From positions 1 to 61,054 of the forward strand of contig JAOTXX010000016.1 in the NCBI GenBank assembly GCA_029862185.1: DNA of 61,054 nucleotides, written 5' to 3'. The position numbers and the translations under genes were made by a program. Origin of the DNA: Myxococcales bacterium (GTDB lineage: Bacteria > Myxococcota_A > Polyangia > Polyangiales > Houyiibacteriaceae). Each line of letters starts with the position of its first letter. The stretch's first letter is position 1. The notes under the pieces are model-generated. The model was not told the DNA's origin, made no database searches, and saw only the letters and a program-made list of their open reading frames with translations. Below are positions 1 through 61,054 of the stretch, piece by piece.

Positions 1-1
1 C

Positions 2-64
2 GAGAAGCCAGAAGCCAAGATGTCCAACATCCGCAAACACATCTTTGGAGCCGCTGATGAGTAA
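2..64 (+). CDS. C-terminal tail of an unidentified protein (5' end outside window)
   Basis: An open frame enters from the left edge and stops with TAA at 62-64; the visible residues end in HIFGAADE. Its stop overlaps the ATG at 57 of the next gene (ATGAGTAA), the usual sign of translational coupling, so it is probably the preceding gene of the same operon as the unknown protein and the integrase. Too little is visible to identify a family. Confidence 0.5.
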   Translation, partial: EKPEAKMSNIRKHIFGAADE

Positions 65-821
65 GCCCGCCCTCTATACCCAGGGCTTCACCGAAGCTGA
101 GGAGCGCCAGCAGTTGCGCAATAACATCTGCGCCGTGCAAGGTGCCGCAGGAATCATCCTCAAAAAAGCGGGCTTTCAGATGTTGGTGCGCGGCGCAGGG
201 CATGTTGTGAATCACGATGTTTGTTTTCTCGACAAAGAGCACGCTGTAGACCTCAGCTCGGAGATTGCGCCAGATTTTCAGCGCATGGTGCTGCGAGGCG
301 GCGGCAGTTACCTTTGGTGCCCGATTGGTAATCACAAAATCACCGCTCCGCAGCTCCTCAACGTCTTGCCGCTCGGCAAGCGAAAGAACGCAAAGAACGC
401 AGACACGCTGCTGCGCAAATTCAATTGCCGACCAGTGCTCAAGAGGCTTTACGTTTTCGAGTCTGGCGACAATTTCGAGGAGCAGTCTGCCGACGCGGAC
501 GCAAGCACGGCACTTGAGGCGGTGCGCCCCTCGCCAAAAACGAGGTTACGCGGTGTGCTCATCGAAGCCCCGTCGCTGAGGCAGGCTCGAGAGATTCTGG
601 AAGCCAAACGCGACGAGCTTCCCTGGAAAGAGTTGCACGGCAAGCTGCGCTCCGATCAAACGCTCAATGCAAATTGGCACGATGCGCCGCTGACGTTGCA
701 AGAAAAGACCACGCTCAGGACTCAGGAGATGGAAGCGATGCACGATGCACGGCGGGCGAGAGCCAAGCTGGTCAGCCAACTTCGCAGAGAAGCCAACTCG
801 CTGTCGATCGAGCCCTTGTAG
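57..821 (+). CDS. Unrecognised hypothetical protein next to an integrase
   Basis: A 254-residue soluble protein beginning MSKPALYTQGF. I do not recognise a domain. A TTG at 45 is in frame, but the ATG at 57 fits better because it overlaps the upstream stop. There is no signal peptide or membrane segment. The C-terminal third (from about residue 170) is rich in charged residues and looks helical (TLRTQEMEAMHDARRARAK). The gene sits 10 bp before the integrase on the same strand, so it probably belongs to the same mobile element. Possible roles include an accessory recombination or DNA-binding factor, but nothing in the sequence proves this. Confidence 0.65.
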   Translation: MSKPALYTQGFTEAEERQQLRNNICAVQGAAGIILKKAGFQMLVRGAGHVVNHDVCFLDKEHAVDLSSEIAPDFQRMVLRGGGSYLWCPIGNHKITAPQLLNVLPLGKRKNAKNADTLLRKFNCRPVLKRLYVFESGDNFEEQSADADASTALEAVRPSPKTRLRGVLIEAPSLRQAREILEAKRDELPWKELHGKLRSDQTLNANWHDAPLTLQEKTTLRTQEMEAMHDARRARAKLVSQLRREANSLSIEPL

Positions 822-831
822 GAATTGGAGA

Positions 832-1974
832 ATGGATATGGAGATTTTAGAAGAACGGAAACGAGAGCTTCGGCGGATGCGAGCAGGACTCAGCACATCC
901 GCAATCAGGGAGCACATTTTCGGCTCCGAGCCGGAGCTTTACAAGACGACGCCGGAATACCAGCACAGCATCGAGCACGGGCTGTGCTTCGACACGCGGA
1001 TCGGCTTCGAGCGGCAAGGGGGCGGCATGTTGACGCACAGCACCACCGCCGAGCAACGCGAGCAGGAGCGCGAAGCAACACGCCGATGCGGCCCGTCTTT
1101 GAATGAGCTGTTCGATCGGGACTTCGCGGTTTGGAAAAAGACCGTGGGCAAAGCGACTGCGGAGAACCGTCTGCGGGATTGGAATAACCACGTCCGATCG
1201 ACGGAGGTTGCCAACAAAGCAGGCGGATTGATCACCGAAAACGAAGCACGGGACTTGATCGTTTCGTTGCCGTTGCAGAAAGCCGGGAAGCGCAAGATTC
1301 GTCAGATCTGCGAAACGCTTGCCAGGCGCCTCACCAAGACGGGATTCCGCACCGATAACCCGTTCGATGATGTGAAGATTCCGAAGGACCGCATCACCGC
1401 GCAGCGGATCAAGTTCTACAGCTTAGCCGAGTTTTCAAGGCTGGTAGCGGCGGCAACGGGACAGCTCAAAGATGTGCTTCGCGTGGGCGGCAACACCGGA
1501 CTGCGACCGGACGAGATTCGTTGGCTTCGATGGGAAGATCTAGATCTCGAGGCGAAGCGCATGACGGTATGCCGGACGAGCAACGGAGCCGTCAAAGGTG
1601 GCGAGCCTAAGACGGTAGATCTGCTGCCCGGTGCCATCGAAGCATTCCAGGCAATCGATCGGCATCCCTCCGGCTATGTCTTTCCAAGCAAGCTCGGCAA
1701 GCCGCGCAACCGCCAAGCTGAGTTTGGATTGCGGCGGCTCTGTGAATCACTCGGCATCGAATACAAAGGGCTGTACGGCTTGAGGCATTTCTTCGCCGTG
1801 ATGCTGGCAACCGGCGGTTTTGGAGTGCAGTTCACTCGCAAGGAAGCAGCGACCCTGATGCGGCATGAAGGCATGGCGAGCATTGATGTTTACTACGCGC
1901 TGACGGACGATCACATCGCGGAAAAGGCGAAGGACTGCCGTCCTTTGGAGTTGCTCCAAGACACACTAGTTTGA
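832..1974 (+). CDS. Tyrosine recombinase / phage-type integrase
   Basis: A site-specific recombinase of the lambda-integrase family, which cuts and rejoins DNA through a tyrosine nucleophile. The C-terminal catalytic domain is visible: the first Arg in TGLRPDEIRWLRW (about residue 224), the second box as GLYGLRHFFA (about residue 317; the usual first His of HxLRH is replaced by Tyr), then LMRHEGMASIDVYYALTDD carrying the His and the Tyr nucleophile near residue 353. The N-terminal half looks like a SAM-like core-binding domain (about 90-200). The start at 832 was chosen over an upstream in-frame ATG at 745 that overlaps the previous gene; AGGA lies 8 bp upstream. At 380 aa it is of normal length. 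It is the last gene of a probable integrated element. Confidence 0.9.
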   Translation: MDMEILEERKRELRRMRAGLSTSAIREHIFGSEPELYKTTPEYQHSIEHGLCFDTRIGFERQGGGMLTHSTTAEQREQEREATRRCGPSLNELFDRDFAVWKKTVGKATAENRLRDWNNHVRSTEVANKAGGLITENEARDLIVSLPLQKAGKRKIRQICETLARRLTKTGFRTDNPFDDVKIPKDRITAQRIKFYSLAEFSRLVAAATGQLKDVLRVGGNTGLRPDEIRWLRWEDLDLEAKRMTVCRTSNGAVKGGEPKTVDLLPGAIEAFQAIDRHPSGYVFPSKLGKPRNRQAEFGLRRLCESLGIEYKGLYGLRHFFAVMLATGGFGVQFTRKEAATLMRHEGMASIDVYYALTDDHIAEKAKDCRPLELLQDTLV

Positions 1975-1990
1975 CACCCCCGCGGGGACC
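1971..1990. other. Candidate element/chromosome junction with palindrome
   Basis: Immediately after the integrase there is a TTGACA (1971-1976) that contains the integrase stop, followed by the perfect 10-bp palindrome CCCCGCGGGG (1978-1987). The next gene, the AAA ATPase, is of chromosomal housekeeping type and starts at 2006. An integrase at the end of an element often lies beside its attachment site, so this is a plausible att core or a promoter for the ATPase. No second copy is visible in the window and no tRNA gene lies here, so this stays speculative. Confidence 0.25.
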
Positions 1991-2005
1991 TCCGATCCTG
2001 AATTC

Positions 2006-3511
2006 GTGCTTCGTACGGTGCCACCATCTACTGACCAGCTGCGCGAGCTGGAGATTCTGATTCGCGCCCATCATCCTCTGTTGCTCGTCGAGACGGTTGA
2101 AGAGGAGCGGGTCCACGTGCTCCTCGAGCATTCCGCCGAGCACATTGGCTTGCCGCTTTTTTCTTGGACCCAGGTCGATGGCCTCCGCCGTGAGATGCCC
2201 GAGCCGGGGCACACGCCCGAGAGTGGGCCACCACAAAAAGCGCTCTCTTTCATCGAGCGCTCGAACCTCGAGGCGATTTTTCATCTCAAGGGGCTCGGCC
2301 CCTACCTTCACGAGCCCGCGGTCATCGCTCAGATCAAGAACATTCACAAGAAGTACTTCGGACACCGCGGGGCCATCATCGTATCGGGCCATGGCATCGA
2401 CATGCCCCCGGCGATCGAGCACCTCTTCACGCCGCTCAGCCTGCATGCGCCCTCGTCCGAGGCGTACCATTCGTTCGTCCAAGCGGTGCTCCGCGACCTG
2501 GCCAAGCGGCTTCACGTGAAGGTCGAGCTTTCGAGCATGGATGTGTCGAAGCTGCTTGCCGCGTTGCACGGCCTCACGTTCTTCGAGGTTCAGAAGATCA
2601 TCACCCAGGCGGTCATCGAGGACGGCGTCCTCGGGCGTGAGGACATCGTCAAGGTGCTCGAGGCCAAACGACAGATCATCGAACGCTCAGGGGTGCTCGA
2701 ATACTTCCCGCACGAACACGAGATGGGTGACGTCGCCGGTCTGACTGAGCTCAAGGACTGGCTTCGCAAGCGCCAGGCAGCTTTCGAAGACCCGAAGCGA
2801 GCCAAGGACTACGGGCTGTCCCCTCCCAAGGGGCTCATGCTGATCGGCGTTCAGGGTTGCGGAAAAAGCCTCTGTGCCAAGGCGGTCGCCGCGGAGTGGA
2901 AGCTTCCCTTGATCCGACTCGACCCATCGAACCTGTACAACCGCTACGTGGGCGAGAGCGAAAAGAATCTGAAACGCGCGATCAAGCTCGCCGAGGCGAT
3001 GGCGCCGGTCGTTCTTTGGATCGACGAAATTGAAAAAGCGCTTTCGCAGCAAGATGCAGAGGGCGGACCGGCGCAGCGAATCTTCGGGACCTTCCTCGCC
3101 TGGCTTCAGGACAAGAAGGAGAACGTGTTCGTCATCGCGACGGCGAATGACATCTCGAAGCTTCCCCCGGAGCTGATGCGCAAGGGCCGCTTCGACGAGA
3201 TCTTCTTCGTCGACCTTCCCGGCGCCGAAGCGCGAAAGCGGATCTTGCAAATCCACCTCAAGCGACGAAAACGCGATCCGACGAAGTTCGACATCCGACA
3301 GCTCGTGGAGCTGACCGACGGGTTCAGCGGCGCGGAGATCGAGCAGGCGGTCGTCTCCGCCCTCTATACGGCATTCTCTCACCAGGAAGACCTCACGACC
3401 GAGTTCATCGCCGACGAGATCGAGATGACGAAGCCACTCTCGGTGACGATGGCCGAGCGCATCGAAGCCCTTCGGGATTGGGCCAAAGATCGCGCAGTTT
3501 TCGCCGGATGA
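2006..3511 (+). CDS. AAA-family ATPase, Ycf46-like
   Basis: A 501-residue ATPase of the classic AAA group resembling cyanobacterial/plastid Ycf46. The N-terminal part (to about 240) has the [16 protein letters not shown] opening typical of this family. The AAA module follows: Walker [14 protein letters not shown] (about 280), Walker [11 protein letters not shown] (about 335), and the arginine-finger region [15 protein letters not shown]-terminal lid helical domain ends the protein. The GTG at 2006 is the only start upstream of the conserved region that keeps full length. Substrates of the family are unknown. It stands alone after the integrase and may have been separated from its old upstream neighbour by the insertion. 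Confidence 0.85.
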
Positions 3512-3583
3512 CGAACGTCGATTAGCGCCCGGCAGCCGCCCGATCTAAGCTCGAAGCCTTATCTTGATCTTGAGAGGTTTGCG

Positions 3584-5305
3584 ATGGTCACACGATTGAA
3601 TTTGGGCGGTGCCGTGCTTGCGGCATTCTTGGTTGCTTGCACCAGTGCTCAAGTCGAGCAGATCTGCGTCGACAATTGCCCGAACGACCGCGGTGTCCGA
3701 GTGCAAACCAGCTTCGGCCCCGTGGAGGGTTACGAGGACGACGGTGTCCTCTCGTACCGCGGCATCCCATACGCCGCGCCACCGATCGAGGACCTTCGCT
3801 GGAAGCCACCGATCGACCCGGAGCCGTGGACCGACACGCTTCCTGCGACCGAGAAACCCAACATCTGCCCGCAGCTCGCGTTCGCAGGCCTTCCCGTCCC
3901 CGGCTTCATGCCGAGCGAGGATTGCCTGTATCTCAACGTCGACACGCCGGCACAGGGCTCGGGCATTCCCGTCATGGTCTGGATTCACGGCGGAGGGTTC
4001 ACCCTGGGTGAGGGCTTACAGACCGACGGCGGCACGGCGGGCGACCTGATCGCCCGTGAAGTGGGTGCGGTCGTGGTGAGCATGAACTACCGCCTCGGCC
4101 AGCTTGGGTTCCTCGCGCACGCCGCGCTCACCGCCGAGAGTCCCGATGGCGCGTCCGGCAACTACGGCCTGATGGATCAAACCGCCGCACTCCAGTGGGT
4201 GCAGGACAACATCGATCGCTTTGGCGGCGATCCTGACAATGTCACGATCTTCGGCGAATCCGCCGGCGCGTTCAGCGTTTGCAGCCATCTCGCCTCTCCG
4301 AAGAGCACTGGGCTCCTCGACAAAGCCATCCTCCAAAGCGGTTCCTGCGAGCGGCCCTGGCCGACGCTCTCCGCGGCCGAGGCGCAGGGCGATACCTTTG
4401 CTGCAGCATTGGAGTGCGACACCGCGGAAGATGTATTGGCCTGCATGCGGGCCAAGTCGGCGGACGACGTCATCGCGGCGCTGCCACCGGCGCCGAACTT
4501 CGGCTTCAACCCCGGCATGGGCCCGACGGGAAACTGGGGCCCGGTTCTCGACGGCTCGTTCTTCACCGAGCAGCCGAGCGAATCATTCAGCTCGGGCAAC
4601 TTCAACCAGGTGCCGACGATCCTCGGTTTCACGCGCGAAGAGGCGAGGCTGTTCGTTTGGCTGGGCGAGCTTGCAGATCCGCCTCTCGACGTGACGGCAG
4701 CGAACTACGAGGAGCTGATCGCGTACTTTCTCGGAGGCAACACCGAGCTCGCAGCACGAGCGGCGGAACAATACCCGCTGTCGGACTATTCGGAGCCCGC
4801 CGTAGCCCTTGCGGCGGTCGCGACGGACACGGTTTTTCGCTGTCCGGGCAAGCTCGAAGCCGCGAAGTTGAGCGCGTTCGTTCCGACGTATCTCTATCAG
4901 TTCGAGTACCAGGACGGGCACTCGCAGCTGGAAGTCGTCTTGCCTTTCATCGATGGCAGCCTGCCGACCTACGATTTAGGCGCGTTTCACAGTGCGGATA
5001 TACCTTACGTCTTTGGCTACGATCCGTTGCTCGTGATCAACCTCGAGGACTTCTCGACCACGCTCAACACCTGGGAGGCGGACACGGCGGACCGGGCGCT
5101 TTGGAACGAGATCCTGAGCGACTTTTGGCGCTTCGCGCTTACCGATAGCCCGAGCCCGCTCGGTGGCCTTGAGTGGCCGACCTACGACGAAGCGACCGAC
5201 CAACACAAGGTCTACGACGCGACCGTTTCGGTTGGCAGCAACGCTGCTGAGAAGTGCGACTTCTGGGCCGGCGAAGACTACCTCGTCAGCGAGTTCCGAG
5301 ACTGA
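3584..5305 (+). CDS. Type-B carboxylesterase, lipoprotein
   Basis: A secreted serine hydrolase of the carboxylesterase type-B (cholinesterase-like) family, alpha/beta-hydrolase fold, hydrolysing carboxylic esters. The N-terminus has a signal sequence with a canonical lipobox LVAC (Cys at about residue 19), so it should be lipid-anchored. Family landmarks are YRGIPYAAPP near the start, the oxyanion-hole WIHGGGFTLG, the nucleophile in GESAGAF (Ser226) and the catalytic His in GAFHSADIPYVFG (His469). At 573 aa it is of full family length. It is convergent with the DUF2505 gene, 10 bp away. The natural substrate cannot be deduced. Confidence 0.92.
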   Translation: MVTRLNLGGAVLAAFLVACTSAQVEQICVDNCPNDRGVRVQTSFGPVEGYEDDGVLSYRGIPYAAPPIEDLRWKPPIDPEPWTDTLPATEKPNICPQLAFAGLPVPGFMPSEDCLYLNVDTPAQGSGIPVMVWIHGGGFTLGEGLQTDGGTAGDLIAREVGAVVVSMNYRLGQLGFLAHAALTAESPDGASGNYGLMDQTAALQWVQDNIDRFGGDPDNVTIFGESAGAFSVCSHLASPKSTGLLDKAILQSGSCERPWPTLSAAEAQGDTFAAALECDTAEDVLACMRAKSADDVIAALPPAPNFGFNPGMGPTGNWGPVLDGSFFTEQPSESFSSGNFNQVPTILGFTREEARLFVWLGELADPPLDVTAANYEELIAYFLGGNTELAARAAEQYPLSDYSEPAVALAAVATDTVFRCPGKLEAAKLSAFVPTYLYQFEYQDGHSQLEVVLPFIDGSLPTYDLGAFHSADIPYVFGYDPLLVINLEDFSTTLNTWEADTADRALWNEILSDFWRFALTDSPSPLGGLEWPTYDEATDQHKVYDATVSVGSNAAEKCDFWAGEDYLVSEFRD

Positions 5306-5319
5306 GTCCCAAGACTCAG
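5302..5319. terminator. Hairpin spanning the two convergent stop codons (U-tract absent)
   Basis: CTGAGTC (5302-5308) and GACTCAG (5313-5319) form a perfect 7-bp stem with a CCAA loop. The stem includes the stop codons of both the carboxylesterase and the DUF2505 gene. Neither strand shows a T run after it, so it is not a textbook intrinsic terminator. It may stabilise 3' ends or slow polymerase in both directions. Confidence 0.4.
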
Positions 5320-5801
5320 CCCGCTTCGTTCAGCGCGCGCTGGTTGTAATTGTGCTCGTCGCGCATGCCTTCCATCGTGGTCTTTTCGACGAACGCTTCG
5401 AGCTTCTTGCGGATGAGTGGCACCTTTGCGGTTGCCTCGAATTCGATGTCGTAGGTGCAGCCGCTCCCATTCGGGGAGATCGTGACGTTGGAGTCGATCT
5501 CACCCGGTGTGCCCAGAACATCGATGTGGCTCTTGCAGGTCCTTTTCTCGCCCGCGTCTCGCCACTCGCGACGCTCGACGATCGTGTTGGTGGCGCTGAA
5601 GAGCTTCTTTGCAAAGGCCGGCAGGTCGCTGTCGATTTCGCGCGTCGAGGTGATGATCTTCGTCCCGCCCGACTCCTCGACTTGGATTCGGACGTTTCGC
5701 TCCCCGGACGCTTCGCAGCGCTTTTTGATGTGCTCCGGATCCGTCACGAATCGGTACACCGTATCTACGTCTTGGCTGTAGTTGATGGTCAGTTTCAGCA
5801 T
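5316..5801 (-). CDS. DUF2505 domain protein (START/SRPBCC-like)
   Basis: A 161-residue protein matching the DUF2505 pattern: an N-terminal LTINYSQDVDTVYRFVTDPEHI followed by alternating beta strands and a C-terminal helix, as in the START-like superfamily that binds hydrophobic ligands. There is no signal peptide. It is the last gene of a minus-strand group terC-mgtE-DUF2505, 57 bp after mgtE; whether this is one transcript is unclear. The function of the family is unknown. Confidence 0.8.
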   Translation of the reverse strand: MLKLTINYSQDVDTVYRFVTDPEHIKKRCEASGERNVRIQVEESGGTKIITSTREIDSDLPAFAKKLFSATNTIVERREWRDAGEKRTCKSHIDVLGTPGEIDSNVTISPNGSGCTYDIEFEATAKVPLIRKKLEAFVEKTTMEGMRDEHNYNQRALNEAG

Positions 5802-5858
5802 TCCTAGCTCCCGTTGCGAAGACCGCAGCCTAACACGGTTGAGGCGAAAATCGAGAGG

Positions 5859-7241
5859 CTAGGATCCAAACACCACGTGCAATATCACTTGCGCCACGGC
5901 GAAGTAAACGACGAGCCCCAAGACGTCGACGACCGACGCAATGAAGGGAGTCGAGGACACGGCAGGGTCGAGACCTGCGCGTCGAATCAGAAGTGGAAGG
6001 AGTGAGCCGATCATCGTGCTCAAGGTGACGATCGCGAGAATGCTCGCTCCCACCGCGGTGGCGATTGCGATCGGCGCGACGGTTTCACCCGCGAACCAGC
6101 CCCTAGCAAAGCCTATCAAGCCGAGCGCAATCCCCAGCGACAATCCGATCAGAAGCTCCCGACCAGCAACCTTCGCCCAATCGCCCGGCCGAAGCTCCCC
6201 CACCGCCATGGCGCGTATGACCAGCGTTGCGGACTGCGACCCGGCGTTACCGCCCGATGCGATGATCAGCGGGATGAAGAGGACGAGCTCGACCGTCGCG
6301 GCGAGGAAATCCTGATTCTGGCGGATCACCGTCGCCGTGAGCAGCTGCGCAAGGAACAGAAGCACGAGCCAGGAACCGCGCTTCCATACGAACTCCGCCC
6401 AGCCCGTATCGAAGTACGAGTCCTCGAGCGGAACGACGCCACCCATCTTTTGTGCGTCTTCGGTGGCCTCCTCGATTACGACGTCGACGACGTCATCGAC
6501 GGTGACGACGCCGAGCATCCGGGATAGCTTGTCGACCACGGGAAGCGCGGCCAAGTCGTAACGCGCGATCGCGTCCGCAACTTGCTCCTGGTCGTCGAAC
6601 GCCGACACCATGAAGACGTTTTCGACCATGATTTCCGACAGGGCCTGCCCCGGCTCGCTGAGGATCAGGTCGCGAAGGGACACGACTCCGAGGAGCTCGC
6701 CATTCGATCGGCAGACGTAGATGTAGTAGAGCATCTCCGCCATCTCTTCGCGTCCGAAGCGCCGCGCGGCCTCCATCGCCTCCCAGGCTTTCGTCTCCGG
6801 AGGCAAGGACGCGAACTGGGTCGTCATCAAGCCGCCGGCGGTTTCGGGCTCGTACTGGACGAGCTCCCGGACTTCTTCGGCAGCCTCGGGCTCGCGCCGC
6901 TCGAGCGCGGTGAGCAAGGCGGCCGCATCGTCGTCCTCGAGCTCTTGGAGCAGGTCGACGCGGTCGTCTGGGTCCATCTCGCCGAGCAGCTCGACTGCGC
7001 GGCCGGTGTCGATCGCGTTGAACACCAGAACCTGACGACTCGGGCTCAGGCGCTCGACGACGTCGGCGGCAGTCTCCGTAGGTAAGGCGCGCACGAGCGT
7101 GACTGCCTCCCTCGCGGACAGATCCTCGAGCAGCTCCGCGATGTCCTCGGCATGGAACTCCGAAACCGCTTCACGAACGGCCTCAGGACCGATCGCGATC
7201 GCGTCTTGAAGGTCCGGTCCTATGAGAGGCGCCAATCGCAT
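5859..7241 (-). CDS. mgtE: Magnesium transporter MgtE
   Basis: A Mg2+ channel of the MgtE family, 460 aa. The domain order is standard: an acidic helical N-domain (HAEDIAELLEDLSAREAV onward, to about residue 130) that senses Mg2+, a CBS pair (about 135-260), then five membrane segments beginning after GWAEFVWKR (about 285 to the end). The conserved SGGNAGSQSATLVIRA motif of the pore region is present. It lies 49 bp after terC on the same strand. No M-box-like leader is evident in the short gap. Confidence 0.95.
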   Translation of the reverse strand: MRLAPLIGPDLQDAIAIGPEAVREAVSEFHAEDIAELLEDLSAREAVTLVRALPTETAADVVERLSPSRQVLVFNAIDTGRAVELLGEMDPDDRVDLLQELEDDDAAALLTALERREPEAAEEVRELVQYEPETAGGLMTTQFASLPPETKAWEAMEAARRFGREEMAEMLYYIYVCRSNGELLGVVSLRDLILSEPGQALSEIMVENVFMVSAFDDQEQVADAIARYDLAALPVVDKLSRMLGVVTVDDVVDVVIEEATEDAQKMGGVVPLEDSYFDTGWAEFVWKRGSWLVLLFLAQLLTATVIRQNQDFLAATVELVLFIPLIIASGGNAGSQSATLVIRAMAVGELRPGDWAKVAGRELLIGLSLGIALGLIGFARGWFAGETVAPIAIATAVGASILAIVTLSTMIGSLLPLLIRRAGLDPAVSSTPFIASVVDVLGLVVYFAVAQVILHVVFGS

Positions 7242-7290
7242 CGCGCCCGATTCTGGCGCATGCGGGCAGCCCCCGCAGCAAAAATCTCGC

Positions 7291-8007
7291 CTACGGGGCT
7301 TCTTGCTTCTTTCGGAAGCGGATGTTGATCAGCTCGACGAGTAGGGCGAAGGCCATCGCGAAGTAGATGTAGCCCTTGTTGATGTGCTGCCCAAGGCCTT
7401 CGGCGGTGAGCAAGACGCCGATCAGCAACAGAAAGGAGAGGGCGAGAATCTTCATCGACGGGTACTTGTTGACGAAGTCTCCGATCTGCTTGGCGAAGAT
7501 CAACATCACCGCAATTGCGATGATGATCGCCGCCACCATCACCTCGATGTCCTCGGCCATGCCAACGGCGGTGATCACCGAGTCCAGCGAAAAGATGATG
7601 TCGAGCACCATGATCTGGGCGATGATGCCCGGCAAGCCATTGAACCAGCCCTTGATGTCTTCTTGGCGCTCGCCTTCGACCTTGTCGTAGATCTCCTGCG
7701 CGCTCTTCGCGATCAAGAACAGCCCGCCGCCTAGCAAGATGAGGTCGCGGCCCGAAAACGGGTGCCCGAAGACTTCGAACAGCGGTTGGGTCAGCTGCAT
7801 CACCCAGTTGATGGTCATCAGCAGACCGATCCGAGTGAGCATCGCTCCGAGAAGGCCGAGCCGATAGGCCAGCCGCTGTTTCTCGACCGGCAGACGGGAA
7901 GCGAGGATGGCGATGAAGACGATGTTGTCGATCCCGAGGACGATCTCGAGGAGCGTCAGCGTGAATAGCGCGACCCAGGCATCGGGATTAGACAGGAGCT
8001 CGATCAT
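7291..8007 (-). CDS. TerC-family integral membrane protein
   Basis: A 238-residue polytopic inner-membrane protein of the TerC family, linked to metal (Mn2+, tellurite) resistance or export. Seven or so hydrophobic segments are present, with the two family signatures EIVLGIDNIVFIAI (N-terminal) and DIIFSLDSVITAVGMA (central), whose acidic residues are thought to bind metal. The ATG at 8007 (MIELLSNPDAW) was chosen because upstream in-frame sequence is not conserved in character and runs into the promoter region of the divergent gene. It precedes mgtE by 49 bp, suggesting a small metal-ion operon. Confidence 0.9.
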   Translation of the reverse strand: MIELLSNPDAWVALFTLTLLEIVLGIDNIVFIAILASRLPVEKQRLAYRLGLLGAMLTRIGLLMTINWVMQLTQPLFEVFGHPFSGRDLILLGGGLFLIAKSAQEIYDKVEGERQEDIKGWFNGLPGIIAQIMVLDIIFSLDSVITAVGMAEDIEVMVAAIIIAIAVMLIFAKQIGDFVNKYPSMKILALSFLLLIGVLLTAEGLGQHINKGYIYFAMAFALLVELINIRFRKKQEAP

Positions 8008-8091
8008 CGCCGTGGCTTCTATTAGCGTGACTCGGCTGTCCTCCGCAAACCCCGCTTGGCAAGTCGAGTTCGTCGGGGTACCTCGGAAGTC

Positions 8092-9240
8092 ATGGGACAC
8101 CGATTTGCGACGATCGCGGCGCACGCTGGACGGGTCAGCGACCAGGCCGGACAGCCGGTCACCTCCCCGATTTCTCTTTCCACGACGTTCCTGCTGCGCG
8201 GGCCCGGGGAGCAGGAAGAACATGCGTACAGTCGTGTCAGTAATCCGAGCCGGGATGCGCTGGAACGCAGCCTCGCGGCGCTCGAAGGCGGATCGAGCGC
8301 CTCCGTGTTTTCATCCGGCTGCGCTGCCATGCACGCGGCGCTCCAACTCCTTCGCCCAGGCGATCGGCTCGTGGCCTGTGGCGACATCTATGGAGGGACC
8401 TATCGGTTGATCGAGCAGCTGGTGAAGCCGATGGGGGTCGAAGTCGCCTGGGTTGATATGTGCGACCTGGCTGCGGTGGAAGCCGCGATTGACGAGCGGA
8501 GCAATATGGTCTGGATCGAAACGCCGACCAACCCTTTGCTCCGGGTGTTCGACATCGAGGCCGTGTCCGCCCTGGCCCGAGAGGTTGGCGCGTGGACGGT
8601 CGTGGACAGCACGTTTGCAACGCCGATGCTTCAGCGACCGCTCGCGATGGGAGCCGACTTGGTCGTGCACTCGATGTCGAAATACCTCAACGGGCACAGC
8701 GACGTGGTCGCCGGCGTGGTGATCAGCCAGCGCGACGAGCTTGCCAAGCGGCTTCGCTTCGTTCAGCGCGCCGGGGGCGCAGTGCCGTCGCCCTTCGATT
8801 GCTATCTCGTCGCGCGAGGGGTCAAGACACTCCCGATTAGGATGGCGCGCCATTGTGAGAACGCCCAAGCGCTTGCCGAATGGCTGCGTGCGCAGGACGG
8901 TGTAGTCGCCGTGCATTACCCTGGGCTCCAAGACCACCCCGAGCATGCGCTGGCTGCCAGGCAGATGAGCGGCTTTGGCGGGATGGTGTCGTTCGAGCTC
9001 GGAGGCGGCTCCGGGAGCGCGAGGACGCTCCTCGAGCGGGTCCGCCTGTTTTCACTGGCCGAGAGTCTCGGGGGAGTCGAGTCGCTCATCGGGCAACCGG
9101 CCCTGATGAGCCATGCATCGATGCCCAAAGACCTTCGGGAAGCCCAGGGCATTCGGGGGGGATTGATCCGGCTCTCAGTAGGGCTCGAAGATATCGAGGA
9201 TCTCCGAGAGGACCTCGAGCAGGCCCTTCTCACCCCATAG
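8092..9240 (+). CDS. Trans-sulfuration family PLP enzyme (cystathionine gamma-synthase/lyase-like)
   Basis: A PLP-dependent enzyme of the Cys/Met metabolism family, 382 aa from the ATG at 8092 (MGHRFATIAAHAG). The PLP lysine sits in SMSKYLNGHSD (Lys197) and the family opening PISLSTTFLLRGPGEQEEHAYSR-type substrate loop is visible (residues about 25-50). The family covers cystathionine gamma-synthase, cystathionine beta/gamma-lyases and O-acylhomoserine sulfhydrylases; these cannot be separated by eye. A TTG at 8056 would add 12 residues. GGAAG lies very close (2 bp) to the chosen ATG, so the start is uncertain. It is divergent from terC. Confidence 0.88.
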   Translation: MGHRFATIAAHAGRVSDQAGQPVTSPISLSTTFLLRGPGEQEEHAYSRVSNPSRDALERSLAALEGGSSASVFSSGCAAMHAALQLLRPGDRLVACGDIYGGTYRLIEQLVKPMGVEVAWVDMCDLAAVEAAIDERSNMVWIETPTNPLLRVFDIEAVSALAREVGAWTVVDSTFATPMLQRPLAMGADLVVHSMSKYLNGHSDVVAGVVISQRDELAKRLRFVQRAGGAVPSPFDCYLVARGVKTLPIRMARHCENAQALAEWLRAQDGVVAVHYPGLQDHPEHALAARQMSGFGGMVSFELGGGSGSARTLLERVRLFSLAESLGGVESLIGQPALMSHASMPKDLREAQGIRGGLIRLSVGLEDIEDLREDLEQALLTP

Positions 9241-9275
9241 TTGCGAGGCTTTGGTCAGCTGGCTAACCTGATCGC

Positions 9276-9896
9276 GTGGGGTTTAGATTGAACACCAGCC
9301 GCGTTACGTGCCTGTTGTTGTCGGTTCTGGCGCTCTCCTGTGCCGAGGATGGCGGTCCTGTGCTCGTCGACGCGCAATGGAACCTGACCTGTCCGGCGGA
9401 TACTGAAGTCGACTGCGGATCGCTGGCTGCGGAAACCTGTCTCGGCAGCGTCGGTCAGCGAACGATCTTAGGCGTGCACGGCGAGCCAGCGTGTATGGGC
9501 GACGCCATCTTGGCTGTCTGTGAATCGGTCGACCGGGCGGACGGAACGAGAAACATCTCGCTCGAGGTGAACGTCGACCGCGGCAACGGGAGCTTTCCGA
9601 AGTTTGCATTCGAGCTTGGGGCACGGATCAACGCGGCGGATGACTCTGTGGAGAGCTGCAACGTCACGATCATCGAGGATGAAGTTCCTTACGACATTGG
9701 CGACTGCGGAGAAGAACCGCCCTCGATGGCGCAGCCCTGTCAGCTCTCGAGCATCTCCACCGGCAATGGCGAGGTTAGCTTCGCCATCGAGTGCAGGTCC
9801 TTGCTGAGCAGCGTGACCGGTACCTCCGGCTTCGACGTGAGTGCCGTCGGCGGTGGCCCGACGACGATCCAGTTCGCCAACTGCAGAGGCTTCTAG
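9276..9896 (+). CDS. Hypothetical secreted lipoprotein, Cys-rich
   Basis: A 206-residue protein starting at a GTG, with a hydrophobic leader [11 protein letters not shown] that ends in a lipobox-like Cys (about residue 22). The mature part has about nine further cysteines spread along it, suggesting disulfides in the periplasm or outside the cell. No known domain is recognised. Its stop overlaps the stop of spoVR on the other strand by 4 bp. A TTG at 9288 is an alternative start that would shorten the leader. Confidence 0.65.
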
Positions 9897-11431
9897 AGCG
9901 ACCTCTGCGAGTGGTCGTTGCCGTCGTAGCGCAGTGCGGTCGGCTTTTCGTCCACGATGGTGTGAATCTCGACAGGGCGACTCCAGATGCGGGACAGCGC
10001 TTTGACGACTTCCTTGGCCCAGTCCAAGCGCAGGTCGGCCCCCTGATGACGGTGCTCGAGAAGGAGCTCGGTGCGGTTTTGGTGGTTTGCGTCGACGACG
10101 GAAATGATCGGGTTGCCGGCGTTGGTGAGACTCGTGAGCAGCTGACTCTTCACGTCCTGAAAGGTGCGGCTTTCGATCTCCCAGCGATCGTTTCGCTGGT
10201 TGTAGCCGAAGGAATAGAGCTTTTGATCTGCGACGAAGTCCTCGGTCAGATACTCGTCGATGAAGGTCACGTCATTGTACAGGGAGCGCACTTCGAAGAT
10301 CTTTTCGCGGCCGAGGCCGGTGCGGCGGTCCCAGTGGCGCTTAAGCCCCCAGTCGTCGCAATCGTCCCATTCCTTGCCGAACTGCCCTTTGTTCCAGCGG
10401 TCTTCGATGTGCCGAAAGAGCTCGATGCCTAGTTTGTAGGGGTTGAGTTGCCCCGGCGTGGTTGCCAAGACGCTGGCACAGCGGTCGGCATAATCGACGA
10501 TCTCGCTCGCGTCGCAGATGTTCTCCGTCATGAGACGGCTGTGCCAGTAGCTTGCCCAACCTTCGTTCATAATCTTGGTCTGCATCTGCGGTAAGAAGTA
10601 ATAGGCTTCCGCGCGAATCACCGCGAGGCATTCACGTTCCCATCGCTGCAGAGGAGCGGTTTCGAGCAGAAAGCCAAGCACGTCCCTTTCGGGCTCGGGC
10701 GGGAATCGTTGCGCTTGCGCAGCCTCGTCGACCAGCTTCTGCTTCTGTGATTCGACGAACTCCTCGGGGTTGATGAAAGACTCCATGTACTCGCGGTCGA
10801 CGCGGAGGAGTGGCACCTCGGGTGTTTCAGGCGGCTCTTCTTCTTCCGAGGTGCTCGGCGTGCTCTCTTTGGGCAAGAACGGCTTTTGAGGATCGATCAG
10901 GTTTTCGAGGCTCAAGCAGGCGTCGATGAACTGCTCCACCGTCTCGATGCCGATGCGGTTGGCCCATTTCCGGACGATCGCACCATGATTGGCCATCGCA
11001 TCGATCCACTTGCGAACGTCGGCGCCGCTTTTCGGGTCGCGTCCCTGGCTCGTCATGCGGAAGCAGAAGTTGTTTTTGAAGAAGTCGACGTGCGCGTACA
11101 CGTGCGCCATCACGAGCTTTTGGTCGACGATGCTGTTGCCTTCGAGCAGGTAGGCGATCGATGGATTGTTGTTGATGACCAGCTCGTAAATCTTCGAGAG
11201 CCCGTACTCGTGGCTCTTGCTCAAGCGCTCGTACTCCATCCCCCAGCGCCAATGAGGATAGCGGGTTGGGAAGCCGCCGTACGCGGCAACCTCGTTCATC
11301 TGGTCGTAGCTCAGGACTTCGAAGATCGTCGGAAAGAAATCCAGACCTACGTCTTGGGCGAACTCTTCGATTCGTCGCTGCTCGTCCCGGAGGTAGTTTG
11401 GAAGCGCCGTTTTCAGTGCGAATTGCGCCAC
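9893..11431 (-). CDS. spoVR: SpoVR family protein
   Basis: A 512-residue SpoVR/YcgB family protein of unknown biochemical role. Bacillus SpoVR acts in spore cortex formation, but the family is widespread in non-sporulating proteobacteria. Visible hallmarks are the N-terminal [17 protein letters not shown], the [15 protein letters not shown] segment and the [13 protein letters not shown] motif. It is the last gene of a prkA-yeaH-spoVR operon and starts 3 bp after the end of yeaH, so all three are almost certainly co-translated. Confidence 0.93.
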
Positions 11432-11434
11432 GCG

Positions 11435-12547
11435 CTACTTGCCCTTCCCCAAAAACTCGCGAATCGACTCGACGATTGCGTCTCGGTCGTTGATTTCGCT
11501 CGTGATCAGCTGCTCGTCGCCAGAGAAGTGCTCTTTGAGGTCTTTAATGAATTGCCCGGAGCCATAGGGGCTATCGACTTGGCCGTAACAAAAGACATTG
11601 GAAGCCGGCAGCAATAGCTTCTTCAGGATGTCGACACAGAGCAACGTGTCGTCGACGCTCCAGTTGTCGCCATCCGAAAAATGAAACGGGTAGATGTTCC
11701 ATTCCGAGGAAGGGTAGTCGCGTTCGACGATATCTGCGGCAAGCCGATACGCGGAAGAAATCATCGTCCCCCCGGATTCACGGGTGCGAAAGAAGGTGTC
11801 GCGGTCGACTTCGCGCGCGGCTGCATCGTGAATGATGAAGCGAGTCTCGATTCCCTTGTATTGCTTGCGGAGCCAGGTGTCGATCCAGAACGATTCGATG
11901 CGGACTATCTCTTTTTGCTCGTCGCCCATCGATCCGGACACGTCCATCATGTAGATGATGACCGCGTTCGCAACGGGTTCTTCCTCGGTTTTCCAGGACT
12001 TGTACCGCATGTCCTCGCGGGTCGGAATGATCACGGGGTGCTTCGGGTCGTAGGTGCCGAGCGCGATCTGGCGGCGGAGCGCGCTTCGAAACGTCCGCTT
12101 GAAGTGACGCAGCGAGTTCGGCCCGACGTTGCGAACGCCAATGTAGCGATCTTTCTTGTCGACGATCGCGTTCTTGCCCTTGTTCTCGATGTTGGGGAGC
12201 GCGAGCTCCTCGCCCAGAATGTCTGCCAGCTCGTCGAGCGTCAGCTCTACTTCGAGCGGATGGTCCCCGGCCTGATCGCCCGCTTGCTTGCCATCCCCGT
12301 CACCCTCTTGCGGGCTCCCGGACAATGGATCGCCCGGGTCTCCATCGCCCTGGGCGACGCCGCCTTGCTGCTTGTCGCCAAAACGCAGCTTGGGGATGTC
12401 GATGTGCGGAATGGGGATCGATACGATGTCCTTCCCCTGCCGGCCGAGCAGCTCTCCATTCGAGATGTACTTGCGGAGATTCTGCCGAATCCGACCGCGA
12501 ACGATGTTCCGGAACCGGGAATGATCCTGGTCGATGCGCAGCGACAC
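11435..12547 (-). CDS. yeaH: DUF444 / YeaH-YhbH family protein with VWA-like region
   Basis: A 370-residue protein of the YeaH/YhbH (DUF444) family. The N-terminus ([17 protein letters not shown]) is characteristic, and the C-terminal half carries a von Willebrand A-like metal site: [12 protein letters not shown] (DxSxS) around residue 200. A variable Gly/Asp-rich linker occupies about 60-110. In Escherichia coli the neighbour YeaG/PrkA and YeaH act in starvation stress responses. It lies 3 bp after prkA and 3 bp before spoVR. Confidence 0.93.
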
Positions 12548-12550
12548 CCG

Positions 12551-14596
12551 TTACTCCTTTACGTCGCCCCTTGCGAAAATACTGGCGACGTAGGCGAGCA
12601 CATCGGTTGCCGAGGCCTCGTTGTAGCCATAGTACTTGATGAGCCGATTCTTGATGATGTCGATCTTGTCCTGCGTCTCTTTGTCGATGACGTTTGACAC
12701 GAAGCTCGACAGCTTGATCGAGTCTTTTTGGTCTTCGAAGAGCTTCATCTCGAGCGCACGCCGCAGACGGTCGTTCGTTTCGTACGTGAACTTTTTCCCT
12801 TCGAGTGCCAGGTGGCCTATGAAGTTCATGATCTCACGGCGGAAGTCGTCTTTGCGAGGCTCGGTGATGTCGATCTTCTCTTCGATGGAACGCATCAGGC
12901 GCTCGTCCGGTTCCTCGTCCTTGCCGGTGTACTTGTTCTTCACTTTCTGCTTCATCAAGTACGCACGAATGTTGTCGACATAGTTAGCGGACAGCCGTCC
13001 GATCGCTTCTTCGTCGGCGCTGATCGCGCGCTGCACTTCGTTCTTGACCATTTCGTCGTACTCGGCCTTCACGACTCCGATCAACTCACCATAGCGCTTG
13101 CCTTGGTCGTCGGCGACGGTGAGCGACGCCGCAAGCCCCTTTTCGAGCTCGTTCAGAACCATGAACGGGTTGATGTAGCCCTCGGTGCCTTCTCGCACGA
13201 GCGAGTTGCTGATCTTGTCCTGTACGTACCGAGGCGACATGCCTTCGAGGCCTTCGCGGCTCGCTTCTTTGCGCAGCTCTTTCACGTTGTCTTGCGTGTA
13301 GCCTGGAAGAATCTTCCCGTCGTAGAGCTTGAGCTTTTGAAGCAATGCCAGCTGATGCTTTTTGGGCTCTTCGAGGCGCGTCAAGACGGCCCACATCGCC
13401 GCGACTTCGAGTGTGTGGGGCGCAACGTGCTTGCCTCGCAAGCGCGCCGAGCTGAAGTCCTTTTGGTAGATCTTGATCTCTTCGCTCATCTTGGTGATGT
13501 ACGGAATGTCGATCTTGATGGTGCGGTCGCGAAGCGCTTCCATGAACTCGTTGTTGATGAGCTTCTTGTACTCCGCCTCGTTCGTGTGGCCGATAATCAC
13601 CTCGTCGATGTCCGTTTGGGCGAACTTCTTCGGCTTGATTTTGTGCTCTTGGGTCGCACCGAGCAGGTCGTAGAGGAAGGCGACGTCGAGCTTCAAGACT
13701 TCGACGAACTCGACCACGCCGCGGTTCGCGATGTTGAACTCGCCATCGAAGTTGAAGGCTCGCGGATCCGAGTCGGAGCCATATTCAGCAATTTTCCGGT
13801 AGTTGATGTCCCCGGTGAGCTCGGTGGAATCCTGGTTCTTCTCGTCCTTCGGCTGAAACGTGCCGATTCCCACCCGATCCTGCTCGCTCAATATCAGGCG
13901 CTTCACGTTGATGTGATTCGCCATCACCTTCGACCAGTCGCCGTCATAGCGTTCGAGCAGGCTTCGGAAGATGAACCGGCACGCCGGGTTGAGCTCGCCG
14001 CTGACGTGGACGCGTCGCCGGTCGTCGCCCAAGCGTAGCTCCTGGATGGCCTGGTCGCGCCACTCAGCTGGGATCAGGCGAAGCGGCTCGTCATGCATCG
14101 GGCAAGGAAAGACGTCATCGCCGCCCGCAAGCCCAGTTTGGTGCAGGTTGGTCCACTCGTACGTATAGAGCGCCCCCTCGGCGGTTCGCGAGTAGCGCTC
14201 GAGCCCCTTCTTGAGCAGACGCGCGATCGTGCTCTTCGAGGAACCGACCGGCCCGTGTAGCAAGATGATTCGCTTTTCTGGCCCATAGCCTTGCGCAGCA
14301 GCGTGCAGCACGTGAACGAGGCGCATCAATGGAATATCCAAGCCGAAGATCGCGTCCTTGCCATTCTCGATCGGGTCTTTGAAGAAAGGATAACGAATCA
14401 ACTTCTTCTTGTTGTCGATGTACTCCTCTTCGCCGTACGAGATCACCATGTCGTAGAGGCGCTGGAACGCGTTGCGCGTAACCTGAGGTTTGTCTCGAAC
14501 GATCTGAAGGTACTCTTCGAAGGCGCCTTCCCAGTGTAGATCCTGGTAGCTTTCGTAGTCCTGCAGGGCAGCAATCTGCTTGACCATTTCCCCCAT
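12551..14596 (-). CDS. prkA: PrkA serine protein kinase / AAA+ protein (YeaG)
   Basis: A 681-residue PrkA (YeaG) homologue. The N-terminal AAA+ module has Walker [15 protein letters not shown] (about 115-128); the C-terminal part corresponds to the PrkA kinase-like domain. Its length is close to the family norm of about 640-680. A good ribosome site (GAGGAGG, about 8 bp) precedes the ATG. It is the first of three tightly spaced genes (prkA-yeaH-spoVR). In other bacteria this module is controlled by stationary-phase or nitrogen sigma factors; no such promoter is obvious in the 51-bp gap upstream. Confidence 0.95.
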
Positions 14597-14647
14597 TGCG
14601 AAGTCCTCCTCGTCGATCAGGGTACCACCAACCGTGATCCTTGTTAA

Positions 14648-15409
14648 CTATCGAAGCCATGCGGCAATGCAGGTCGCAACCACGGCCGCGAACACGAACC
14701 ACCTCAAGCCGGCGACGGGCACTTTGAGCATGAGGCGAACGCCAAGCCGAGCGCCGACGATCGACGCGGCTGCCAAAACGATTGCCGGTGCCCAGGACAC
14801 CAGACCCGCCCAAACGAAGATTCCGAGTGAGACTGTGCCAAATGTGAGCGTAACCACCAACTTCAGCGCATTGCCGCCGATCAGATCGTGACGCAGCGTT
14901 CCAACGAGAACACCGAGCAACAAGAAGCCCACTCCAGCCTGGATGAAACCCCCGTAAAGACCCGCCAGGAAGAGGCCGGCATAGGAACGAGGCGCATCTT
15001 GCGGACGCAGCGCTCGCCCTTCGCTGGGAATCAAGGTTCGCTTCCGAAAGGCGATCATAGCCGCCATGATGATCATCGTCGCAAGCATGATCGGCTTGAG
15101 CACCTCCCGTGGGACCCTGGTCGCAAGCCATGCGCCAAGGATCGCGCCAAGCACGGTGGGGATCAGAATTGGAACAATCGAGCTCGTGTCGAGCTTGCCC
15201 TCGCGCCGTAGCGCGACGGTTCCAGCAATGCTTTGCGTGACGACGCCAAGTCGGTACGTACCGTTTGCAACATCGGCAGGGAGCCCGAGGGCCATCAAGG
15301 CGGGGAGTACAATCATACCGCCGCCGCCAGCCATGACGTTTACAATCGTCGCGAGCACCCCTGCCGCAGCGAGGATTGCGAGGCTTTGGTAACTCAACTC
15401 CTCGATCAT
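14648..15409 (-). CDS. TauE/SafE family membrane exporter
   Basis: A 253-residue integral membrane protein of the sulfite exporter TauE/SafE family, with about eight hydrophobic segments. The GGGGMIVLPALMALGLP segment near residue 28 and the repeated SWAPAIVLAAASIVGARLG segment are typical of the two half-repeats. Family members export sulfite, sulfoacetate or other organosulfur anions; the substrate here is unknown. It is on the same strand as prkA and ends 51 bp before it, so readthrough is possible. It is divergent from the phoH-type gene. Confidence 0.88.
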   Translation of the reverse strand: MIEELSYQSLAILAAAGVLATIVNVMAGGGGMIVLPALMALGLPADVANGTYRLGVVTQSIAGTVALRREGKLDTSSIVPILIPTVLGAILGAWLATRVPREVLKPIMLATMIIMAAMIAFRKRTLIPSEGRALRPQDAPRSYAGLFLAGLYGGFIQAGVGFLLLGVLVGTLRHDLIGGNALKLVVTLTFGTVSLGIFVWAGLVSWAPAIVLAAASIVGARLGVRLMLKVPVAGLRWFVFAAVVATCIAAWLR

Positions 15410-15487
15410 GAACGTTCCGGGTGTGCACTATACCGTGTTTTCGTTTCTCCGTACGGCGGGCGGCAAAGCGTGCTAGCGTTCATCAAC

Positions 15488-16810
15488 GTGAAGAAGACCT
15501 ACGTCTTGGATACCAATGTGGTCCTTCACGACCCGTTAGCGGTCTATAAATTCGAGGATAACGCGGTCGTCCTACCGATCTTCGTCATCGAAGAGGTCGA
15601 TCAGTTTAAAAAAGAGCTGAGCGAGCTCGGGCAGAACGCGCGCCATCTCTCGCGTATTCTCGACGAGCTGCGCAATCAAAACGGACGCACGCTCGATCAG
15701 GGTGTGCCGCTCGAAAGCACCGGTGGCGAGCTGCGGGTCGCCGTGCCCCCGCAGATGCCGAAGCGAGCTCCCGGGCCCGGCGAGATGGACCGCTTCATTC
15801 TGCAGATGGCGCTCGACCTTCGGGATCAACACCCCGATCAGCCCCTCATCTTCGTCACGATGGATACGAATCTTCGAATTCGCGCCGACGCGCTAGGGCT
15901 CAAGGCGGAAACCTACGAGGGCGGCCGCGTTTCGATCGACGAGCTCTACTCGGGAGTGGTCACCGCCGATGTAGATCGCGCCATGGTCGACCAGTTGGCC
16001 CAGCGCGATCCCATCGATGCCAGCCTGCTCGAGGTCGAGCTCTACCCCCATGCCGGGCTGGTGCTGCGTCAGCGCGATCAGCATAAGCACACCGCGCTAG
16101 GCCGCTTCGACGCAAAAGAGGGCACGATCGTTCCGCTCCGAGTTGGTAGAGAGGGGGTCTGGCGCGTTCGGCCCCGAAACCTCGAGCAGTACTTCGCGCT
16201 CGACATGCTCCTTTCGCCGGACATCCACCTGCTGACGTTGATCGGAAAAGCCGGCACCGGGAAAACGCTACTTGCCGTTGCGGCTGGGCTGCAGTCCGTC
16301 GTTCAGAACGGCACGTACGGTCGGATGCTCGTCTCTCGACCGATCTTTCCCATGGGCCGGGATGTCGGCTACTTGCCAGGGACGGTGGAAGAGAAGCTCA
16401 ATCCCTGGATGCAACCGATCTTCGACAATCTGGAGTACATCTTCAGCAGCGGTCGCGGCCGAATGTCGGAGCACCGCAACTACGAAGACCTTCTCGCGTC
16501 TGGCGTCATCCAAATCGAGCCACTCACGTACATTCGCGGCCGTTCGCTACCGAATCAGTTCCTGGTAGTCGACGAGGCGCAAAACCTAACGCCGCATCAG
16601 GTGAAGACGGTCATCACGCGCTGTGGCGCCGACACCAAAATAGTCCTGACTGGCGACCCCTATCAAATCGACAATCCATACGTAGACTCTGCAAGCAACG
16701 GGCTAACCGTGGTCGCGCAGCGCTTTCAGGGCGAAGACATTGGCGCCCACGTGACCCTCTCGAAAGGTGAACGAAGTGAGCTCGCAGAGCGCGCGACCCA
16801 GCTTCTCTGA
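15488..16810 (+). CDS. PIN-PhoH family ATPase (PhoH2-like)
   Basis: A 440-residue fusion of an N-terminal PIN ribonuclease-like domain and a C-terminal PhoH ATPase/helicase domain, as in PhoH2 proteins that unwind and cleave RNA. PIN acidic residues are visible in KKTYVLDTNVVLHDP and FVTMDTNLRIRADALG. The PhoH domain has Walker A GKAGTGKTLLA (about 252-262) and Walker B FLVVDEAQNLTP. The GTG at 15488 gives the family's normal N-terminus; a GTG at 15470 is an alternative. The next gene starts within its 3' end. Confidence 0.92.
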   Translation: MKKTYVLDTNVVLHDPLAVYKFEDNAVVLPIFVIEEVDQFKKELSELGQNARHLSRILDELRNQNGRTLDQGVPLESTGGELRVAVPPQMPKRAPGPGEMDRFILQMALDLRDQHPDQPLIFVTMDTNLRIRADALGLKAETYEGGRVSIDELYSGVVTADVDRAMVDQLAQRDPIDASLLEVELYPHAGLVLRQRDQHKHTALGRFDAKEGTIVPLRVGREGVWRVRPRNLEQYFALDMLLSPDIHLLTLIGKAGTGKTLLAVAAGLQSVVQNGTYGRMLVSRPIFPMGRDVGYLPGTVEEKLNPWMQPIFDNLEYIFSSGRGRMSEHRNYEDLLASGVIQIEPLTYIRGRSLPNQFLVVDEAQNLTPHQVKTVITRCGADTKIVLTGDPYQIDNPYVDSASNGLTVVAQRFQGEDIGAHVTLSKGERSELAERATQLL

Positions 16811-18014
16811 CCATCCGCGAGCTCGCCTTCGCGCAGAGCTCGACGTTGGCTTGCGCCGTTTGCACGGCGCGGCACGCCTTCTCCTCGGCGCGACCACACA
16901 CAGCGACCCGGTCGAGCGAAATAGGCTCGTGCAATCGATCGCCAAAGGAGAGCATGCCAAGCCCCGATGGCAGTGGAAGCCGGTTGCGGTCGAGCGACGC
17001 GTCTGGACGGAGCTCGCGCGTGCCAGGCAGCTGGCCGCAGCCTCCGAGGCCGCCGAGCTCTATCTTCCGCGGCTGGAAGAGCTCGAAACCGAGCTCCTGA
17101 TTCTAGAGACCTTGGGCAGAAGTAAGCAAGTGCGTCCGATGGCCGCGCGACTTTTCGGCACAGGCGGCGAGCGGCTGTTTGCCGACGCAGAGCACAGCGT
17201 CCTCGACGCGGCGCACCAGATACTCGCGCTTACTCCGGTCGAGCAAGAGCCCAAGACCATCCCAGCGGCGTCGGCCGATCGAAGCAACCTCCGCGACCTC
17301 ATGCTTGCGTACGCCAAGCACGTGGGTCTGCACATTGCCGTGAAGGTCGATCCCGACTTGATCGCGAATGCCGCAGTCGGTGAACGCACCGTCTTCATCG
17401 CGGACCGTTTGTTCGGCGCACACGAAGCGCAGCGCCTCGCGACGCACGAGGTCTACGGGCACCTGGTTTCGGCGTTCAACGGGAGAACGCAGACCCTCGG
17501 CATATTCGCGATCGGCACCGCAGGCTCGTATGGCGATCAAGAGGGTGTTGCGATCTATCTCGAGGAGCTCGCGGGCTTGCTCGACTCCTTCCGCCAAAGG
17601 ACCTTGGCCGGCCGCCTGCTTGCAACCCACGCCATGCACGCGGGCGTCTCGTTCGGTGACGCGGCACTGTCGCTCGTTCGCGAGCATCAGTTCTCGCCTG
17701 CCTGCGCCGTGACTCTGTGCGAACGGTCCTTCCGCGCGGGCGGCGTTTCCCGAGACGCGGTGTATTTGACTGGCTGGCTGCGTGTGCGCCGGGCCATAAG
17801 CCGTGGGGAAACGAACCTGAGTGAGCTGCAGCTCGGGAAGGTCTCGCTCCGAGCGCTGCCGGAGGCGCGCCGGCTATTGCGCGATGGGCTCGTTACCCAG
17901 CCGATCTACTTGTCGAACTTGGCGAGAAGCCGCGGCAAAACGGGAGTCGGGACCAAGTCCGCCACGTTGCCGCCCAGCCTCGTGACCTCTTTGACCAGGT
18001 TGGACGCAACGTAG
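16767..18014 (+). CDS. DUF1704 (QEGLA-motif) putative metallopeptidase
   Basis: A 415-residue protein of the DUF1704 family. The zinc-site signature HEVYGH (residues 227-232, HExxxH) is followed about 30 residues later by QEGVAIYLEE, the bacterial form of the QEGLA motif; eukaryotic relatives (MATCAP) are tubulin carboxypeptidases. Start GTG at 16767 overlaps the PhoH gene by 44 bp; a GTG at 16776 also fits. The last ~36 codons lie antisense to the end of coaD. The overlap on both sides suggests compact arrangement rather than an annotation error, since both motifs are well preserved. Confidence 0.85.
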   Translation: MNEVSSQSARPSFSDHPRARLRAELDVGLRRLHGAARLLLGATTHSDPVERNRLVQSIAKGEHAKPRWQWKPVAVERRVWTELARARQLAAASEAAELYLPRLEELETELLILETLGRSKQVRPMAARLFGTGGERLFADAEHSVLDAAHQILALTPVEQEPKTIPAASADRSNLRDLMLAYAKHVGLHIAVKVDPDLIANAAVGERTVFIADRLFGAHEAQRLATHEVYGHLVSAFNGRTQTLGIFAIGTAGSYGDQEGVAIYLEELAGLLDSFRQRTLAGRLLATHAMHAGVSFGDAALSLVREHQFSPACAVTLCERSFRAGGVSRDAVYLTGWLRVRRAISRGETNLSELQLGKVSLRALPEARRLLRDGLVTQPIYLSNLARSRGKTGVGTKSATLPPSLVTSLTRLDAT

Positions 18015-18400
18015 AAGTACGCGTCGTTGGCCATGATGAACACCGTTTCGACCCCGGGGTTGAGGTGACGATTCATGTTGGCCATCTGAAGCTCGTACTC
18101 GAAATCTGCAACCGCGCGGAGGCCTCGAAGGATGACGCGGGCATTGCGCCGCTGAGCGTAGTTGACCAAGAGGCCATCGAAGGAGTCGACCTCGATGCGC
18201 TTTGGATCTGCCCCCATGTCGTCTGCCGACTCCCGGATCATTTCCATTCGTTCGGCAACGCTGAACAACGGTTTCTTGTTGTCGTTGTTCAAGACCGCGA
18301 CGATGATCTTCTCGAATGCGACCAAGCCGCTTTCTAGAATGGCAGTATGACCTTTGGTGATGGGGTCGAACGAACCGGGATAAACGGCGATGCCTCTCAC
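17906..18400 (-). CDS. coaD: Phosphopantetheine adenylyltransferase CoaD
   Basis: The penultimate enzyme of coenzyme A synthesis, transferring AMP from ATP to 4'-phosphopantetheine. The GTG at 18400 gives a 164-aa protein, the normal length, beginning RGIAVYPGSFDPITKGH with the nucleotidyltransferase TxGH motif. The C-terminal signature FIMANDAYFYVASNLVKEV and GGNVADLVP is also normal. The GTG overlaps the rsmD stop (GTGA), showing coupling, an arrangement seen in many bacteria. The 3' end overlaps the convergent DUF1704 gene by 109 bp. Confidence 0.95.
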   Translation of the reverse strand: MRGIAVYPGSFDPITKGHTAILESGLVAFEKIIVAVLNNDNKKPLFSVAERMEMIRESADDMGADPKRIEVDSFDGLLVNYAQRRNARVILRGLRAVADFEYELQMANMNRHLNPGVETVFIMANDAYFYVASNLVKEVTRLGGNVADLVPTPVLPRLLAKFDK

Positions 18401-18984
18401 TGCCTGCCTTTCTCGGCTGCAAATACGCCGAGGCTGATACCGCTGCGACCATAGCGGTAGTCCGCGTCCGGCGCGAGCCCATTTGGCCAGCTCCATTTGT
18501 GGCTTGCCGGGTGCTCGATCGCGACCCAGGCCCCGGGTGCAAGTCGGTCCGCTGCCGCCAGCGCTTCTAGAATGGCTGGGATTGCGCCTACCTCGGAGTA
18601 AGGTGCATCGGCAAACACCAAGCTGAACGCCGTCGTCATCGGGGGAAGCTTCCGAACCACGCTTGCTGGGTCACCCAGAAGGTCCAGACGAACCGCGCGG
18701 ACTTCCTGGCCCAAGCCGAGTTCGTCTGCGCTCTGCTTGATCTGGCGAACGGCGCGGGGATCGCTATCCACCAAGACCGCGTTCGATGCGCCGCGGGACA
18801 GTGCTTCGAACCCGAGAGCCCCCGTGCCGGCAAAGAGATCCAGTACCTGAGCGCCATCGAAGGCGCCCCGCGACTCGAGCGCCGAACCGAGGGCTTCTCG
18901 CGCGCGGTCCGGAGTTGGCCTCGTGCCTCGTCCGCCCGGTGCGCCAAACCTTCGTCCCGAAAGTCGACCCCCGACTATGCGCAT
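18397..18984 (-). CDS. rsmD: 16S rRNA (guanine966-N2)-methyltransferase RsmD
   Basis: A 195-residue SAM-dependent methyltransferase that modifies G966 of 16S rRNA. It opens with MRIVGGRLSGRR, has the SAM-binding motif VLDLFAGTGALGFEALSRGA (about 47-66) and motif IV as FADAPY, where most family members have DPPY/DPPF. It overlaps coaD by 4 bp and starts 4 bp after the end of the upstream envelope-protein gene, so the three are likely one transcript. Confidence 0.94.
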   Translation of the reverse strand: MRIVGGRLSGRRFGAPGGRGTRPTPDRAREALGSALESRGAFDGAQVLDLFAGTGALGFEALSRGASNAVLVDSDPRAVRQIKQSADELGLGQEVRAVRLDLLGDPASVVRKLPPMTTAFSLVFADAPYSEVGAIPAILEALAAADRLAPGAWVAIEHPASHKWSWPNGLAPDADYRYGRSGISLGVFAAEKGRQ

Positions 18985-18988
18985 GACC

Positions 18989-19984
18989 TCAGAACTCGAG
19001 TCGAGCCGTCACGCCGCCGCGTCGCCTGCCAGCGAAGGGCGTGAGGCCTAAGCGCGCACGGTCCGATCGCTTCCTGCTCCTGGCCGATTTCACGAGCAAC
19101 CAAGTACCCACGCCTGCCGAAGCCAATCCCATGCTCAAGAACACCCACTGCAACGTCTCGTGTCGATCTGCTTTGGAGCACAGAGAGCCCAGCTCTTCAA
19201 CTCCCAAGTTACCGACCGAGGCACAAACATCGTTCACCTCCGGGCCCGCCAGCAAGCGCGCACGCTGGAAGGCAGGGTCTTTTTCGACGTTCCGGATGCT
19301 GCTCCAGCTCCACGCTGACAGCCCGAGAAACACGAGCGTTCCCGTGTAGCTGACCGCAGCGGGCCAGGCGGGGAACTCCTTGGGCCGCTCGGTCAGAAGA
19401 TCGAGAGTCGACTGGGGTGAGCCGAGCTCGGCCTCTCGACTCAAGATCAGATTCAGAGCCTGCTCTTTGCCGAACTCGTCGAGGGGCGCATCGGCTAGCG
19501 TCTGCACTTCGATCTGCCCCATCACAGCAAGCTCTTGCGGTGTGCTCTGGGATTTCGGAAATCGGAGCGTCGAGGTCTTTTCGATCTCGCCGGTCGACGT
19601 GTCGAAATAGAATAGCTCCGCTTCGAAGTCGTATCCGTATCCATCCTCGGCGAGCACCCTGGACACCGAGCCCGAGATCAGACGATCCGCTGCGATGCCT
19701 TCTGCGATTTTCGAAAGACAATCTTCGTTGGCCTCTTCGCAACCGTGAACAATCATGAACTGCTCGAGCGAGACCGCGGCGGTGTGAAGCTGCCAGCCTT
19801 CGACGGCGCTGGCGCCTGCACGAAGCCAACCGGTCAGCTCATTGGCGACGCCGTCGTCACCGTCGATCGCCCGGAGGCCAGGCACCGCGATTGTGACCTC
19901 ATTTGGCTCATCCTGAGCACCGGCAACCTGGAAGCAGCCGAGCGCGGCAACCAAAAGCGAGAATCCCCCGCGCCACTTGGTCAT
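18989..19984 (-). CDS. Hypothetical envelope protein, divergent from Ser/Thr kinase 1
   Basis: A 331-residue protein (from the ATG at 19984, MTKWRGGFSLL) with a signal peptide ending near VAGAQ. The periplasmic N-terminal domain has CLSKIAEGIAADRLISGSVSRV, a pattern like the FlgO/TolB-N-type periplasmic domains common in Myxococcota (inference). Two membrane segments follow, about 220-240 and 290-308, separated by a loop, and the C-terminus is basic (RSRKRSDRAR). An ATG 7 codons upstream is possible. It lies 4 bp before rsmD on the same strand and is divergent from the kinase gene, with which it shares the 130-bp upstream region. Confidence 0.7.
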   Translation of the reverse strand: MTKWRGGFSLLVAALGCFQVAGAQDEPNEVTIAVPGLRAIDGDDGVANELTGWLRAGASAVEGWQLHTAAVSLEQFMIVHGCEEANEDCLSKIAEGIAADRLISGSVSRVLAEDGYGYDFEAELFYFDTSTGEIEKTSTLRFPKSQSTPQELAVMGQIEVQTLADAPLDEFGKEQALNLILSREAELGSPQSTLDLLTERPKEFPAWPAAVSYTGTLVFLGLSAWSWSSIRNVEKDPAFQRARLLAGPEVNDVCASVGNLGVEELGSLCSKADRHETLQWVFLSMGLASAGVGTWLLVKSARSRKRSDRARLGLTPFAGRRRGGVTARLEF

Positions 19985-20114
19985 TTGCCCCCAATTCCCA
20001 TTCAAAAAGAATAGGTAAAACTGAAGCTCGGCGCCAAACCTGCGTCGGAGGGAGGAATTGTACTACCCGGTGCCAGATGCTACGCCTCGCGAGACTTTAG
20101 GGAAGCTTACCGAC

Positions 20115-21884
20115 ATGCGGAAGATTTGCCTTCGCTGCGGTTCGAAGTTTGGGAGCCGATCAGAGTACTGCCCTCACGATGGCAGTCTGCTCGTCACCGA
20201 CGCAGACATTGCCGATCCTTTGCTCGGCAGCGTCTTGCTCGAGCAGTTTCGGATCGATGAGCAGATCGGCACCGGCGGCATGGGCACGGTCTATCGCGCC
20301 CGCCAGACCACGGTGGACCGTGACGTCGCCATCAAGGTGTTGAAAGCCGAGCTTGCGCGCGACGAACAGGCTGTCTTCCGGTTCGAGCGCGAGGCCAGGC
20401 TCGCCATCTCGCTCGACCATCCGAACCTGGTGCGCGTGTTTCTTTCCGGGCGCCTCGCAGATGGACGGCTCTACATCGTGATGGAGCTGCTCGAGGGCCG
20501 GTCGCTGGCGGAGGAGCTCGAGCAGAACGGCCTTTTGACGCTCGAGCGCGCTCTGATCCTAATCATGAAGCTCTGCGCCGGCCTCGGCGCCGTGCACGCC
20601 GCTGGCATCGTGCACAGGGACATCAAGCCAGAGAACGTGTATCTGGTGAAGCGCGGTCGCGACGATGACTTCGTCAAGCTCGTCGACTTCGGAATCGCCC
20701 GAGTTCTCGAAGCCGACGGGATCGGGCCGACGACCACGCAAAGCGGGCGCGTCTTTGGAACGGCGACCTACATCTCGCCGGAAGCGGCCACCGGTGAAGA
20801 GACCGACGAACGAAGCGACATCTACTCGCTGGGCGTCTTGGCCTATCAGCTGCTCACCGGCGCGCTTCCGTTTGAGGGCAAGACCGCAGGGGCGGTCCTG
20901 ATGCAGCACGTGCATCAGGAGCCGCCCCTCCTTCAGACCAAAGGACGGGGCGCCGGGGTCCCCGACGAGGTCGCGCGCGTGGTCATGCGTTCGTTGAGCA
21001 AGGACCCCGATGCGCGACAGCAAACGCTAGCGGAGTTCCTCGATTCGCTTGCGGAGGCCGCAGGCAACGCGGGCTTGTTGCACGACGCGCGGGCGCTGCT
21101 CATCGGCACGATTTGGGGCGAGGAGCTCGCGGCGCCGGGCTCGTATCTCGGAGAGCTTCTCGGTTCGAGTGCACCACCGAGCTCGCCATCTCCTCTAGCG
21201 GCCACCCTGCCGGTCGCAGTGACCCGCGATCCCGACGATGACGCGTTTCTGTCGTCGGCGCCGAGGCCGTTTGGGACCACTTCGCATGAGCTGCCAACGG
21301 TGACCCGGCCCAAACGGAGGAAATACGTCTGGCTTTGGGCCTCATTGGGGGTCTTGGCGTTCCTATTTGGGATTATCGTAGCGGGTACTTGGTGGTCGCA
21401 GCGTGCTCCCCGTGCTGTCGCGGACGAGCAGACGCCCGAGCCGATCGCGGCGCCGCCGGGCCCGGTCGACGAGGACGCCACGGTTGCCGACGTCGGCACC
21501 GACACGGTCCTCGGCGAGGCCCCGGCGGTCGAGGAACCCGTTGCGGAAGAGCCGCCGGTCGAAGCGGTGGAGCTGGAGCAAGCTCCGCCGCCGCCGATAC
21601 CCGAGCCGATCGAGCCCAAGCCAAAGAAGAAGCGGACGAAGCCGAAGAAGAAGAAGACAGCGCCAGTGAGAGTGACAGCGCCAGTGCCAGCGCCAGCGCC
21701 CGTGCCCGTGACAGCGCCAGCGCCAGTGCCAGCGCCCGTGCCAGCGCCCGCGCCCGAGCCCGAGCCTGATGACGGCATCGACTGGACCGTCCCGGACTTC
21801 CCCGATGAGCCGGCGCCGCCTACCGGGACGCCCGATGCTCCGGCGCGCAATCCTGTCGTTATCGACGAACCGCCGTCGCAGTAG
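20115..21884 (+). CDS. Transmembrane Ser/Thr protein kinase 1 with N-terminal zinc ribbon
   Basis: A 589-residue Hanks-type kinase. Residues 5-22 form a zinc ribbon (CLRCGS...YCPHDG). The kinase domain follows (about 40-310) with the Gly loop GTGGMGTVY, the catalytic loop HRDIKPEN, the DFG triad and a normal SPE-type activation region. A linker leads to one membrane helix (about 404-426, LWASLGVLAFLFGIIVAG). The outside part is mostly acidic and then Pro/Ala-Val repeats (nt 21660-21770), with no recognised ligand domain. The ATG at 20115 fits the zinc ribbon; an upstream start at 20058 has no such support. It is divergent from the 18989-19984 gene. Confidence 0.93.
   Translation: MRKICLRCGSKFGSRSEYCPHDGSLLVTDADIADPLLGSVLLEQFRIDEQIGTGGMGTVYRARQTTVDRDVAIKVLKAELARDEQAVFRFEREARLAISLDHPNLVRVFLSGRLADGRLYIVMELLEGRSLAEELEQNGLLTLERALILIMKLCAGLGAVHAAGIVHRDIKPENVYLVKRGRDDDFVKLVDFGIARVLEADGIGPTTTQSGRVFGTATYISPEAATGEETDERSDIYSLGVLAYQLLTGALPFEGKTAGAVLMQHVHQEPPLLQTKGRGAGVPDEVARVVMRSLSKDPDARQQTLAEFLDSLAEAAGNAGLLHDARALLIGTIWGEELAAPGSYLGELLGSSAPPSSPSPLAATLPVAVTRDPDDDAFLSSAPRPFGTTSHELPTVTRPKRRKYVWLWASLGVLAFLFGIIVAGTWWSQRAPRAVADEQTPEPIAAPPGPVDEDATVADVGTDTVLGEAPAVEEPVAEEPPVEAVELEQAPPPPIPEPIEPKPKKKRTKPKKKKTAPVRVTAPVPAPAPVPVTAPAPVPAPVPAPAPEPEPDDGIDWTVPDFPDEPAPPTGTPDAPARNPVVIDEPPSQ
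21660..21771 (+). repeat. Low-complexity hexamer-like repeat (GCCAGC/GCCCGTGCC units)
   Basis: Inside the kinase 1 gene, imperfect 6-bp units of the form GCCAGC, GCCAGT or GCCCGT repeat for about 110 bp and encode alternating Pro-Ala-Pro-Val residues. Such tracts are prone to length change by slippage. They lie in the predicted extracytoplasmic tail, where a Pro/Ala spacer could cross the periplasm or cell wall. Confidence 0.7.
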
Positions 21885-21898
21885 CGCGCGTCCGTCCG

Positions 21899-22414
21899 CT
21901 ACTGGGCGGCCCTTCGATCTTTGCGAAGGAGTAGGCCCCAGAAACGATTGAGGGGGTGCACCGCTTCGACGCGCTCTTCTCCCCGATAGATGGGTCGATC
22001 ATGGTTGGCCCAGTCGAAGAGCCCTCCTTGGAGGTTGTAGACGTTTTGAATTCCAGCGCGCTCCAAGTCGTCGATGACCGCAGCGCTTCGATACCCGACC
22101 GAGCAGTAGACGACGACCGTGGCGTGTTCCGGAATCCTCAGGGCCGCGATGTCGGGGTGCACGGGGTCCAGGTATTGTGCGCCTTGCAGTTGGCTCACCT
22201 CCTGCTCCTCTGAATTGCGCACGTCGAGCAGAACCAACTCGCCTTTCTCGGAACCGCTCATCCAGCCCTCTAGCGTTTCGGCGTCGACCCAGCGAACATC
22301 AGGAAAGCGTGCGGAGATCAAAGCCTTCCACGCACTCGCGCTTCTCGCCGCCGTTGCAAAAGTCATGGTGACCCCGAGGGCTAGCACGGCAAACAAGAGC
22401 CAGCGACGCTTCAC
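21899..22414 (-). CDS. Secreted rhodanese-domain protein
   Basis: A 171-residue single-domain rhodanese with an N-terminal signal sequence (WLLFAVLALGVTMTFATA). The active-site loop is CSVGYRS (Cys104), matching CxxGxR. Domain features VRWVDAETLEGW and LLDVRNSEEQEVSQL are typical. Such proteins transfer sulfane sulfur or act as persulfide carriers; the location should be periplasmic. Its ATG overlaps the stop of the DUF255 gene upstream (ATGA), so the two are co-translated. Confidence 0.88.
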   Translation of the reverse strand: MKRRWLLFAVLALGVTMTFATAARSASAWKALISARFPDVRWVDAETLEGWMSGSEKGELVLLDVRNSEEQEVSQLQGAQYLDPVHPDIAALRIPEHATVVVYCSVGYRSAAVIDDLERAGIQNVYNLQGGLFDWANHDRPIYRGEERVEAVHPLNRFWGLLLRKDRRAAQ

Positions 22415-24450
22415 GCTGTCTCCAGCTGGCGGAAAAGCTCGTCAGGGCGCGTCACTGGAGCCTGGCAGCTGAACTGACGGCAGACGTAGGCGGTTACCTT
22501 GCCATCGATTTGGGCGCGACCCTCGAGGAGAGGCACGGGCGCGTCCGCCGCCCCATCGCCCGCGGCCAACACTTGGAACGGTCGGTAGCCGGTGCGCAGG
22601 ACGGCGAGCAGGGGCCCGAGCTCCCCTTGGCTTCCGACCAGGGCGACCTCTTTCGGTTCGGCGAGTATGAAGCTCGTGGCATTGAGCCATTGGGCGAAGC
22701 CCGAAGGATATTGGCTCATGAACTTGCCCATGGTCGCGATGCTTCGTTCGGCGACCTGCCAGTAGTCGCCTTCGCCGGTCAGCAGGCTGAGCTTGAGCAG
22801 CACGGTCGCGGCCACCGAGCTTCCGCTCGGCACGGCGTTGTCCTGCAGGTCTTTCGGCCGGTGGATCAACTCTTCGTGGTCGTCCGAGGTGTCGAAGAAA
22901 CCTTCGTTCTCGGTGTCGCGAAAGTGGGTGAGCATCAGCTCGCCGAGCTCGCGCGCCCAGTCAAACCAGCGCGGATCGAACGTCGCTTCGTACAGCGCCA
23001 GCAGGCCGTCGGCCAGGAAGGCATAGTCTTCGAGGTAGGCGTTGTACTTGGCGTCTGAACCCGCTTTCCAGGTTCGGAAGAGACGCCCGGACTCGCCCCG
23101 CATCGTACGATGCAAGAACTCGGCGTTCGACCTGGCAGCTTCCATGTAGTCGGGTCGGTCGAACGCCTGCCCAGCTTCAGCCAAGGCGGCGAGCATCAGA
23201 CCGTTCCAGGAGGTCAGGACCTTGTCATCGAGACCGGGCCAAATCCGCTTCGAGCGGAGCTCGTAGAGCGACGAGCGAGCCGCAGCCATGCGTGCCTGCA
23301 GCTGCCCGGCATCGATCCCGAGCTGTGCTGCAAGTGCTTCCGGGTCGAGGTGCAGGTTCACAATGTTGTGACCTTCCCAGTTCCCCTCATCCGAGACGCC
23401 GTAGATCCGCATGAAGGTGTCAGCGTCCTCGCCCAGCGCCTCACGGATCTCGTCGGCGGACCAAACGTAGAACTTGCCTTCGACACCTTCGCTATCCGCA
23501 TCCTGGCTGCTGTAGAAACCGCCGCCCTCGTGGCGCATTTCAAGCAGAATGTAGTCGAGGGTTTCCTCGGTGATTCGGCGGTACAGCTCGTTGCCCGTGA
23601 TCTGCCAGGCGTGAAGGTAGACGCGCGCGAGCTGGGCATTGTCGTAGAGCATCTTTTCGAAATGCGGAACCAGCCATCGATGGTCGACCGAGTATCGGGC
23701 AAAACCGCCACCGAGCTGATCGTAGATCCCACCCTGCGCCATCTTGCGAAGCGTGACCTCCGCCATCTCGAGGGCGTCGGAGTCGTCGACGCGGACGCGC
23801 TCCCGCAGCAGAAACTCGATCGTCATGGGTTGCGGGAACTTCGGGGCATCGCCGAAACCACCCCAGTTCGGATCGAATCGCCCCTGCAGGCCGCGAACGG
23901 CGCTTCGAAGGATCTCCGCGTCGAGCTCCTGCGCTTCGAATCCAACACCGGAAAGAGCTTGAAGCTGCTTCGCAACCTCGCCGGCGCTTCCAACGACGTT
24001 CTCGCGGTCGGTGTTCCAAGCCTGCGTGACCCCGGTCAAAATCTGCCGGAAGCTCGGCATCCCGTGGCGTGGCTCCTTTGGAAAATAGGTGCCTGCATAG
24101 AAAGGCTTTCCATCCGGCGTTAGAAAAACGGTCATCGGCCAGCCGCCGCGACCGACCATCGCTTGGACGGCCTGCATGTAGATGCTGTCGACGTCGGGGC
24201 GCTCTTCGCGATCGACTTTGACATTGATGAAGTCGGCGTTCATCTGTGCCGCCGTCGCTTCATCTTCGAACGACTCATGGGCCATCACGTGGCACCAGTG
24301 GCAGGCGGCATAGCCGATGCTGAGCAGGATCGGCTTGTCCCGCTCCTCGGCGAGCCGCATCGCCTCTGGACCCCAGGGATGCCAGTCGACCGGATTGTCG
24401 ACGTGCTGGAGTAGATACGGGCTCGTCTCATGGACAAGGTGGTTCGCCAT
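22411..24450 (-). CDS. DUF255 / YyaL-type thioredoxin-domain protein (spermatogenesis-associated protein 20-like)
   Basis: A 679-residue cytoplasmic protein. The N-terminal thioredoxin-like domain (DUF255) begins NHLVHETSPYLLQHVDNPV and has the CHWC motif at residues 50-53. The remaining two-thirds is an (alpha/alpha)6-barrel-like region as in glycoside hydrolase/epimerase folds. Length and landmark WNGLMLAALAEAG are normal for the YyaL family, whose function is not settled. It is coupled to the secreted rhodanese, suggesting a joint role in thiol or sulfur handling. Confidence 0.92.
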   Translation of the reverse strand: MANHLVHETSPYLLQHVDNPVDWHPWGPEAMRLAEERDKPILLSIGYAACHWCHVMAHESFEDEATAAQMNADFINVKVDREERPDVDSIYMQAVQAMVGRGGWPMTVFLTPDGKPFYAGTYFPKEPRHGMPSFRQILTGVTQAWNTDRENVVGSAGEVAKQLQALSGVGFEAQELDAEILRSAVRGLQGRFDPNWGGFGDAPKFPQPMTIEFLLRERVRVDDSDALEMAEVTLRKMAQGGIYDQLGGGFARYSVDHRWLVPHFEKMLYDNAQLARVYLHAWQITGNELYRRITEETLDYILLEMRHEGGGFYSSQDADSEGVEGKFYVWSADEIREALGEDADTFMRIYGVSDEGNWEGHNIVNLHLDPEALAAQLGIDAGQLQARMAAARSSLYELRSKRIWPGLDDKVLTSWNGLMLAALAEAGQAFDRPDYMEAARSNAEFLHRTMRGESGRLFRTWKAGSDAKYNAYLEDYAFLADGLLALYEATFDPRWFDWARELGELMLTHFRDTENEGFFDTSDDHEELIHRPKDLQDNAVPSGSSVAATVLLKLSLLTGEGDYWQVAERSIATMGKFMSQYPSGFAQWLNATSFILAEPKEVALVGSQGELGPLLAVLRTGYRPFQVLAAGDGAADAPVPLLEGRAQIDGKVTAYVCRQFSCQAPVTRPDELFRQLETA

Positions 24451-24544
24451 GGCTTTGCAGGAGTTTGTGGGGCTCTCGCGGCTTCAGTCAACGGGGCTCG
24501 ACGTGGTAGCCGCGCGCCCTAAGTTGCCTGAATCAGGAGGCACG

Positions 24545-24829
24545 ATGGCAAAAGCGCTTTGGCAAGGGCAGGTGATCGCGGAGTCCGATGAGTTCGAGGT
24601 CGTCGAGGGGAATGTCTACTTTCCACCGGGCGCCATCGACGAGAAGTTCTTCGAGTCGAGCGCCCATCAAAGCGTCTGCCCCTGGAAGGGTACGGCGAGC
24701 TACTACCACATCGTCGTCGACGGTCAGCGCAACGAGAATGCCGCCTGGTACTATCCGAAACCCAAAGACGCTGCCGCCAACATCGAAGGTCACATCGCCT
24801 TCTGGAAGGGCGTCACCGTCGAGCGCTAG
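24545..24829 (+). CDS. DUF427 domain protein
   Basis: A 94-residue protein of the DUF427 family, a small beta-rich fold of unknown function. Signatures are VVEGNVYFPP near the start and the CPWKGTASYYHIV segment (about 46-58), and the tail HIAFWKGVTVE. The ATG at 24545 is supported by a strong AGGAGG upstream. It is divergent from the DUF255 gene and convergent with the Nudix gene, only 7 bp away. Confidence 0.88.
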   Translation: MAKALWQGQVIAESDEFEVVEGNVYFPPGAIDEKFFESSAHQSVCPWKGTASYYHIVVDGQRNENAAWYYPKPKDAAANIEGHIAFWKGVTVER

Positions 24830-24836
24830 GAAACGC

Positions 24837-25457
24837 CTAGCGCCACGCGAACACGGGTTGATCGTAGTCGGCGACGCGGGTGTCCCGTCCGTGAATGGCA
24901 ACCTCTCGGAACTGGAACACGACCGCGGCGGTCGGGGCGAAGATGTCCTGGCCGAGAATCCGCACCGAAAGCACCGGACGATCGCTTTGTTCGATGTCGA
25001 AGAGCTTGGGGATGCCGGGCGCGTCGAGGCCCTTGATGGGGACGCGATGTGCCTCGGCGACTTCGCGTGGGTTGGGCCGGAGAATAACCTCCAACCCAGC
25101 CCAGACGACGACCGGCGTGATTCGGAAACCGGACCGCGTGGGGTAGTCGTCGAGAAGCCCCAGCACGCGATCACGCTGACACTGCAAGCCCACCTCTTCT
25201 TCGAGCTCTCTCAGGGCGGCGCCGGCTGGGTCTTCCCCCTCATCGATGCGTCCCCCGGGGAGGGCCCATTGTCCGCTGTGATTGCGAAGCGTCGACACGC
25301 GTCGAGTGATGACGAAGCAGGCTTCACCGACTGCATTCGCCACGATGGCCACCGCGACCGCCGCTGGGCGAAGCGAGGGATCGGGCGCGACGGACCGGTC
25401 GTGAGCACCGAGGTTTGCGGTGATTTGGGCGCGCAGTCTGTCGTCGGCGCTAAGCAC
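24837..25457 (-). CDS. Nudix hydrolase, CoA-pyrophosphatase-like
   Basis: A 206-residue Nudix hydrolase. The Nudix box is intact at about residues 68-90 (GGRIDEGED then RELEEEVGL), giving the metal-binding Glu residues. The preceding STLRNHSGQWALPGG resembles the coenzyme A pyrophosphatase signature LRxHxGQxxFPGG, so nucleotide-coenzyme cleavage is likely, but the substrate is not proven. It overlaps the thioesterase-like gene by 8 bp on the same strand. Confidence 0.85.
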   Translation of the reverse strand: MLSADDRLRAQITANLGAHDRSVAPDPSLRPAAVAVAIVANAVGEACFVITRRVSTLRNHSGQWALPGGRIDEGEDPAGAALRELEEEVGLQCQRDRVLGLLDDYPTRSGFRITPVVVWAGLEVILRPNPREVAEAHRVPIKGLDAPGIPKLFDIEQSDRPVLSVRILGQDIFAPTAAVVFQFREVAIHGRDTRVADYDQPVFAWR

Positions 25458-25902
25458 CCGTCGGTTTCGTTTGGCGCAATTGATAGCGATTCGACGACAC
25501 GGCTACGACCTGCCCGTTGGCATCCTTGAGCTCGCAGTCCCAGTCATAGTCGGCCTTGCCGTGCGTGTTGGCCTCGTCTTGGATCTTCGCTGCTTCCTCG
25601 GGGCTGAGTCGCACCTCGACCACGATGTCGGTCGTCGCTGGCTTCAGAAACTTGATCTCCATCCCCTTGATGAGCGGGAAGAACTTGCTCGCATCGAAGG
25701 TGGACAAGAAGATCGCGCCCCCCGGGAGCTCGGCCAGCGTGAAGAGCGCACCTGCGTACATCGTTCCGACGTGATTGATGTTCGGCTCGAGCGGCATCAT
25801 CATCTTCACGTACCCGGGCTCGAGCTCGAGAACTTTGACCTCCGTCCGCCCGGCAAAAGGAATCCCCTTCTCGATTGCAAACTTCAAGTCCATCGGATGC
25901 AT
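25450..25902 (-). CDS. PaaI/DUF4442-type hotdog thioesterase-like protein
   Basis: A 150-residue hotdog-fold protein. The central helix with NHVGTMYAGALFTLAELPGG (about 42-60) matches the DUF4442/YiiD C-terminal and PaaI thioesterase group, where this helix carries the acidic catalytic residue (Glu in LAELPG). No signal peptide. It shares an 8-bp overlap with the Nudix gene and may cooperate with it in acyl-CoA/CoA turnover (inference). It is divergent from gloB. Confidence 0.82.
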   Translation of the reverse strand: MHPMDLKFAIEKGIPFAGRTEVKVLELEPGYVKMMMPLEPNINHVGTMYAGALFTLAELPGGAIFLSTFDASKFFPLIKGMEIKFLKPATTDIVVEVRLSPEEAAKIQDEANTHGKADYDWDCELKDANGQVVAVSSNRYQLRQTKPTGA

Positions 25903-25952
25903 ATAACCGATGCGCCTAGCCAGGGCGACTGCAGGGTCGTATCTTCCCGGGC

Positions 25953-26696
25953 ATGCAGGTGGTTCCAGTTCCGTGTTTGAGCGACAATTATGCGTACCTG
26001 GTCATCAAGAACGGCCGCGCAGCCGTCGTCGACCCGTCTCAGGCCGACCCGGTGTTGAGGGCGATCGACGAGGCCGGCGTCAAGCTGAGCGAGATCTGGC
26101 TCACCCACCACCACTGGGATCACATCGGAGGGATCGAGCCGCTGATCGAAGAATGCCCCATCGAGCACGTTCGAGGCTCCAAGTACGACGCACAACAGCA
26201 GCGCATCCCGCGGCAAACCGATGCCTTATCCGACGGAGACTCCTTTGACTTCGGCGGCGCGTCCGTCGACATCGTCGAAATTCCGGGCCACACGCTCGGC
26301 GCCATCGCGTTCATTTCCGAAGGCAACCTCTTCAGCGGTGACACGCTCTTCATCGCCGGCTGCGGCCGCGTTTTCGAAGGCACGATGGCGATGATGTCTG
26401 ACTCGCTTTTGAAGCTTCGCGCGCTGCCCGCAGACACCAAGGTCTGGTGCGGCCACGAATACACCGTCAATAACCTTCGATTCGCGGCGACCGTCGAACC
26501 GAGTAACCCCGACGTCGTCAGTGCGCTCGCCCAAGCGATCGCCACGCGCGAAGCACAACGATTCACCGTGCCTGGGCGGCTGGGCCGCGAGCTCGCGACC
26601 AATCCGTTTCTGCGTTTCGACGATCCGGCTGTTGCCGCCGGACGAGATCCCGTCGCCTCGTTCACCGCGCTTCGTGAAGCCAAGGACGCGTTCTAA
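25953..26696 (+). CDS. gloB: Hydroxyacylglutathione hydrolase (glyoxalase II)
   Basis: A 247-residue metallo-beta-lactamase-fold enzyme that hydrolyses S-D-lactoylglutathione, the second step of methylglyoxal detoxification. The metal-binding motif THHHWDH is at residues 51-57, followed by GHTLGAI and the GDTLFIAGCGRVFEG segment typical of GloB. The C-terminal domain with CGHEYTVNN (glutathione-binding region) is also present. It is followed after 2 bp by the penicillin acylase-family gene. No gloA is visible nearby. Confidence 0.93.
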   Translation: MQVVPVPCLSDNYAYLVIKNGRAAVVDPSQADPVLRAIDEAGVKLSEIWLTHHHWDHIGGIEPLIEECPIEHVRGSKYDAQQQRIPRQTDALSDGDSFDFGGASVDIVEIPGHTLGAIAFISEGNLFSGDTLFIAGCGRVFEGTMAMMSDSLLKLRALPADTKVWCGHEYTVNNLRFAATVEPSNPDVVSALAQAIATREAQRFTVPGRLGRELATNPFLRFDDPAVAAGRDPVASFTALREAKDAF

Positions 26697-26698
26697 TC

Positions 26699-28846
26699 AT
26701 GAGCGCTTCAAAAGAGCCGAGAGCCCGGTGGACCCGGGACGAACACGGAATCCCGCAGATCGTGTCAGACGACATCAGCGGGCTGCACTGGGGCATGGGT
26801 TACTGCCACGCGATGGATCGCGGCTTGCAAATGCTGATCATGCGGATCCTCGGCCAAGGCCGGGCAGCGGAGCTGCTCGATGGCAGCGACGAAATGGTGG
26901 AGGTCGACCGGTTTTTTCGGCGCATGAACTGGACTGGCGGGACCGCCAAGGCAGCAAACACGCTTAGCCCGCAGGCCCGTGCCGCATGCGAGGCCTATCG
27001 TGACGGCGTCAACGCGCGGTTTTCCGAGTCGGTGCCTTGGGAGCTCAAGCTCGTGAGGATCCGGCCCGAGCCATGGACCATCGAAGACAGCCTGTTGCTC
27101 GCTCGTATGGCCGGATTTCTCACTCTGGCTCAGTCACAGGGAGAGGTCGAGCGGCTCTTCGTCGAGATGGTTCAAGCCGGCATCGACGACGCGCGCCTCG
27201 AAGCATTGTTTCCAGGAAGCACGCAAGGGCTCGACCGTGCGATGCTATCTCAGGTCGAGCTCCGCGAACGAATTGTTCCGGAAGCTGTGAAGTGGGGAGT
27301 CGCCGCGCCGCGGATGATGGCCTCGAACAACTGGTGCGTGTCGGGCGCACGAACGGCATCCGGGGCGGCGATGCTCGGCAACGACCCACACCTCGAAACG
27401 AACCGGCTTCCGAATGTATGGGTCGAGCAAAGCTTCCGTTGGCCCGAGGGCTACGCGCTTCTCATGACCATGCCCGGTTTGCCAGCACCGCTGGTCGGGC
27501 GTAACGAGCACCTGTCCTGGGGCGCGACGTACACCTTCATGGATTCGATCGATTCCTGGGTTGAAGAGTGCCGCGATGGAAAGTTTCGCCGTGCCGACGC
27601 CTGGGTCGACTTCGATCGACGTGTCGAGACGATCAAGCGAAAGAACGGCGAAGCCATCGTCGAGACCTTTTGGGAAAACCAGCACGGCGTCCTCGATGGG
27701 GACGCGATGGCGGCAGGGCACCGGCTGGCCACACGGTGGACCGGTGCCGATGGCGGGTCGCAGTCGATCAACGCCCTGATCCCGATCTGGACCGCTCGCA
27801 CCGTGACCGAAGGGATGGCGGCTTTCGCGGACGTGGAGTCGTCCTTCAACTGGGTGTTCGCGGACAGCGCGGGTGACATCGGCTATCAGATGTCCGGCTT
27901 GATGCCGAAGCGTCCCGACGATTGGTCGGGTTTCGCGCCCCGGCCCGGCTGGGACGAGCGATTCGACTGGAAAGGGTTCGTGCCTGCCGACGAGCTTCCG
28001 CGCGTCCACAACCCGCAAGACGGTATGATCGTGACTGCCAACCAGGACCTGAATCACCTCGGTCGGGCCAATCCGATCAACGCACCCATGGGCGACTACC
28101 GCGCGCGCCGAATCACCGAGCGCTTGCAGACGCGCGACGATCACGACGTGGACTCTTTTCGCGCCATTCAAATGGACACGTACTCGATCCAAGCGGCCGA
28201 GTTCATCGAGATCCTAAAGCCGTTTCTCGGAACGGGTCCCGTCGCCGACGCCCTTCGCAACTGGGACTGCCGGTATGCGCTCGACTCGACTGGGACGACC
28301 GCGTTCGAGCTCTTCTACGGGGAGCTGCTCGTAGAGATGTTCGGTCCGGCATCCGGTGCGCAGGTCATCGAGCACCTCCGAGACGCCACGGGCACATTCA
28401 TCGACTTCTATCAGAACTTCGACCGCATCCTCGTGGCTGAATCGTCCCCCTGGCTCGGCTCACGAACGCGCGAGGAGGTCTGGCGGGCGGCGCTGGCTAG
28501 AGTGCCCGACGAGCGGCCCGAGCCCTGGGGCCGACGAAATCGACTCACCCTGAGCAACATGTTCTTTGGCGGCAAGCTCCCACGCTTCCTTGGTTTCGAT
28601 CGAGGGCCGATCCCGATCCCCGGCGGACGCGCAACGCCGCATCAGGGTCAGATTTACAGCTCCGCTGGCAGGCTCACTTCATTTACGCCATCGCTTCGTT
28701 TCGTTGCCGACATGAGCGCGCCGGTCCTGCACTCTGCGCTTTGCGGTGGCCCTTCGGACCGCCGATTTTCGAAGTGGTACACGAGCGGGGTCGATGGCTG
28801 GCGTGCCGGCAGGCTCAAGGTGCGAAAGCCGTCAAACCAGGGCTGA
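26699..28846 (+). CDS. Penicillin acylase (S45) family protein
   Basis: A 715-residue N-terminal-nucleophile hydrolase of peptidase family S45 (penicillin G acylase, acyl-homoserine lactone acylase group). A pro-protein is normally cut just before the nucleophile; here Ser209 in MASNNWCVSG is the likely beta-chain N-terminus, preceded by an alpha chain and spacer. Other marks are GNDPHLE and IVTANQDLN. Unlike most relatives, no signal peptide is seen at the start (MSASKEPRARW), which suggests cytoplasmic processing. It follows gloB after 2 bp. Substrates of this family include beta-lactams and acylated amines or lactones; none can be assigned. Confidence 0.88.
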   Translation: MSASKEPRARWTRDEHGIPQIVSDDISGLHWGMGYCHAMDRGLQMLIMRILGQGRAAELLDGSDEMVEVDRFFRRMNWTGGTAKAANTLSPQARAACEAYRDGVNARFSESVPWELKLVRIRPEPWTIEDSLLLARMAGFLTLAQSQGEVERLFVEMVQAGIDDARLEALFPGSTQGLDRAMLSQVELRERIVPEAVKWGVAAPRMMASNNWCVSGARTASGAAMLGNDPHLETNRLPNVWVEQSFRWPEGYALLMTMPGLPAPLVGRNEHLSWGATYTFMDSIDSWVEECRDGKFRRADAWVDFDRRVETIKRKNGEAIVETFWENQHGVLDGDAMAAGHRLATRWTGADGGSQSINALIPIWTARTVTEGMAAFADVESSFNWVFADSAGDIGYQMSGLMPKRPDDWSGFAPRPGWDERFDWKGFVPADELPRVHNPQDGMIVTANQDLNHLGRANPINAPMGDYRARRITERLQTRDDHDVDSFRAIQMDTYSIQAAEFIEILKPFLGTGPVADALRNWDCRYALDSTGTTAFELFYGELLVEMFGPASGAQVIEHLRDATGTFIDFYQNFDRILVAESSPWLGSRTREEVWRAALARVPDERPEPWGRRNRLTLSNMFFGGKLPRFLGFDRGPIPIPGGRATPHQGQIYSSAGRLTSFTPSLRFVADMSAPVLHSALCGGPSDRRFSKWYTSGVDGWRAGRLKVRKPSNQG

Positions 28847-28854
28847 GCGCGCGC

Positions 28855-29670
28855 CTAGCCGCCACGCATCTTTTCAATCGACCGCTTCATGATCGAGAGT
28901 GTCCAGCGTCTGGGCAGAACTTTCGAGAGCAAGCCGGCAGACACACGGTCGCCCAGTGCGGGGATCAGAGTCGGTTGCTTCCCGAGTGCGCGGAGCGCGC
29001 CAAGTGCCACGGGCGCTGGCCCGTTGATCGGAATGTAGAAGGGAAGATCCTTGCCGAGGTTCTGGTCTTGGACGGGCTGGGTATCTGTCATGCCGGGGCA
29101 AACAGCGAGAGCATCGACGCCGCTACCTCGAAGCTCCGACCAAAGGCCGCACGCGAGGTTCAAGCCATAGCCCTTGGTGGCCGCGTAATGGCAGAAGTAG
29201 GGCGAGCCCGAGAGTCCGGACGCCGATGAGACGATGACGATCCCGCCGCGACCTCGGGCCGCCATGGCCTTGCCCACGATGTACGTCAGAACCAGCGTCG
29301 CGCGACAGTTCACATCGAGGGTCCTCAAATGCGCGTCCAGTGAAATTTGGAAAAACGGATCGAGTAGGGAGATGCCTGCGTTGTTCACCAGAAGCCCAAT
29401 CTCAAAGCCGTTGACCCATTCCTGCGCTTTGTGCTCGAGGCCAGGGTCCGCGAGGTCACAGATAAGCGAGCGCGCATCGATTCGGTGTGCCGAGCTCAGC
29501 TCTTCGGCGAGCGCGATCGTTTCTTCGCCATCGCAATCGACGAGCAGAAGGTCGAAGCCGTCCGCCGCCAGATGGCTCGCAAACGCGCGTCCGATCCCTC
29601 GCGCTGCTCCGGTGACGAGCGCGTAGCCTCCATAGCGGGCGTGGAGCCCGAGATTCTCAGAGTCGGTCAA
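28855..29670 (-). CDS. Short-chain dehydrogenase/reductase (SDR)
   Basis: A 271-residue classical SDR oxidoreductase. The dinucleotide motif is TGAARGIGRAFA (about 20-31), NNAG is at LLVNNAGIS, and the catalytic Ser and Tyr-Lys are in IVSSASG and YAATKGYG. Following residue about 190 the substrate region is not informative. It is the last gene of a minus-strand row: exonuclease, CPBP protease, SDR, with a 10-bp gap before it. Confidence 0.9.
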   Translation of the reverse strand: MTDSENLGLHARYGGYALVTGAARGIGRAFASHLAADGFDLLLVDCDGEETIALAEELSSAHRIDARSLICDLADPGLEHKAQEWVNGFEIGLLVNNAGISLLDPFFQISLDAHLRTLDVNCRATLVLTYIVGKAMAARGRGGIVIVSSASGLSGSPYFCHYAATKGYGLNLACGLWSELRGSGVDALAVCPGMTDTQPVQDQNLGKDLPFYIPINGPAPVALGALRALGKQPTLIPALGDRVSAGLLSKVLPRRWTLSIMKRSIEKMRGG

Positions 29671-29680
29671 GTGGTTCTCC

Positions 29681-30595
29681 TCAGCTCGTCATCAGTCGAC
29701 CGTCCGCACGGCTCCGATCATGAATCCAGAAGGCGACCCAGACGACGAGAAGCCCCAGGATGCCGCCGAGTCCGTAGAACGGTGCAAGCCAGGTCGGCGC
29801 ACCAAAGGTGAGATCGTGCGCGGCGGCGGTCAGGGCCAGCATCGTCCCTCGGGCGACCGCGACGGCGATCACCGAATCGCTCCGAACGCGCAGGTAGACC
29901 AGTACCCACGACGCGACGATACACCAGGGGAGGGCGAGCAAGACGCTTTCGATGCCCGGCGCGCCGTAGAGGTTTCCGATTGCCACCGATGGGGCCAGCC
30001 ACAGCCACCACAGCAAACCGATCTTGGTCGAGCGGCTCCAAAAGCCGCCGGGCACCTCGCGGAAGTAGTAGCCTCGAAATGCAATCTCCTCGCAGAGGCC
30101 GGGGATCAGATTGAACGTCAAGCCCGCGGGCATCCCCATTGCGATCAGCGTCAGGGGATGAGGCGGCGGGCTCTCTAACAGGTACTCTTCGAACTGCGCG
30201 ATTTGGTCGGGCGGCACGGCCGAACGTTTGTTCTCGATCAGCTGTTCGACGGTCAGCACTGGATCGAACCCTGAAGCCCAGGTGACGAGCATGCCGACGA
30301 AGAGAATCGCCACTGGGAGCAGCCAGGCAATCCCCCACCATCGATTGACCGAGAATTGAATCCCGAGTGGCTTTAGGATGGGCTGCTTCAACCAGGGTCC
30401 CTGAACGAGCAGAATCGTGACGAGTGCGGGCACCGTGTACCAAAACGAGACGGCGCGTCCGGCGGCTCCCGACCATTCGATCCCGTTGAGCCACATGCCG
30501 ATGACCGGTGTCCAACTGCCGATCGCCATCAGGGCGAAGGGAACCCAAATCAAGCGTGACTTGGTGATTTTCGGGCTCAACGAAAGCGTTTCCAC
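29681..30595 (-). CDS. CPBP-family intramembrane metalloprotease
   Basis: A 304-residue membrane protein with about eight hydrophobic segments. The signature CEEIAFRGYYF (EExxxRG) of the CPBP/Abi (Rce1-like) family is present near residue 165, with a later conserved His-type motif less clear by eye. Relatives process prenylated proteins or give self-immunity to bacteriocins, but most bacterial members are uncharacterised. Its start overlaps the 3' end of the exonuclease gene by 19 bp. Confidence 0.87.
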   Translation of the reverse strand: METLSLSPKITKSRLIWVPFALMAIGSWTPVIGMWLNGIEWSGAAGRAVSFWYTVPALVTILLVQGPWLKQPILKPLGIQFSVNRWWGIAWLLPVAILFVGMLVTWASGFDPVLTVEQLIENKRSAVPPDQIAQFEEYLLESPPPHPLTLIAMGMPAGLTFNLIPGLCEEIAFRGYYFREVPGGFWSRSTKIGLLWWLWLAPSVAIGNLYGAPGIESVLLALPWCIVASWVLVYLRVRSDSVIAVAVARGTMLALTAAAHDLTFGAPTWLAPFYGLGGILGLLVVWVAFWIHDRSRADGRLMTS

Positions 30596-31335
30596 GCTGC
30601 GAGCTCGGCGTCTTGAAATGCTGCGTAGCGTTTCTGGAGACGCACGAGCTCTCCGTAGACTCGCGGCAGCTGCGGCGCCAAGGCGAGCAGCACCCTTCCG
30701 GTCGCCTCTGCATCACCCGCTGCGCGGTGCGCTTGCTCGAGCGGGATGCTCAAGTGCTTTGCCACATCGCCGAGCCGGCGGCTCTTGAGCTCTTTGAGAA
30801 TCTCTCGCGCCCAGACCAGCGGGTCCAGCCAGACCACGTCCTCGCGCGCCGCAGGAGGCATGTCGCCGGGCGTCATTCCCTTTGGTGCAACGCGCGCGAT
30901 CTCTGCCAGCAGGAACCCGCGATCAAACGACGCGTTGTAAGCAACCGGAAGCTTACCCTGCAGAAGCTCCAGAAGCCTTGGCATCACCGTGGCGAAGTCG
31001 GGCGCGCCCTGGAGCTCTTCGTCCGTGATGCCATGCACCGCCCGGGACTCTTCGGGCACCGGGATCCCGGGGTTGACCAACCAGCTCTCCTTCTTGCTGA
31101 CTTGGCCTTTCTCGAACGTGACCAGCCCAATCTCGATGACCCGGTCGGTCTCCGAGTCTCGACCGGTCGTCTCGAAGTCGATGACTGTAATCGGAATGTC
31201 CGCCCAGGAGGCACCTGGCTCGAACTCTTTGCACAGGCCCTCGACGTTTTGGATCGCGTCCGCGATCAGGTCGGCAATGCCTGGGTAGTGGCGTCCCGTT
31301 GGAAAGCAGCCGCATACATCGGTTCGTCCCCGCAC
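30577..31335 (-). CDS. DnaQ-like 3'-5' exonuclease (DEDDh)
   Basis: A 252-residue exonuclease of the DnaQ superfamily. Exo I is ITVIDFETTGRDSE, Exo II is in AYNASFDRGFL, and Exo III is HRAAGDAEATGRVL, giving the DEDDh set. The GTG at 31335 was chosen; a GTG at 31350 is also possible, and longer starts would run into the divergent gluQ gene. There is an extra N-terminal stretch of about 45 residues before Exo I. The role (proofreading subunit, RNase T- or oligoribonuclease-like) is not resolved by eye. Confidence 0.87.
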   Translation of the reverse strand: MRGRTDVCGCFPTGRHYPGIADLIADAIQNVEGLCKEFEPGASWADIPITVIDFETTGRDSETDRVIEIGLVTFEKGQVSKKESWLVNPGIPVPEESRAVHGITDEELQGAPDFATVMPRLLELLQGKLPVAYNASFDRGFLLAEIARVAPKGMTPGDMPPAAREDVVWLDPLVWAREILKELKSRRLGDVAKHLSIPLEQAHRAAGDAEATGRVLLALAPQLPRVYGELVRLQKRYAAFQDAELAAWKRFR

Positions 31336-31388
31336 CGCCGGAAGATGCACCGCATAGCCGCCTCGGCGCAAGTCGTATAAAGCATGGT

Positions 31389-32288
31389 GTGGCTTCGACC
31401 TATCGGACGCGCTTTGCGCCCTCGCCAACCGGCCAGATGCACCCGGGTCACGCGCGCACCGCCTTGGTGACCTGGCTCCAGGCGCGAAAGCAGGGCGGCA
31501 AAATCGTGATGCGGATCGAAGACATCGATCGCCCGAGGGTGGTCGCGGGTGCGGCGGATGAAATCTGCCGTGACCACGAGTGGCTCGGACTGGACTGGGA
31601 CGAGGGGCCGCATTTCCAGTCCTGCCATGATGAATCCTATGAGCGGGCGCTCGCCGCGCTACAGGCCGCGGGCCTGGTTTACCCTTGCACCTGTTCGCGC
31701 AAAGAGATCGCACGGGTTGCCAGCGCGCCCCACGGGGATGAAGGCCTTCGCTACCCTGGGACCTGTCGCAACGGCGTCACGAATCCAGATCGGGCGCCCG
31801 CGCTTCGGTTTCGTTTCGACGATCCGTCGCCGGGCTTCGAAGACGCCTTGTGCGGGTCGTTTCCCGGAGGCCAGTCGGGGGGCGACTTCGTCCTGCGGCG
31901 CGCCGATGGGATCTGGGCCTATCAGCTCGCCGTCGTGGTCGACGATGCGGAGGCGGGGATCAGCGAAGTGATCCGCGGGGAAGATTTGCTCTCGTCGACA
32001 CCCCGCCAGATCGCGCTCTATCGAGCGCTCGGCCATCCGGTGCCCCGGTTTGCGCACGTCGGCTTGGTCCTCGACGCGGAGGGGAACCGTCTCGCATCCC
32101 GGCACGCCGCCGTCTCGATTTCATCGCTTCGAAACGCGGGTCGCGCGGCTGAACAGGTCATCGGTCAGCTTGCTTGCTCGCTCGGGCTGAGCGAGACAAC
32201 GGCGCCGATTTCGACCGAAGAGCTGATTTCCAGCTTCGCGCTCGAGAAGATCTCCCGCTCATCGTTCACCTGGGATGCCAAGGGTTGA
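31389..32288 (+). CDS. gluQ: Glutamyl-Q tRNA(Asp) synthetase
   Basis: A 299-residue paralog of the glutamyl-tRNA synthetase catalytic domain that glutamylates queuosine of tRNA-Asp. The class I HIGH site is HPGH in RFAPSPTGQMHPGH, and the zinc-binding CTC with the later RYPGTC is normal. The KMSKS-like loop is degenerate: it reads NRLASRHAAVS with no lysine at the second position. The GTG at 31389 gives the standard N-terminus. It is divergent from the exonuclease and 55 bp ahead of the LuxR-type gene. Confidence 0.88.
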   Translation: MASTYRTRFAPSPTGQMHPGHARTALVTWLQARKQGGKIVMRIEDIDRPRVVAGAADEICRDHEWLGLDWDEGPHFQSCHDESYERALAALQAAGLVYPCTCSRKEIARVASAPHGDEGLRYPGTCRNGVTNPDRAPALRFRFDDPSPGFEDALCGSFPGGQSGGDFVLRRADGIWAYQLAVVVDDAEAGISEVIRGEDLLSSTPRQIALYRALGHPVPRFAHVGLVLDAEGNRLASRHAAVSISSLRNAGRAAEQVIGQLACSLGLSETTAPISTEELISSFALEKISRSSFTWDAKG

Positions 32289-32331
32289 CAATAATGGAAT
32301 CTTCGACCCTGATTGGTAGGAATCACCAATC
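32285..32331 (+). promoter_or_regulatory. Candidate operator and promoter before the LuxR-type gene
   Basis: A TTGACA (32285-32290) lies 53 bp before the regulator start. At 32311-32331 a perfect inverted repeat, GATTGGT and ACCAATC separated by 7 bp, ends 12 bp before the GTG at 32344. A 21-bp dyad here suits a dimeric LuxR-type regulator and would overlap the promoter or transcription start, suggesting autoregulation. No good -10 match is evident, so the promoter part is tentative. Confidence 0.5.
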
Positions 32332-32343
32332 GAGGACTGGGCT

Positions 32344-32958
32344 GTGACATCGAGCGACAGGCTGATGGAGATCATCGAGCGCCTAACGGAGCTCGACCCG
32401 GTGCGGACCTATCCCCAGCGCGGCGCTACGCTGATCGCAGGCCTGGTGGGAGCGCATTCGTTTCTGCTCGAGCGCCCTGACGCAGACCCCATCAGCAGCG
32501 AGGACACCCTGACCAGTACGGACCCGACGCTATCTTTGCCGCTGCGGCAGGGTCGAGCGTTCGTCGGAACGCTACATCTAGAAATCGTGGGCGACGGGCC
32601 CGATGGAAATCAGCTCGAGCTCCTCAAATGGGCTTCCCGCCTCTTTGCGCGAGGGATCGACTACGCGGAACGGCTGACGGGTGAAGGTAGTCGACGGCCG
32701 GGTGAGGCAGTCGAGCAAACCTTGCGGCGCGCTCCGCTCACCCCACGCGAGCGCGACGTCGTTTCGCTTCTGGTCGGCGGTGCGAGCACCCGCGAGATCG
32801 CCGCGGAGACCGGGCTCACCGTGTCGACCGTCAACACCTACCTCAAACGCATTTTCTCCAAGCTCGGTGTGCATTCGAGAGTCGAGCTGATTGCCCGCAT
32901 GGCCGGGACGGCTACCATCCCCCCGCGCCCCAACTACGACGCGCCGCACCCCGATTGA
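32344..32958 (+). CDS. LuxR-family transcriptional regulator
   Basis: A 204-residue regulator starting at GTG 32344. The C-terminal LuxR-type helix-turn-helix (about 128-190) reads LTPRERDVVSLLVGGASTREIA then VSTVNTYLKRIFSKLGVHSR. The N-terminal 110 residues look like a short GAF-type fold (SFLLERP, LSLPLRQGRAFVGTLHLE), not a phosphoacceptor receiver or an autoinducer domain with known residues. The last base of its stop is the first base of the moaC start (TGATG). It may control moaC and itself; the signal is unknown. Confidence 0.87.
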   Translation: MTSSDRLMEIIERLTELDPVRTYPQRGATLIAGLVGAHSFLLERPDADPISSEDTLTSTDPTLSLPLRQGRAFVGTLHLEIVGDGPDGNQLELLKWASRLFARGIDYAERLTGEGSRRPGEAVEQTLRRAPLTPRERDVVSLLVGGASTREIAAETGLTVSTVNTYLKRIFSKLGVHSRVELIARMAGTATIPPRPNYDAPHPD

Positions 32959-33446
32959 TGAGCAGAGAAGACGACCTCACACATTTGGATCGCGACGGTC
33001 AGGCCCGAATGGTCGACGTTGGCGACAAGAAGGAGAGTGTTCGCGAGGCGCGTGCTCGGGCGACGCTCCGCATGAAGCCGGAGACCCGACGCGTGCTCTT
33101 GTCGGGCGAGGTGCCGAAGGGCGACGCCCTGGCGACGGCGCGCATTGCCGGAATCCAAGCAGCCAAACGAACCTCCGAGCTCATTCCCCTTTGTCATCCA
33201 CTCGCGATTACCGGTTGCCATGTTGCCTTCGAGCCAGCCAGCGATGAGGAGCGCTTCGTGATCGAGGCGTCGGTTCGCTGCGCCGACCGGACTGGTGTCG
33301 AGATGGAAGCCCTCACGGCCGTTACGGTCGCAGCGCTCACGCTCTACGACATGCTCAAGGCGATCGATCGCGGCATGGCGATCGAAGAAGTCGTCCTCTT
33401 GGAAAAACATGGAGGTCGAAGCGGGCACTACCTACGCGAGCGTTAG
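32958..33446 (+). CDS. moaC: Cyclic pyranopterin monophosphate synthase
   Basis: A 162-residue enzyme of molybdopterin synthesis that, with MoaA, converts GTP to cyclic pyranopterin monophosphate. Conserved segments are ARMVDVGDKKES, KRTSELIPLCHPL and TGVEMEALTAV followed by DMLKAIDRGM. The ATG at 32958 overlaps the regulator stop by one base. Its own stop overlaps the flippase stop by 4 bp. No other moa/moe genes are nearby, which is unusual. Full length. Confidence 0.95.
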   Translation: MSREDDLTHLDRDGQARMVDVGDKKESVREARARATLRMKPETRRVLLSGEVPKGDALATARIAGIQAAKRTSELIPLCHPLAITGCHVAFEPASDEERFVIEASVRCADRTGVEMEALTAVTVAALTLYDMLKAIDRGMAIEEVVLLEKHGGRSGHYLRER

Positions 33447-34963
33447 TCTCGCCGAACGATGCGCCGAGTCGCGTGCCAGTCATCTCGCGTCAGCTCACCG
33501 GTGACGACGAGAACGGCGAGTGCGCTCAGAAATCCAACTGCGAGCGCGAGGAGGGCCATTAGGGCCGAGTCGTGGGGGAGGGCGGCCGCAGCCGCGTACC
33601 CAGCGACTGACGCGAATCCCGCTCGAGCCCAGGTGGAAACCGGAATGAAAACGCCGAACGAGCTATGGATTACCCAGCCCGACAACAGGAGGGCGACCAA
33701 CATACCAATTACGGTGCCGGTGGCCGCTGCTTGCAGCGTGTGATCGCCCAGGCCCGCCCGCATCAGCAGAACACGGTTTGCAACCACCACCACGAGCAGC
33801 GAAACGCCCGCGATCATGGCGGCCAGGGATGGCTTTCCCGCTCCGCTGATCGCCGTAGCTGCCACGGCAAAGAGGGCGAACGCGGCCACGCCGAAGACAA
33901 GAATCGACAGCGCCGGTGCCCCTGCCAGATACTCCGAGGGGTACGCTAGCCTCATCACGCCCTCGGCCGCGCCCGAAGTCGGCGCAGCCACCAGCAAGAG
34001 CAGCAGCAAGGAGAAGCGCATCGCGTGCTGAATCGTCGACCGGGCCGATTCTTGATTTCCAATGCTCGTCGCCCTGCTGATCATCGGGAATACGATGAAC
34101 GTAATCGAGATGATCAATTGGTAGGGAACGAACGCGAAGGTCTGAGCTGCGCGGTAGTAACCGACGTACTGATTGGCGAGGTCGACCGCGGCCTGGCTCG
34201 TCGCCGCGCTTGCGAAGGCGATCTCGGTCGCTGTTCGCTTGAGAACCTGCAGGTCGATCATCAGGATGCCGTTGAGGCAAATCTGGTAGGTCCAAATCGG
34301 CGCCATGAAGCCGATCCAGCGACGTCGCCGTATCTTGTCTCCGGGCATACCGGCCCTTCCAAGACCGATCCAAATCAAGCTGATCGTCACGATGGTGGCC
34401 GCGGCCGTCGCGAACCCGGCAACGGCCCCCATCGCTCCGAACCCCAGCGCCGCTCCGCCCAAAATGCCGACGGTACGGAGCGTCGAGAAGGTCACGTCCA
34501 GGCGAGCCTGTTTGGCAAACCAATGCCTGCCGTTGAGGCTGCCCACGACTGCGGCGTAGAGCGAATACGCAAACACCACCACCGATGCAATTCGCACCAG
34601 TCGGGTGAGTTGCCCGTCCAACAAGAGCCTCGCAATCGCTGGCGCCAATATGAAGAGGGCCAAGGCGAGGGTGCCTCCGACCAGGGCCTGAATCCGAAGC
34701 CCTTGTCGAAGCGTCACCTCCGCACGGCTTTCATCCTCACTCACGAATTTCGAAACCGATTGGATCGTCGCGACAATCAGAACGTTGGTGAGAATCGACA
34801 CACCGCTCATCGTCGCCGAGTAGAGCCCGAACTCCTTGGCCTCGCCGAAAATCCTAGGCAGCAGCAGCTGAACGGCATAACTGGTGACGATGAAGTAGCC
34901 CTTCGCGCCAGCAATCGACATCAGGCCGCGACCGGCTCGGCGCGCGTCTTCGGAGGAATGCAC
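33443..34963 (-). CDS. Oligosaccharide flippase / MATE-like lipid-linked sugar exporter
   Basis: A 506-residue integral membrane protein with about 12-14 hydrophobic segments of the MOP superfamily (Wzx/MurJ/MATE-like polysaccharide biosynthesis flippases). The N-terminus GYFIVTSYAVQLLLPRIFG is typical. No neighbouring glycosyltransferases are visible, so the polymer it serves is unknown. It is divergent from the potassium channel gene and its stop overlaps that of moaC. Confidence 0.87.
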   Translation of the reverse strand: MHSSEDARRAGRGLMSIAGAKGYFIVTSYAVQLLLPRIFGEAKEFGLYSATMSGVSILTNVLIVATIQSVSKFVSEDESRAEVTLRQGLRIQALVGGTLALALFILAPAIARLLLDGQLTRLVRIASVVVFAYSLYAAVVGSLNGRHWFAKQARLDVTFSTLRTVGILGGAALGFGAMGAVAGFATAAATIVTISLIWIGLGRAGMPGDKIRRRRWIGFMAPIWTYQICLNGILMIDLQVLKRTATEIAFASAATSQAAVDLANQYVGYYRAAQTFAFVPYQLIISITFIVFPMISRATSIGNQESARSTIQHAMRFSLLLLLLVAAPTSGAAEGVMRLAYPSEYLAGAPALSILVFGVAAFALFAVAATAISGAGKPSLAAMIAGVSLLVVVVANRVLLMRAGLGDHTLQAAATGTVIGMLVALLLSGWVIHSSFGVFIPVSTWARAGFASVAGYAAAAALPHDSALMALLALAVGFLSALAVLVVTGELTRDDWHATRRIVRRD

Positions 34964-35040
34964 CGCGGCCGGTTGTGCCGCTCTCAGTCGTGATGGTCAA
35001 GGGTTGACTTGGATCGGCGCATCAAGCCAACTACGGCCCA

Positions 35041-36090
35041 GTGAAGCTGGTGTTTTTCAAGTCGAGGCGGGGGGCCTACGGGCGTTTGATCTCGGCGGCG
35101 GGCGTTCTGGCCGCCGTGGTTCTCATGGGAGCCGCCGGATACCACATGGTCGGCGAGGGCCGATGGACCTGGTTCGACTGCTTCTACATGACCGTCATCA
35201 CCCTCTCGACCGTCGGTTTTGCCGAAACGCTCGAGGGCATGAACGAGATGCCCGAAGCGCGGGTGGTGACCATCAGCCTGATCATTCTTGGCAGCGGCAC
35301 CTTGCTTTATTTCATTTCGAGTCTCACCGCTTTGATTGTAGAAGGTGATTTACAGGGAATTCTGAGGCGCAGGAGTATGGAACGGGCAATTGGAACATTG
35401 AGCGAGCATATCATCCTCTGTGGCATCGGGACGACGGGCTGGCACATCGCGACCGAGCTGCGCGCCGTCGGGGTTCTCTTCGTGGTGGTCGACAGCGACC
35501 GCGAGAGGCTCGATGAGCTCAACGCCGAGTTCGGAGACGAGCTTCTCTTCGTTTGTGGCGATGCCACCGACGACCACGTTCTCGCCCTTGCCGGCGTCGA
35601 CCGAGCTCGTGGCGTGATCTCGGCTCTCAACGACGACAAAGCCAATCTTTTCGTGACCATCAGTGCCCGCGCCCTCAATCCGACCGCTCGAATCGTGGCC
35701 AAGTCGATCGAGCCATCCACCGAACGCAAGCTCAGGCGGGCAGGCGCCGACGCGGTTGTCGCGCCGAACTACATCGGCGGAGTGCGGCTTTTCAGTGAAA
35801 TGGTGAGCCCAAAGACGGTGGCCTTCCTCGACCGCATCGTTCAGTTTGGTGGCGGCATCAGCGTGGGTCTCCAAGCGATCGACGTGCCCGTCGAGAGCCC
35901 GCTGGCAGGCCAACGTCTCGCGGAAACCGACATCCGGGAGGCCGGGGCGCTCGTCGTCGCCGTTCACCGGGCCGACGGGGACTACGTCTACAACCCGGGG
36001 GGAGAGCACATGATCCAAGCGGGCGACTCGTTGATCGTTCTCGCCGAATCCAAGGACGCGTCTCGGCTCAGGACCACCCTCGAGGGCTGA
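35041..36090 (+). CDS. Two-TM potassium channel with RCK (TrkA-N/TrkA-C) domain
   Basis: A 349-residue channel protein. Two membrane helices (about 16-36 and 77-97) surround a pore loop whose selectivity filter is TVGFAE (residues 57-62), where most K+ channels have TVGYGD. The RCK domain follows with the Rossmann GIGTTGWHIATEL (about 123-135) and D at the end of beta2 (VVDSDRERL), then a TrkA-C domain to the end. GTG start at 35041. It is divergent from the flippase. Confidence 0.88.
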   Translation: MKLVFFKSRRGAYGRLISAAGVLAAVVLMGAAGYHMVGEGRWTWFDCFYMTVITLSTVGFAETLEGMNEMPEARVVTISLIILGSGTLLYFISSLTALIVEGDLQGILRRRSMERAIGTLSEHIILCGIGTTGWHIATELRAVGVLFVVVDSDRERLDELNAEFGDELLFVCGDATDDHVLALAGVDRARGVISALNDDKANLFVTISARALNPTARIVAKSIEPSTERKLRRAGADAVVAPNYIGGVRLFSEMVSPKTVAFLDRIVQFGGGISVGLQAIDVPVESPLAGQRLAETDIREAGALVVAVHRADGDYVYNPGGEHMIQAGDSLIVLAESKDASRLRTTLEG

Positions 36091-36153
36091 TCCGAGCGAT
36101 CCAGCCCTGATGGGACCGCGGCTTTCGAAGCCGATTTCGGTGACTGGAGGACC

Positions 36154-36181
36154 TTGACGCTCACCTTTGGGTGGTTAGGTT
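36154..36181 (+). promoter_or_regulatory. Possible dnaK promoter
   Basis: TTGACG (36154-36159) is followed after 16 bp by TAGGTT (36176-36181), a weak sigma-70-like pair 46 bp before the dnaK ATG. A perfect hairpin-forming 15-bp sequence (CGGCTT, TCG, AAGCCG; 36119-36133) lies upstream. No CIRCE element is seen. Confidence 0.3.
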
Positions 36182-36227
36182 GGCGCAACTCCGACGAGAG
36201 CGCGGAGGCAGAAGGAGACAGGAAAAC

Positions 36228-38135
<1,908 letters not shown>

Positions 38136-38158
38136 GCGCGTTCGAACGAGCCCACTGA

Positions 38159-38192
38159 AGCCCCGCTCGGCCTGGCGCCGTGCGGGGCTTTT
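38159..38192 (+). terminator. Rho-independent terminator of dnaK
   Basis: AGCCCCGC (38159-38166) pairs with GCGGGGCT (38182-38189) as a perfect 8-bp stem with a 15-bp loop, followed by TTTT (38189-38192). It lies 23 bp after the dnaK stop and separates dnaK from the cytochrome c maturation cluster. Confidence 0.88.
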
Positions 38193-38265
38193 CATTGTGC
38201 TTGCCCCGGTCTCCCCAGCCCCTATGTACTAGGGACGGCCGCCCAGCGTCGGGGGCTGACCAACT

Positions 38266-40860
38266 ATGCCGGCACTCGATATTCCTTTCTTCGGCACCCT
38301 GGTGCTGTGCCTCATTCTCATCAGCGCATCGTACACGATGGCTGTGGCGATGGGCGCCGGGCAGGGTCGTCCACATCTGCTCCCATCTGCTCGATGGGGC
38401 ACCTATGCGACCTGCGCGCTCGTGCTCGTCGCGATCCTGGTCCTGGCGTACGCGTTCCAAGTCCACGATTTCCGCATTCGGTACGTCGCCCGCTACAGCG
38501 ATCGCTCGATGCCTTGGTGGTACTTGATCACGTCCCTGTGGGGCGGCCAAGACGGCTCGCTCCTGTGGTGGTCGTTCCTTCTCTCGGGCTACACCTTCTT
38601 CGCTGTCCGCTGGCTTCGCGGCCGCTACACCGAGCTTCAACCCTGGGTCATCGCCACCCTGATGAGCATCTTGATTTTCTTCGCGATCTTGATGCTTTTC
38701 GCCGCGAACCCGTTCGCGACCTACATTCGAACGACACCGGGAGACGGCGAAGGCCTCAATCCGCTTCTTCAGAACTACTGGATGGCGATTCATCCGCCGG
38801 TCCTCTACCTGGGCTTCGTTGGTTGGTCGGTGCCATTTGCGATTCTCGTCGCAGCGCTGGTCACCGGTCGGCTCGGCAACGAGTGGGTCCGCGCGGCGCG
38901 CCTTTGGTCGATGATCGCCTGGACATTCCTCTCGATCGGCCTGCTGCTCGGTTGCCTTTGGTCGTATGAAGAGCTCGGCTGGGGCGGCTACTGGGCGTGG
39001 GACCCGGTGGAGAACGCCTCGTTCATGCCCTGGCTGGTTGGCACGGCCTATTTGCATTCGGTGTTGATTCAGGAACGCCGGCAAATGATGAAGGTCTGGA
39101 ACGTCTTCCTCTTGGCCCTGACGTTTTTCCTCACGATTTTTGGCACCTTCTTGACGCGGTCGGGGCTGATCGCGAGTGTGCACTCCTTCGCCCGCTCGGA
39201 CATCGGGCAGTACTTCGTTTGGTACATGGCGTTCCTGCTCATCGCGATTGCGGCTTTGATGATTTGGCGCATTCCGAAGCTCAAGGCCGACAACGAAATC
39301 GAATCGCTCGTCAGCCGCGAGTTCGCATTCCTGCTGAACAACTGGGTCCTGCTCGGGATGATGGTCTTCGTGCTGATCGCGACTACCTTCCCGCTGCTCA
39401 GCCAATGGGTGCGCGGCGAAGAGGTCACCGTTGGTCCCGGCTTCTACAACAAATGGATGGTCCCTCTAGGCCTCGTGCTCCTGTTCTTGGCGGGGCTCGG
39501 CCCTCTGGTTGCCTGGCGCAAAGCAACCGGGTCCAAGCTCTTGCGTGCGATGGCCTTTCCGGTCGGCGTGGGTCTGGCCGTTGCCCTGTTGCAGGCTCTC
39601 TTTGGCGCCCGCCTCGGCTACCCGTCCGTGGTCGAGCCAACTGAGATTTACGATACCGCCACAGGCAGCGTGCTCGCCTGGATGTCGGCCATCGCTCCCG
39701 GCGTTTCCTTTGCGACCTGCGCGTTCGTCCTTGCGAGCGTGGGCCAAGAGTTCTGGCGCGGGATGCGCGTTCGCATGAGGAAGGGTGAAGGTGCGGGCAC
39801 GGCGCTCGTCAATCTCGTGTCCAAGGGGCGTCGCCGCTACGGCGGTTACATCGTCCACATCGGCGTCGTTTTCATGTTCATCGGCTTCACTGGCGCTGCC
39901 TACGACGTCGAGCAGGAGAGCGCGCTTCGCCCAGGCGAGACGATGGACATCGGCAAGCACACGGTGCGCTACGACCAGCCCCGGATGGAGACCGACCCGA
40001 ACAAGCGGATGATCTTCACGGACATGACGCTTCTCGACAAGAGCGGAAACGAAGATGGGCAGGTCGCACCCGGCAAGTTCATCTATCGAACGCATCCGCA
40101 GATGCCTACGACCGAAGTGGCCATTCGCAGCCGCCCCGCCGAAGACGTCTACGTCATCATGAGCACCGTGGATCCGTCGACCCAGCGAGGAACCTTCCGC
40201 GTCATCATTCGTCCCTTGGTGGCTTGGATATGGTTCGGCGGGATCGTGCTCTTGTTTGGCGCGCTCCTCGGCATGTGGCCGACGGGCCGCGAGCTTCTTC
40301 GCGATGAAGCGCCCCGCGTGCGGCGTTTTCGATTTTCCCCAGCCACCGCCGTGGTCGGGTTCGCGATCCTGATCGCGACGGTGATCGCATGGGCCGGTGT
40401 CGCATCGGCGCAGAACGACAGCAGCAGCTCGCTGCATGCCGGCTCGGTGGTCATCAACGACCCGGTCGAACGGCAGTTGTTTGGGCGCCTTCTTTGTCAG
40501 TGCGGCGACTGCGCGCGCCTGCCGCTCGATACCTGCGCGTGCGGCTGGGCCGACGACAAGCGCATCGAGCTCCGCGAGCGGCTCGCTGCGGGCGACGAAC
40601 CAACCAAAATTCAGGAGTCTTATCGAGCGCAGTTTGGCGCCGCCGCCCTCGCGATACCGTCTGACGAAGGTCTCGATCGCGCCCTGTGGGCGGTGCCCAT
40701 CGCCGCGATGGTCGTCGCGGTTGGTTTCATCGTGGTACTTGGCCGTCGCTGGCAGCGTCGCGGCGTGGCGCCAAGGGCGCCTACGGCCTCCGACGCTAGC
40801 GAGAAGATCGAGTACGACTCGCGACTCGACGCCGAGCTCGATCGCCTGGAGGACAGCTGA
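38266..40860 (+). CDS. ccmF: CcmF-CcmH fusion: cytochrome c heme lyase with C-terminal thiol-reductase domain
   Basis: An 864-residue polytopic inner-membrane protein. The N-terminal about 650 residues are CcmF/NrfE: WGGQDGSLLWW and the heme-handling WWD-type segment GYWAWDPVENASFMPW. After the last CcmF helix the C-terminal about 140 residues are a CcmH/NrfF-type domain with LFGRLLCQCGDCARLPLDTC (cysteines in a CxCxxC...CxC pattern around 740) and a final membrane helix. It joins heme delivery and apocytochrome thiol reduction in one chain. The next gene starts at the last base of the stop. Confidence 0.9.
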   Translation: MPALDIPFFGTLVLCLILISASYTMAVAMGAGQGRPHLLPSARWGTYATCALVLVAILVLAYAFQVHDFRIRYVARYSDRSMPWWYLITSLWGGQDGSLLWWSFLLSGYTFFAVRWLRGRYTELQPWVIATLMSILIFFAILMLFAANPFATYIRTTPGDGEGLNPLLQNYWMAIHPPVLYLGFVGWSVPFAILVAALVTGRLGNEWVRAARLWSMIAWTFLSIGLLLGCLWSYEELGWGGYWAWDPVENASFMPWLVGTAYLHSVLIQERRQMMKVWNVFLLALTFFLTIFGTFLTRSGLIASVHSFARSDIGQYFVWYMAFLLIAIAALMIWRIPKLKADNEIESLVSREFAFLLNNWVLLGMMVFVLIATTFPLLSQWVRGEEVTVGPGFYNKWMVPLGLVLLFLAGLGPLVAWRKATGSKLLRAMAFPVGVGLAVALLQALFGARLGYPSVVEPTEIYDTATGSVLAWMSAIAPGVSFATCAFVLASVGQEFWRGMRVRMRKGEGAGTALVNLVSKGRRRYGGYIVHIGVVFMFIGFTGAAYDVEQESALRPGETMDIGKHTVRYDQPRMETDPNKRMIFTDMTLLDKSGNEDGQVAPGKFIYRTHPQMPTTEVAIRSRPAEDVYVIMSTVDPSTQRGTFRVIIRPLVAWIWFGGIVLLFGALLGMWPTGRELLRDEAPRVRRFRFSPATAVVGFAILIATVIAWAGVASAQNDSSSSLHAGSVVINDPVERQLFGRLLCQCGDCARLPLDTCACGWADDKRIELRERLAAGDEPTKIQESYRAQFGAAALAIPSDEGLDRALWAVPIAAMVVAVGFIVVLGRRWQRRGVAPRAPTASDASEKIEYDSRLDAELDRLEDS

Positions 40861-41225
40861 TGGCGGACTACCTGCCCTGGTTTTTCGTCATCGGCGCATC
40901 GCTGGCCGTGGTCGTCGCGCTGATCAGCCTCTGGTTGAGCCTGAGCTTGGCACTTTCCGACGAGCTCGTCGGCGGAGCCCGCGCGCAGCTCATGACCGAT
41001 GCGCGCAGCGGCTTGCTGACGGAGAAAGAGAATCTGCTTCAGGAGATCCGTGACATCGCCTTCGAGCATGACGCGGGCAAGCTCTCGGACGCCGATTTTG
41101 ACGAGATCAACACCAAGCTCCGCGCACAGGCCCGTCATGTCCTTCACGAGCTGGACATCGGTGCCGGGCCGTTTAGAGATGAAGCCGAGGCGCTGATCGC
41201 CGAGCGGCTTTCCGACGAGGCATGA
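40860..41225 (+). CDS. Small membrane protein with CcmI-like segment
   Basis: A 121-residue protein with one N-terminal membrane helix (about 8-30) and a cytoplasmic helical hairpin LLTEKENLLQEIRD then LSDADFDEINTKLRA. This resembles the region after the first helix of CcmI (CycH), the apocytochrome chaperone, but the TPR part is absent. It overlaps ccmF-H by one base and the next gene by 4 bp. Its role is inferred from position. Confidence 0.75.
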   Translation: MADYLPWFFVIGASLAVVVALISLWLSLSLALSDELVGGARAQLMTDARSGLLTEKENLLQEIRDIAFEHDAGKLSDADFDEINTKLRAQARHVLHELDIGAGPFRDEAEALIAERLSDEA

Positions 41226-42415
41226 TGCGAATTGCAGCTCTGATCGGCCTTCTCTTGTGGGCCCCGACGATCGTATCCGCGCAGCAGGACCAAACCGTGG
41301 TCAATCGCGTCTTGGGCAACGTCCCGGATCTGGTCACCTCGGTCGTCGACCCGAAAATCGCCCTGGGGACCATCGTGGTCGACGTCATCGACCCGGCTGG
41401 CTCGCCCGTTCCGAACCAGGCGGTGCGCCTCGGCCTCATGGAACAGTCCGGTGGCCGCGATAGCAAGGCTTGCGTCACCGACGACAACGGAAGCTGCTCC
41501 TTCGACGGCTTACTGACCGACGCCAAGCATTCCTATCGGGTGAACGTGCCGTTCGAGGGCGCGCGCTATAGCTCGACGCCGTTCCGGCTCGATGCCGAGA
41601 ACGGTCAGCGGGTGCGGGTCATTCGTCTCCCCGTCACCAGAGACAACCGGCGCATCTTCCAGGTACTCGGTCGAACGATGGTCGAGTTTCGGGACGGCCG
41701 CGCGCGGGTCAGTCAGGACGCTCGGCTCACGAATCTGGGCGAGTCGACGTACGTCTTCCCCGACGGTGGGATGCGGATTCGCTTGCCCCAGGGTTTCAAG
41801 GCTTTCGACGCTTTGGCGGTCATGACCGACCAGCGCGTCAGCGCCACCGATGAGGGCCTCGAGATCAGCGGCTCGATCCCACCCGGCCGCGCCGACCTCC
41901 GCTGGGCCTACGACATTCCGCTCAGTGGTGCCTCGCTTTCGATCGAGCAGTCGGTGCCGTTTGCGACCATGGAGTATCAGGTCGTCAGCGACTACATCGA
42001 CGGGATGACCCTCGAAGTCGAGGGCTTTCAAGTCGCCCGTGTCCATGAGGGAGGCGACCGCCGGTTCCTGGTCGCTGGGGTGATGCGAGGCCCTGGGGAT
42101 GCGCCCATCGATCCGTTGACGATTCACATTCGCGGCATACCCGGAGGCGGCCCGCTGCCTTATATTGCTGCGCTCGTCGCTGCGGTTTTCGCGTTCATCG
42201 GGATCTGGCTTCTTTTTCGACCCTCGGACCAGACGGCCGCGCTGGTCAAAGTCCGCCAAGATCGCCGCGCAGAGCTCCTCGAGGAGATCGCCTCGCTCGA
42301 AAGCCAGCGGAAAGCCGAATCGATAGGACCGAGCTTTTATGAGCACCGTCGGCGGGAATTGACCGATGAGCTAGCAATCGTGCTTCGCATGCAGAGTGAG
42401 GCAACGGGCCGTTGA
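41225..42415 (+). CDS. Membrane protein with Ig-like periplasmic domain and CcmI-like tail
   Basis: A 396-residue protein (ATG at 41225; another at 41222). A signal peptide ends near VSAQQ. The periplasmic part opens with a carboxypeptidase-regulatory-like Ig fold (GTIVVDVIDPAGSPVPNQAV) and has further beta-rich regions. One membrane helix lies near 317-335 (IAALVAAVFAFIGIWLLF). The cytoplasmic tail AELLEEIASLESQR then FYEHRRRELTDELAIVLR lines up with the tail of the preceding 121-aa protein. It probably works in cytochrome c maturation with the other two, but no known family was recognised. Confidence 0.7.
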   Translation: MRIAALIGLLLWAPTIVSAQQDQTVVNRVLGNVPDLVTSVVDPKIALGTIVVDVIDPAGSPVPNQAVRLGLMEQSGGRDSKACVTDDNGSCSFDGLLTDAKHSYRVNVPFEGARYSSTPFRLDAENGQRVRVIRLPVTRDNRRIFQVLGRTMVEFRDGRARVSQDARLTNLGESTYVFPDGGMRIRLPQGFKAFDALAVMTDQRVSATDEGLEISGSIPPGRADLRWAYDIPLSGASLSIEQSVPFATMEYQVVSDYIDGMTLEVEGFQVARVHEGGDRRFLVAGVMRGPGDAPIDPLTIHIRGIPGGGPLPYIAALVAAVFAFIGIWLLFRPSDQTAALVKVRQDRRAELLEEIASLESQRKAESIGPSFYEHRRRELTDELAIVLRMQSEATGR

Positions 42416-42487
42416 CTCGGGTCATTGATCCCGGGCGCGAGGCCGCGTATGTTCGCCGCCCATCGCGGCTAGAAGAAGAGGGGACCC

Positions 42488-42946
42488 ATGGCAGAAGGCC
42501 TGAATCGTGTGACGCTCATCGGCAACTTGGGCGCTGACCCAGAGCTCAAATACACCCAGAACGGGCAAGGCGTGCTGCGCCTTCGCTTGGCGACCACCGA
42601 GTCGTTCATGAACCGCGCGAACGAGCGCCAGCAACGCACCGATTGGCACACCGTCATCGTTTGGGGCAAGCGTGGCGAAGCCCTCAACAACATCCTTTCC
42701 AAGGGCCGGAGCATCTGCGTCGAGGGCCGGATTCAATACCGTCAGTGGGAAGACAAAGACGGCAACAAGCGCAACTCGACTGAAATCGTCGCGCAGAACA
42801 TCGTGTTGTTGGGTAGCGGGCGAGGCCGCGACTCGAGCGCGCCCGGTGACTTTGGTGGCACTGGCGGTGGCGGCGGCGGTGGCGGCGGCGGTGGCGGCAG
42901 CGCTCCTCCGACCGACGACTTTGGCGACGACGATATACCGTTCTAG
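42488..42946 (+). CDS. ssb: Single-stranded DNA-binding protein
   Basis: A 152-residue SSB. The OB-fold is normal (NRVTLIGNLGADPELKYTQNG at the start, WHTVIVWGK, and GRIQYRQWEDKDG). A Gly-rich linker (nt 42855-42900, about 15 Gly codons made of GGC/GGT units) leads to the acidic tip DDFGDDDIPF that binds partner proteins. A GAGGGG lies 6 bp before the ATG. The 48-bp tandem repeat follows. Confidence 0.97.
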   Translation: MAEGLNRVTLIGNLGADPELKYTQNGQGVLRLRLATTESFMNRANERQQRTDWHTVIVWGKRGEALNNILSKGRSICVEGRIQYRQWEDKDGNKRNSTEIVAQNIVLLGSGRGRDSSAPGDFGGTGGGGGGGGGGGGSAPPTDDFGDDDIPF

Positions 42947-42960
42947 ATAGGGACCGGATG

Positions 42961-43056
42961 CCTGCGGCGGCGGTTTGTCCCGGCCCACCACCCCCACACT
43001 ATCGCCTACCTGCGGCGGCGGTTTGTCCCGGCCCACCACCCCCACGTTATCGCCTA
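42961..43056. repeat. Tandem 48-bp repeat, two copies
   Basis: Two head-to-tail copies (42961-43008 and 43009-43056) each starting CCTGCGGCGGCGGTTTGTCC and ending ATCGCCTA (second copy TTATCGCCTA). They differ at only two bases in 48. They sit between ssb and the convergent membrane-protein gene and end beside its stop at 43058. They do not form a strong hairpin on their own. They may be copies of a dispersed intergenic repeat. Confidence 0.85.
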
Positions 43057-43057
43057 C

Positions 43058-43561
43058 TTAGGGTTGTTGGACGGGGGAGGGGGCTGGCGCTTCGGCGGGG
43101 AGGGCGGCGTGCTCGGCTGCTAGGGCGGCTTCGAGCGCCGCCTTTTCGGCCTTCTTGAGCTCTTTGGCTTGGCGTGCGATCCGCGTCTTCTCCGAGACGT
43201 AGGCCACGGAGGCCGCAACGACGATGCCGACCTCCAATGCAAGTGCGATGACCGTGTAAATGTCGGGCTTTGCGCCCTGGACCATCGCGAGAATTCGCCC
43301 ACCCGCAAACCCCGCCCCGCAGACAACGAACGTGAGCACGGCAGCCAAGCGCAGCCGCTGAAACGCGGCGCCAAAAATGGCGAATGCGCCCAATGCAGAC
43401 CACAGGCCGACGTTGACCGCCATGGACTCGATGTAGAGAGGGCCGCGCGAAGGGTCGCCGAGCCCCATCCAGTCTGGCAGGACCGCTCGAGCGAAAAACA
43501 AGGAGAGCATCGCCCAGCCGATTGAACCGATGCCGAGAAGAATGAGCACGTTGCGCGCCAT
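43058..43561 (-). CDS. Hypothetical membrane protein, DUF4345-like
   Basis: A 167-residue protein (ATG at 43561, MARNVLILLG) with four hydrophobic segments (about 2-24, 48-68, 72-92, 104-125) and a charged, Ala-rich coiled C-terminus (ELKKAEKAALEAALAAEHAAL) ending Pro-rich. The segment GPLYIESMAVNVGLWSALGAF suggests a DUF4345-type small membrane protein. An ATG 10 codons upstream is possible. It is divergent from tlyA. Confidence 0.65.
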   Translation of the reverse strand: MARNVLILLGIGSIGWAMLSLFFARAVLPDWMGLGDPSRGPLYIESMAVNVGLWSALGAFAIFGAAFQRLRLAAVLTFVVCGAGFAGGRILAMVQGAKPDIYTVIALALEVGIVVAASVAYVSEKTRIARQAKELKKAEKAALEAALAAEHAALPAEAPAPSPVQQP

Positions 43562-43615
43562 GGGGCCAAGATACCGCCGTTCGCTTTTCAAAGAAAGTTA
43601 GTCCAGTCTTGCTGT

Positions 43616-44368
43616 GTGCCGAAGGTTCGCGCCGACGTATTGTTGACCCAAAGAGGTCTGGTTCCATCGCGGGCGAGGGCGCAGGCGATGATTCTGGCCG
43701 GCAAGGTCTTTGCCGCCGGCCGGCGCGTGGAAAAGAGCGGCGAAGCGCTCGACGAAGAGGCGCCTCTCGAGGTCCGCGAGCCTGACCACCCGTTCGTGTC
43801 GAGGGGCGGAGTCAAGCTCGCGGCTGCGCTTGACGCGTTCGACTATGAGCCGTCGGACAAGATCGTCGCTGACTTCGGCGCTTCCACCGGCGGCTTCACC
43901 GATTGCCTGCTTCAGCGTGGAGCGGCGAAAGTCTTCGCGATCGACGTGGGCTATGGGCAGCTCCACCACAAGTTACGGCAGGACGAGCGGGTCGTCGTCA
44001 TGGAGCGCTGCAACGCGCGGCACATGAAGCCTTCCGACTTGCCCGAGCCCGTTGACCTCGTGGTGATCGACGCTTCGTTCATCGGACTCGAGAAGCTTCT
44101 TCCCGCCGCGCGCGGATTGCTGCACGCCGAAGGCGAGGTTCTCGCACTCGTCAAGCCTCAGTTCCAAGTCGGCCATGGCAAGGTCGGCAAGGGCGGTGTG
44201 GTCCGGGACCCGGAGCAGCGACGCGAAGCCATCGAGAGTCTGGTGGAGGATGCCCAGCAGCTCGGCTTCGAGCTGGTGGCGGAAGCCGACAGCGTGATCA
44301 CCGGCCCGAAGGGCAATCAGGAGACATTCATTCGGCTGCGCCTGGCGGCGGAGGCACCCGCTCCGTGA
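43616..44368 (+). CDS. tlyA: TlyA-family rRNA (cytidine-2'-O)-methyltransferase
   Basis: A 250-residue protein with an N-terminal S4 RNA-binding domain (RADVLLTQRGLVPSRARAQAM) and a C-terminal FtsJ-type methyltransferase (GGVKLAAALDAF, then VADFGASTGGFTDCLLQRGA). Mycobacterial TlyA methylates 16S C1409 and 23S C1920 and is often annotated hemolysin A. GTG start at 43616. Its last 41 bp overlap the end of a convergent lipoprotein gene. Confidence 0.92.
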   Translation: MPKVRADVLLTQRGLVPSRARAQAMILAGKVFAAGRRVEKSGEALDEEAPLEVREPDHPFVSRGGVKLAAALDAFDYEPSDKIVADFGASTGGFTDCLLQRGAAKVFAIDVGYGQLHHKLRQDERVVVMERCNARHMKPSDLPEPVDLVVIDASFIGLEKLLPAARGLLHAEGEVLALVKPQFQVGHGKVGKGGVVRDPEQRREAIESLVEDAQQLGFELVAEADSVITGPKGNQETFIRLRLAAEAPAP

Positions 44369-44993
44369 AGCCAGCCATCACCGGCATCCAGCCCTGGTCG
44401 ACCTTGCTTTTTCGGACCTTGACCCACCAGATCTGCTCGCACGCCTGTGGCTGCGCCGCGCTCAGGCCTTCGAACGCATCGTCGAGGCTGCATGGAGTCC
44501 AGCCCGGGCCCTCCTCGGTCCCGACCATGCACATGCCGCGTGAATTGTAGAACAAGAACGAGCCGACCTCGCCTTTCGCAACGGCCAGGAGCTTCCGCTC
44601 CACCTCGACCCCTTGGTCCCAAACCTTGCGCGTCACGTAAAGATCTCGCTTGGCGATCAAGCGCCGCGGCTTGGTGATCCGCAACTCGCTGTCTTGCACC
44701 TCGATGAGCTCGCCTGATTTCCATGTCACCGTGGCCGTCACGAACGCGGCCGACGTCGGCTTCAGCTTGAGCCGCATCTTTTGGTATGTGTTGCCCCAGC
44801 GAAGGTTGCGATAGTCGGCGGGGTAGGGCCAACTGTGTTTGGCCAGGGCGCTCGACCTCAGTTCGTGATCGCAGCCCGAATCAAGCGCTGCGGACGCCGG
44901 TGTTGCGGTGCCTGGGGTGCCACCACTCTTTTTGCAGGCCGTTCCAAGGGTGGCAGCTAGAAGGAAGCCGGTGAGAATCGAGACGGTTCGCAT
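44328..44993 (-). CDS. Hypothetical lipoprotein
   Basis: A 221-residue protein starting at ATG 44993 (MRTVSILTGFLLAA) with a lipobox-like LGTACKKS (Cys about residue 20). The mature part has no recognised domain; it contains a KPTSAAFVTATVTWKSG beta-like segment and a few Cys. It begins 10 bp after the 3' end of tRNA-Gln on the same strand. The 3' end overlaps tlyA by 41 bp. Confidence 0.65.
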   Translation of the reverse strand: MRTVSILTGFLLAATLGTACKKSGGTPGTATPASAALDSGCDHELRSSALAKHSWPYPADYRNLRWGNTYQKMRLKLKPTSAAFVTATVTWKSGELIEVQDSELRITKPRRLIAKRDLYVTRKVWDQGVEVERKLLAVAKGEVGSFLFYNSRGMCMVGTEEGPGWTPCSLDDAFEGLSAAQPQACEQIWWVKVRKSKVDQGWMPVMAGFTERVPPPPGAAE

Positions 44994-45002
44994 GATGCAG
45001 CC

Positions 45003-45076
45003 TGGTTCCCGGGGGTGGATTCGAACCACCATTCACAGGTCCAAAGCCTGTTGTCCTGCCCTTAGACGACCCGGGA
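45003..45076 (-). tRNA. tRNA-Gln (anticodon TTG)
   Basis: A cloverleaf on the minus strand, 74 nt. Acceptor stem TCCCGGG (45076-45070) pairs with CCCGGGA (45013-45007). D stem GTCT/GGAC, anticodon stem ACAGG/CCTGT with loop CTTTGGA (anticodon TTG), and T arm GGTGG-TTCGAAT-CCACC are all intact. CCA is encoded at 45005-45003. A lipoprotein gene follows downstream. Confidence 0.95.
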
Positions 45077-45190
45077 GCGATTCTCCTCATAACACGCATG
45101 CGCGCCCCCTCAAGTTGCGAACCCAACGCTTGCCGGAGGCCCTTCGATAGTGCGATACACGAGACAAATCGACGAGTAGGGAGTGTGACT

Positions 45191-45820
45191 GTGGGCCGCG
45201 ATCAGAAATACCCAGAGTGGCTATTGTGGTTCTCGGAGCACGGCGTTCGGTTGCTCATTTTGCTGGCCATTGCGTTCATTGCGTTCGTCTATTCGCGCAG
45301 CCGAAGCAATACCGAGCAGCGGCTCGACGCGATCCAAGACAGCGTGCAGTTCGAGCCGCCTCGCTCTTACACGCCGCCGAACCTCGATGCATATGCGGCA
45401 GCGGACGTCACCGTTCGCTCGCTCCCGGTGCATCACGCGGCGTATGTTCCCGTCTACTCTCACATCTACTATGACGGCGGGCGTCCATACCTACTCGAGG
45501 CCACTCTGAGCATTCGAAACATCGACCCCAAGCGCTCGGTCTACGTGAGTGCGGTCGAGTACTACGACACCAATGGCAAGCTCTCCAAGAAGCTCGTCGA
45601 TCGTTTGATCAAACTGGGGCCGCTTCAGACGATCGAGTTTCTCGTCGAGCGGCATGATGTCGCCGGAGGCTCCGGCGCGAATTTCATCGTCGAATGGCAT
45701 GCCGCAAACAGCGATGCCCATCCTCCGCTGATCGAGGCCGTGATGGTCGGTCGCTCCGGGACCAATGCGATTTCGTTCGTTCGCAAGAGCGAACCCTTGC
45801 CCCAGTGGATGTCGAAGTAG
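45191..45820 (+). CDS. DUF3124 membrane-anchored protein
   Basis: A 209-residue protein (GTG at 45191; AGGGAG 7 bp upstream) with one N-terminal membrane helix (about 18-36, GVRLLILLAIAFIAFVYS). The remaining 170 residues match the DUF3124 pattern, YVPVYSHIYY, LEATLSIRNID, YYDTNGKL and GGSGANFIVEW. The family has no known function; the domain should face the periplasm. A GTG 2 codons upstream is possible. Convergent with the DUF1254 gene, 10 bp away. Confidence 0.85.
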   Translation: MGRDQKYPEWLLWFSEHGVRLLILLAIAFIAFVYSRSRSNTEQRLDAIQDSVQFEPPRSYTPPNLDAYAAADVTVRSLPVHHAAYVPVYSHIYYDGGRPYLLEATLSIRNIDPKRSVYVSAVEYYDTNGKLSKKLVDRLIKLGPLQTIEFLVERHDVAGGSGANFIVEWHAANSDAHPPLIEAVMVGRSGTNAISFVRKSEPLPQWMSK

Positions 45821-45830
45821 TAGCTGCCGG

Positions 45831-47273
45831 TCATCTCGCGGGCTTGACAGGTGGTGGCAAGTAGAGCGGGTCTAAGGACTCGGGCTTTGGCAGATACATG
45901 CGGAACTGAAGGGAGAACGCGCCATCGGGGGCGGGAAGCCAATTGCTAGATCTCTCTTTTCCCGGCGATTCCCGTTGGATGTAGACGGTCAGCGAGCCGT
46001 CTTTGCCGTACTCGAGCTTGCTCCGGTCGCCGATCGAGTAACGCGCGATCCGGTTCGGTACCATGAGCTGGTCCGGCAGGCTGTACATGGTCATCGACCA
46101 AAAGGCGTGTACCGCCGGGAGCTCGTCCTTTTCGAAGCGCATCACGTATTGGTGTTTCGACCCATCGAGCGGATCGCCGAAGGCGTCGGTGTTCGCGACC
46201 GGGTAATAGGCTTCCTCGACGTCGTTTCCATACAAGCCCACCATGGCCGCCACGGCACGGGCCAAGTACTTGGTTCGCATCACTTCGCCGGGTCCGAAAA
46301 TGCCGGCCATTCCTTGCCAGCCATGACCCTCCTGCACCGAGGTGCCGTGGAGCTGCCTCGGGTCGTAAGCCGCCTTGTCGATCGCCACCATGCCCTGGCC
46401 GACCCCTTCGTCGAGTGCTTCCCTCAGCTCGGGGCTCAAAGACCACGACGCACTGAGCGCCCCAGCTCGAATCCCGATTCTGGAGAAGCGGCCCATGAGC
46501 TCCTCCTCGTCAGGCGCGACCACGACTTCGGTCAGCAGAAAATTCAGCAGATCGATGAAGGCGGCAGACTTCGCCCTACTCGGATTGTATGTCGGGAACG
46601 TGATTCCAGGTGCTACCGGAGCGCCCGTGCGTCCAAGGTAGACGCTCATCGGGGTGAGCCGGTACCGCTTTTGAAGCGCCACAACGGCCGCGACATCGTC
46701 CGGCCCGCCCACTTCGGTTCGAATGATGCAGTAAGCGAAGCTGCTTTCGCTTCGCAGGACGGCCTTTGCATCATCGGGCTTGGTTCCGTTCCATTCCGGG
46801 CCAGCGATCACATAGCTGCCGGCTTCAGTGCCAGTTGCGCGGGTTCCGATGTAATCGAAGTTGTGCGTGAACATGTCGACGAGTTGCACGGAGTAGTAGC
46901 GATCTTTGATCTCCGGGACGGTGATGACGACCGGCTGCGCTCGCAGGTCCAGCCAGGCGAAGGAATACATCGTGTCGTTGTTGGGACGAACGATGTCTTT
47001 GAACTCGGGTCCGAGTAGTTCCGTCTTGTGCACCAGCTCGTTGAATCCGCCCGAGTACCCGGGCGCGGTTCGATCGATGGCTTGGACGTACATCGTTCGA
47101 TAGTTCTCCATCATCGGGAACGCGTAGATGTACGCCTCTTTGGCGATCGCGGTCGCCTCGTTCGGCGTCGGCGCCACCGCTGCAGTCTGGGAGGAAGGCG
47201 CCGCTCCATCTTTGGGGCACGCGGACATCAGCAGCAACGCCGCCATCGAAATCATCGAAATCTGAAGCTTCAT
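45831..47273 (-). CDS. DUF1254/DUF1214 lipoprotein
   Basis: A 480-residue protein (ATG at 47273) with a lipobox-like LLLMSAC. The N-terminal half is DUF1254 (ALAKEAYIYAFPMMENY-like, then NNDTMYSFAWLDLRAQPVV), the C-terminal half DUF1214 (KHQYVMRFEKDELPAVHAFWSMTMY, SIGDR). Members are secreted proteins of unknown function. It lies 58 bp downstream of the BASS transporter on the same strand. Confidence 0.9.
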   Translation of the reverse strand: MKLQISMISMAALLLMSACPKDGAAPSSQTAAVAPTPNEATAIAKEAYIYAFPMMENYRTMYVQAIDRTAPGYSGGFNELVHKTELLGPEFKDIVRPNNDTMYSFAWLDLRAQPVVITVPEIKDRYYSVQLVDMFTHNFDYIGTRATGTEAGSYVIAGPEWNGTKPDDAKAVLRSESSFAYCIIRTEVGGPDDVAAVVALQKRYRLTPMSVYLGRTGAPVAPGITFPTYNPSRAKSAAFIDLLNFLLTEVVVAPDEEELMGRFSRIGIRAGALSASWSLSPELREALDEGVGQGMVAIDKAAYDPRQLHGTSVQEGHGWQGMAGIFGPGEVMRTKYLARAVAAMVGLYGNDVEEAYYPVANTDAFGDPLDGSKHQYVMRFEKDELPAVHAFWSMTMYSLPDQLMVPNRIARYSIGDRSKLEYGKDGSLTVYIQRESPGKERSSNWLPAPDGAFSLQFRMYLPKPESLDPLYLPPPVKPAR

Positions 47274-47331
47274 CGTTGCACCCTCTTCCATTTGATTTTG
47301 CGGACGCAATTTCGCGAGGTCATGCGGATAC

Positions 47332-48183
47332 CTAGGACACCGACAGCCGCTTGCTGAAGTAGAGCTTTGCCGTGGGGAACGCGAGTGCGAATACGACGAA
47401 CATGCAGACCGCGACGGTAATCAGTACTCGCGGATCATCCCTGAAATTCGCGGTGGCGATGGTTGCTGCCGCACCGATGTTGCGCGCTGTGGTGATGAGG
47501 CCGAGGGTCACCTTGCCCTTCTCCCCTCCGGGACCGAGCAGGTAGCCGACCCCAAATGCCGCGAGAGTGAGCACGACGGCCGAGGTGATCGCCCCCTTTC
47601 CGATGGTAGCGGATAGGGCATCACCGTGGTTCACGACGGCAAGGACCAGAAAGACGACCAGCGAAAGATTGACGACGAGATTGGCGGGCTTGAGCATCTT
47701 GGCGGCGAGCCGGTCTCTGAAATGCCGAATCAGGAGACCGATCACCAGGGGCACGAACATCTGAAGAAGGAGCGGCTTGGCGATCGCCCAGACACCAATT
47801 TCCGTCCCGGGTATCAGAAACGGCAGAACCAGGGGCATGTAGATGATAGTGAGGACGGTCAGCAGCATCGTTGCCGCAATCGAGTTGGGTACGTCGCCGG
47901 CCGCGACGCCAACCAACTTTGGCGTGTAGGGCGCGCCGGCCGCGAACCCATAGAGCAGAACACCGATCATGTAGGGACGCTCGAGGGGGAACCAGACGCT
48001 CATGGCGTAGACGAGGAGTGGCGTCAGGATCAGGTTCGCGATCAGCGCCCGCGCGACGACCGGACCGTTCCTGAGCGGCTTCAACACCTGCGCGAAGGTC
48101 ACCTCCAGGCCAGCGCTGAAGAGGACACCTGCGATGAAAACCGCAATCGAGATGTTAAGGATGATTTCTAGGGTCTCGTACAT
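47332..48183 (-). CDS. BASS-family Na+-dependent transporter
   Basis: A 283-residue membrane protein with about nine hydrophobic segments of the bile acid:sodium symporter superfamily. Marks are SAGLEVTFAQVLKPLRN and GFAAGAPYTPKLVG. Substrates of bacterial members range from organic anions to pantoate-like acids, arsenite or sterol compounds. No substrate can be inferred. It lies upstream of the DUF1254 lipoprotein and is divergent from the HlyD gene. Confidence 0.85.
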   Translation of the reverse strand: MYETLEIILNISIAVFIAGVLFSAGLEVTFAQVLKPLRNGPVVARALIANLILTPLLVYAMSVWFPLERPYMIGVLLYGFAAGAPYTPKLVGVAAGDVPNSIAATMLLTVLTIIYMPLVLPFLIPGTEIGVWAIAKPLLLQMFVPLVIGLLIRHFRDRLAAKMLKPANLVVNLSLVVFLVLAVVNHGDALSATIGKGAITSAVVLTLAAFGVGYLLGPGGEKGKVTLGLITTARNIGAAATIATANFRDDPRVLITVAVCMFVVFALAFPTAKLYFSKRLSVS

Positions 48184-48282
48184 TCGCGGGCTTCGGGGTT
48201 TGTAACACCGACGGTCGAATCACCGCTAGTCTCAGCGAAGCGCGAAGCCGCGGGCCCGGTCGAATCTGCTAACCTGTCTCGC

Positions 48283-49260
48283 GTGAGCGACGCGACAGCC
48301 AGGGCCTGGGCGCAGACGGTGGTGCTCGTCGTGGCGATCGCGGGCTGCAGCTCTGAGCGCAATACGCCTTCCGGCTACCAGGGGATCATCGAGCACGATG
48401 ATCGCCATCTTGGCTTTCGAGTCGGCGGCCAACTCCGAGAGATTCGCTTTGATCGCGGAGACCTCATCGAAGAGGGCGCGTTGATCGCGGTTCTCGACGA
48501 CACGGCCGAGCTCCCGATTCTGCTCGCCCGAGAGGCAGATCTGGCACGCGCCCGCGCCAAGGCCGCGCTGGTCTATGCGGGGCCACGCGTGGAAGAAGTC
48601 CGCTCGACGATGGCCGAGCTGGATGGCGCTCGCGCTGTGCTCCGCGAATCCAGGGCCAACCTCGACAGGAACCGAAACCTTCCGGAGCAGGCGGCTACGG
48701 CTCGATCGCGCATCTCCGAGCTCGAAGCGGCCTATGCCCAGTCCAAGGCACAGGTGCGAATGCTTCAGGAGCGGCTGAAGCAGTTGCGCGAAGGCGCCCG
48801 TCCCGAGGAGCTCGCCGCCTCGGATGCCGAGGTCACCGCAGCGGAAGCCGCGGTCGACGCCGAGAAAGAGCGCTTGGCCCTCTATGCCTTACACGCGTCC
48901 GAACGCGTGACAGTGCTCGACGTCCCGGTGAGGATCGGCGAGGTGGTTGCTGCTGGAGCCACCGTGGTCACCGTCGCCGATACCAAGCATCCCTACGTCG
49001 ATGTGTTCGTTCCTCAGCAGAAGCTCTCAGGGCTTGCGGTCGGTCTCCCCGCGCGCATTCATGTGGACACCGAAGGCGAATCCTTCGATGGCGAGATCGA
49101 GCACATCGCTCCAACCACGGAATTCACGCCGCGTTTCCTTTTTTCGCCCACGGAGCGCTCCAACTTAGTCGTTCGCGTTCGAGTCCGAATCAACGACCCC
49201 GAAGAGCGCCTGCACGCTGGCGTGCCCGCCTTCGCCACGTTTGAGTCGAAGGGCGAATAG
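48283..49260 (+). CDS. HlyD-family periplasmic adaptor lipoprotein
   Basis: A 325-residue adaptor of RND/ABC type efflux pumps. GTG start at 48283; the leader ends in the lipobox IAGC (Cys about 23). Two biotinyl-lipoyl-like halves (GYQGIIEHDDRHLGFRVGG and VPVRIGEVVAAGATVVTVAD) surround a long coiled-coil hairpin (about 80-200, rich in Ala/Glu/Arg). It starts an operon with the ATPase 2 bp later and the permease 4-bp overlapping. Confidence 0.9.
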   Translation: MSDATARAWAQTVVLVVAIAGCSSERNTPSGYQGIIEHDDRHLGFRVGGQLREIRFDRGDLIEEGALIAVLDDTAELPILLAREADLARARAKAALVYAGPRVEEVRSTMAELDGARAVLRESRANLDRNRNLPEQAATARSRISELEAAYAQSKAQVRMLQERLKQLREGARPEELAASDAEVTAAEAAVDAEKERLALYALHASERVTVLDVPVRIGEVVAAGATVVTVADTKHPYVDVFVPQQKLSGLAVGLPARIHVDTEGESFDGEIEHIAPTTEFTPRFLFSPTERSNLVVRVRVRINDPEERLHAGVPAFATFESKGE

Positions 49261-49262
49261 CG

Positions 49263-50201
49263 GTGGGGGATCCCGTCGTCGTCGAGGGGCTTTCTCGTCA
49301 CTTTGGTAAGCTCGTCGCCGTCAGCGACGTCAGCTTCCGCGTCCATCGTGGCGAGATTTTCGGCCTTCTAGGCCCCAATGGTGCTGGCAAGTCGACGACG
49401 CTCCGCATGCTTTGCGGGATTCTCGACCCCAGCGGCGGTCGCGCGACCGTGGTCGGTTTCGACGTCGAGAAGGAGCCGGAGCAGGTCAAGCAGAACATCG
49501 GCTACATGACCCAGCGCTTCAGCCTCTATGAAGACCTGACGGTCGAAGAGAACTTACATTTCTACGCAGGGATCTACGGGCTCGGCCGAGCAGCACGCCG
49601 CAAGCGCGTTCCCGAGGAGCTCGATCGCGCAGGCTTGAGCGAGCGGCGCGCTCAGATCAGCGGCACCCTCTCCGGTGGTTGGAAGCAGCGCCTCGCGTTG
49701 GTCTGCGCGACGATTCACCAGCCCCCGCTCTTGTTTCTCGACGAGCCGACGGCGGGTGTCGACCCAGTGAGCCGCCGGGAGTTCTGGGCCCATATTCACC
49801 GGATCGCTTCCGTGGGCACGACCGTTATCGTGACCACCCACTACATGGACGAAGCGGAGCGCTGCCATCGTCTCGCATTCATCTTTCGGGGCACGCTTCT
49901 CGACATCGGTACGCCCGCGGAGGTCATCGAGCGCCGTGAAATCCGGGTTTGTATCGTTTCGACTCCAAACGTGGCCTCGGCCATGGATCTGCTGGAGTCA
50001 CACCCTGCGGTCGACGAGGTCGCCCCGTTCGGCGACCGCCTTCGACTGGCCACCCTTGGCGGCGTCGATCCGATCGCCCTCGCCAAAGAGGTTCTCGACG
50101 CAGGTCCGGGTGTCGCCGATGCCCGCGAGATCGTCCCCAACGTCGAGGATGCCTTCGTGGCGATGGTTCACAGCGAAGCGCGACACGGAGGCGGTCGATG
50201 A
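49263..50201 (+). CDS. ABC transporter ATP-binding protein
   Basis: A 312-residue ATPase. Walker A is LLGPNGAGKSTTLRML, Q-loop MTQRFSLYEDL, signature ISGTLSGGWKQRLALV (LSGGW form), Walker B LLFLDEPTAG and the H-switch TTHYMDEAE. A C-terminal extension of about 90 residues follows, as in drug-exporting CcmA-type ATPases. GTG start. The permease begins at its last bases. Confidence 0.95.
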   Translation: MGDPVVVEGLSRHFGKLVAVSDVSFRVHRGEIFGLLGPNGAGKSTTLRMLCGILDPSGGRATVVGFDVEKEPEQVKQNIGYMTQRFSLYEDLTVEENLHFYAGIYGLGRAARRKRVPEELDRAGLSERRAQISGTLSGGWKQRLALVCATIHQPPLLFLDEPTAGVDPVSRREFWAHIHRIASVGTTVIVTTHYMDEAERCHRLAFIFRGTLLDIGTPAEVIERREIRVCIVSTPNVASAMDLLESHPAVDEVAPFGDRLRLATLGGVDPIALAKEVLDAGPGVADAREIVPNVEDAFVAMVHSEARHGGGR

Positions 50202-51328
50202 ACCGCATGCTGTCGATCGCCTGGAAAGAGATGATTCAAGCTCGGCGTGACCGGCTCACGATGGGAATGATGTTCGGCATTCCGATCATCCAGCTGCTCC
50301 TCTTCGGCTATGCCATCAATACCGACGTTCGAAACATCTCAACCGTGGTCTACGACCAGGATCATTCGGCGGAATCTCGGGGGTTCGTGAGGCGCATGGA
50401 AGCGACCGGTTTCTATGCGGTCGTGGGCCATGTAGATAGCTACGAGCAGATCGGCGTCGCCATGCGGTCTCGGGAGGCCATGGTGGCACTGGTCGTACCA
50501 CCTCGTTTTGGAGCCGAGGTCGAAGCGGGCAGAAGATCTCAATTGCAGCTGGTCGTCGACGGCTCGGATCCGCAGGTCGTCGCGAGTGCGACCAACACCG
50601 CCTTGTCCCTGGCATCCGCGCGCTCGTCCGACCTGAGCGTCGAGCGACTCCAGCGACTGGGACAGCCCGTCGCAATGGCCTCCCAGCTGATCGCGATGGA
50701 GCCCGCGACTTGGTACAACCCCGACCTTCGCACCGCGGTTTTCATCGTGCCCGGCCTCGTGGGGGTCATCCTCACGATGACTCTGGTGATGTTTACGGCG
50801 ATGGCGATTGCCCGCGAACGCGAGCGCGGAACGCTGGAACAATTGATCGTGTCGCCCATCCGAAGCATGGAGCTAACCGTCGGCAAGATAGTGCCCTACA
50901 TCGGCGTGGGGTACCTGCAGATGACCTTGATTCTCCTCGTAGGGTCCTGGGTCTTCGATGTGCCGATCGTCGGGTCGGTCGGGCTGCTCTATTTGCTTTC
51001 CGTGTTTTTCATCGCTGCGAGCCTCGCCGTAGGCCTGTTCTTCTCGACGCTCGCGAAGACTCAGCAGCAGGCCATGCAGATGTCGTTCTTTTTCTTGCTG
51101 CCGAACATACTCTTGTCCGGCTTCATGTTTCCCTGGGAGGCGATGCCTGCGCCGGCGCGCTGGTTGTCGACGATCCTGCCCTTGACGCATTACCTGCGCG
51201 TCATTCGCGGCATCGTCCTCAAAGGAGCGTCATTTGCGGAGCTCGGTGCCGAGCTCGTCTGGCTCGCCGGCCTGACGCTGATCCTGATCGTCGTCGTGTC
51301 CATGCGCTTCCAAAAGAAGCTGGACTAG
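50198..51328 (+). CDS. ABC-2 family permease
   Basis: A 376-residue permease (ATG at 50198, MNRMLSIAWKEMIQ) overlapping the ATPase stop by 4 bp. One N-terminal helix, a long extracytoplasmic region (about 45-170) and about five further membrane helices, with ARERERGTLEQLIVSPI and FPWEAMPAPARW typical of YhhJ/YbhS-like permeases. Together with the adaptor and ATPase it forms a type-I drug/heme-like exporter; no second permease is present. Stop overlaps that of the DUF924 gene. Confidence 0.92.
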   Translation: MNRMLSIAWKEMIQARRDRLTMGMMFGIPIIQLLLFGYAINTDVRNISTVVYDQDHSAESRGFVRRMEATGFYAVVGHVDSYEQIGVAMRSREAMVALVVPPRFGAEVEAGRRSQLQLVVDGSDPQVVASATNTALSLASARSSDLSVERLQRLGQPVAMASQLIAMEPATWYNPDLRTAVFIVPGLVGVILTMTLVMFTAMAIARERERGTLEQLIVSPIRSMELTVGKIVPYIGVGYLQMTLILLVGSWVFDVPIVGSVGLLYLLSVFFIAASLAVGLFFSTLAKTQQQAMQMSFFFLLPNILLSGFMFPWEAMPAPARWLSTILPLTHYLRVIRGIVLKGASFAELGAELVWLAGLTLILIVVVSMRFQKKLD

Positions 51329-51927
51329 AACGAGGAGCCTGGCTCATCTAAGAACTTGGCTTCCTCGTCGCTACTCGCCCGCCCGAGGATCTCGTTTCGA
51401 TGCGGATAACGTCCAAATCGCTCGATGATCGCCCGGTGCCGCACCGCGAAGTCCAAGTAGTACTTCGCATCCCCTTGAAGAGGCTCCGGCGCGGAGGCGA
51501 GCAGCTTCTCGAAGAGCTCCATGCAGAGTTTGTGATCGTCCATCGATTCACTGTGCTCTAGCGGCAGATAGAAAAAGACGCGTTCATCAAAGGACAGCTC
51601 GGCATCGAAGCCGGCATCGAGGCCTTCACGACAAACCTCACGCGCGAGCTCATCGGCTGCGAACATCTTCGGCGTCCCTCGGAACATGTTTCTCGAAAAC
51701 TGGTCCAGGACGATGATGTACGCCAAGGCGCCGCGCGCGCTGCTTCTCCAAGCTTCCCTCTCTCCGGCTACGATGGCTTCATAGTCGTCCATGAAATGGT
51801 GTTGGACCGCCTCGTCAAACGCGTCGGACTTCGTCCACCAGCGCTTTCGGTGCTCCGGAGTCGAGCACCCGTGCGCGTTGAGCTCGCCAAACCAGAAATC
51901 CAGTATGTCTTCGATTGGATCAGTCAA
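51325..51927 (-). CDS. DUF924 family protein
   Basis: A 200-residue helical protein of the DUF924 family. Marks are EDILDFWFGE at the start, VLDQFSRNMFRGTPKMFAAD and YLPLEHSESMDDH (C-terminal half). The family fold resembles TPR-like helices; its function is unknown. It overlaps the pabB 3' end by 8 bp on the same strand, and the permease by 4 bp on the other. Confidence 0.93.
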   Translation of the reverse strand: MTDPIEDILDFWFGELNAHGCSTPEHRKRWWTKSDAFDEAVQHHFMDDYEAIVAGEREAWRSSARGALAYIIVLDQFSRNMFRGTPKMFAADELAREVCREGLDAGFDAELSFDERVFFYLPLEHSESMDDHKLCMELFEKLLASAPEPLQGDAKYYLDFAVRHRAIIERFGRYPHRNEILGRASSDEEAKFLDEPGSSF

Positions 51928-53242
51928 CTTTGCAACCCCCTTGCAGCGAGTCTACAGCATCGAGAAAGACCCGCGCCTTGAGCTCGGTTTCGGCGACCTC
52001 CCGGTCAGGATCGCTCGCTTCGACGATGCCGCCACCGGCCCAGTAATAGACCCGGCCGCCCGAAACCGTCGCAGTTCGAATCGCCACGGCAAGCGAGAGC
52101 CCGCCATCGCGATCGATGAAACCCAAGGCGCCACAGTAGGTACCGCGCGGGTGTTTCTCGAGCATCTCGATGATTTCGAGGGCACGAACCTTTGGTGCGC
52201 CCGTGACGCTTCCAGGAGGAAAGGTCGCTTCCAAAATGGCTTTGAGTGAAACCTCGGGTCGCGTGATGCAGCTCACGGTGCTCACGAGGTGATAAAGGCC
52301 GGTAAACGGTTCCACGAGGAGGGGCTCGTCGACCGTCACGGTTCCCGTCTCTGCGACTCGGCCGAGGTCGTTCCGCATGAGATCGACGATCATCGAATGT
52401 TCGGCCTGCTCCTTCGGGTCTGCGCGCAGGCGTTGCGATGCGCCGTCGTGAGTGGTTTCGCGCCGGATCGTCCCTTTGATCGGACGCGTGACGAGCGTTC
52501 TGCTCCCAGCGTCCCACTGAATGAATCGTTCCATCGTGCAGGCGAGCACCGCATGGTCACCGCCATCGAAAAACATCCCGAGCGGCACGCGACTGGCGAC
52601 TCGCATGGCTTGCCAAAGCTCGAGCGCATCGCCTGCAAACGTCGCGGACCAACGTCTGGCGACGTTGACCTCGTAGACCTCACCCATTCCGATGTAGTCG
52701 AGCGCCTTGCCGATCGATTTGCGGTGCTCCACTGCGTCGTCCACTTCGATCGCACCGACCACGGGCGGCGAGGTTTCGGTGTCGTCTAGTTCGTCCAAGC
52801 GAGCGGAAAACAGAGCGCACGCCTCGCGATCGTCGCCGACGATCCAGGTTTCACCCTCTTCATGGTCGAGGACCAGGAGCGCGGGAAAGCGTCGAAAGAG
52901 CATGATGGGATCCGCTCCACGATCGAAACGCGGCTCTCCACGCACCGGCGACGACCAGTATGCGTCGTACGCAATGTAGCCGATCCAGGCCGGCACTTCG
53001 CTGGGCCTGGGACCGTCGGGGATCGATCCTTCGCTCCGTTGGCCCACCCTGCCAAGCGCGGCGAATGGCGCCTTGGCTCCGAACTCCACCCGGATCTCTT
53101 CGGCCGGCCAGGCGGCAAGAAAGGAAAACCGTCCATCGCGCGCCTCGCTTCGATTCGAATCGAGCCAAGCGAACCCTGGCTCTGCGCGCAGGCGCCGCGC
53201 TACCGCGAGCTCGTCGATTGAAGCAAGGGGTTCGGCCCACAC
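51920..53242 (-). CDS. pabB: Aminodeoxychorismate synthase component I (PabB)
   Basis: A 440-residue chorismate-utilising enzyme. The signature TRPIKGTIRR carries the Lys of PabB (TrpE has PIAGT), so folate precursor synthesis is favoured over anthranilate. Other marks are VYEVNVARRW, MIVDLMRNDLGRV and FPPGSVTGAPK with the C-terminal YCGALGFID. No pabA or pabC is adjacent. It overlaps the DUF924 gene by 8 bp. Confidence 0.9.
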   Translation of the reverse strand: MWAEPLASIDELAVARRLRAEPGFAWLDSNRSEARDGRFSFLAAWPAEEIRVEFGAKAPFAALGRVGQRSEGSIPDGPRPSEVPAWIGYIAYDAYWSSPVRGEPRFDRGADPIMLFRRFPALLVLDHEEGETWIVGDDREACALFSARLDELDDTETSPPVVGAIEVDDAVEHRKSIGKALDYIGMGEVYEVNVARRWSATFAGDALELWQAMRVASRVPLGMFFDGGDHAVLACTMERFIQWDAGSRTLVTRPIKGTIRRETTHDGASQRLRADPKEQAEHSMIVDLMRNDLGRVAETGTVTVDEPLLVEPFTGLYHLVSTVSCITRPEVSLKAILEATFPPGSVTGAPKVRALEIIEMLEKHPRGTYCGALGFIDRDGGLSLAVAIRTATVSGGRVYYWAGGGIVEASDPDREVAETELKARVFLDAVDSLQGGCKVD

Positions 53243-53290
53243 TGCGCTGATCTACTTGCTCGCTGCGAACCGGTAAAGCAACCTCTCGCC

Positions 53291-54640
53291 GTGATCCGCC
53301 GAATCGTCTTACTTGGACTGCTCTCGGTGGCGGCCTTTTCCTGCAAGGAGTCCGTGGCGACCTTCGTCTTCGAGGCTCGCATCGTCGACGGCCAGAACGG
53401 CAATCCAGCGGCCGGGACCGATGCCACGACGCTTCGAATCGGCATTCAAGAGGGCGAGCTTCCCGCGCAAGAGTATGAGTATCCAATCACAGACGGCGAC
53501 TTCGACGCGCTGCTGGAGTTTGGCGCGTTCACTCGCCCTACACGGATCCGGGTCGAAATAGTGGGGGAGACCACCGAGCTCTTGAGCGCGTCACCGGCAT
53601 TCGTTCCCACTAGCAGCGCCGGCCTGCTTCGCGTCGTCACCGCCGCGCCCTCTTCCTGCGAGCGGGTCACGTTCGACCTATTGGAAGCACCCCGCGCATT
53701 CTTCGCAATGGTGCGGTCCGGTACGTTCGCCTTGATTGCGGGTGGCACGGGCCCATCCCATGAGCAGATCGAATTCTTCGATTTGCTGGAATGGGAGTCG
53801 CGCCTCTTTGCCGAAGACCTCGCGGTGTCCGATCTCGGCGAAACGCGAGCCGCATCGATCGACGAGGCTCAGATCCTCGTCCTTCCAAGCAATGTGACGC
53901 CGTTCATCTTCAACATGCTCGACCCCAGCCGTCGAATCGTGCCGGTGTTTCTTCACAATGGCGCAGGCGCGAGGTCCGCGCTCGTCTCCGTTCCCGGCGT
54001 CGGAGCGATGGTGATCGGCGGCGAGCTAGGCGGAGAAGCTCAATCCGAGGTATCGCTGGTCGCGCCCGGCGGCGAGGTGACGTCTCTTCAGCTCAGCAAG
54101 CCGCGGTCCGGACCCGCAGCCACCGCACTGGGCGCCGACGTCCTGGTCGTAGGCGGCGATCCCGAGGGCGATGCCGAGCTCCTCCTCGATGGCAGTACGA
54201 CGGGGCAGCCTGTCGCAGGCGTCATGGACCGCGTCCGTGAAGGCGGCCTTCTGGTCGGTGACGGCAAAAGCCGTGCCCTCCTCCTCGGCGGCACCGATGC
54301 CGAAGATGCCGTGCGACAGGACAGCCTGCGCTTTGATGCCTGCCCGAGCGCCTGCGCTTCGGGCGCCGGACCTCAGTGGACGACGGCGCGCCTGGGAGTC
54401 CTACAGCCCGCAGATAGCACGCTGCTCGTTGGCGGTGAAAGCTCGTCGATGGTGGAGGAAGTCCGATGGGACGACGGGAACCTCGAGATTGAACCTCTCT
54501 TGCAAATGGAGTTCCCGCGGGCCGGCGCGGGGGGTCTCGTCTTGGAAAGTGGCGCCTTCATCGTAGCGGGGGGCGACGATGGTGTGAGCATCCGGGACGA
54601 TTTCGAGTTCTGCGTCCCGGCCGCGCTTCAACCGCTATAG
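53291..54640 (+). CDS. Beta-propeller-like secreted lipoprotein
   Basis: A 449-residue protein starting at GTG 53291, with leader RRIVLLGLLSVAAFSC (Cys18, -1 Ser and -2 Phe, an imperfect lipobox). After an Ig-like region (about 25-110) there are at least six repeats of the form ALIAGG, AMVIGG, VLVVGG, ALLLGG, TLLVGG and FIVAGG, a kelch/propeller-like spacing of 30-60 residues. It lies 15 bp before the kinase. No close family is recognised. Confidence 0.7.
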   Translation: MIRRIVLLGLLSVAAFSCKESVATFVFEARIVDGQNGNPAAGTDATTLRIGIQEGELPAQEYEYPITDGDFDALLEFGAFTRPTRIRVEIVGETTELLSASPAFVPTSSAGLLRVVTAAPSSCERVTFDLLEAPRAFFAMVRSGTFALIAGGTGPSHEQIEFFDLLEWESRLFAEDLAVSDLGETRAASIDEAQILVLPSNVTPFIFNMLDPSRRIVPVFLHNGAGARSALVSVPGVGAMVIGGELGGEAQSEVSLVAPGGEVTSLQLSKPRSGPAATALGADVLVVGGDPEGDAELLLDGSTTGQPVAGVMDRVREGGLLVGDGKSRALLLGGTDAEDAVRQDSLRFDACPSACASGAGPQWTTARLGVLQPADSTLLVGGESSSMVEEVRWDDGNLEIEPLLQMEFPRAGAGGLVLESGAFIVAGGDDGVSIRDDFEFCVPAALQPL

Positions 54641-54655
54641 AAGGATGAGGTAGCG

Positions 54656-56473
54656 GTGCCCGAACCTGTTACTCTTGGAATCCCCGGGCAGATGTTACGC
54701 AAGCTTGAGAAGTACGAGGTCCTCGACGAGATCGGCCACGGTGGAATGGCTACGGTCTACCGGGCACGGGACAGCTCGCTGGATCGATTCGTCGCCCTCA
54801 AGGTGCTCCATCCGCATTTACAGCGCACCAGCGAAGCGCGGGCCCGATTCACTCGCGAAGCCAAGAGCGTCGCGAAGCTCCGACATCCGCACATCCTCGA
54901 GATCTACGACTACAGCGGCGAGGCCTCGGACGAGACGTACATCGCCGCGGAGTTGCTCACGGGCCCCACGCTGAAGGATTTCGTCCTGAAGCAAAGGGAA
55001 CTGCCAGCAGAAATCGCAGCCTGTGTCGCCCTTCAGCTCGCAGACGCGCTCGGCGCTGCGCATGCCAAGGGCATCATTCACCGCGACGTGAAGCCCGAGA
55101 ACGTGCTCATTCACGAAGATCGCTGCGTGAAGCTCACCGACTTTGGGATCGCGTACATGGTTGACGCGCACACGTTCACCGTCACCGGTCAGATCCTCGG
55201 TTCCCCGGGTCACATGGCGCCGGAGCAAGTGGAGGGCGGGACCTGCGATGTACGCAGCGACGTCTTTTCGCTCGGGACGGTCCTGTATTTCTGTGCAACC
55301 GGTCGACTACCGTTCATCGGTCGGAACCCCCACCATCTGTTGAAGTTGTTGCTCGAGGGCGAGTACCCCGACCCGCTTCGCCTCCGTCCATCGATTGGTG
55401 CAGAGCTCGCCCAGATCATGAACAAGGCGCTCTCCCGAGCGCCTGGCGAACGTTATCAAACCGCCGGTGAGATGGCCGATCGTCTGCGAGCCTTTCTGAC
55501 CGAGATGGCCATCGGCGATCCCGATGAAACGCTGGCTCGCTACCTAGCGGAACCGAACGAGGTCGCCGAGGAGCTGGAGCAGCACGTAGTTCAAAGGCTG
55601 CTCGTGCTCGGGGCCGCAGCCGCAAAAGCCGGGCAAGTGTCGAAGGCGCAGGCAGCGCTGAGCCGTGTTCTGGCGCTCGATGACGGAAATGATCGCGCCC
55701 TCAAACTGCTGGGGACCCTGGGGCGCCGCCGCCGGGCGAACCTGATCATCGCACTGGTCGCCACTGCTCTCGTACTTTCGCTTGCGGGGGTTGGGTACCT
55801 GAGCTGGCGACGAGCCGAAGGCGCGCGTGTGGAGACGGAGACCACTCCGACAGCGGAAGAGGGCGCCGGCGACACACCAGGCCAGCCAGCCCAGGCTATG
55901 GACGCTGATCCATCGACCCGCTCCGAAAACGAGCAAGCCATCGTGGATGAGGAGAGCCAACCTGAGGAAAGCGACAAGGAGGCGACTCCAAACGGCCGAC
56001 GTTGGGTCGTCTTCAAACCAATGCCCCCGAATGTGTCGATCAGCGTTAACGGCAGCCGGCTCAAGCCGTACGGCCCCGATTTCCAGCGGGTCCGTCTCAA
56101 GGCCGGCAATCACACGTTTCGCTTCGTTGGCGCCGAAGGCTGTTGTGAAGAGCGGGTCGTCCGCAGGCGGATTCCGGCGGGGGCGCGCGACTTCGAGCTT
56201 TCGGTCAAACTCCGCTACAAGCCCGCGAGGCTCTACCTCAAGGGTCCAGCGCCAGCGGATGCGACCGTCCGAATCACACTCCCCGGGAATCGCAAGGTCA
56301 CAGGACGGATCCGCGAGATCCTTCAGATCCCGATGAGGACGCTTCAGTCCTCCGCTCAGGTGCAGATCCGCGCGCCGGGCTATCGAACCTACCGGACGGT
56401 GGTGAAGCTTCGTGCCGGAGCGGATTTGACCGAGCATTCCTTCAAGCTTGAGAGGGACGGCGAAACCCCGTAG
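54656..56473 (+). CDS. Transmembrane Ser/Thr protein kinase 2 with PEGA-like tail
   Basis: A 605-residue Hanks-type kinase (GTG start 54656). The kinase domain (about 15-285) has GHGGMATVY, HRDVKPEN, DFG and a normal activation region. A helical linker (300-355) may hold TPR-like helices. One membrane helix lies at about 361-383. The outside part has an acidic stretch and then PEGA-like beta units (PMPPNVSISVNGSRLKP, KPARLYLKGPAPADATVRI) to the end. The next gene starts 12 bp later. Confidence 0.92.
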   Translation: MPEPVTLGIPGQMLRKLEKYEVLDEIGHGGMATVYRARDSSLDRFVALKVLHPHLQRTSEARARFTREAKSVAKLRHPHILEIYDYSGEASDETYIAAELLTGPTLKDFVLKQRELPAEIAACVALQLADALGAAHAKGIIHRDVKPENVLIHEDRCVKLTDFGIAYMVDAHTFTVTGQILGSPGHMAPEQVEGGTCDVRSDVFSLGTVLYFCATGRLPFIGRNPHHLLKLLLEGEYPDPLRLRPSIGAELAQIMNKALSRAPGERYQTAGEMADRLRAFLTEMAIGDPDETLARYLAEPNEVAEELEQHVVQRLLVLGAAAAKAGQVSKAQAALSRVLALDDGNDRALKLLGTLGRRRRANLIIALVATALVLSLAGVGYLSWRRAEGARVETETTPTAEEGAGDTPGQPAQAMDADPSTRSENEQAIVDEESQPEESDKEATPNGRRWVVFKPMPPNVSISVNGSRLKPYGPDFQRVRLKAGNHTFRFVGAEGCCEERVVRRRIPAGARDFELSVKLRYKPARLYLKGPAPADATVRITLPGNRKVTGRIREILQIPMRTLQSSAQVQIRAPGYRTYRTVVKLRAGADLTEHSFKLERDGETP

Positions 56474-56485
56474 AACCCGCCTAAG

Positions 56486-57400
56486 GTGATCCGGCGGCCC
56501 GCGCTCTCAGGTTTGATTTTCCTGTTGATGGGAGCGTTCGCGCTGCCCGTCGCCGCCGACGAGCTTTCGGACTTCGAGTCGGCCCGTCGCAGCTACGACA
56601 AGCAGAGCTACACCAAGGCGGCCAGGGGCCTCGAGTCTCTGGTCGGCGGCGTCGTCCCCCGCGCGGCGAACCCGGTCGTTCGCTTGGAAGCCCGAAAATA
56701 CCTCGGCGCAACGTACCTCTTCCTCGGAAAGAAGGACGCCGCCCGGGAGCAATTCCGGCTGCTGCTCGAGGAGGATCCGGATTATGACATCGACCCCGTC
56801 GCTTTCCCCGAGGCGGTCGTGCAGACCTTCCAAGAGGTGCAAAAGAAAGTCAGCGTAGAACGCGCGCGTCGCGATGCCCTGGAGCTCGCCCGCAAACAGC
56901 GGGAGCGTTCCGAAGAGGTCGAGGACCTGATCCGCCAGCAGCAACGCATCGAGGCGCTCGAGAAGCTCGCCTCCGAGCAGACCATCGAAAAGGTCAACTC
57001 CCGATGGATTGCGGCCATCCCGTTCGGCGCCGGCCAGTTTCAGAACGAGAACCGCAAGCTCGGGATCATGTTTGCCACCACCGAAAGCGCGTTTCTCGCG
57101 GCCTCCATTGCGACGTTCATCGGCCACAACTCGCTCCGCGACGAGAATCCGGGACCCAACGAGATCGACCGGGCGCGGCGGGTGGAGAAGGCTCTTCGCA
57201 TCGGCAACTGGGTGAGCGTCGGCGCGCTCCTGAGCTTTGCAATCGCCGGCGTCGTCGAAGCGGAAGTTCGTTTCAGGCCGGTGATCCGCAGCAGCCGGCC
57301 CCGTGAATTGCCTGACGAGCTCAGAAGCCCCCAAAGCCGCGGGCCCCAGCTTCGACTGGAGATGGGGCTGACTGGTGGCAAGTTGCGGATCGATTTCTGA
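56486..57400 (+). CDS. TPR/DUF5683-like membrane protein
   Basis: A 304-residue protein starting at GTG 56486. A signal peptide ends near VAADE. TPR-like helices follow (YDKQSYTKAARGLESL and YLGATYLFLGKKDAAREQF), then a coiled region rich in charged residues (120-165), and a DUF5683-like C-terminal half with AAIPFGAGQFQNENRKLG and two membrane helices (190-208, 240-257). It follows the PEGA-type kinase closely and is the last gene before the str operon. Confidence 0.78.
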   Translation: MIRRPALSGLIFLLMGAFALPVAADELSDFESARRSYDKQSYTKAARGLESLVGGVVPRAANPVVRLEARKYLGATYLFLGKKDAAREQFRLLLEEDPDYDIDPVAFPEAVVQTFQEVQKKVSVERARRDALELARKQRERSEEVEDLIRQQQRIEALEKLASEQTIEKVNSRWIAAIPFGAGQFQNENRKLGIMFATTESAFLAASIATFIGHNSLRDENPGPNEIDRARRVEKALRIGNWVSVGALLSFAIAGVVEAEVRFRPVIRSSRPRELPDELRSPQSRGPQLRLEMGLTGGKLRIDF

Positions 57401-57415
57401 ATTTTCGCAAATCGG

Positions 57416-57466
57416 GGCCGATGTGGAGACCCGGATCATTCTTGCTAATCGCACCCTGCATCGGCC
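57416..57466. other. Inverted repeat upstream of the str operon
   Basis: GGCCGATG (57416-57423) and CATCGGCC (57459-57466) are perfect 8-bp arms around a 35-bp spacer. A run of A, not T, follows on the plus strand at 57483-57488, so it is not a plus-strand intrinsic terminator. It lies between the TPR gene and the rpsL promoter. Confidence 0.4.
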
Positions 57467-57538
57467 TCCGCTGTGTCGGCTGAAAAAATAGTCATTTCAA
57501 AGGTTTAGGGCTCTATCCCAATTCGCGGAACACTTCGC

Positions 57539-57566
57539 TTGACAGCAGGGCTTTCGCGCCTATTCT
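57539..57566 (+). promoter_or_regulatory. Probable sigma-70 promoter of the str operon
   Basis: TTGACA (57539-57544) is followed after 16 bp by TATTCT (57561-57566), 66 bp before the rpsL ATG. This is the best sigma-70-like pair I saw in the window and its position suits a strong ribosomal promoter. Confidence 0.65.
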
Positions 57567-57631
57567 TCGCTCCCTTTGACGCGCGGGGAAGTTGCGCGCG
57601 CTCGAGGAATTGCACGCTTTTTCGGATAGTT

Positions 57632-58030
57632 ATGCCCACGATCAACCAGCTCGTCCGCAAGGGACGAAAACAGATCAAATCGAAAACGGATTCGCCGGCG
57701 CTTCAGCGTTGCCCGCAGAAGCGAGGTGTGTGCGTTCGCGTCTACACGACTACTCCGAAGAAGCCGAACTCTGCGCTTCGTAAGGTCGCCCGTGTTCGTC
57801 TGTCGAACGGTATCGAGGCGACGACCTACATTCCCGGCGAGGGACACAATCTGCAGGAGCACTCCGTCGTGCTCATTCGCGGTGGCCGCGTAAAAGATCT
57901 TCCCGGCGTTCGCTATCACGTCGTGCGTGGCACACTCGATGCCACCGGGGCGGCCGGACCGTCCAACACCAACAAAGCCAATCGCGTCAACAAGCGATCC
58001 AAATACGGCGTGAAGCGCCCCAAAGCCTGA
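57632..58030 (+). CDS. rpsL: 30S ribosomal protein S12
   Basis: A 132-residue S12. The decoding loop [13 protein letters not shown] (Lys43 and Lys44) and [28 protein letters not shown] are unchanged. Compared with E. coli S12 there are about eight extra residues near the C-terminus ([14 protein letters not shown] before KRSKYG). No strong Shine-Dalgarno precedes the ATG at 57632. First gene of the str operon. Confidence 0.97.
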
Positions 58031-58043
58031 GCAAATCTGAGTC

Positions 58044-58514
58044 ATGAGTCGTCGAGTAAGCGCACCCAAAAGGCAAATCATCCCGGACGCCAAGTATGGC
58101 GACCAGCTCGTGGCGAAGTTCGTCAACTCACTGATGCTCGCAGGCAAACGCTCCACCGCCGAGAAGTGCTTGTATGGCGCCTTCGACATCATCGAAGAGC
58201 GCTACAAAGACGAGCCGCTCGATGTGTTCAAGAAAGCACTCGATGCGGTGAAGCCGCGCGTCGAGGTGAAGAGCCGTCGTGTTGGTGGCGCGACCTATCA
58301 GGTTCCCGTCGAGGTTCGCTCCGACCGCCGCAATGCGCTCGCAATGCGTTGGCTGGTTCAGTATTCGAGGGCGCGCGGCGAGAAGTCCATGGAAGAACGT
58401 CTCGCGGCAGAGCTCATGGAAGCCTCGCAGGGGCGCGGAAACGCCGTAAAAAAGCGGGAAGACACACACAAGATGGCTGACGCGAACAAGGCGTTTGCCC
58501 ATTATCGTTGGTAG
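58044..58514 (+). CDS. rpsG: 30S ribosomal protein S7
   Basis: A 156-residue S7, full length. It starts 13 bp after the rpsL stop with [12 protein letters not shown], and has the conserved [20 protein letters not shown] region and C-terminal [20 protein letters not shown]. It starts assembly of the 30S head and binds 16S rRNA; in E. coli it also represses the str operon. Confidence 0.97.
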
Positions 58515-58647
58515 GAACTTTTTGGCGTCTGGGAAGGTCTACGGAAACCCCTCGGACAAGGAGCAGCAGCTGAACTCATGACGACGCTGACATAGAGAGA
58601 GTCACCGGGAAGACCGCGACGAACCGTCGCAACCGATGTGCCTCTCG

Positions 58648-58703
58648 AAACCCTCTCTGAGTTGAAGAAGCCCGAGGGTGGCTTCTGGGTCGGAGGGGGT
58701 TTT
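58648..58703 (+). terminator. Hairpin with T-tract in the rpsG-fusA spacer (possible attenuator)
   Basis: AAACCCTCTC (58648-58657) pairs with GAGGGGGTTT (58693-58702) with one G-U, enclosing an inner hairpin GAAGCC (58667-58672) / GGCTTC (58680-58685). The outer arm runs directly into TTTT (58700-58703). It resembles an intrinsic terminator 45 bp before fusA. A smaller hairpin, GCGAC (58616-58620) / GTCGC (58626-58630), precedes it. The spacer is 234 bp, long for an operon. Confidence 0.5.
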
Positions 58704-58748
58704 GTATGTGAAGCGCCATAGTCATAAGAGTCGAGCTCATAGAATCCA

Positions 58749-60863
58749 ATGGCCAGAAATTACGCACTCGATAAGACCCGCAACATCGGCATCATGGCCC
58801 ACATCGATGCGGGCAAAACTACGACGACCGAGCGCATCCTCTATTACACCGGCGTCAACTACAAGATCGGCGAGGTGCACGACGGCGCTGCGACCATGGA
58901 CTACATGGCGCAGGAGCAGGAGCGTGGCATCACGATTACATCTGCGGCGACGACTTGCTTCTGGCGCCCCGGTGCGGGCCCCTTCGGCGGCGAGCAGTTC
59001 CGAATCAACATCATCGACACGCCCGGCCACGTCGACTTCACCATCGAGGTCGAGCGTTCGCTTCGGGTGCTCGATGGCGCGGTTGCGGTGTTCGACGGCA
59101 AAGAGGGTGTCGAGCCGCAGTCGGAGACCGTCTGGCGTCAGGCCGACCGCTACGGCGTTCCGCGCATCTGCTTCATCAACAAGATGGACAAGGCCGGAGC
59201 CGACTTCCCGAGCGCCTTTCAGTCGATTAAAGACCGCCTCATCGCACCTGCAGTCGCGGTGCAGCTTCCTCTCGGTCAAGAGGCGGAGCTCGAAGGTGTG
59301 ATCGACCTGGTCGCGATGAAGGCCAACCGCTTCAGAGACGACAATCTCGGCGCCGAGTGGACCGTCGAAGAGATCCCCGCGGAACACCAGGCCCAAGCGG
59401 ACGAGGCCCGCGCGGTGCTCATCGAAGCGGTTTCCGAGGTCGATGACGCCCTGATGCAGCGTTTCCTCGATGGCGATACCGAATTCTCCGAGGACGAGAT
59501 TCTCAGGGCGCTTCGCAAAGGCTGCTTGGAGCAGTCGATCGTACCGGTTCTCACCGGCTCCGCCTTCAAGAACAAGGGCGTCCAGCAGCTCATGGACGCC
59601 GTCGTGAACTTCCTTCCCTCGCCGCTCGAGGTTCAGGCGATTCAGGGCGTGGACCCGAAGGACCCCGAGAAGGTGATGGTGCGCAAAGCTTCGGATGACG
59701 AGCCGTTCAGCGCCCTGGCATTCAAGATCGTCAACGATTCGTTCGTCGGTCAGCTCACGTTCTTCCGAGTCTACTCCGGCGTTCTCAAAGCCGGGTCCGG
59801 CGTCCTGAACTCCACCAAGGGCAAAAAAGAGCGCATTGGCCGCATCCTTCAGATGCACGCCAACAATCGCGAAGAGCTCAAAGAGATTCACGCTGGCAAT
59901 ATCGCGGCCGCGGTCGGCCTCAAGACAGCGACCACGGGCGACACGCTCTGCGCCGAGAATGCGCCGATCATTCTCGAGCGTATGGATTTCCCAGAGCCCG
60001 TAATCTCGGTCGCCATCGAACCCAGGACCAAGGCCGACCAGGATAAGCTCGGTGTGGGGCTCGGCAAGCTCGCAGCGGAAGACCCGAGCTTCCGCGCGCA
60101 CACGGACGAGGAGTCGGGCCAGACCATCATCAGCGGCATGGGCGAGCTCCATTTGGAGATCATCGTCGACCGCCTGAAGCGGGAATTCCAGGTGGATTCC
60201 AACGTCGGCGCACCCCAGGTTGCGTACCGCGAGACGATCACCAAGGAAGTTGAATCCGAGGGCCGCTACGTCAAGCAGAGCGGCGGTCGCGGCATGTTTG
60301 GCCACGTTTGGCTCAAGCTCGAACCCCTCGAAGCCGGCGCTGGCTTCGAATTCGAGAACAAGATCGTCGGTGGCGTCGTGCCCAAGGAGTACGTTCCGTC
60401 CGTACAGAAGGGTGTACGAGATGCAATGAGCCGCGGGGTGATGGCCGGCTACCCCGTGATCGACCTCAAGGCGACGCTCTTCGACGGCTCGTACCACGAC
60501 GTCGATTCGAGCCCGGCTGCATTCGAGGTGGCCGCATCCCTTGCTTTCCAGGATGGCGCGAAGCGCGCGGGCATTCAGCTCATGGAGCCGGTGATGGACG
60601 TTGAAGTCCGCGTCCCGGAGGACTACATGGGTGAGGTCATCGGCGACCTCAACTCGCGTCGCGGTGCGGTCAGCGGAATGGATTCGGTGGGTGGCTTGCA
60701 GGTGATTCGTTCGCTGGTGCCGCTCGCAAACATGTTTGGTTACGTAAACGACCTTCGCTCCAAAACTCAGGGGCGCGCGGTCTACACGATGCAGTTCAAG
60801 GAGTATCAGGGGGTGCCGCAGGGCATCGCCGAAGAAATCGTCGCCAAGGCGAAGGGCGGATGA
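58749..60863 (+). CDS. fusA: Elongation factor G
   Basis: A 704-residue translocation GTPase. G1 [15 protein letters not shown], switch I region with [13 protein letters not shown]3 DTPGHVDF and G4 [10 protein letters not shown] are intact. Domains II-V are complete, ending in [19 protein letters not shown]. There is little Shine-Dalgarno match before the ATG. tuf follows 10 bp later. Confidence 0.98.
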
Positions 60864-60873
60864 GGAGCTAACG

Positions 60874-61054
60874 ATGGCTAAAGAAAAGTTTGTCCGAGAC
60901 AAACCACACATGAACGTAGGCACGATCGGTCACATCGACCACGGCAAGACGACGCTGACGGCGGCGATCATGAAGGTGATGAGCGCCAAGCACGGTGGCG
61001 AGGTCAAGAGCTACAAAGACATCGCCAAAGGCGGTACGGAGCGTGACGACACCA
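60874..61054 (+). CDS. tuf: Elongation factor Tu (3' end outside window)
   Basis: The first 60 codons of EF-Tu, starting [19 protein letters not shown] with G1 [19 protein letters not shown] lies 8 bp before the ATG. The window ends in the region of switch I. It is the fourth gene of the str operon. Confidence 0.97.

Follow-up and report, generated by a model that had tools for sequence, protein, structure and literature searches.

A conserved gene pair for a receptor kinase and a TPR-repeat membrane protein in Myxococcota

Gene content of the locus

The window, a stretch of 61,054 nucleotides, comes from the metagenome-derived, 4.29 Mb genome of a Myxococcales bacterium whose named close relatives are uncultured Polyangiaceae and other Myxococcota. 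Upstream of the str operon, at the positions originally predicted, three plus-strand open reading frames encode a lipoprotein (LIPO, 449 aa), a protein kinase (KIN, 605 aa) and a TPR-repeat protein (TPR, 304 aa). These are real genes and no chance frames because homologs with conserved sequence are present in dozens of genomes. The TPR gene is followed by rpsL, rpsG and fusA, and pabB lies divergently on the 5' side of LIPO. An Rfam scan of positions 52500-58500 yielded no match. The features of the locus are the following:

51920..53242, minus strand: pabB-like chorismate-binding enzyme (PF00425), a divergent neighbor that stays with LIPO, not with the kinase, where synteny breaks
53291..54640, plus strand: LIPO, lipoprotein (Cys18) with an N-terminal beta domain and a predicted kelch-type propeller; accessory and lineage-restricted
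54667..54675, plus strand: extended -10-like site between LIPO and KIN, TGTTACTCT (TGATATCCT in congeners), weak in the window
54656..56473, plus strand: KIN, Hanks-type Ser/Thr kinase with a single TM segment and a PEGA-like ectodomain; the better-supported start is ATG 54692
54713..55459, plus strand: KIN kinase domain, residues 20-268, with Lys, HRD, DFG and activation-loop T175/T177 intact
55736..55792, plus strand: predicted TM segment of KIN, residues 361-379, from ortholog hydropathy, placed via L061/L062
56141..56146, plus strand: vicinal cysteine pair C496-C497 of KIN, the sole ectodomain cysteines in most orthologs
56486..57400, plus strand: TPR, with a signal peptide, TPR domain (26-96), 54-residue helix, PFGxGQFxN turn, TM hairpin and C-terminal strands
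57539..57566, plus strand: candidate str-operon promoter, TTGACA-N16-TATTCT, kept in position and sequence in relatives
57632..58030, plus strand: rpsL (S12), first gene of the str operon; a lineage-specific neighbor outside the module

The limits of the frames leave 15 bp between LIPO and KIN and 12 bp between KIN and TPR, as in the original prediction, but the first of these values probably needs to be revised. In three congeners (L065, L066, and L104), there are stop codons between GTG 54656 and ATG 54692, and the DNA directly 5' of this ATG, CCTGATATCCT, nevertheless stays conserved. For this reason, ATG 54692 is the better candidate for the start of KIN, and the gap between LIPO and KIN is therefore probably 51 bp rather than 15 bp. 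The conserved DNA itself looks like an extended -10 element.

Predicted properties of the three proteins

Judging from its sequence, KIN is a Hanks-type Ser/Thr receptor kinase with an intact cytosolic domain, one TM segment and a PEGA-like part that is secreted. The complete kinase domain matches PF00069 (E-value 1.5e-45), and K49, H142-R143-D144, D162-F163-G164, P189-E190 and the activation-loop T175/T177 are invariant among 31 orthologs. In nearly all orthologs, a single hydrophobic segment follows the kinase domain and precedes approximately 160-320 residues; the position of this segment in the window protein was transferred from orthologs L061/L062, which are 86-90% identical. The best match among solved structures is PknB (3.1e-49). 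The match to the PASTA-kinase model (NCBIfam NF033483) reaches only 309 of the required 450 bits and covers residues 18-393, and a Pfam search of the window protein detected no PASTA domain. The kinase of the original prediction is confirmed, and the PEGA-like label of its tail applies only at the level of the family: the PEGA model (PF08308) scores 12.4 bits on the window protein against the Pfam gathering score of 20.8, and matches 5 of the 31 orthologs with E-values at or below 0.01 (1.8e-4 at best). In a profile search of the window genome, KIN scores 850 bits, whereas the runner-up among about 40 kinases reaches 293 bits, within the kinase domain only; by this measure, KIN forms a separate orthologous group. 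Exactly one match to this group (E-value at or below 1e-70) was found in 49 of the 54 relatives searched. Matches of KIN to the defense kinase PD-T4-6 in PADLOC fall on the kinase domain, as they do with any Hanks kinase, and this assignment was discarded.

Among 98 sequences, the most common arrangement of cysteines in the KIN ectodomain is a CC pair alone (54), followed by a CC pair with two additional cysteines (13), no cysteines (13) and a spaced pair (12); altogether, the number of cysteines is even in 92 sequences and CC is present in 67. Given that the cysteines are gained and lost in pairs, they probably form a disulfide bond, vicinal in most orthologs.

The AlphaFold model of TPR (pLDDT 90.9) begins with a signal peptide and continues with two and a half TPR repeats, a 54-residue helix, the PFGxGQFxN turn and two TM helices before the C-terminal strands. 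The length of the helix is exactly 54 residues in approximately 39 of the 57 orthologs. The motif of the turn served as the search pattern for alignment A5, where its invariance is partly by construction, so that the independent alignment A2 was used instead. The charges of the loops give no clear confirmation of the topology of the TM hairpin. Structural matches of the TPR domain include the periplasmic proteins BamD, PilF and LpoP among many other TPR proteins, and Pfam and NCBIfam searches yielded only sub-threshold matches to TPR, TssQ and BatC. The T6SS lipoprotein TssQ was rejected as an assignment (NF038027, 24.9 versus 65 bits, within the TPR part only), and no lipobox was found in the window protein. 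The prediction of a TPR-containing envelope protein holds, but its proposed likeness to DUF5683 does not: this domain is absent from the 25 most frequent Pfam families across the 57 orthologs (E-value at or below 0.1) and shows no match in the window protein at an E-value of 1 or below.

According to its structural model (pLDDT 90.1), LIPO is a kelch-propeller lipoprotein, in agreement with the propeller-like lipoprotein originally proposed. The lipobox cysteine, Cys18, is invariant among 23 homologs, as are four other cysteines (C123, C351, C355, and C441). In the model, an N-terminal beta domain (approximately 28-116) precedes a propeller that matches kelch/galactose-oxidase propellers (Foldseek 2.1e-11; VIA-align Z 24.4, rmsd 3.4 over 314 residues). 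Pfam kelch models (Kelch_1, 1.1e-7, and Kelch_4) match at most 10 of the 23 homologs and do not match the window protein itself. Assignment to the galactose oxidases (AA5) was rejected. The Tyr/His copper ligands are not conserved, and the only invariant columns among the 23 homologs are C, P, F, G and R; because no Tyr or His is invariant, copper-oxidase chemistry is unsupported.

Conservation of the gene pair and its changing neighborhoods

As judged by sequence comparison, the conserved unit is a pair of genes, KIN and TPR, that is kept across most of the Myxococcota sampled. In 72 of the 80 named myxobacterial loci, the gene directly 5' of TPR encodes a kinase and has the same orientation. 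The same holds for 12 of 20 more distant loci, which represent other families of the class as well as other classes (485-629 bits); among the remaining distant loci, several stop at a contig edge and some truly lack the kinase. Exceptions to the pairing include TPR homologs without an adjacent kinase (L088, L222, L226, L237, and L238), KIN genes apart from any detected TPR neighbor (G035 and G046), and one genome with TPR inverted relative to KIN (G028). The conservation beyond a single strain that was anticipated thus applies to this pair, but not to LIPO or to the adjacency of rpsL, which are both lineage-restricted. In one lineage that lacks the str neighborhood, the pair is followed by two genes encoding proteins of about 855 and 199 aa, the only recurrent downstream pair seen; Pfam searches with both yielded no match.

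LIPO is an accessory neighbor of the pair within one lineage. It is present in 34 of 57 relatives, all within part of one order. In most genomes of the str-adjacent clade, it lies directly 5' of KIN on the same strand, with gaps mostly between -31 and 176 bp, and propellers commonly serve as platforms for binding ligands or proteins. These features would fit the originally proposed three-gene sensory operon, in which the propeller binds an envelope ligand and relays it to the ectodomain of KIN, TPR serving as a scaffold. However, most of the families that keep KIN and TPR lack LIPO, the distance between LIPO and KIN grows to 1.5-2.4 kb in G025 and G023, and in three genomes (G031, G032, and G048) LIPO is found away from KIN, either with pabB or alone.

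The distribution of promoter-like signals also bears on this arrangement. A TTGACA-N16-TANNNT promoter precedes rpsL in 16 of 18 str-linked loci (z 13.1 versus shuffled sequences), and a weaker excess is detectable before KIN, after LIPO (z 4.9), although these z values overstate independence because the loci are related. The signal before KIN is clear in L070 and L072 (TTGACC/G-N17-GATAGT) and weak in the window. In the same comparison of str-linked loci with shuffles, there is no promoter signal before TPR (z -0.1) and no consensus promoter before LIPO (z -0.1); the latter is compatible with a three-gene operon, but the signal between LIPO and KIN is not what such an operon would predict. 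Taken together with the distribution of LIPO, this makes a three-gene unit unlikely. Separate promoters, named originally as an observation that would refute the operon, are predicted from the sequence before KIN and rpsL. The simplest reading of these signals is that LIPO, KIN-TPR and rpsL-rpsG-fusA would be transcribed separately, the latter two from promoters of their own.

An alternative is that KIN and TPR are merely co-inherited neighbors, with TPR performing an unrelated task in the envelope, such as outer-membrane or secretion assembly. The TPR homologs without an adjacent kinase and the resemblance of the TPR domain to the assembly lipoproteins BamD and PilF, and weakly to TssQ, are consistent with this possibility. 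Distance correlation did not set the ectodomain and TPR apart from general divergence (partial r 0.53 versus 0.65 for the ectodomain and FusA) and, because the FusA control correlated as strongly, was not used as evidence of co-evolution. Nevertheless, the same-strand adjacency of the two genes persists across classes of the phylum, at distances where the other gene order around them is lost, so that mere co-inheritance seems quite improbable.

The adjacency of rpsL is retained synteny of a single lineage and does not belong to the module itself. In 30 loci from six family codes, rpsL lies 3' of TPR in the same orientation; it is missing from this position in 12 loci that offer 5 kb or more of sequence, and in one more (G028) TPR is inverted. 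In the tree of TPR-linked kinases, all str-adjacent pairs belong to one clade of 30 (SH-aLRT 97) within Polyangiales, with losses inside this clade and no gain outside it. EF-G can be a substrate of bacterial Hanks kinases (e.g., PrkC), and a search for terminator-like sites between TPR and rpsL found none, so that read-through is possible. Retention of the adjacency through approximately six families of one clade might also be invoked for the notion that KIN is co-regulated with str products or phosphorylates them (e.g., EF-G). However, this notion is highly improbable and was set aside as the main reading: families f5, f7, and f12 and all the other classes sampled keep the pair without str, the str operon has a strong, conserved promoter of its own, and the adjacency itself is lost in G027 and G052 and disrupted by a 1.9 kb insert in G007. 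The KIN-TPR pair accordingly gives no evidence for the link to translation that was raised originally.

A proposed receptor-kinase module and related systems

With modest confidence, we favor KIN and TPR as the functional unit, a membrane receptor-kinase module in which TPR would control KIN via its ectodomain, the two proteins presumably forming a complex. TPR would be anchored in the inner membrane, with the helical stalk projecting the TPR domain into the periplasm, where it could bind an envelope component, the KIN ectodomain or both. Acting on KIN through the ectodomain or the TM segment, TPR might thereby control dimerization and autophosphorylation of the activation loop, and the activated kinase would then phosphorylate cytosolic targets. 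The cysteine pair, probably as a (vicinal) disulfide, may shape a loop that binds a ligand or partner. Most likely, the state of the envelope would be sensed by the PEGA-like ectodomain of KIN, with TPR as its stalked periplasmic partner. A more ambitious version, namely a phylum-wide core kinase in an obligate complex with a fixed-stalk TPR protein, which senses the envelope (e.g., spacing or redox state) via the vicinal disulfide and represents an architecture not described before, appears doubtful.

Several known systems share parts of this organization. The PASTA kinases PknB, StkP and PrkC resemble KIN in the cytosolic Hanks domain, single TM segment, extracytoplasmic sensor and activation-loop Thr, but the sensor of KIN is PEGA-like with a cysteine pair, without PASTA, and a dedicated TPR gene follows. 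Mycobacterial PknD is a Hanks receptor kinase with a beta-propeller on the outside; in the window, the propeller is a separate kelch-type lipoprotein that is only loosely linked to KIN. In the T6SS threonine phosphorylation pathway of Pseudomonas aeruginosa, the envelope proteins TagQRST act upstream of the Hanks kinase PpkA (PMC4348357). This is a works-like comparison only, given that KIN has a TPR protein and a kelch lipoprotein as neighbors in place of TagQ, TagR, TagS and TagT.

The synteny of the myxobacterial kinome has been reported as poor, with pkn4-pfk as the sole syntenic kinase region among seven myxobacteria (PMC2887360), and the phylum-wide KIN-TPR pair is therefore a modest surprise. 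In both cases, myxobacteria have retained a kinase gene next to the gene of a partner; the partner of Pkn4, however, is a cytosolic substrate, phosphofructokinase, whereas KIN is paired with a TPR membrane protein that is secreted. A search of the open-licence literature found no publication that connects PEGA domains with Myxococcus.

The number of Hanks kinases in myxobacteria ranges from dozens to hundreds, and few of their partners are known. The gene order around them has been described as poorly conserved (PMC2887360). Against this background, a near-universal, single-copy KIN with a fixed partner gene marks one kinase as core, and the pair provides a two-gene handle for finding the signal and the targets of this kinase.

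Cysteines of the kinase ectodomain

In most orthologs of KIN, the transmembrane Ser/Thr kinase, the ectodomain contains exactly two cysteines, which are adjacent (56141-56146 in the window). In Labilithrix-type relatives, this pair is spaced (C-x4/5-C), and elsewhere neither cysteine is present. Besides KIN, the window encodes a second Hanks kinase (20238-21083), one of the 43 PF00069 matches in this genome.

Rearrangement and apparent loss around KIN and TPR

In one genome (G028), the gene for TPR, the periplasmic TPR protein, is in reverse orientation between KIN and rpsL (L072:4001-4957/L126). In one congener (G007), the interval between TPR and rpsL contains about 1.9 kb of additional sequence (L064:11374-13275/L118). 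In L104 (G014) and L105 (G013), both single-contig and from the same genus, KIN either ends after approximately residue 174 or is absent directly after LIPO, the propeller lipoprotein, and TPR is missing; this gap is either a scaffolding artefact or a true rearrangement.

Systems of a second lineage

Directly after the KIN-TPR (or kinase-TPR) pair, a second lineage carries genes for a membrane-anchored protein of about 855 aa and a protein of about 199 aa:

L143:5450-8674, both genes after the pair
L160:11243-14453, both genes after the pair
L223:9456-12666, both genes after the pair

The same arrangement is found at L149, L152, L162, L167, and L169. These two proteins, which have no match in Pfam, are possibly a lineage-specific counterpart of LIPO. 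Upstream of the TPR homolog, L143 encodes a giant kinase of 1416 aa (166-4413); because its match to the KIN profile reaches just 160 bits, the partner may have been swapped at this locus.
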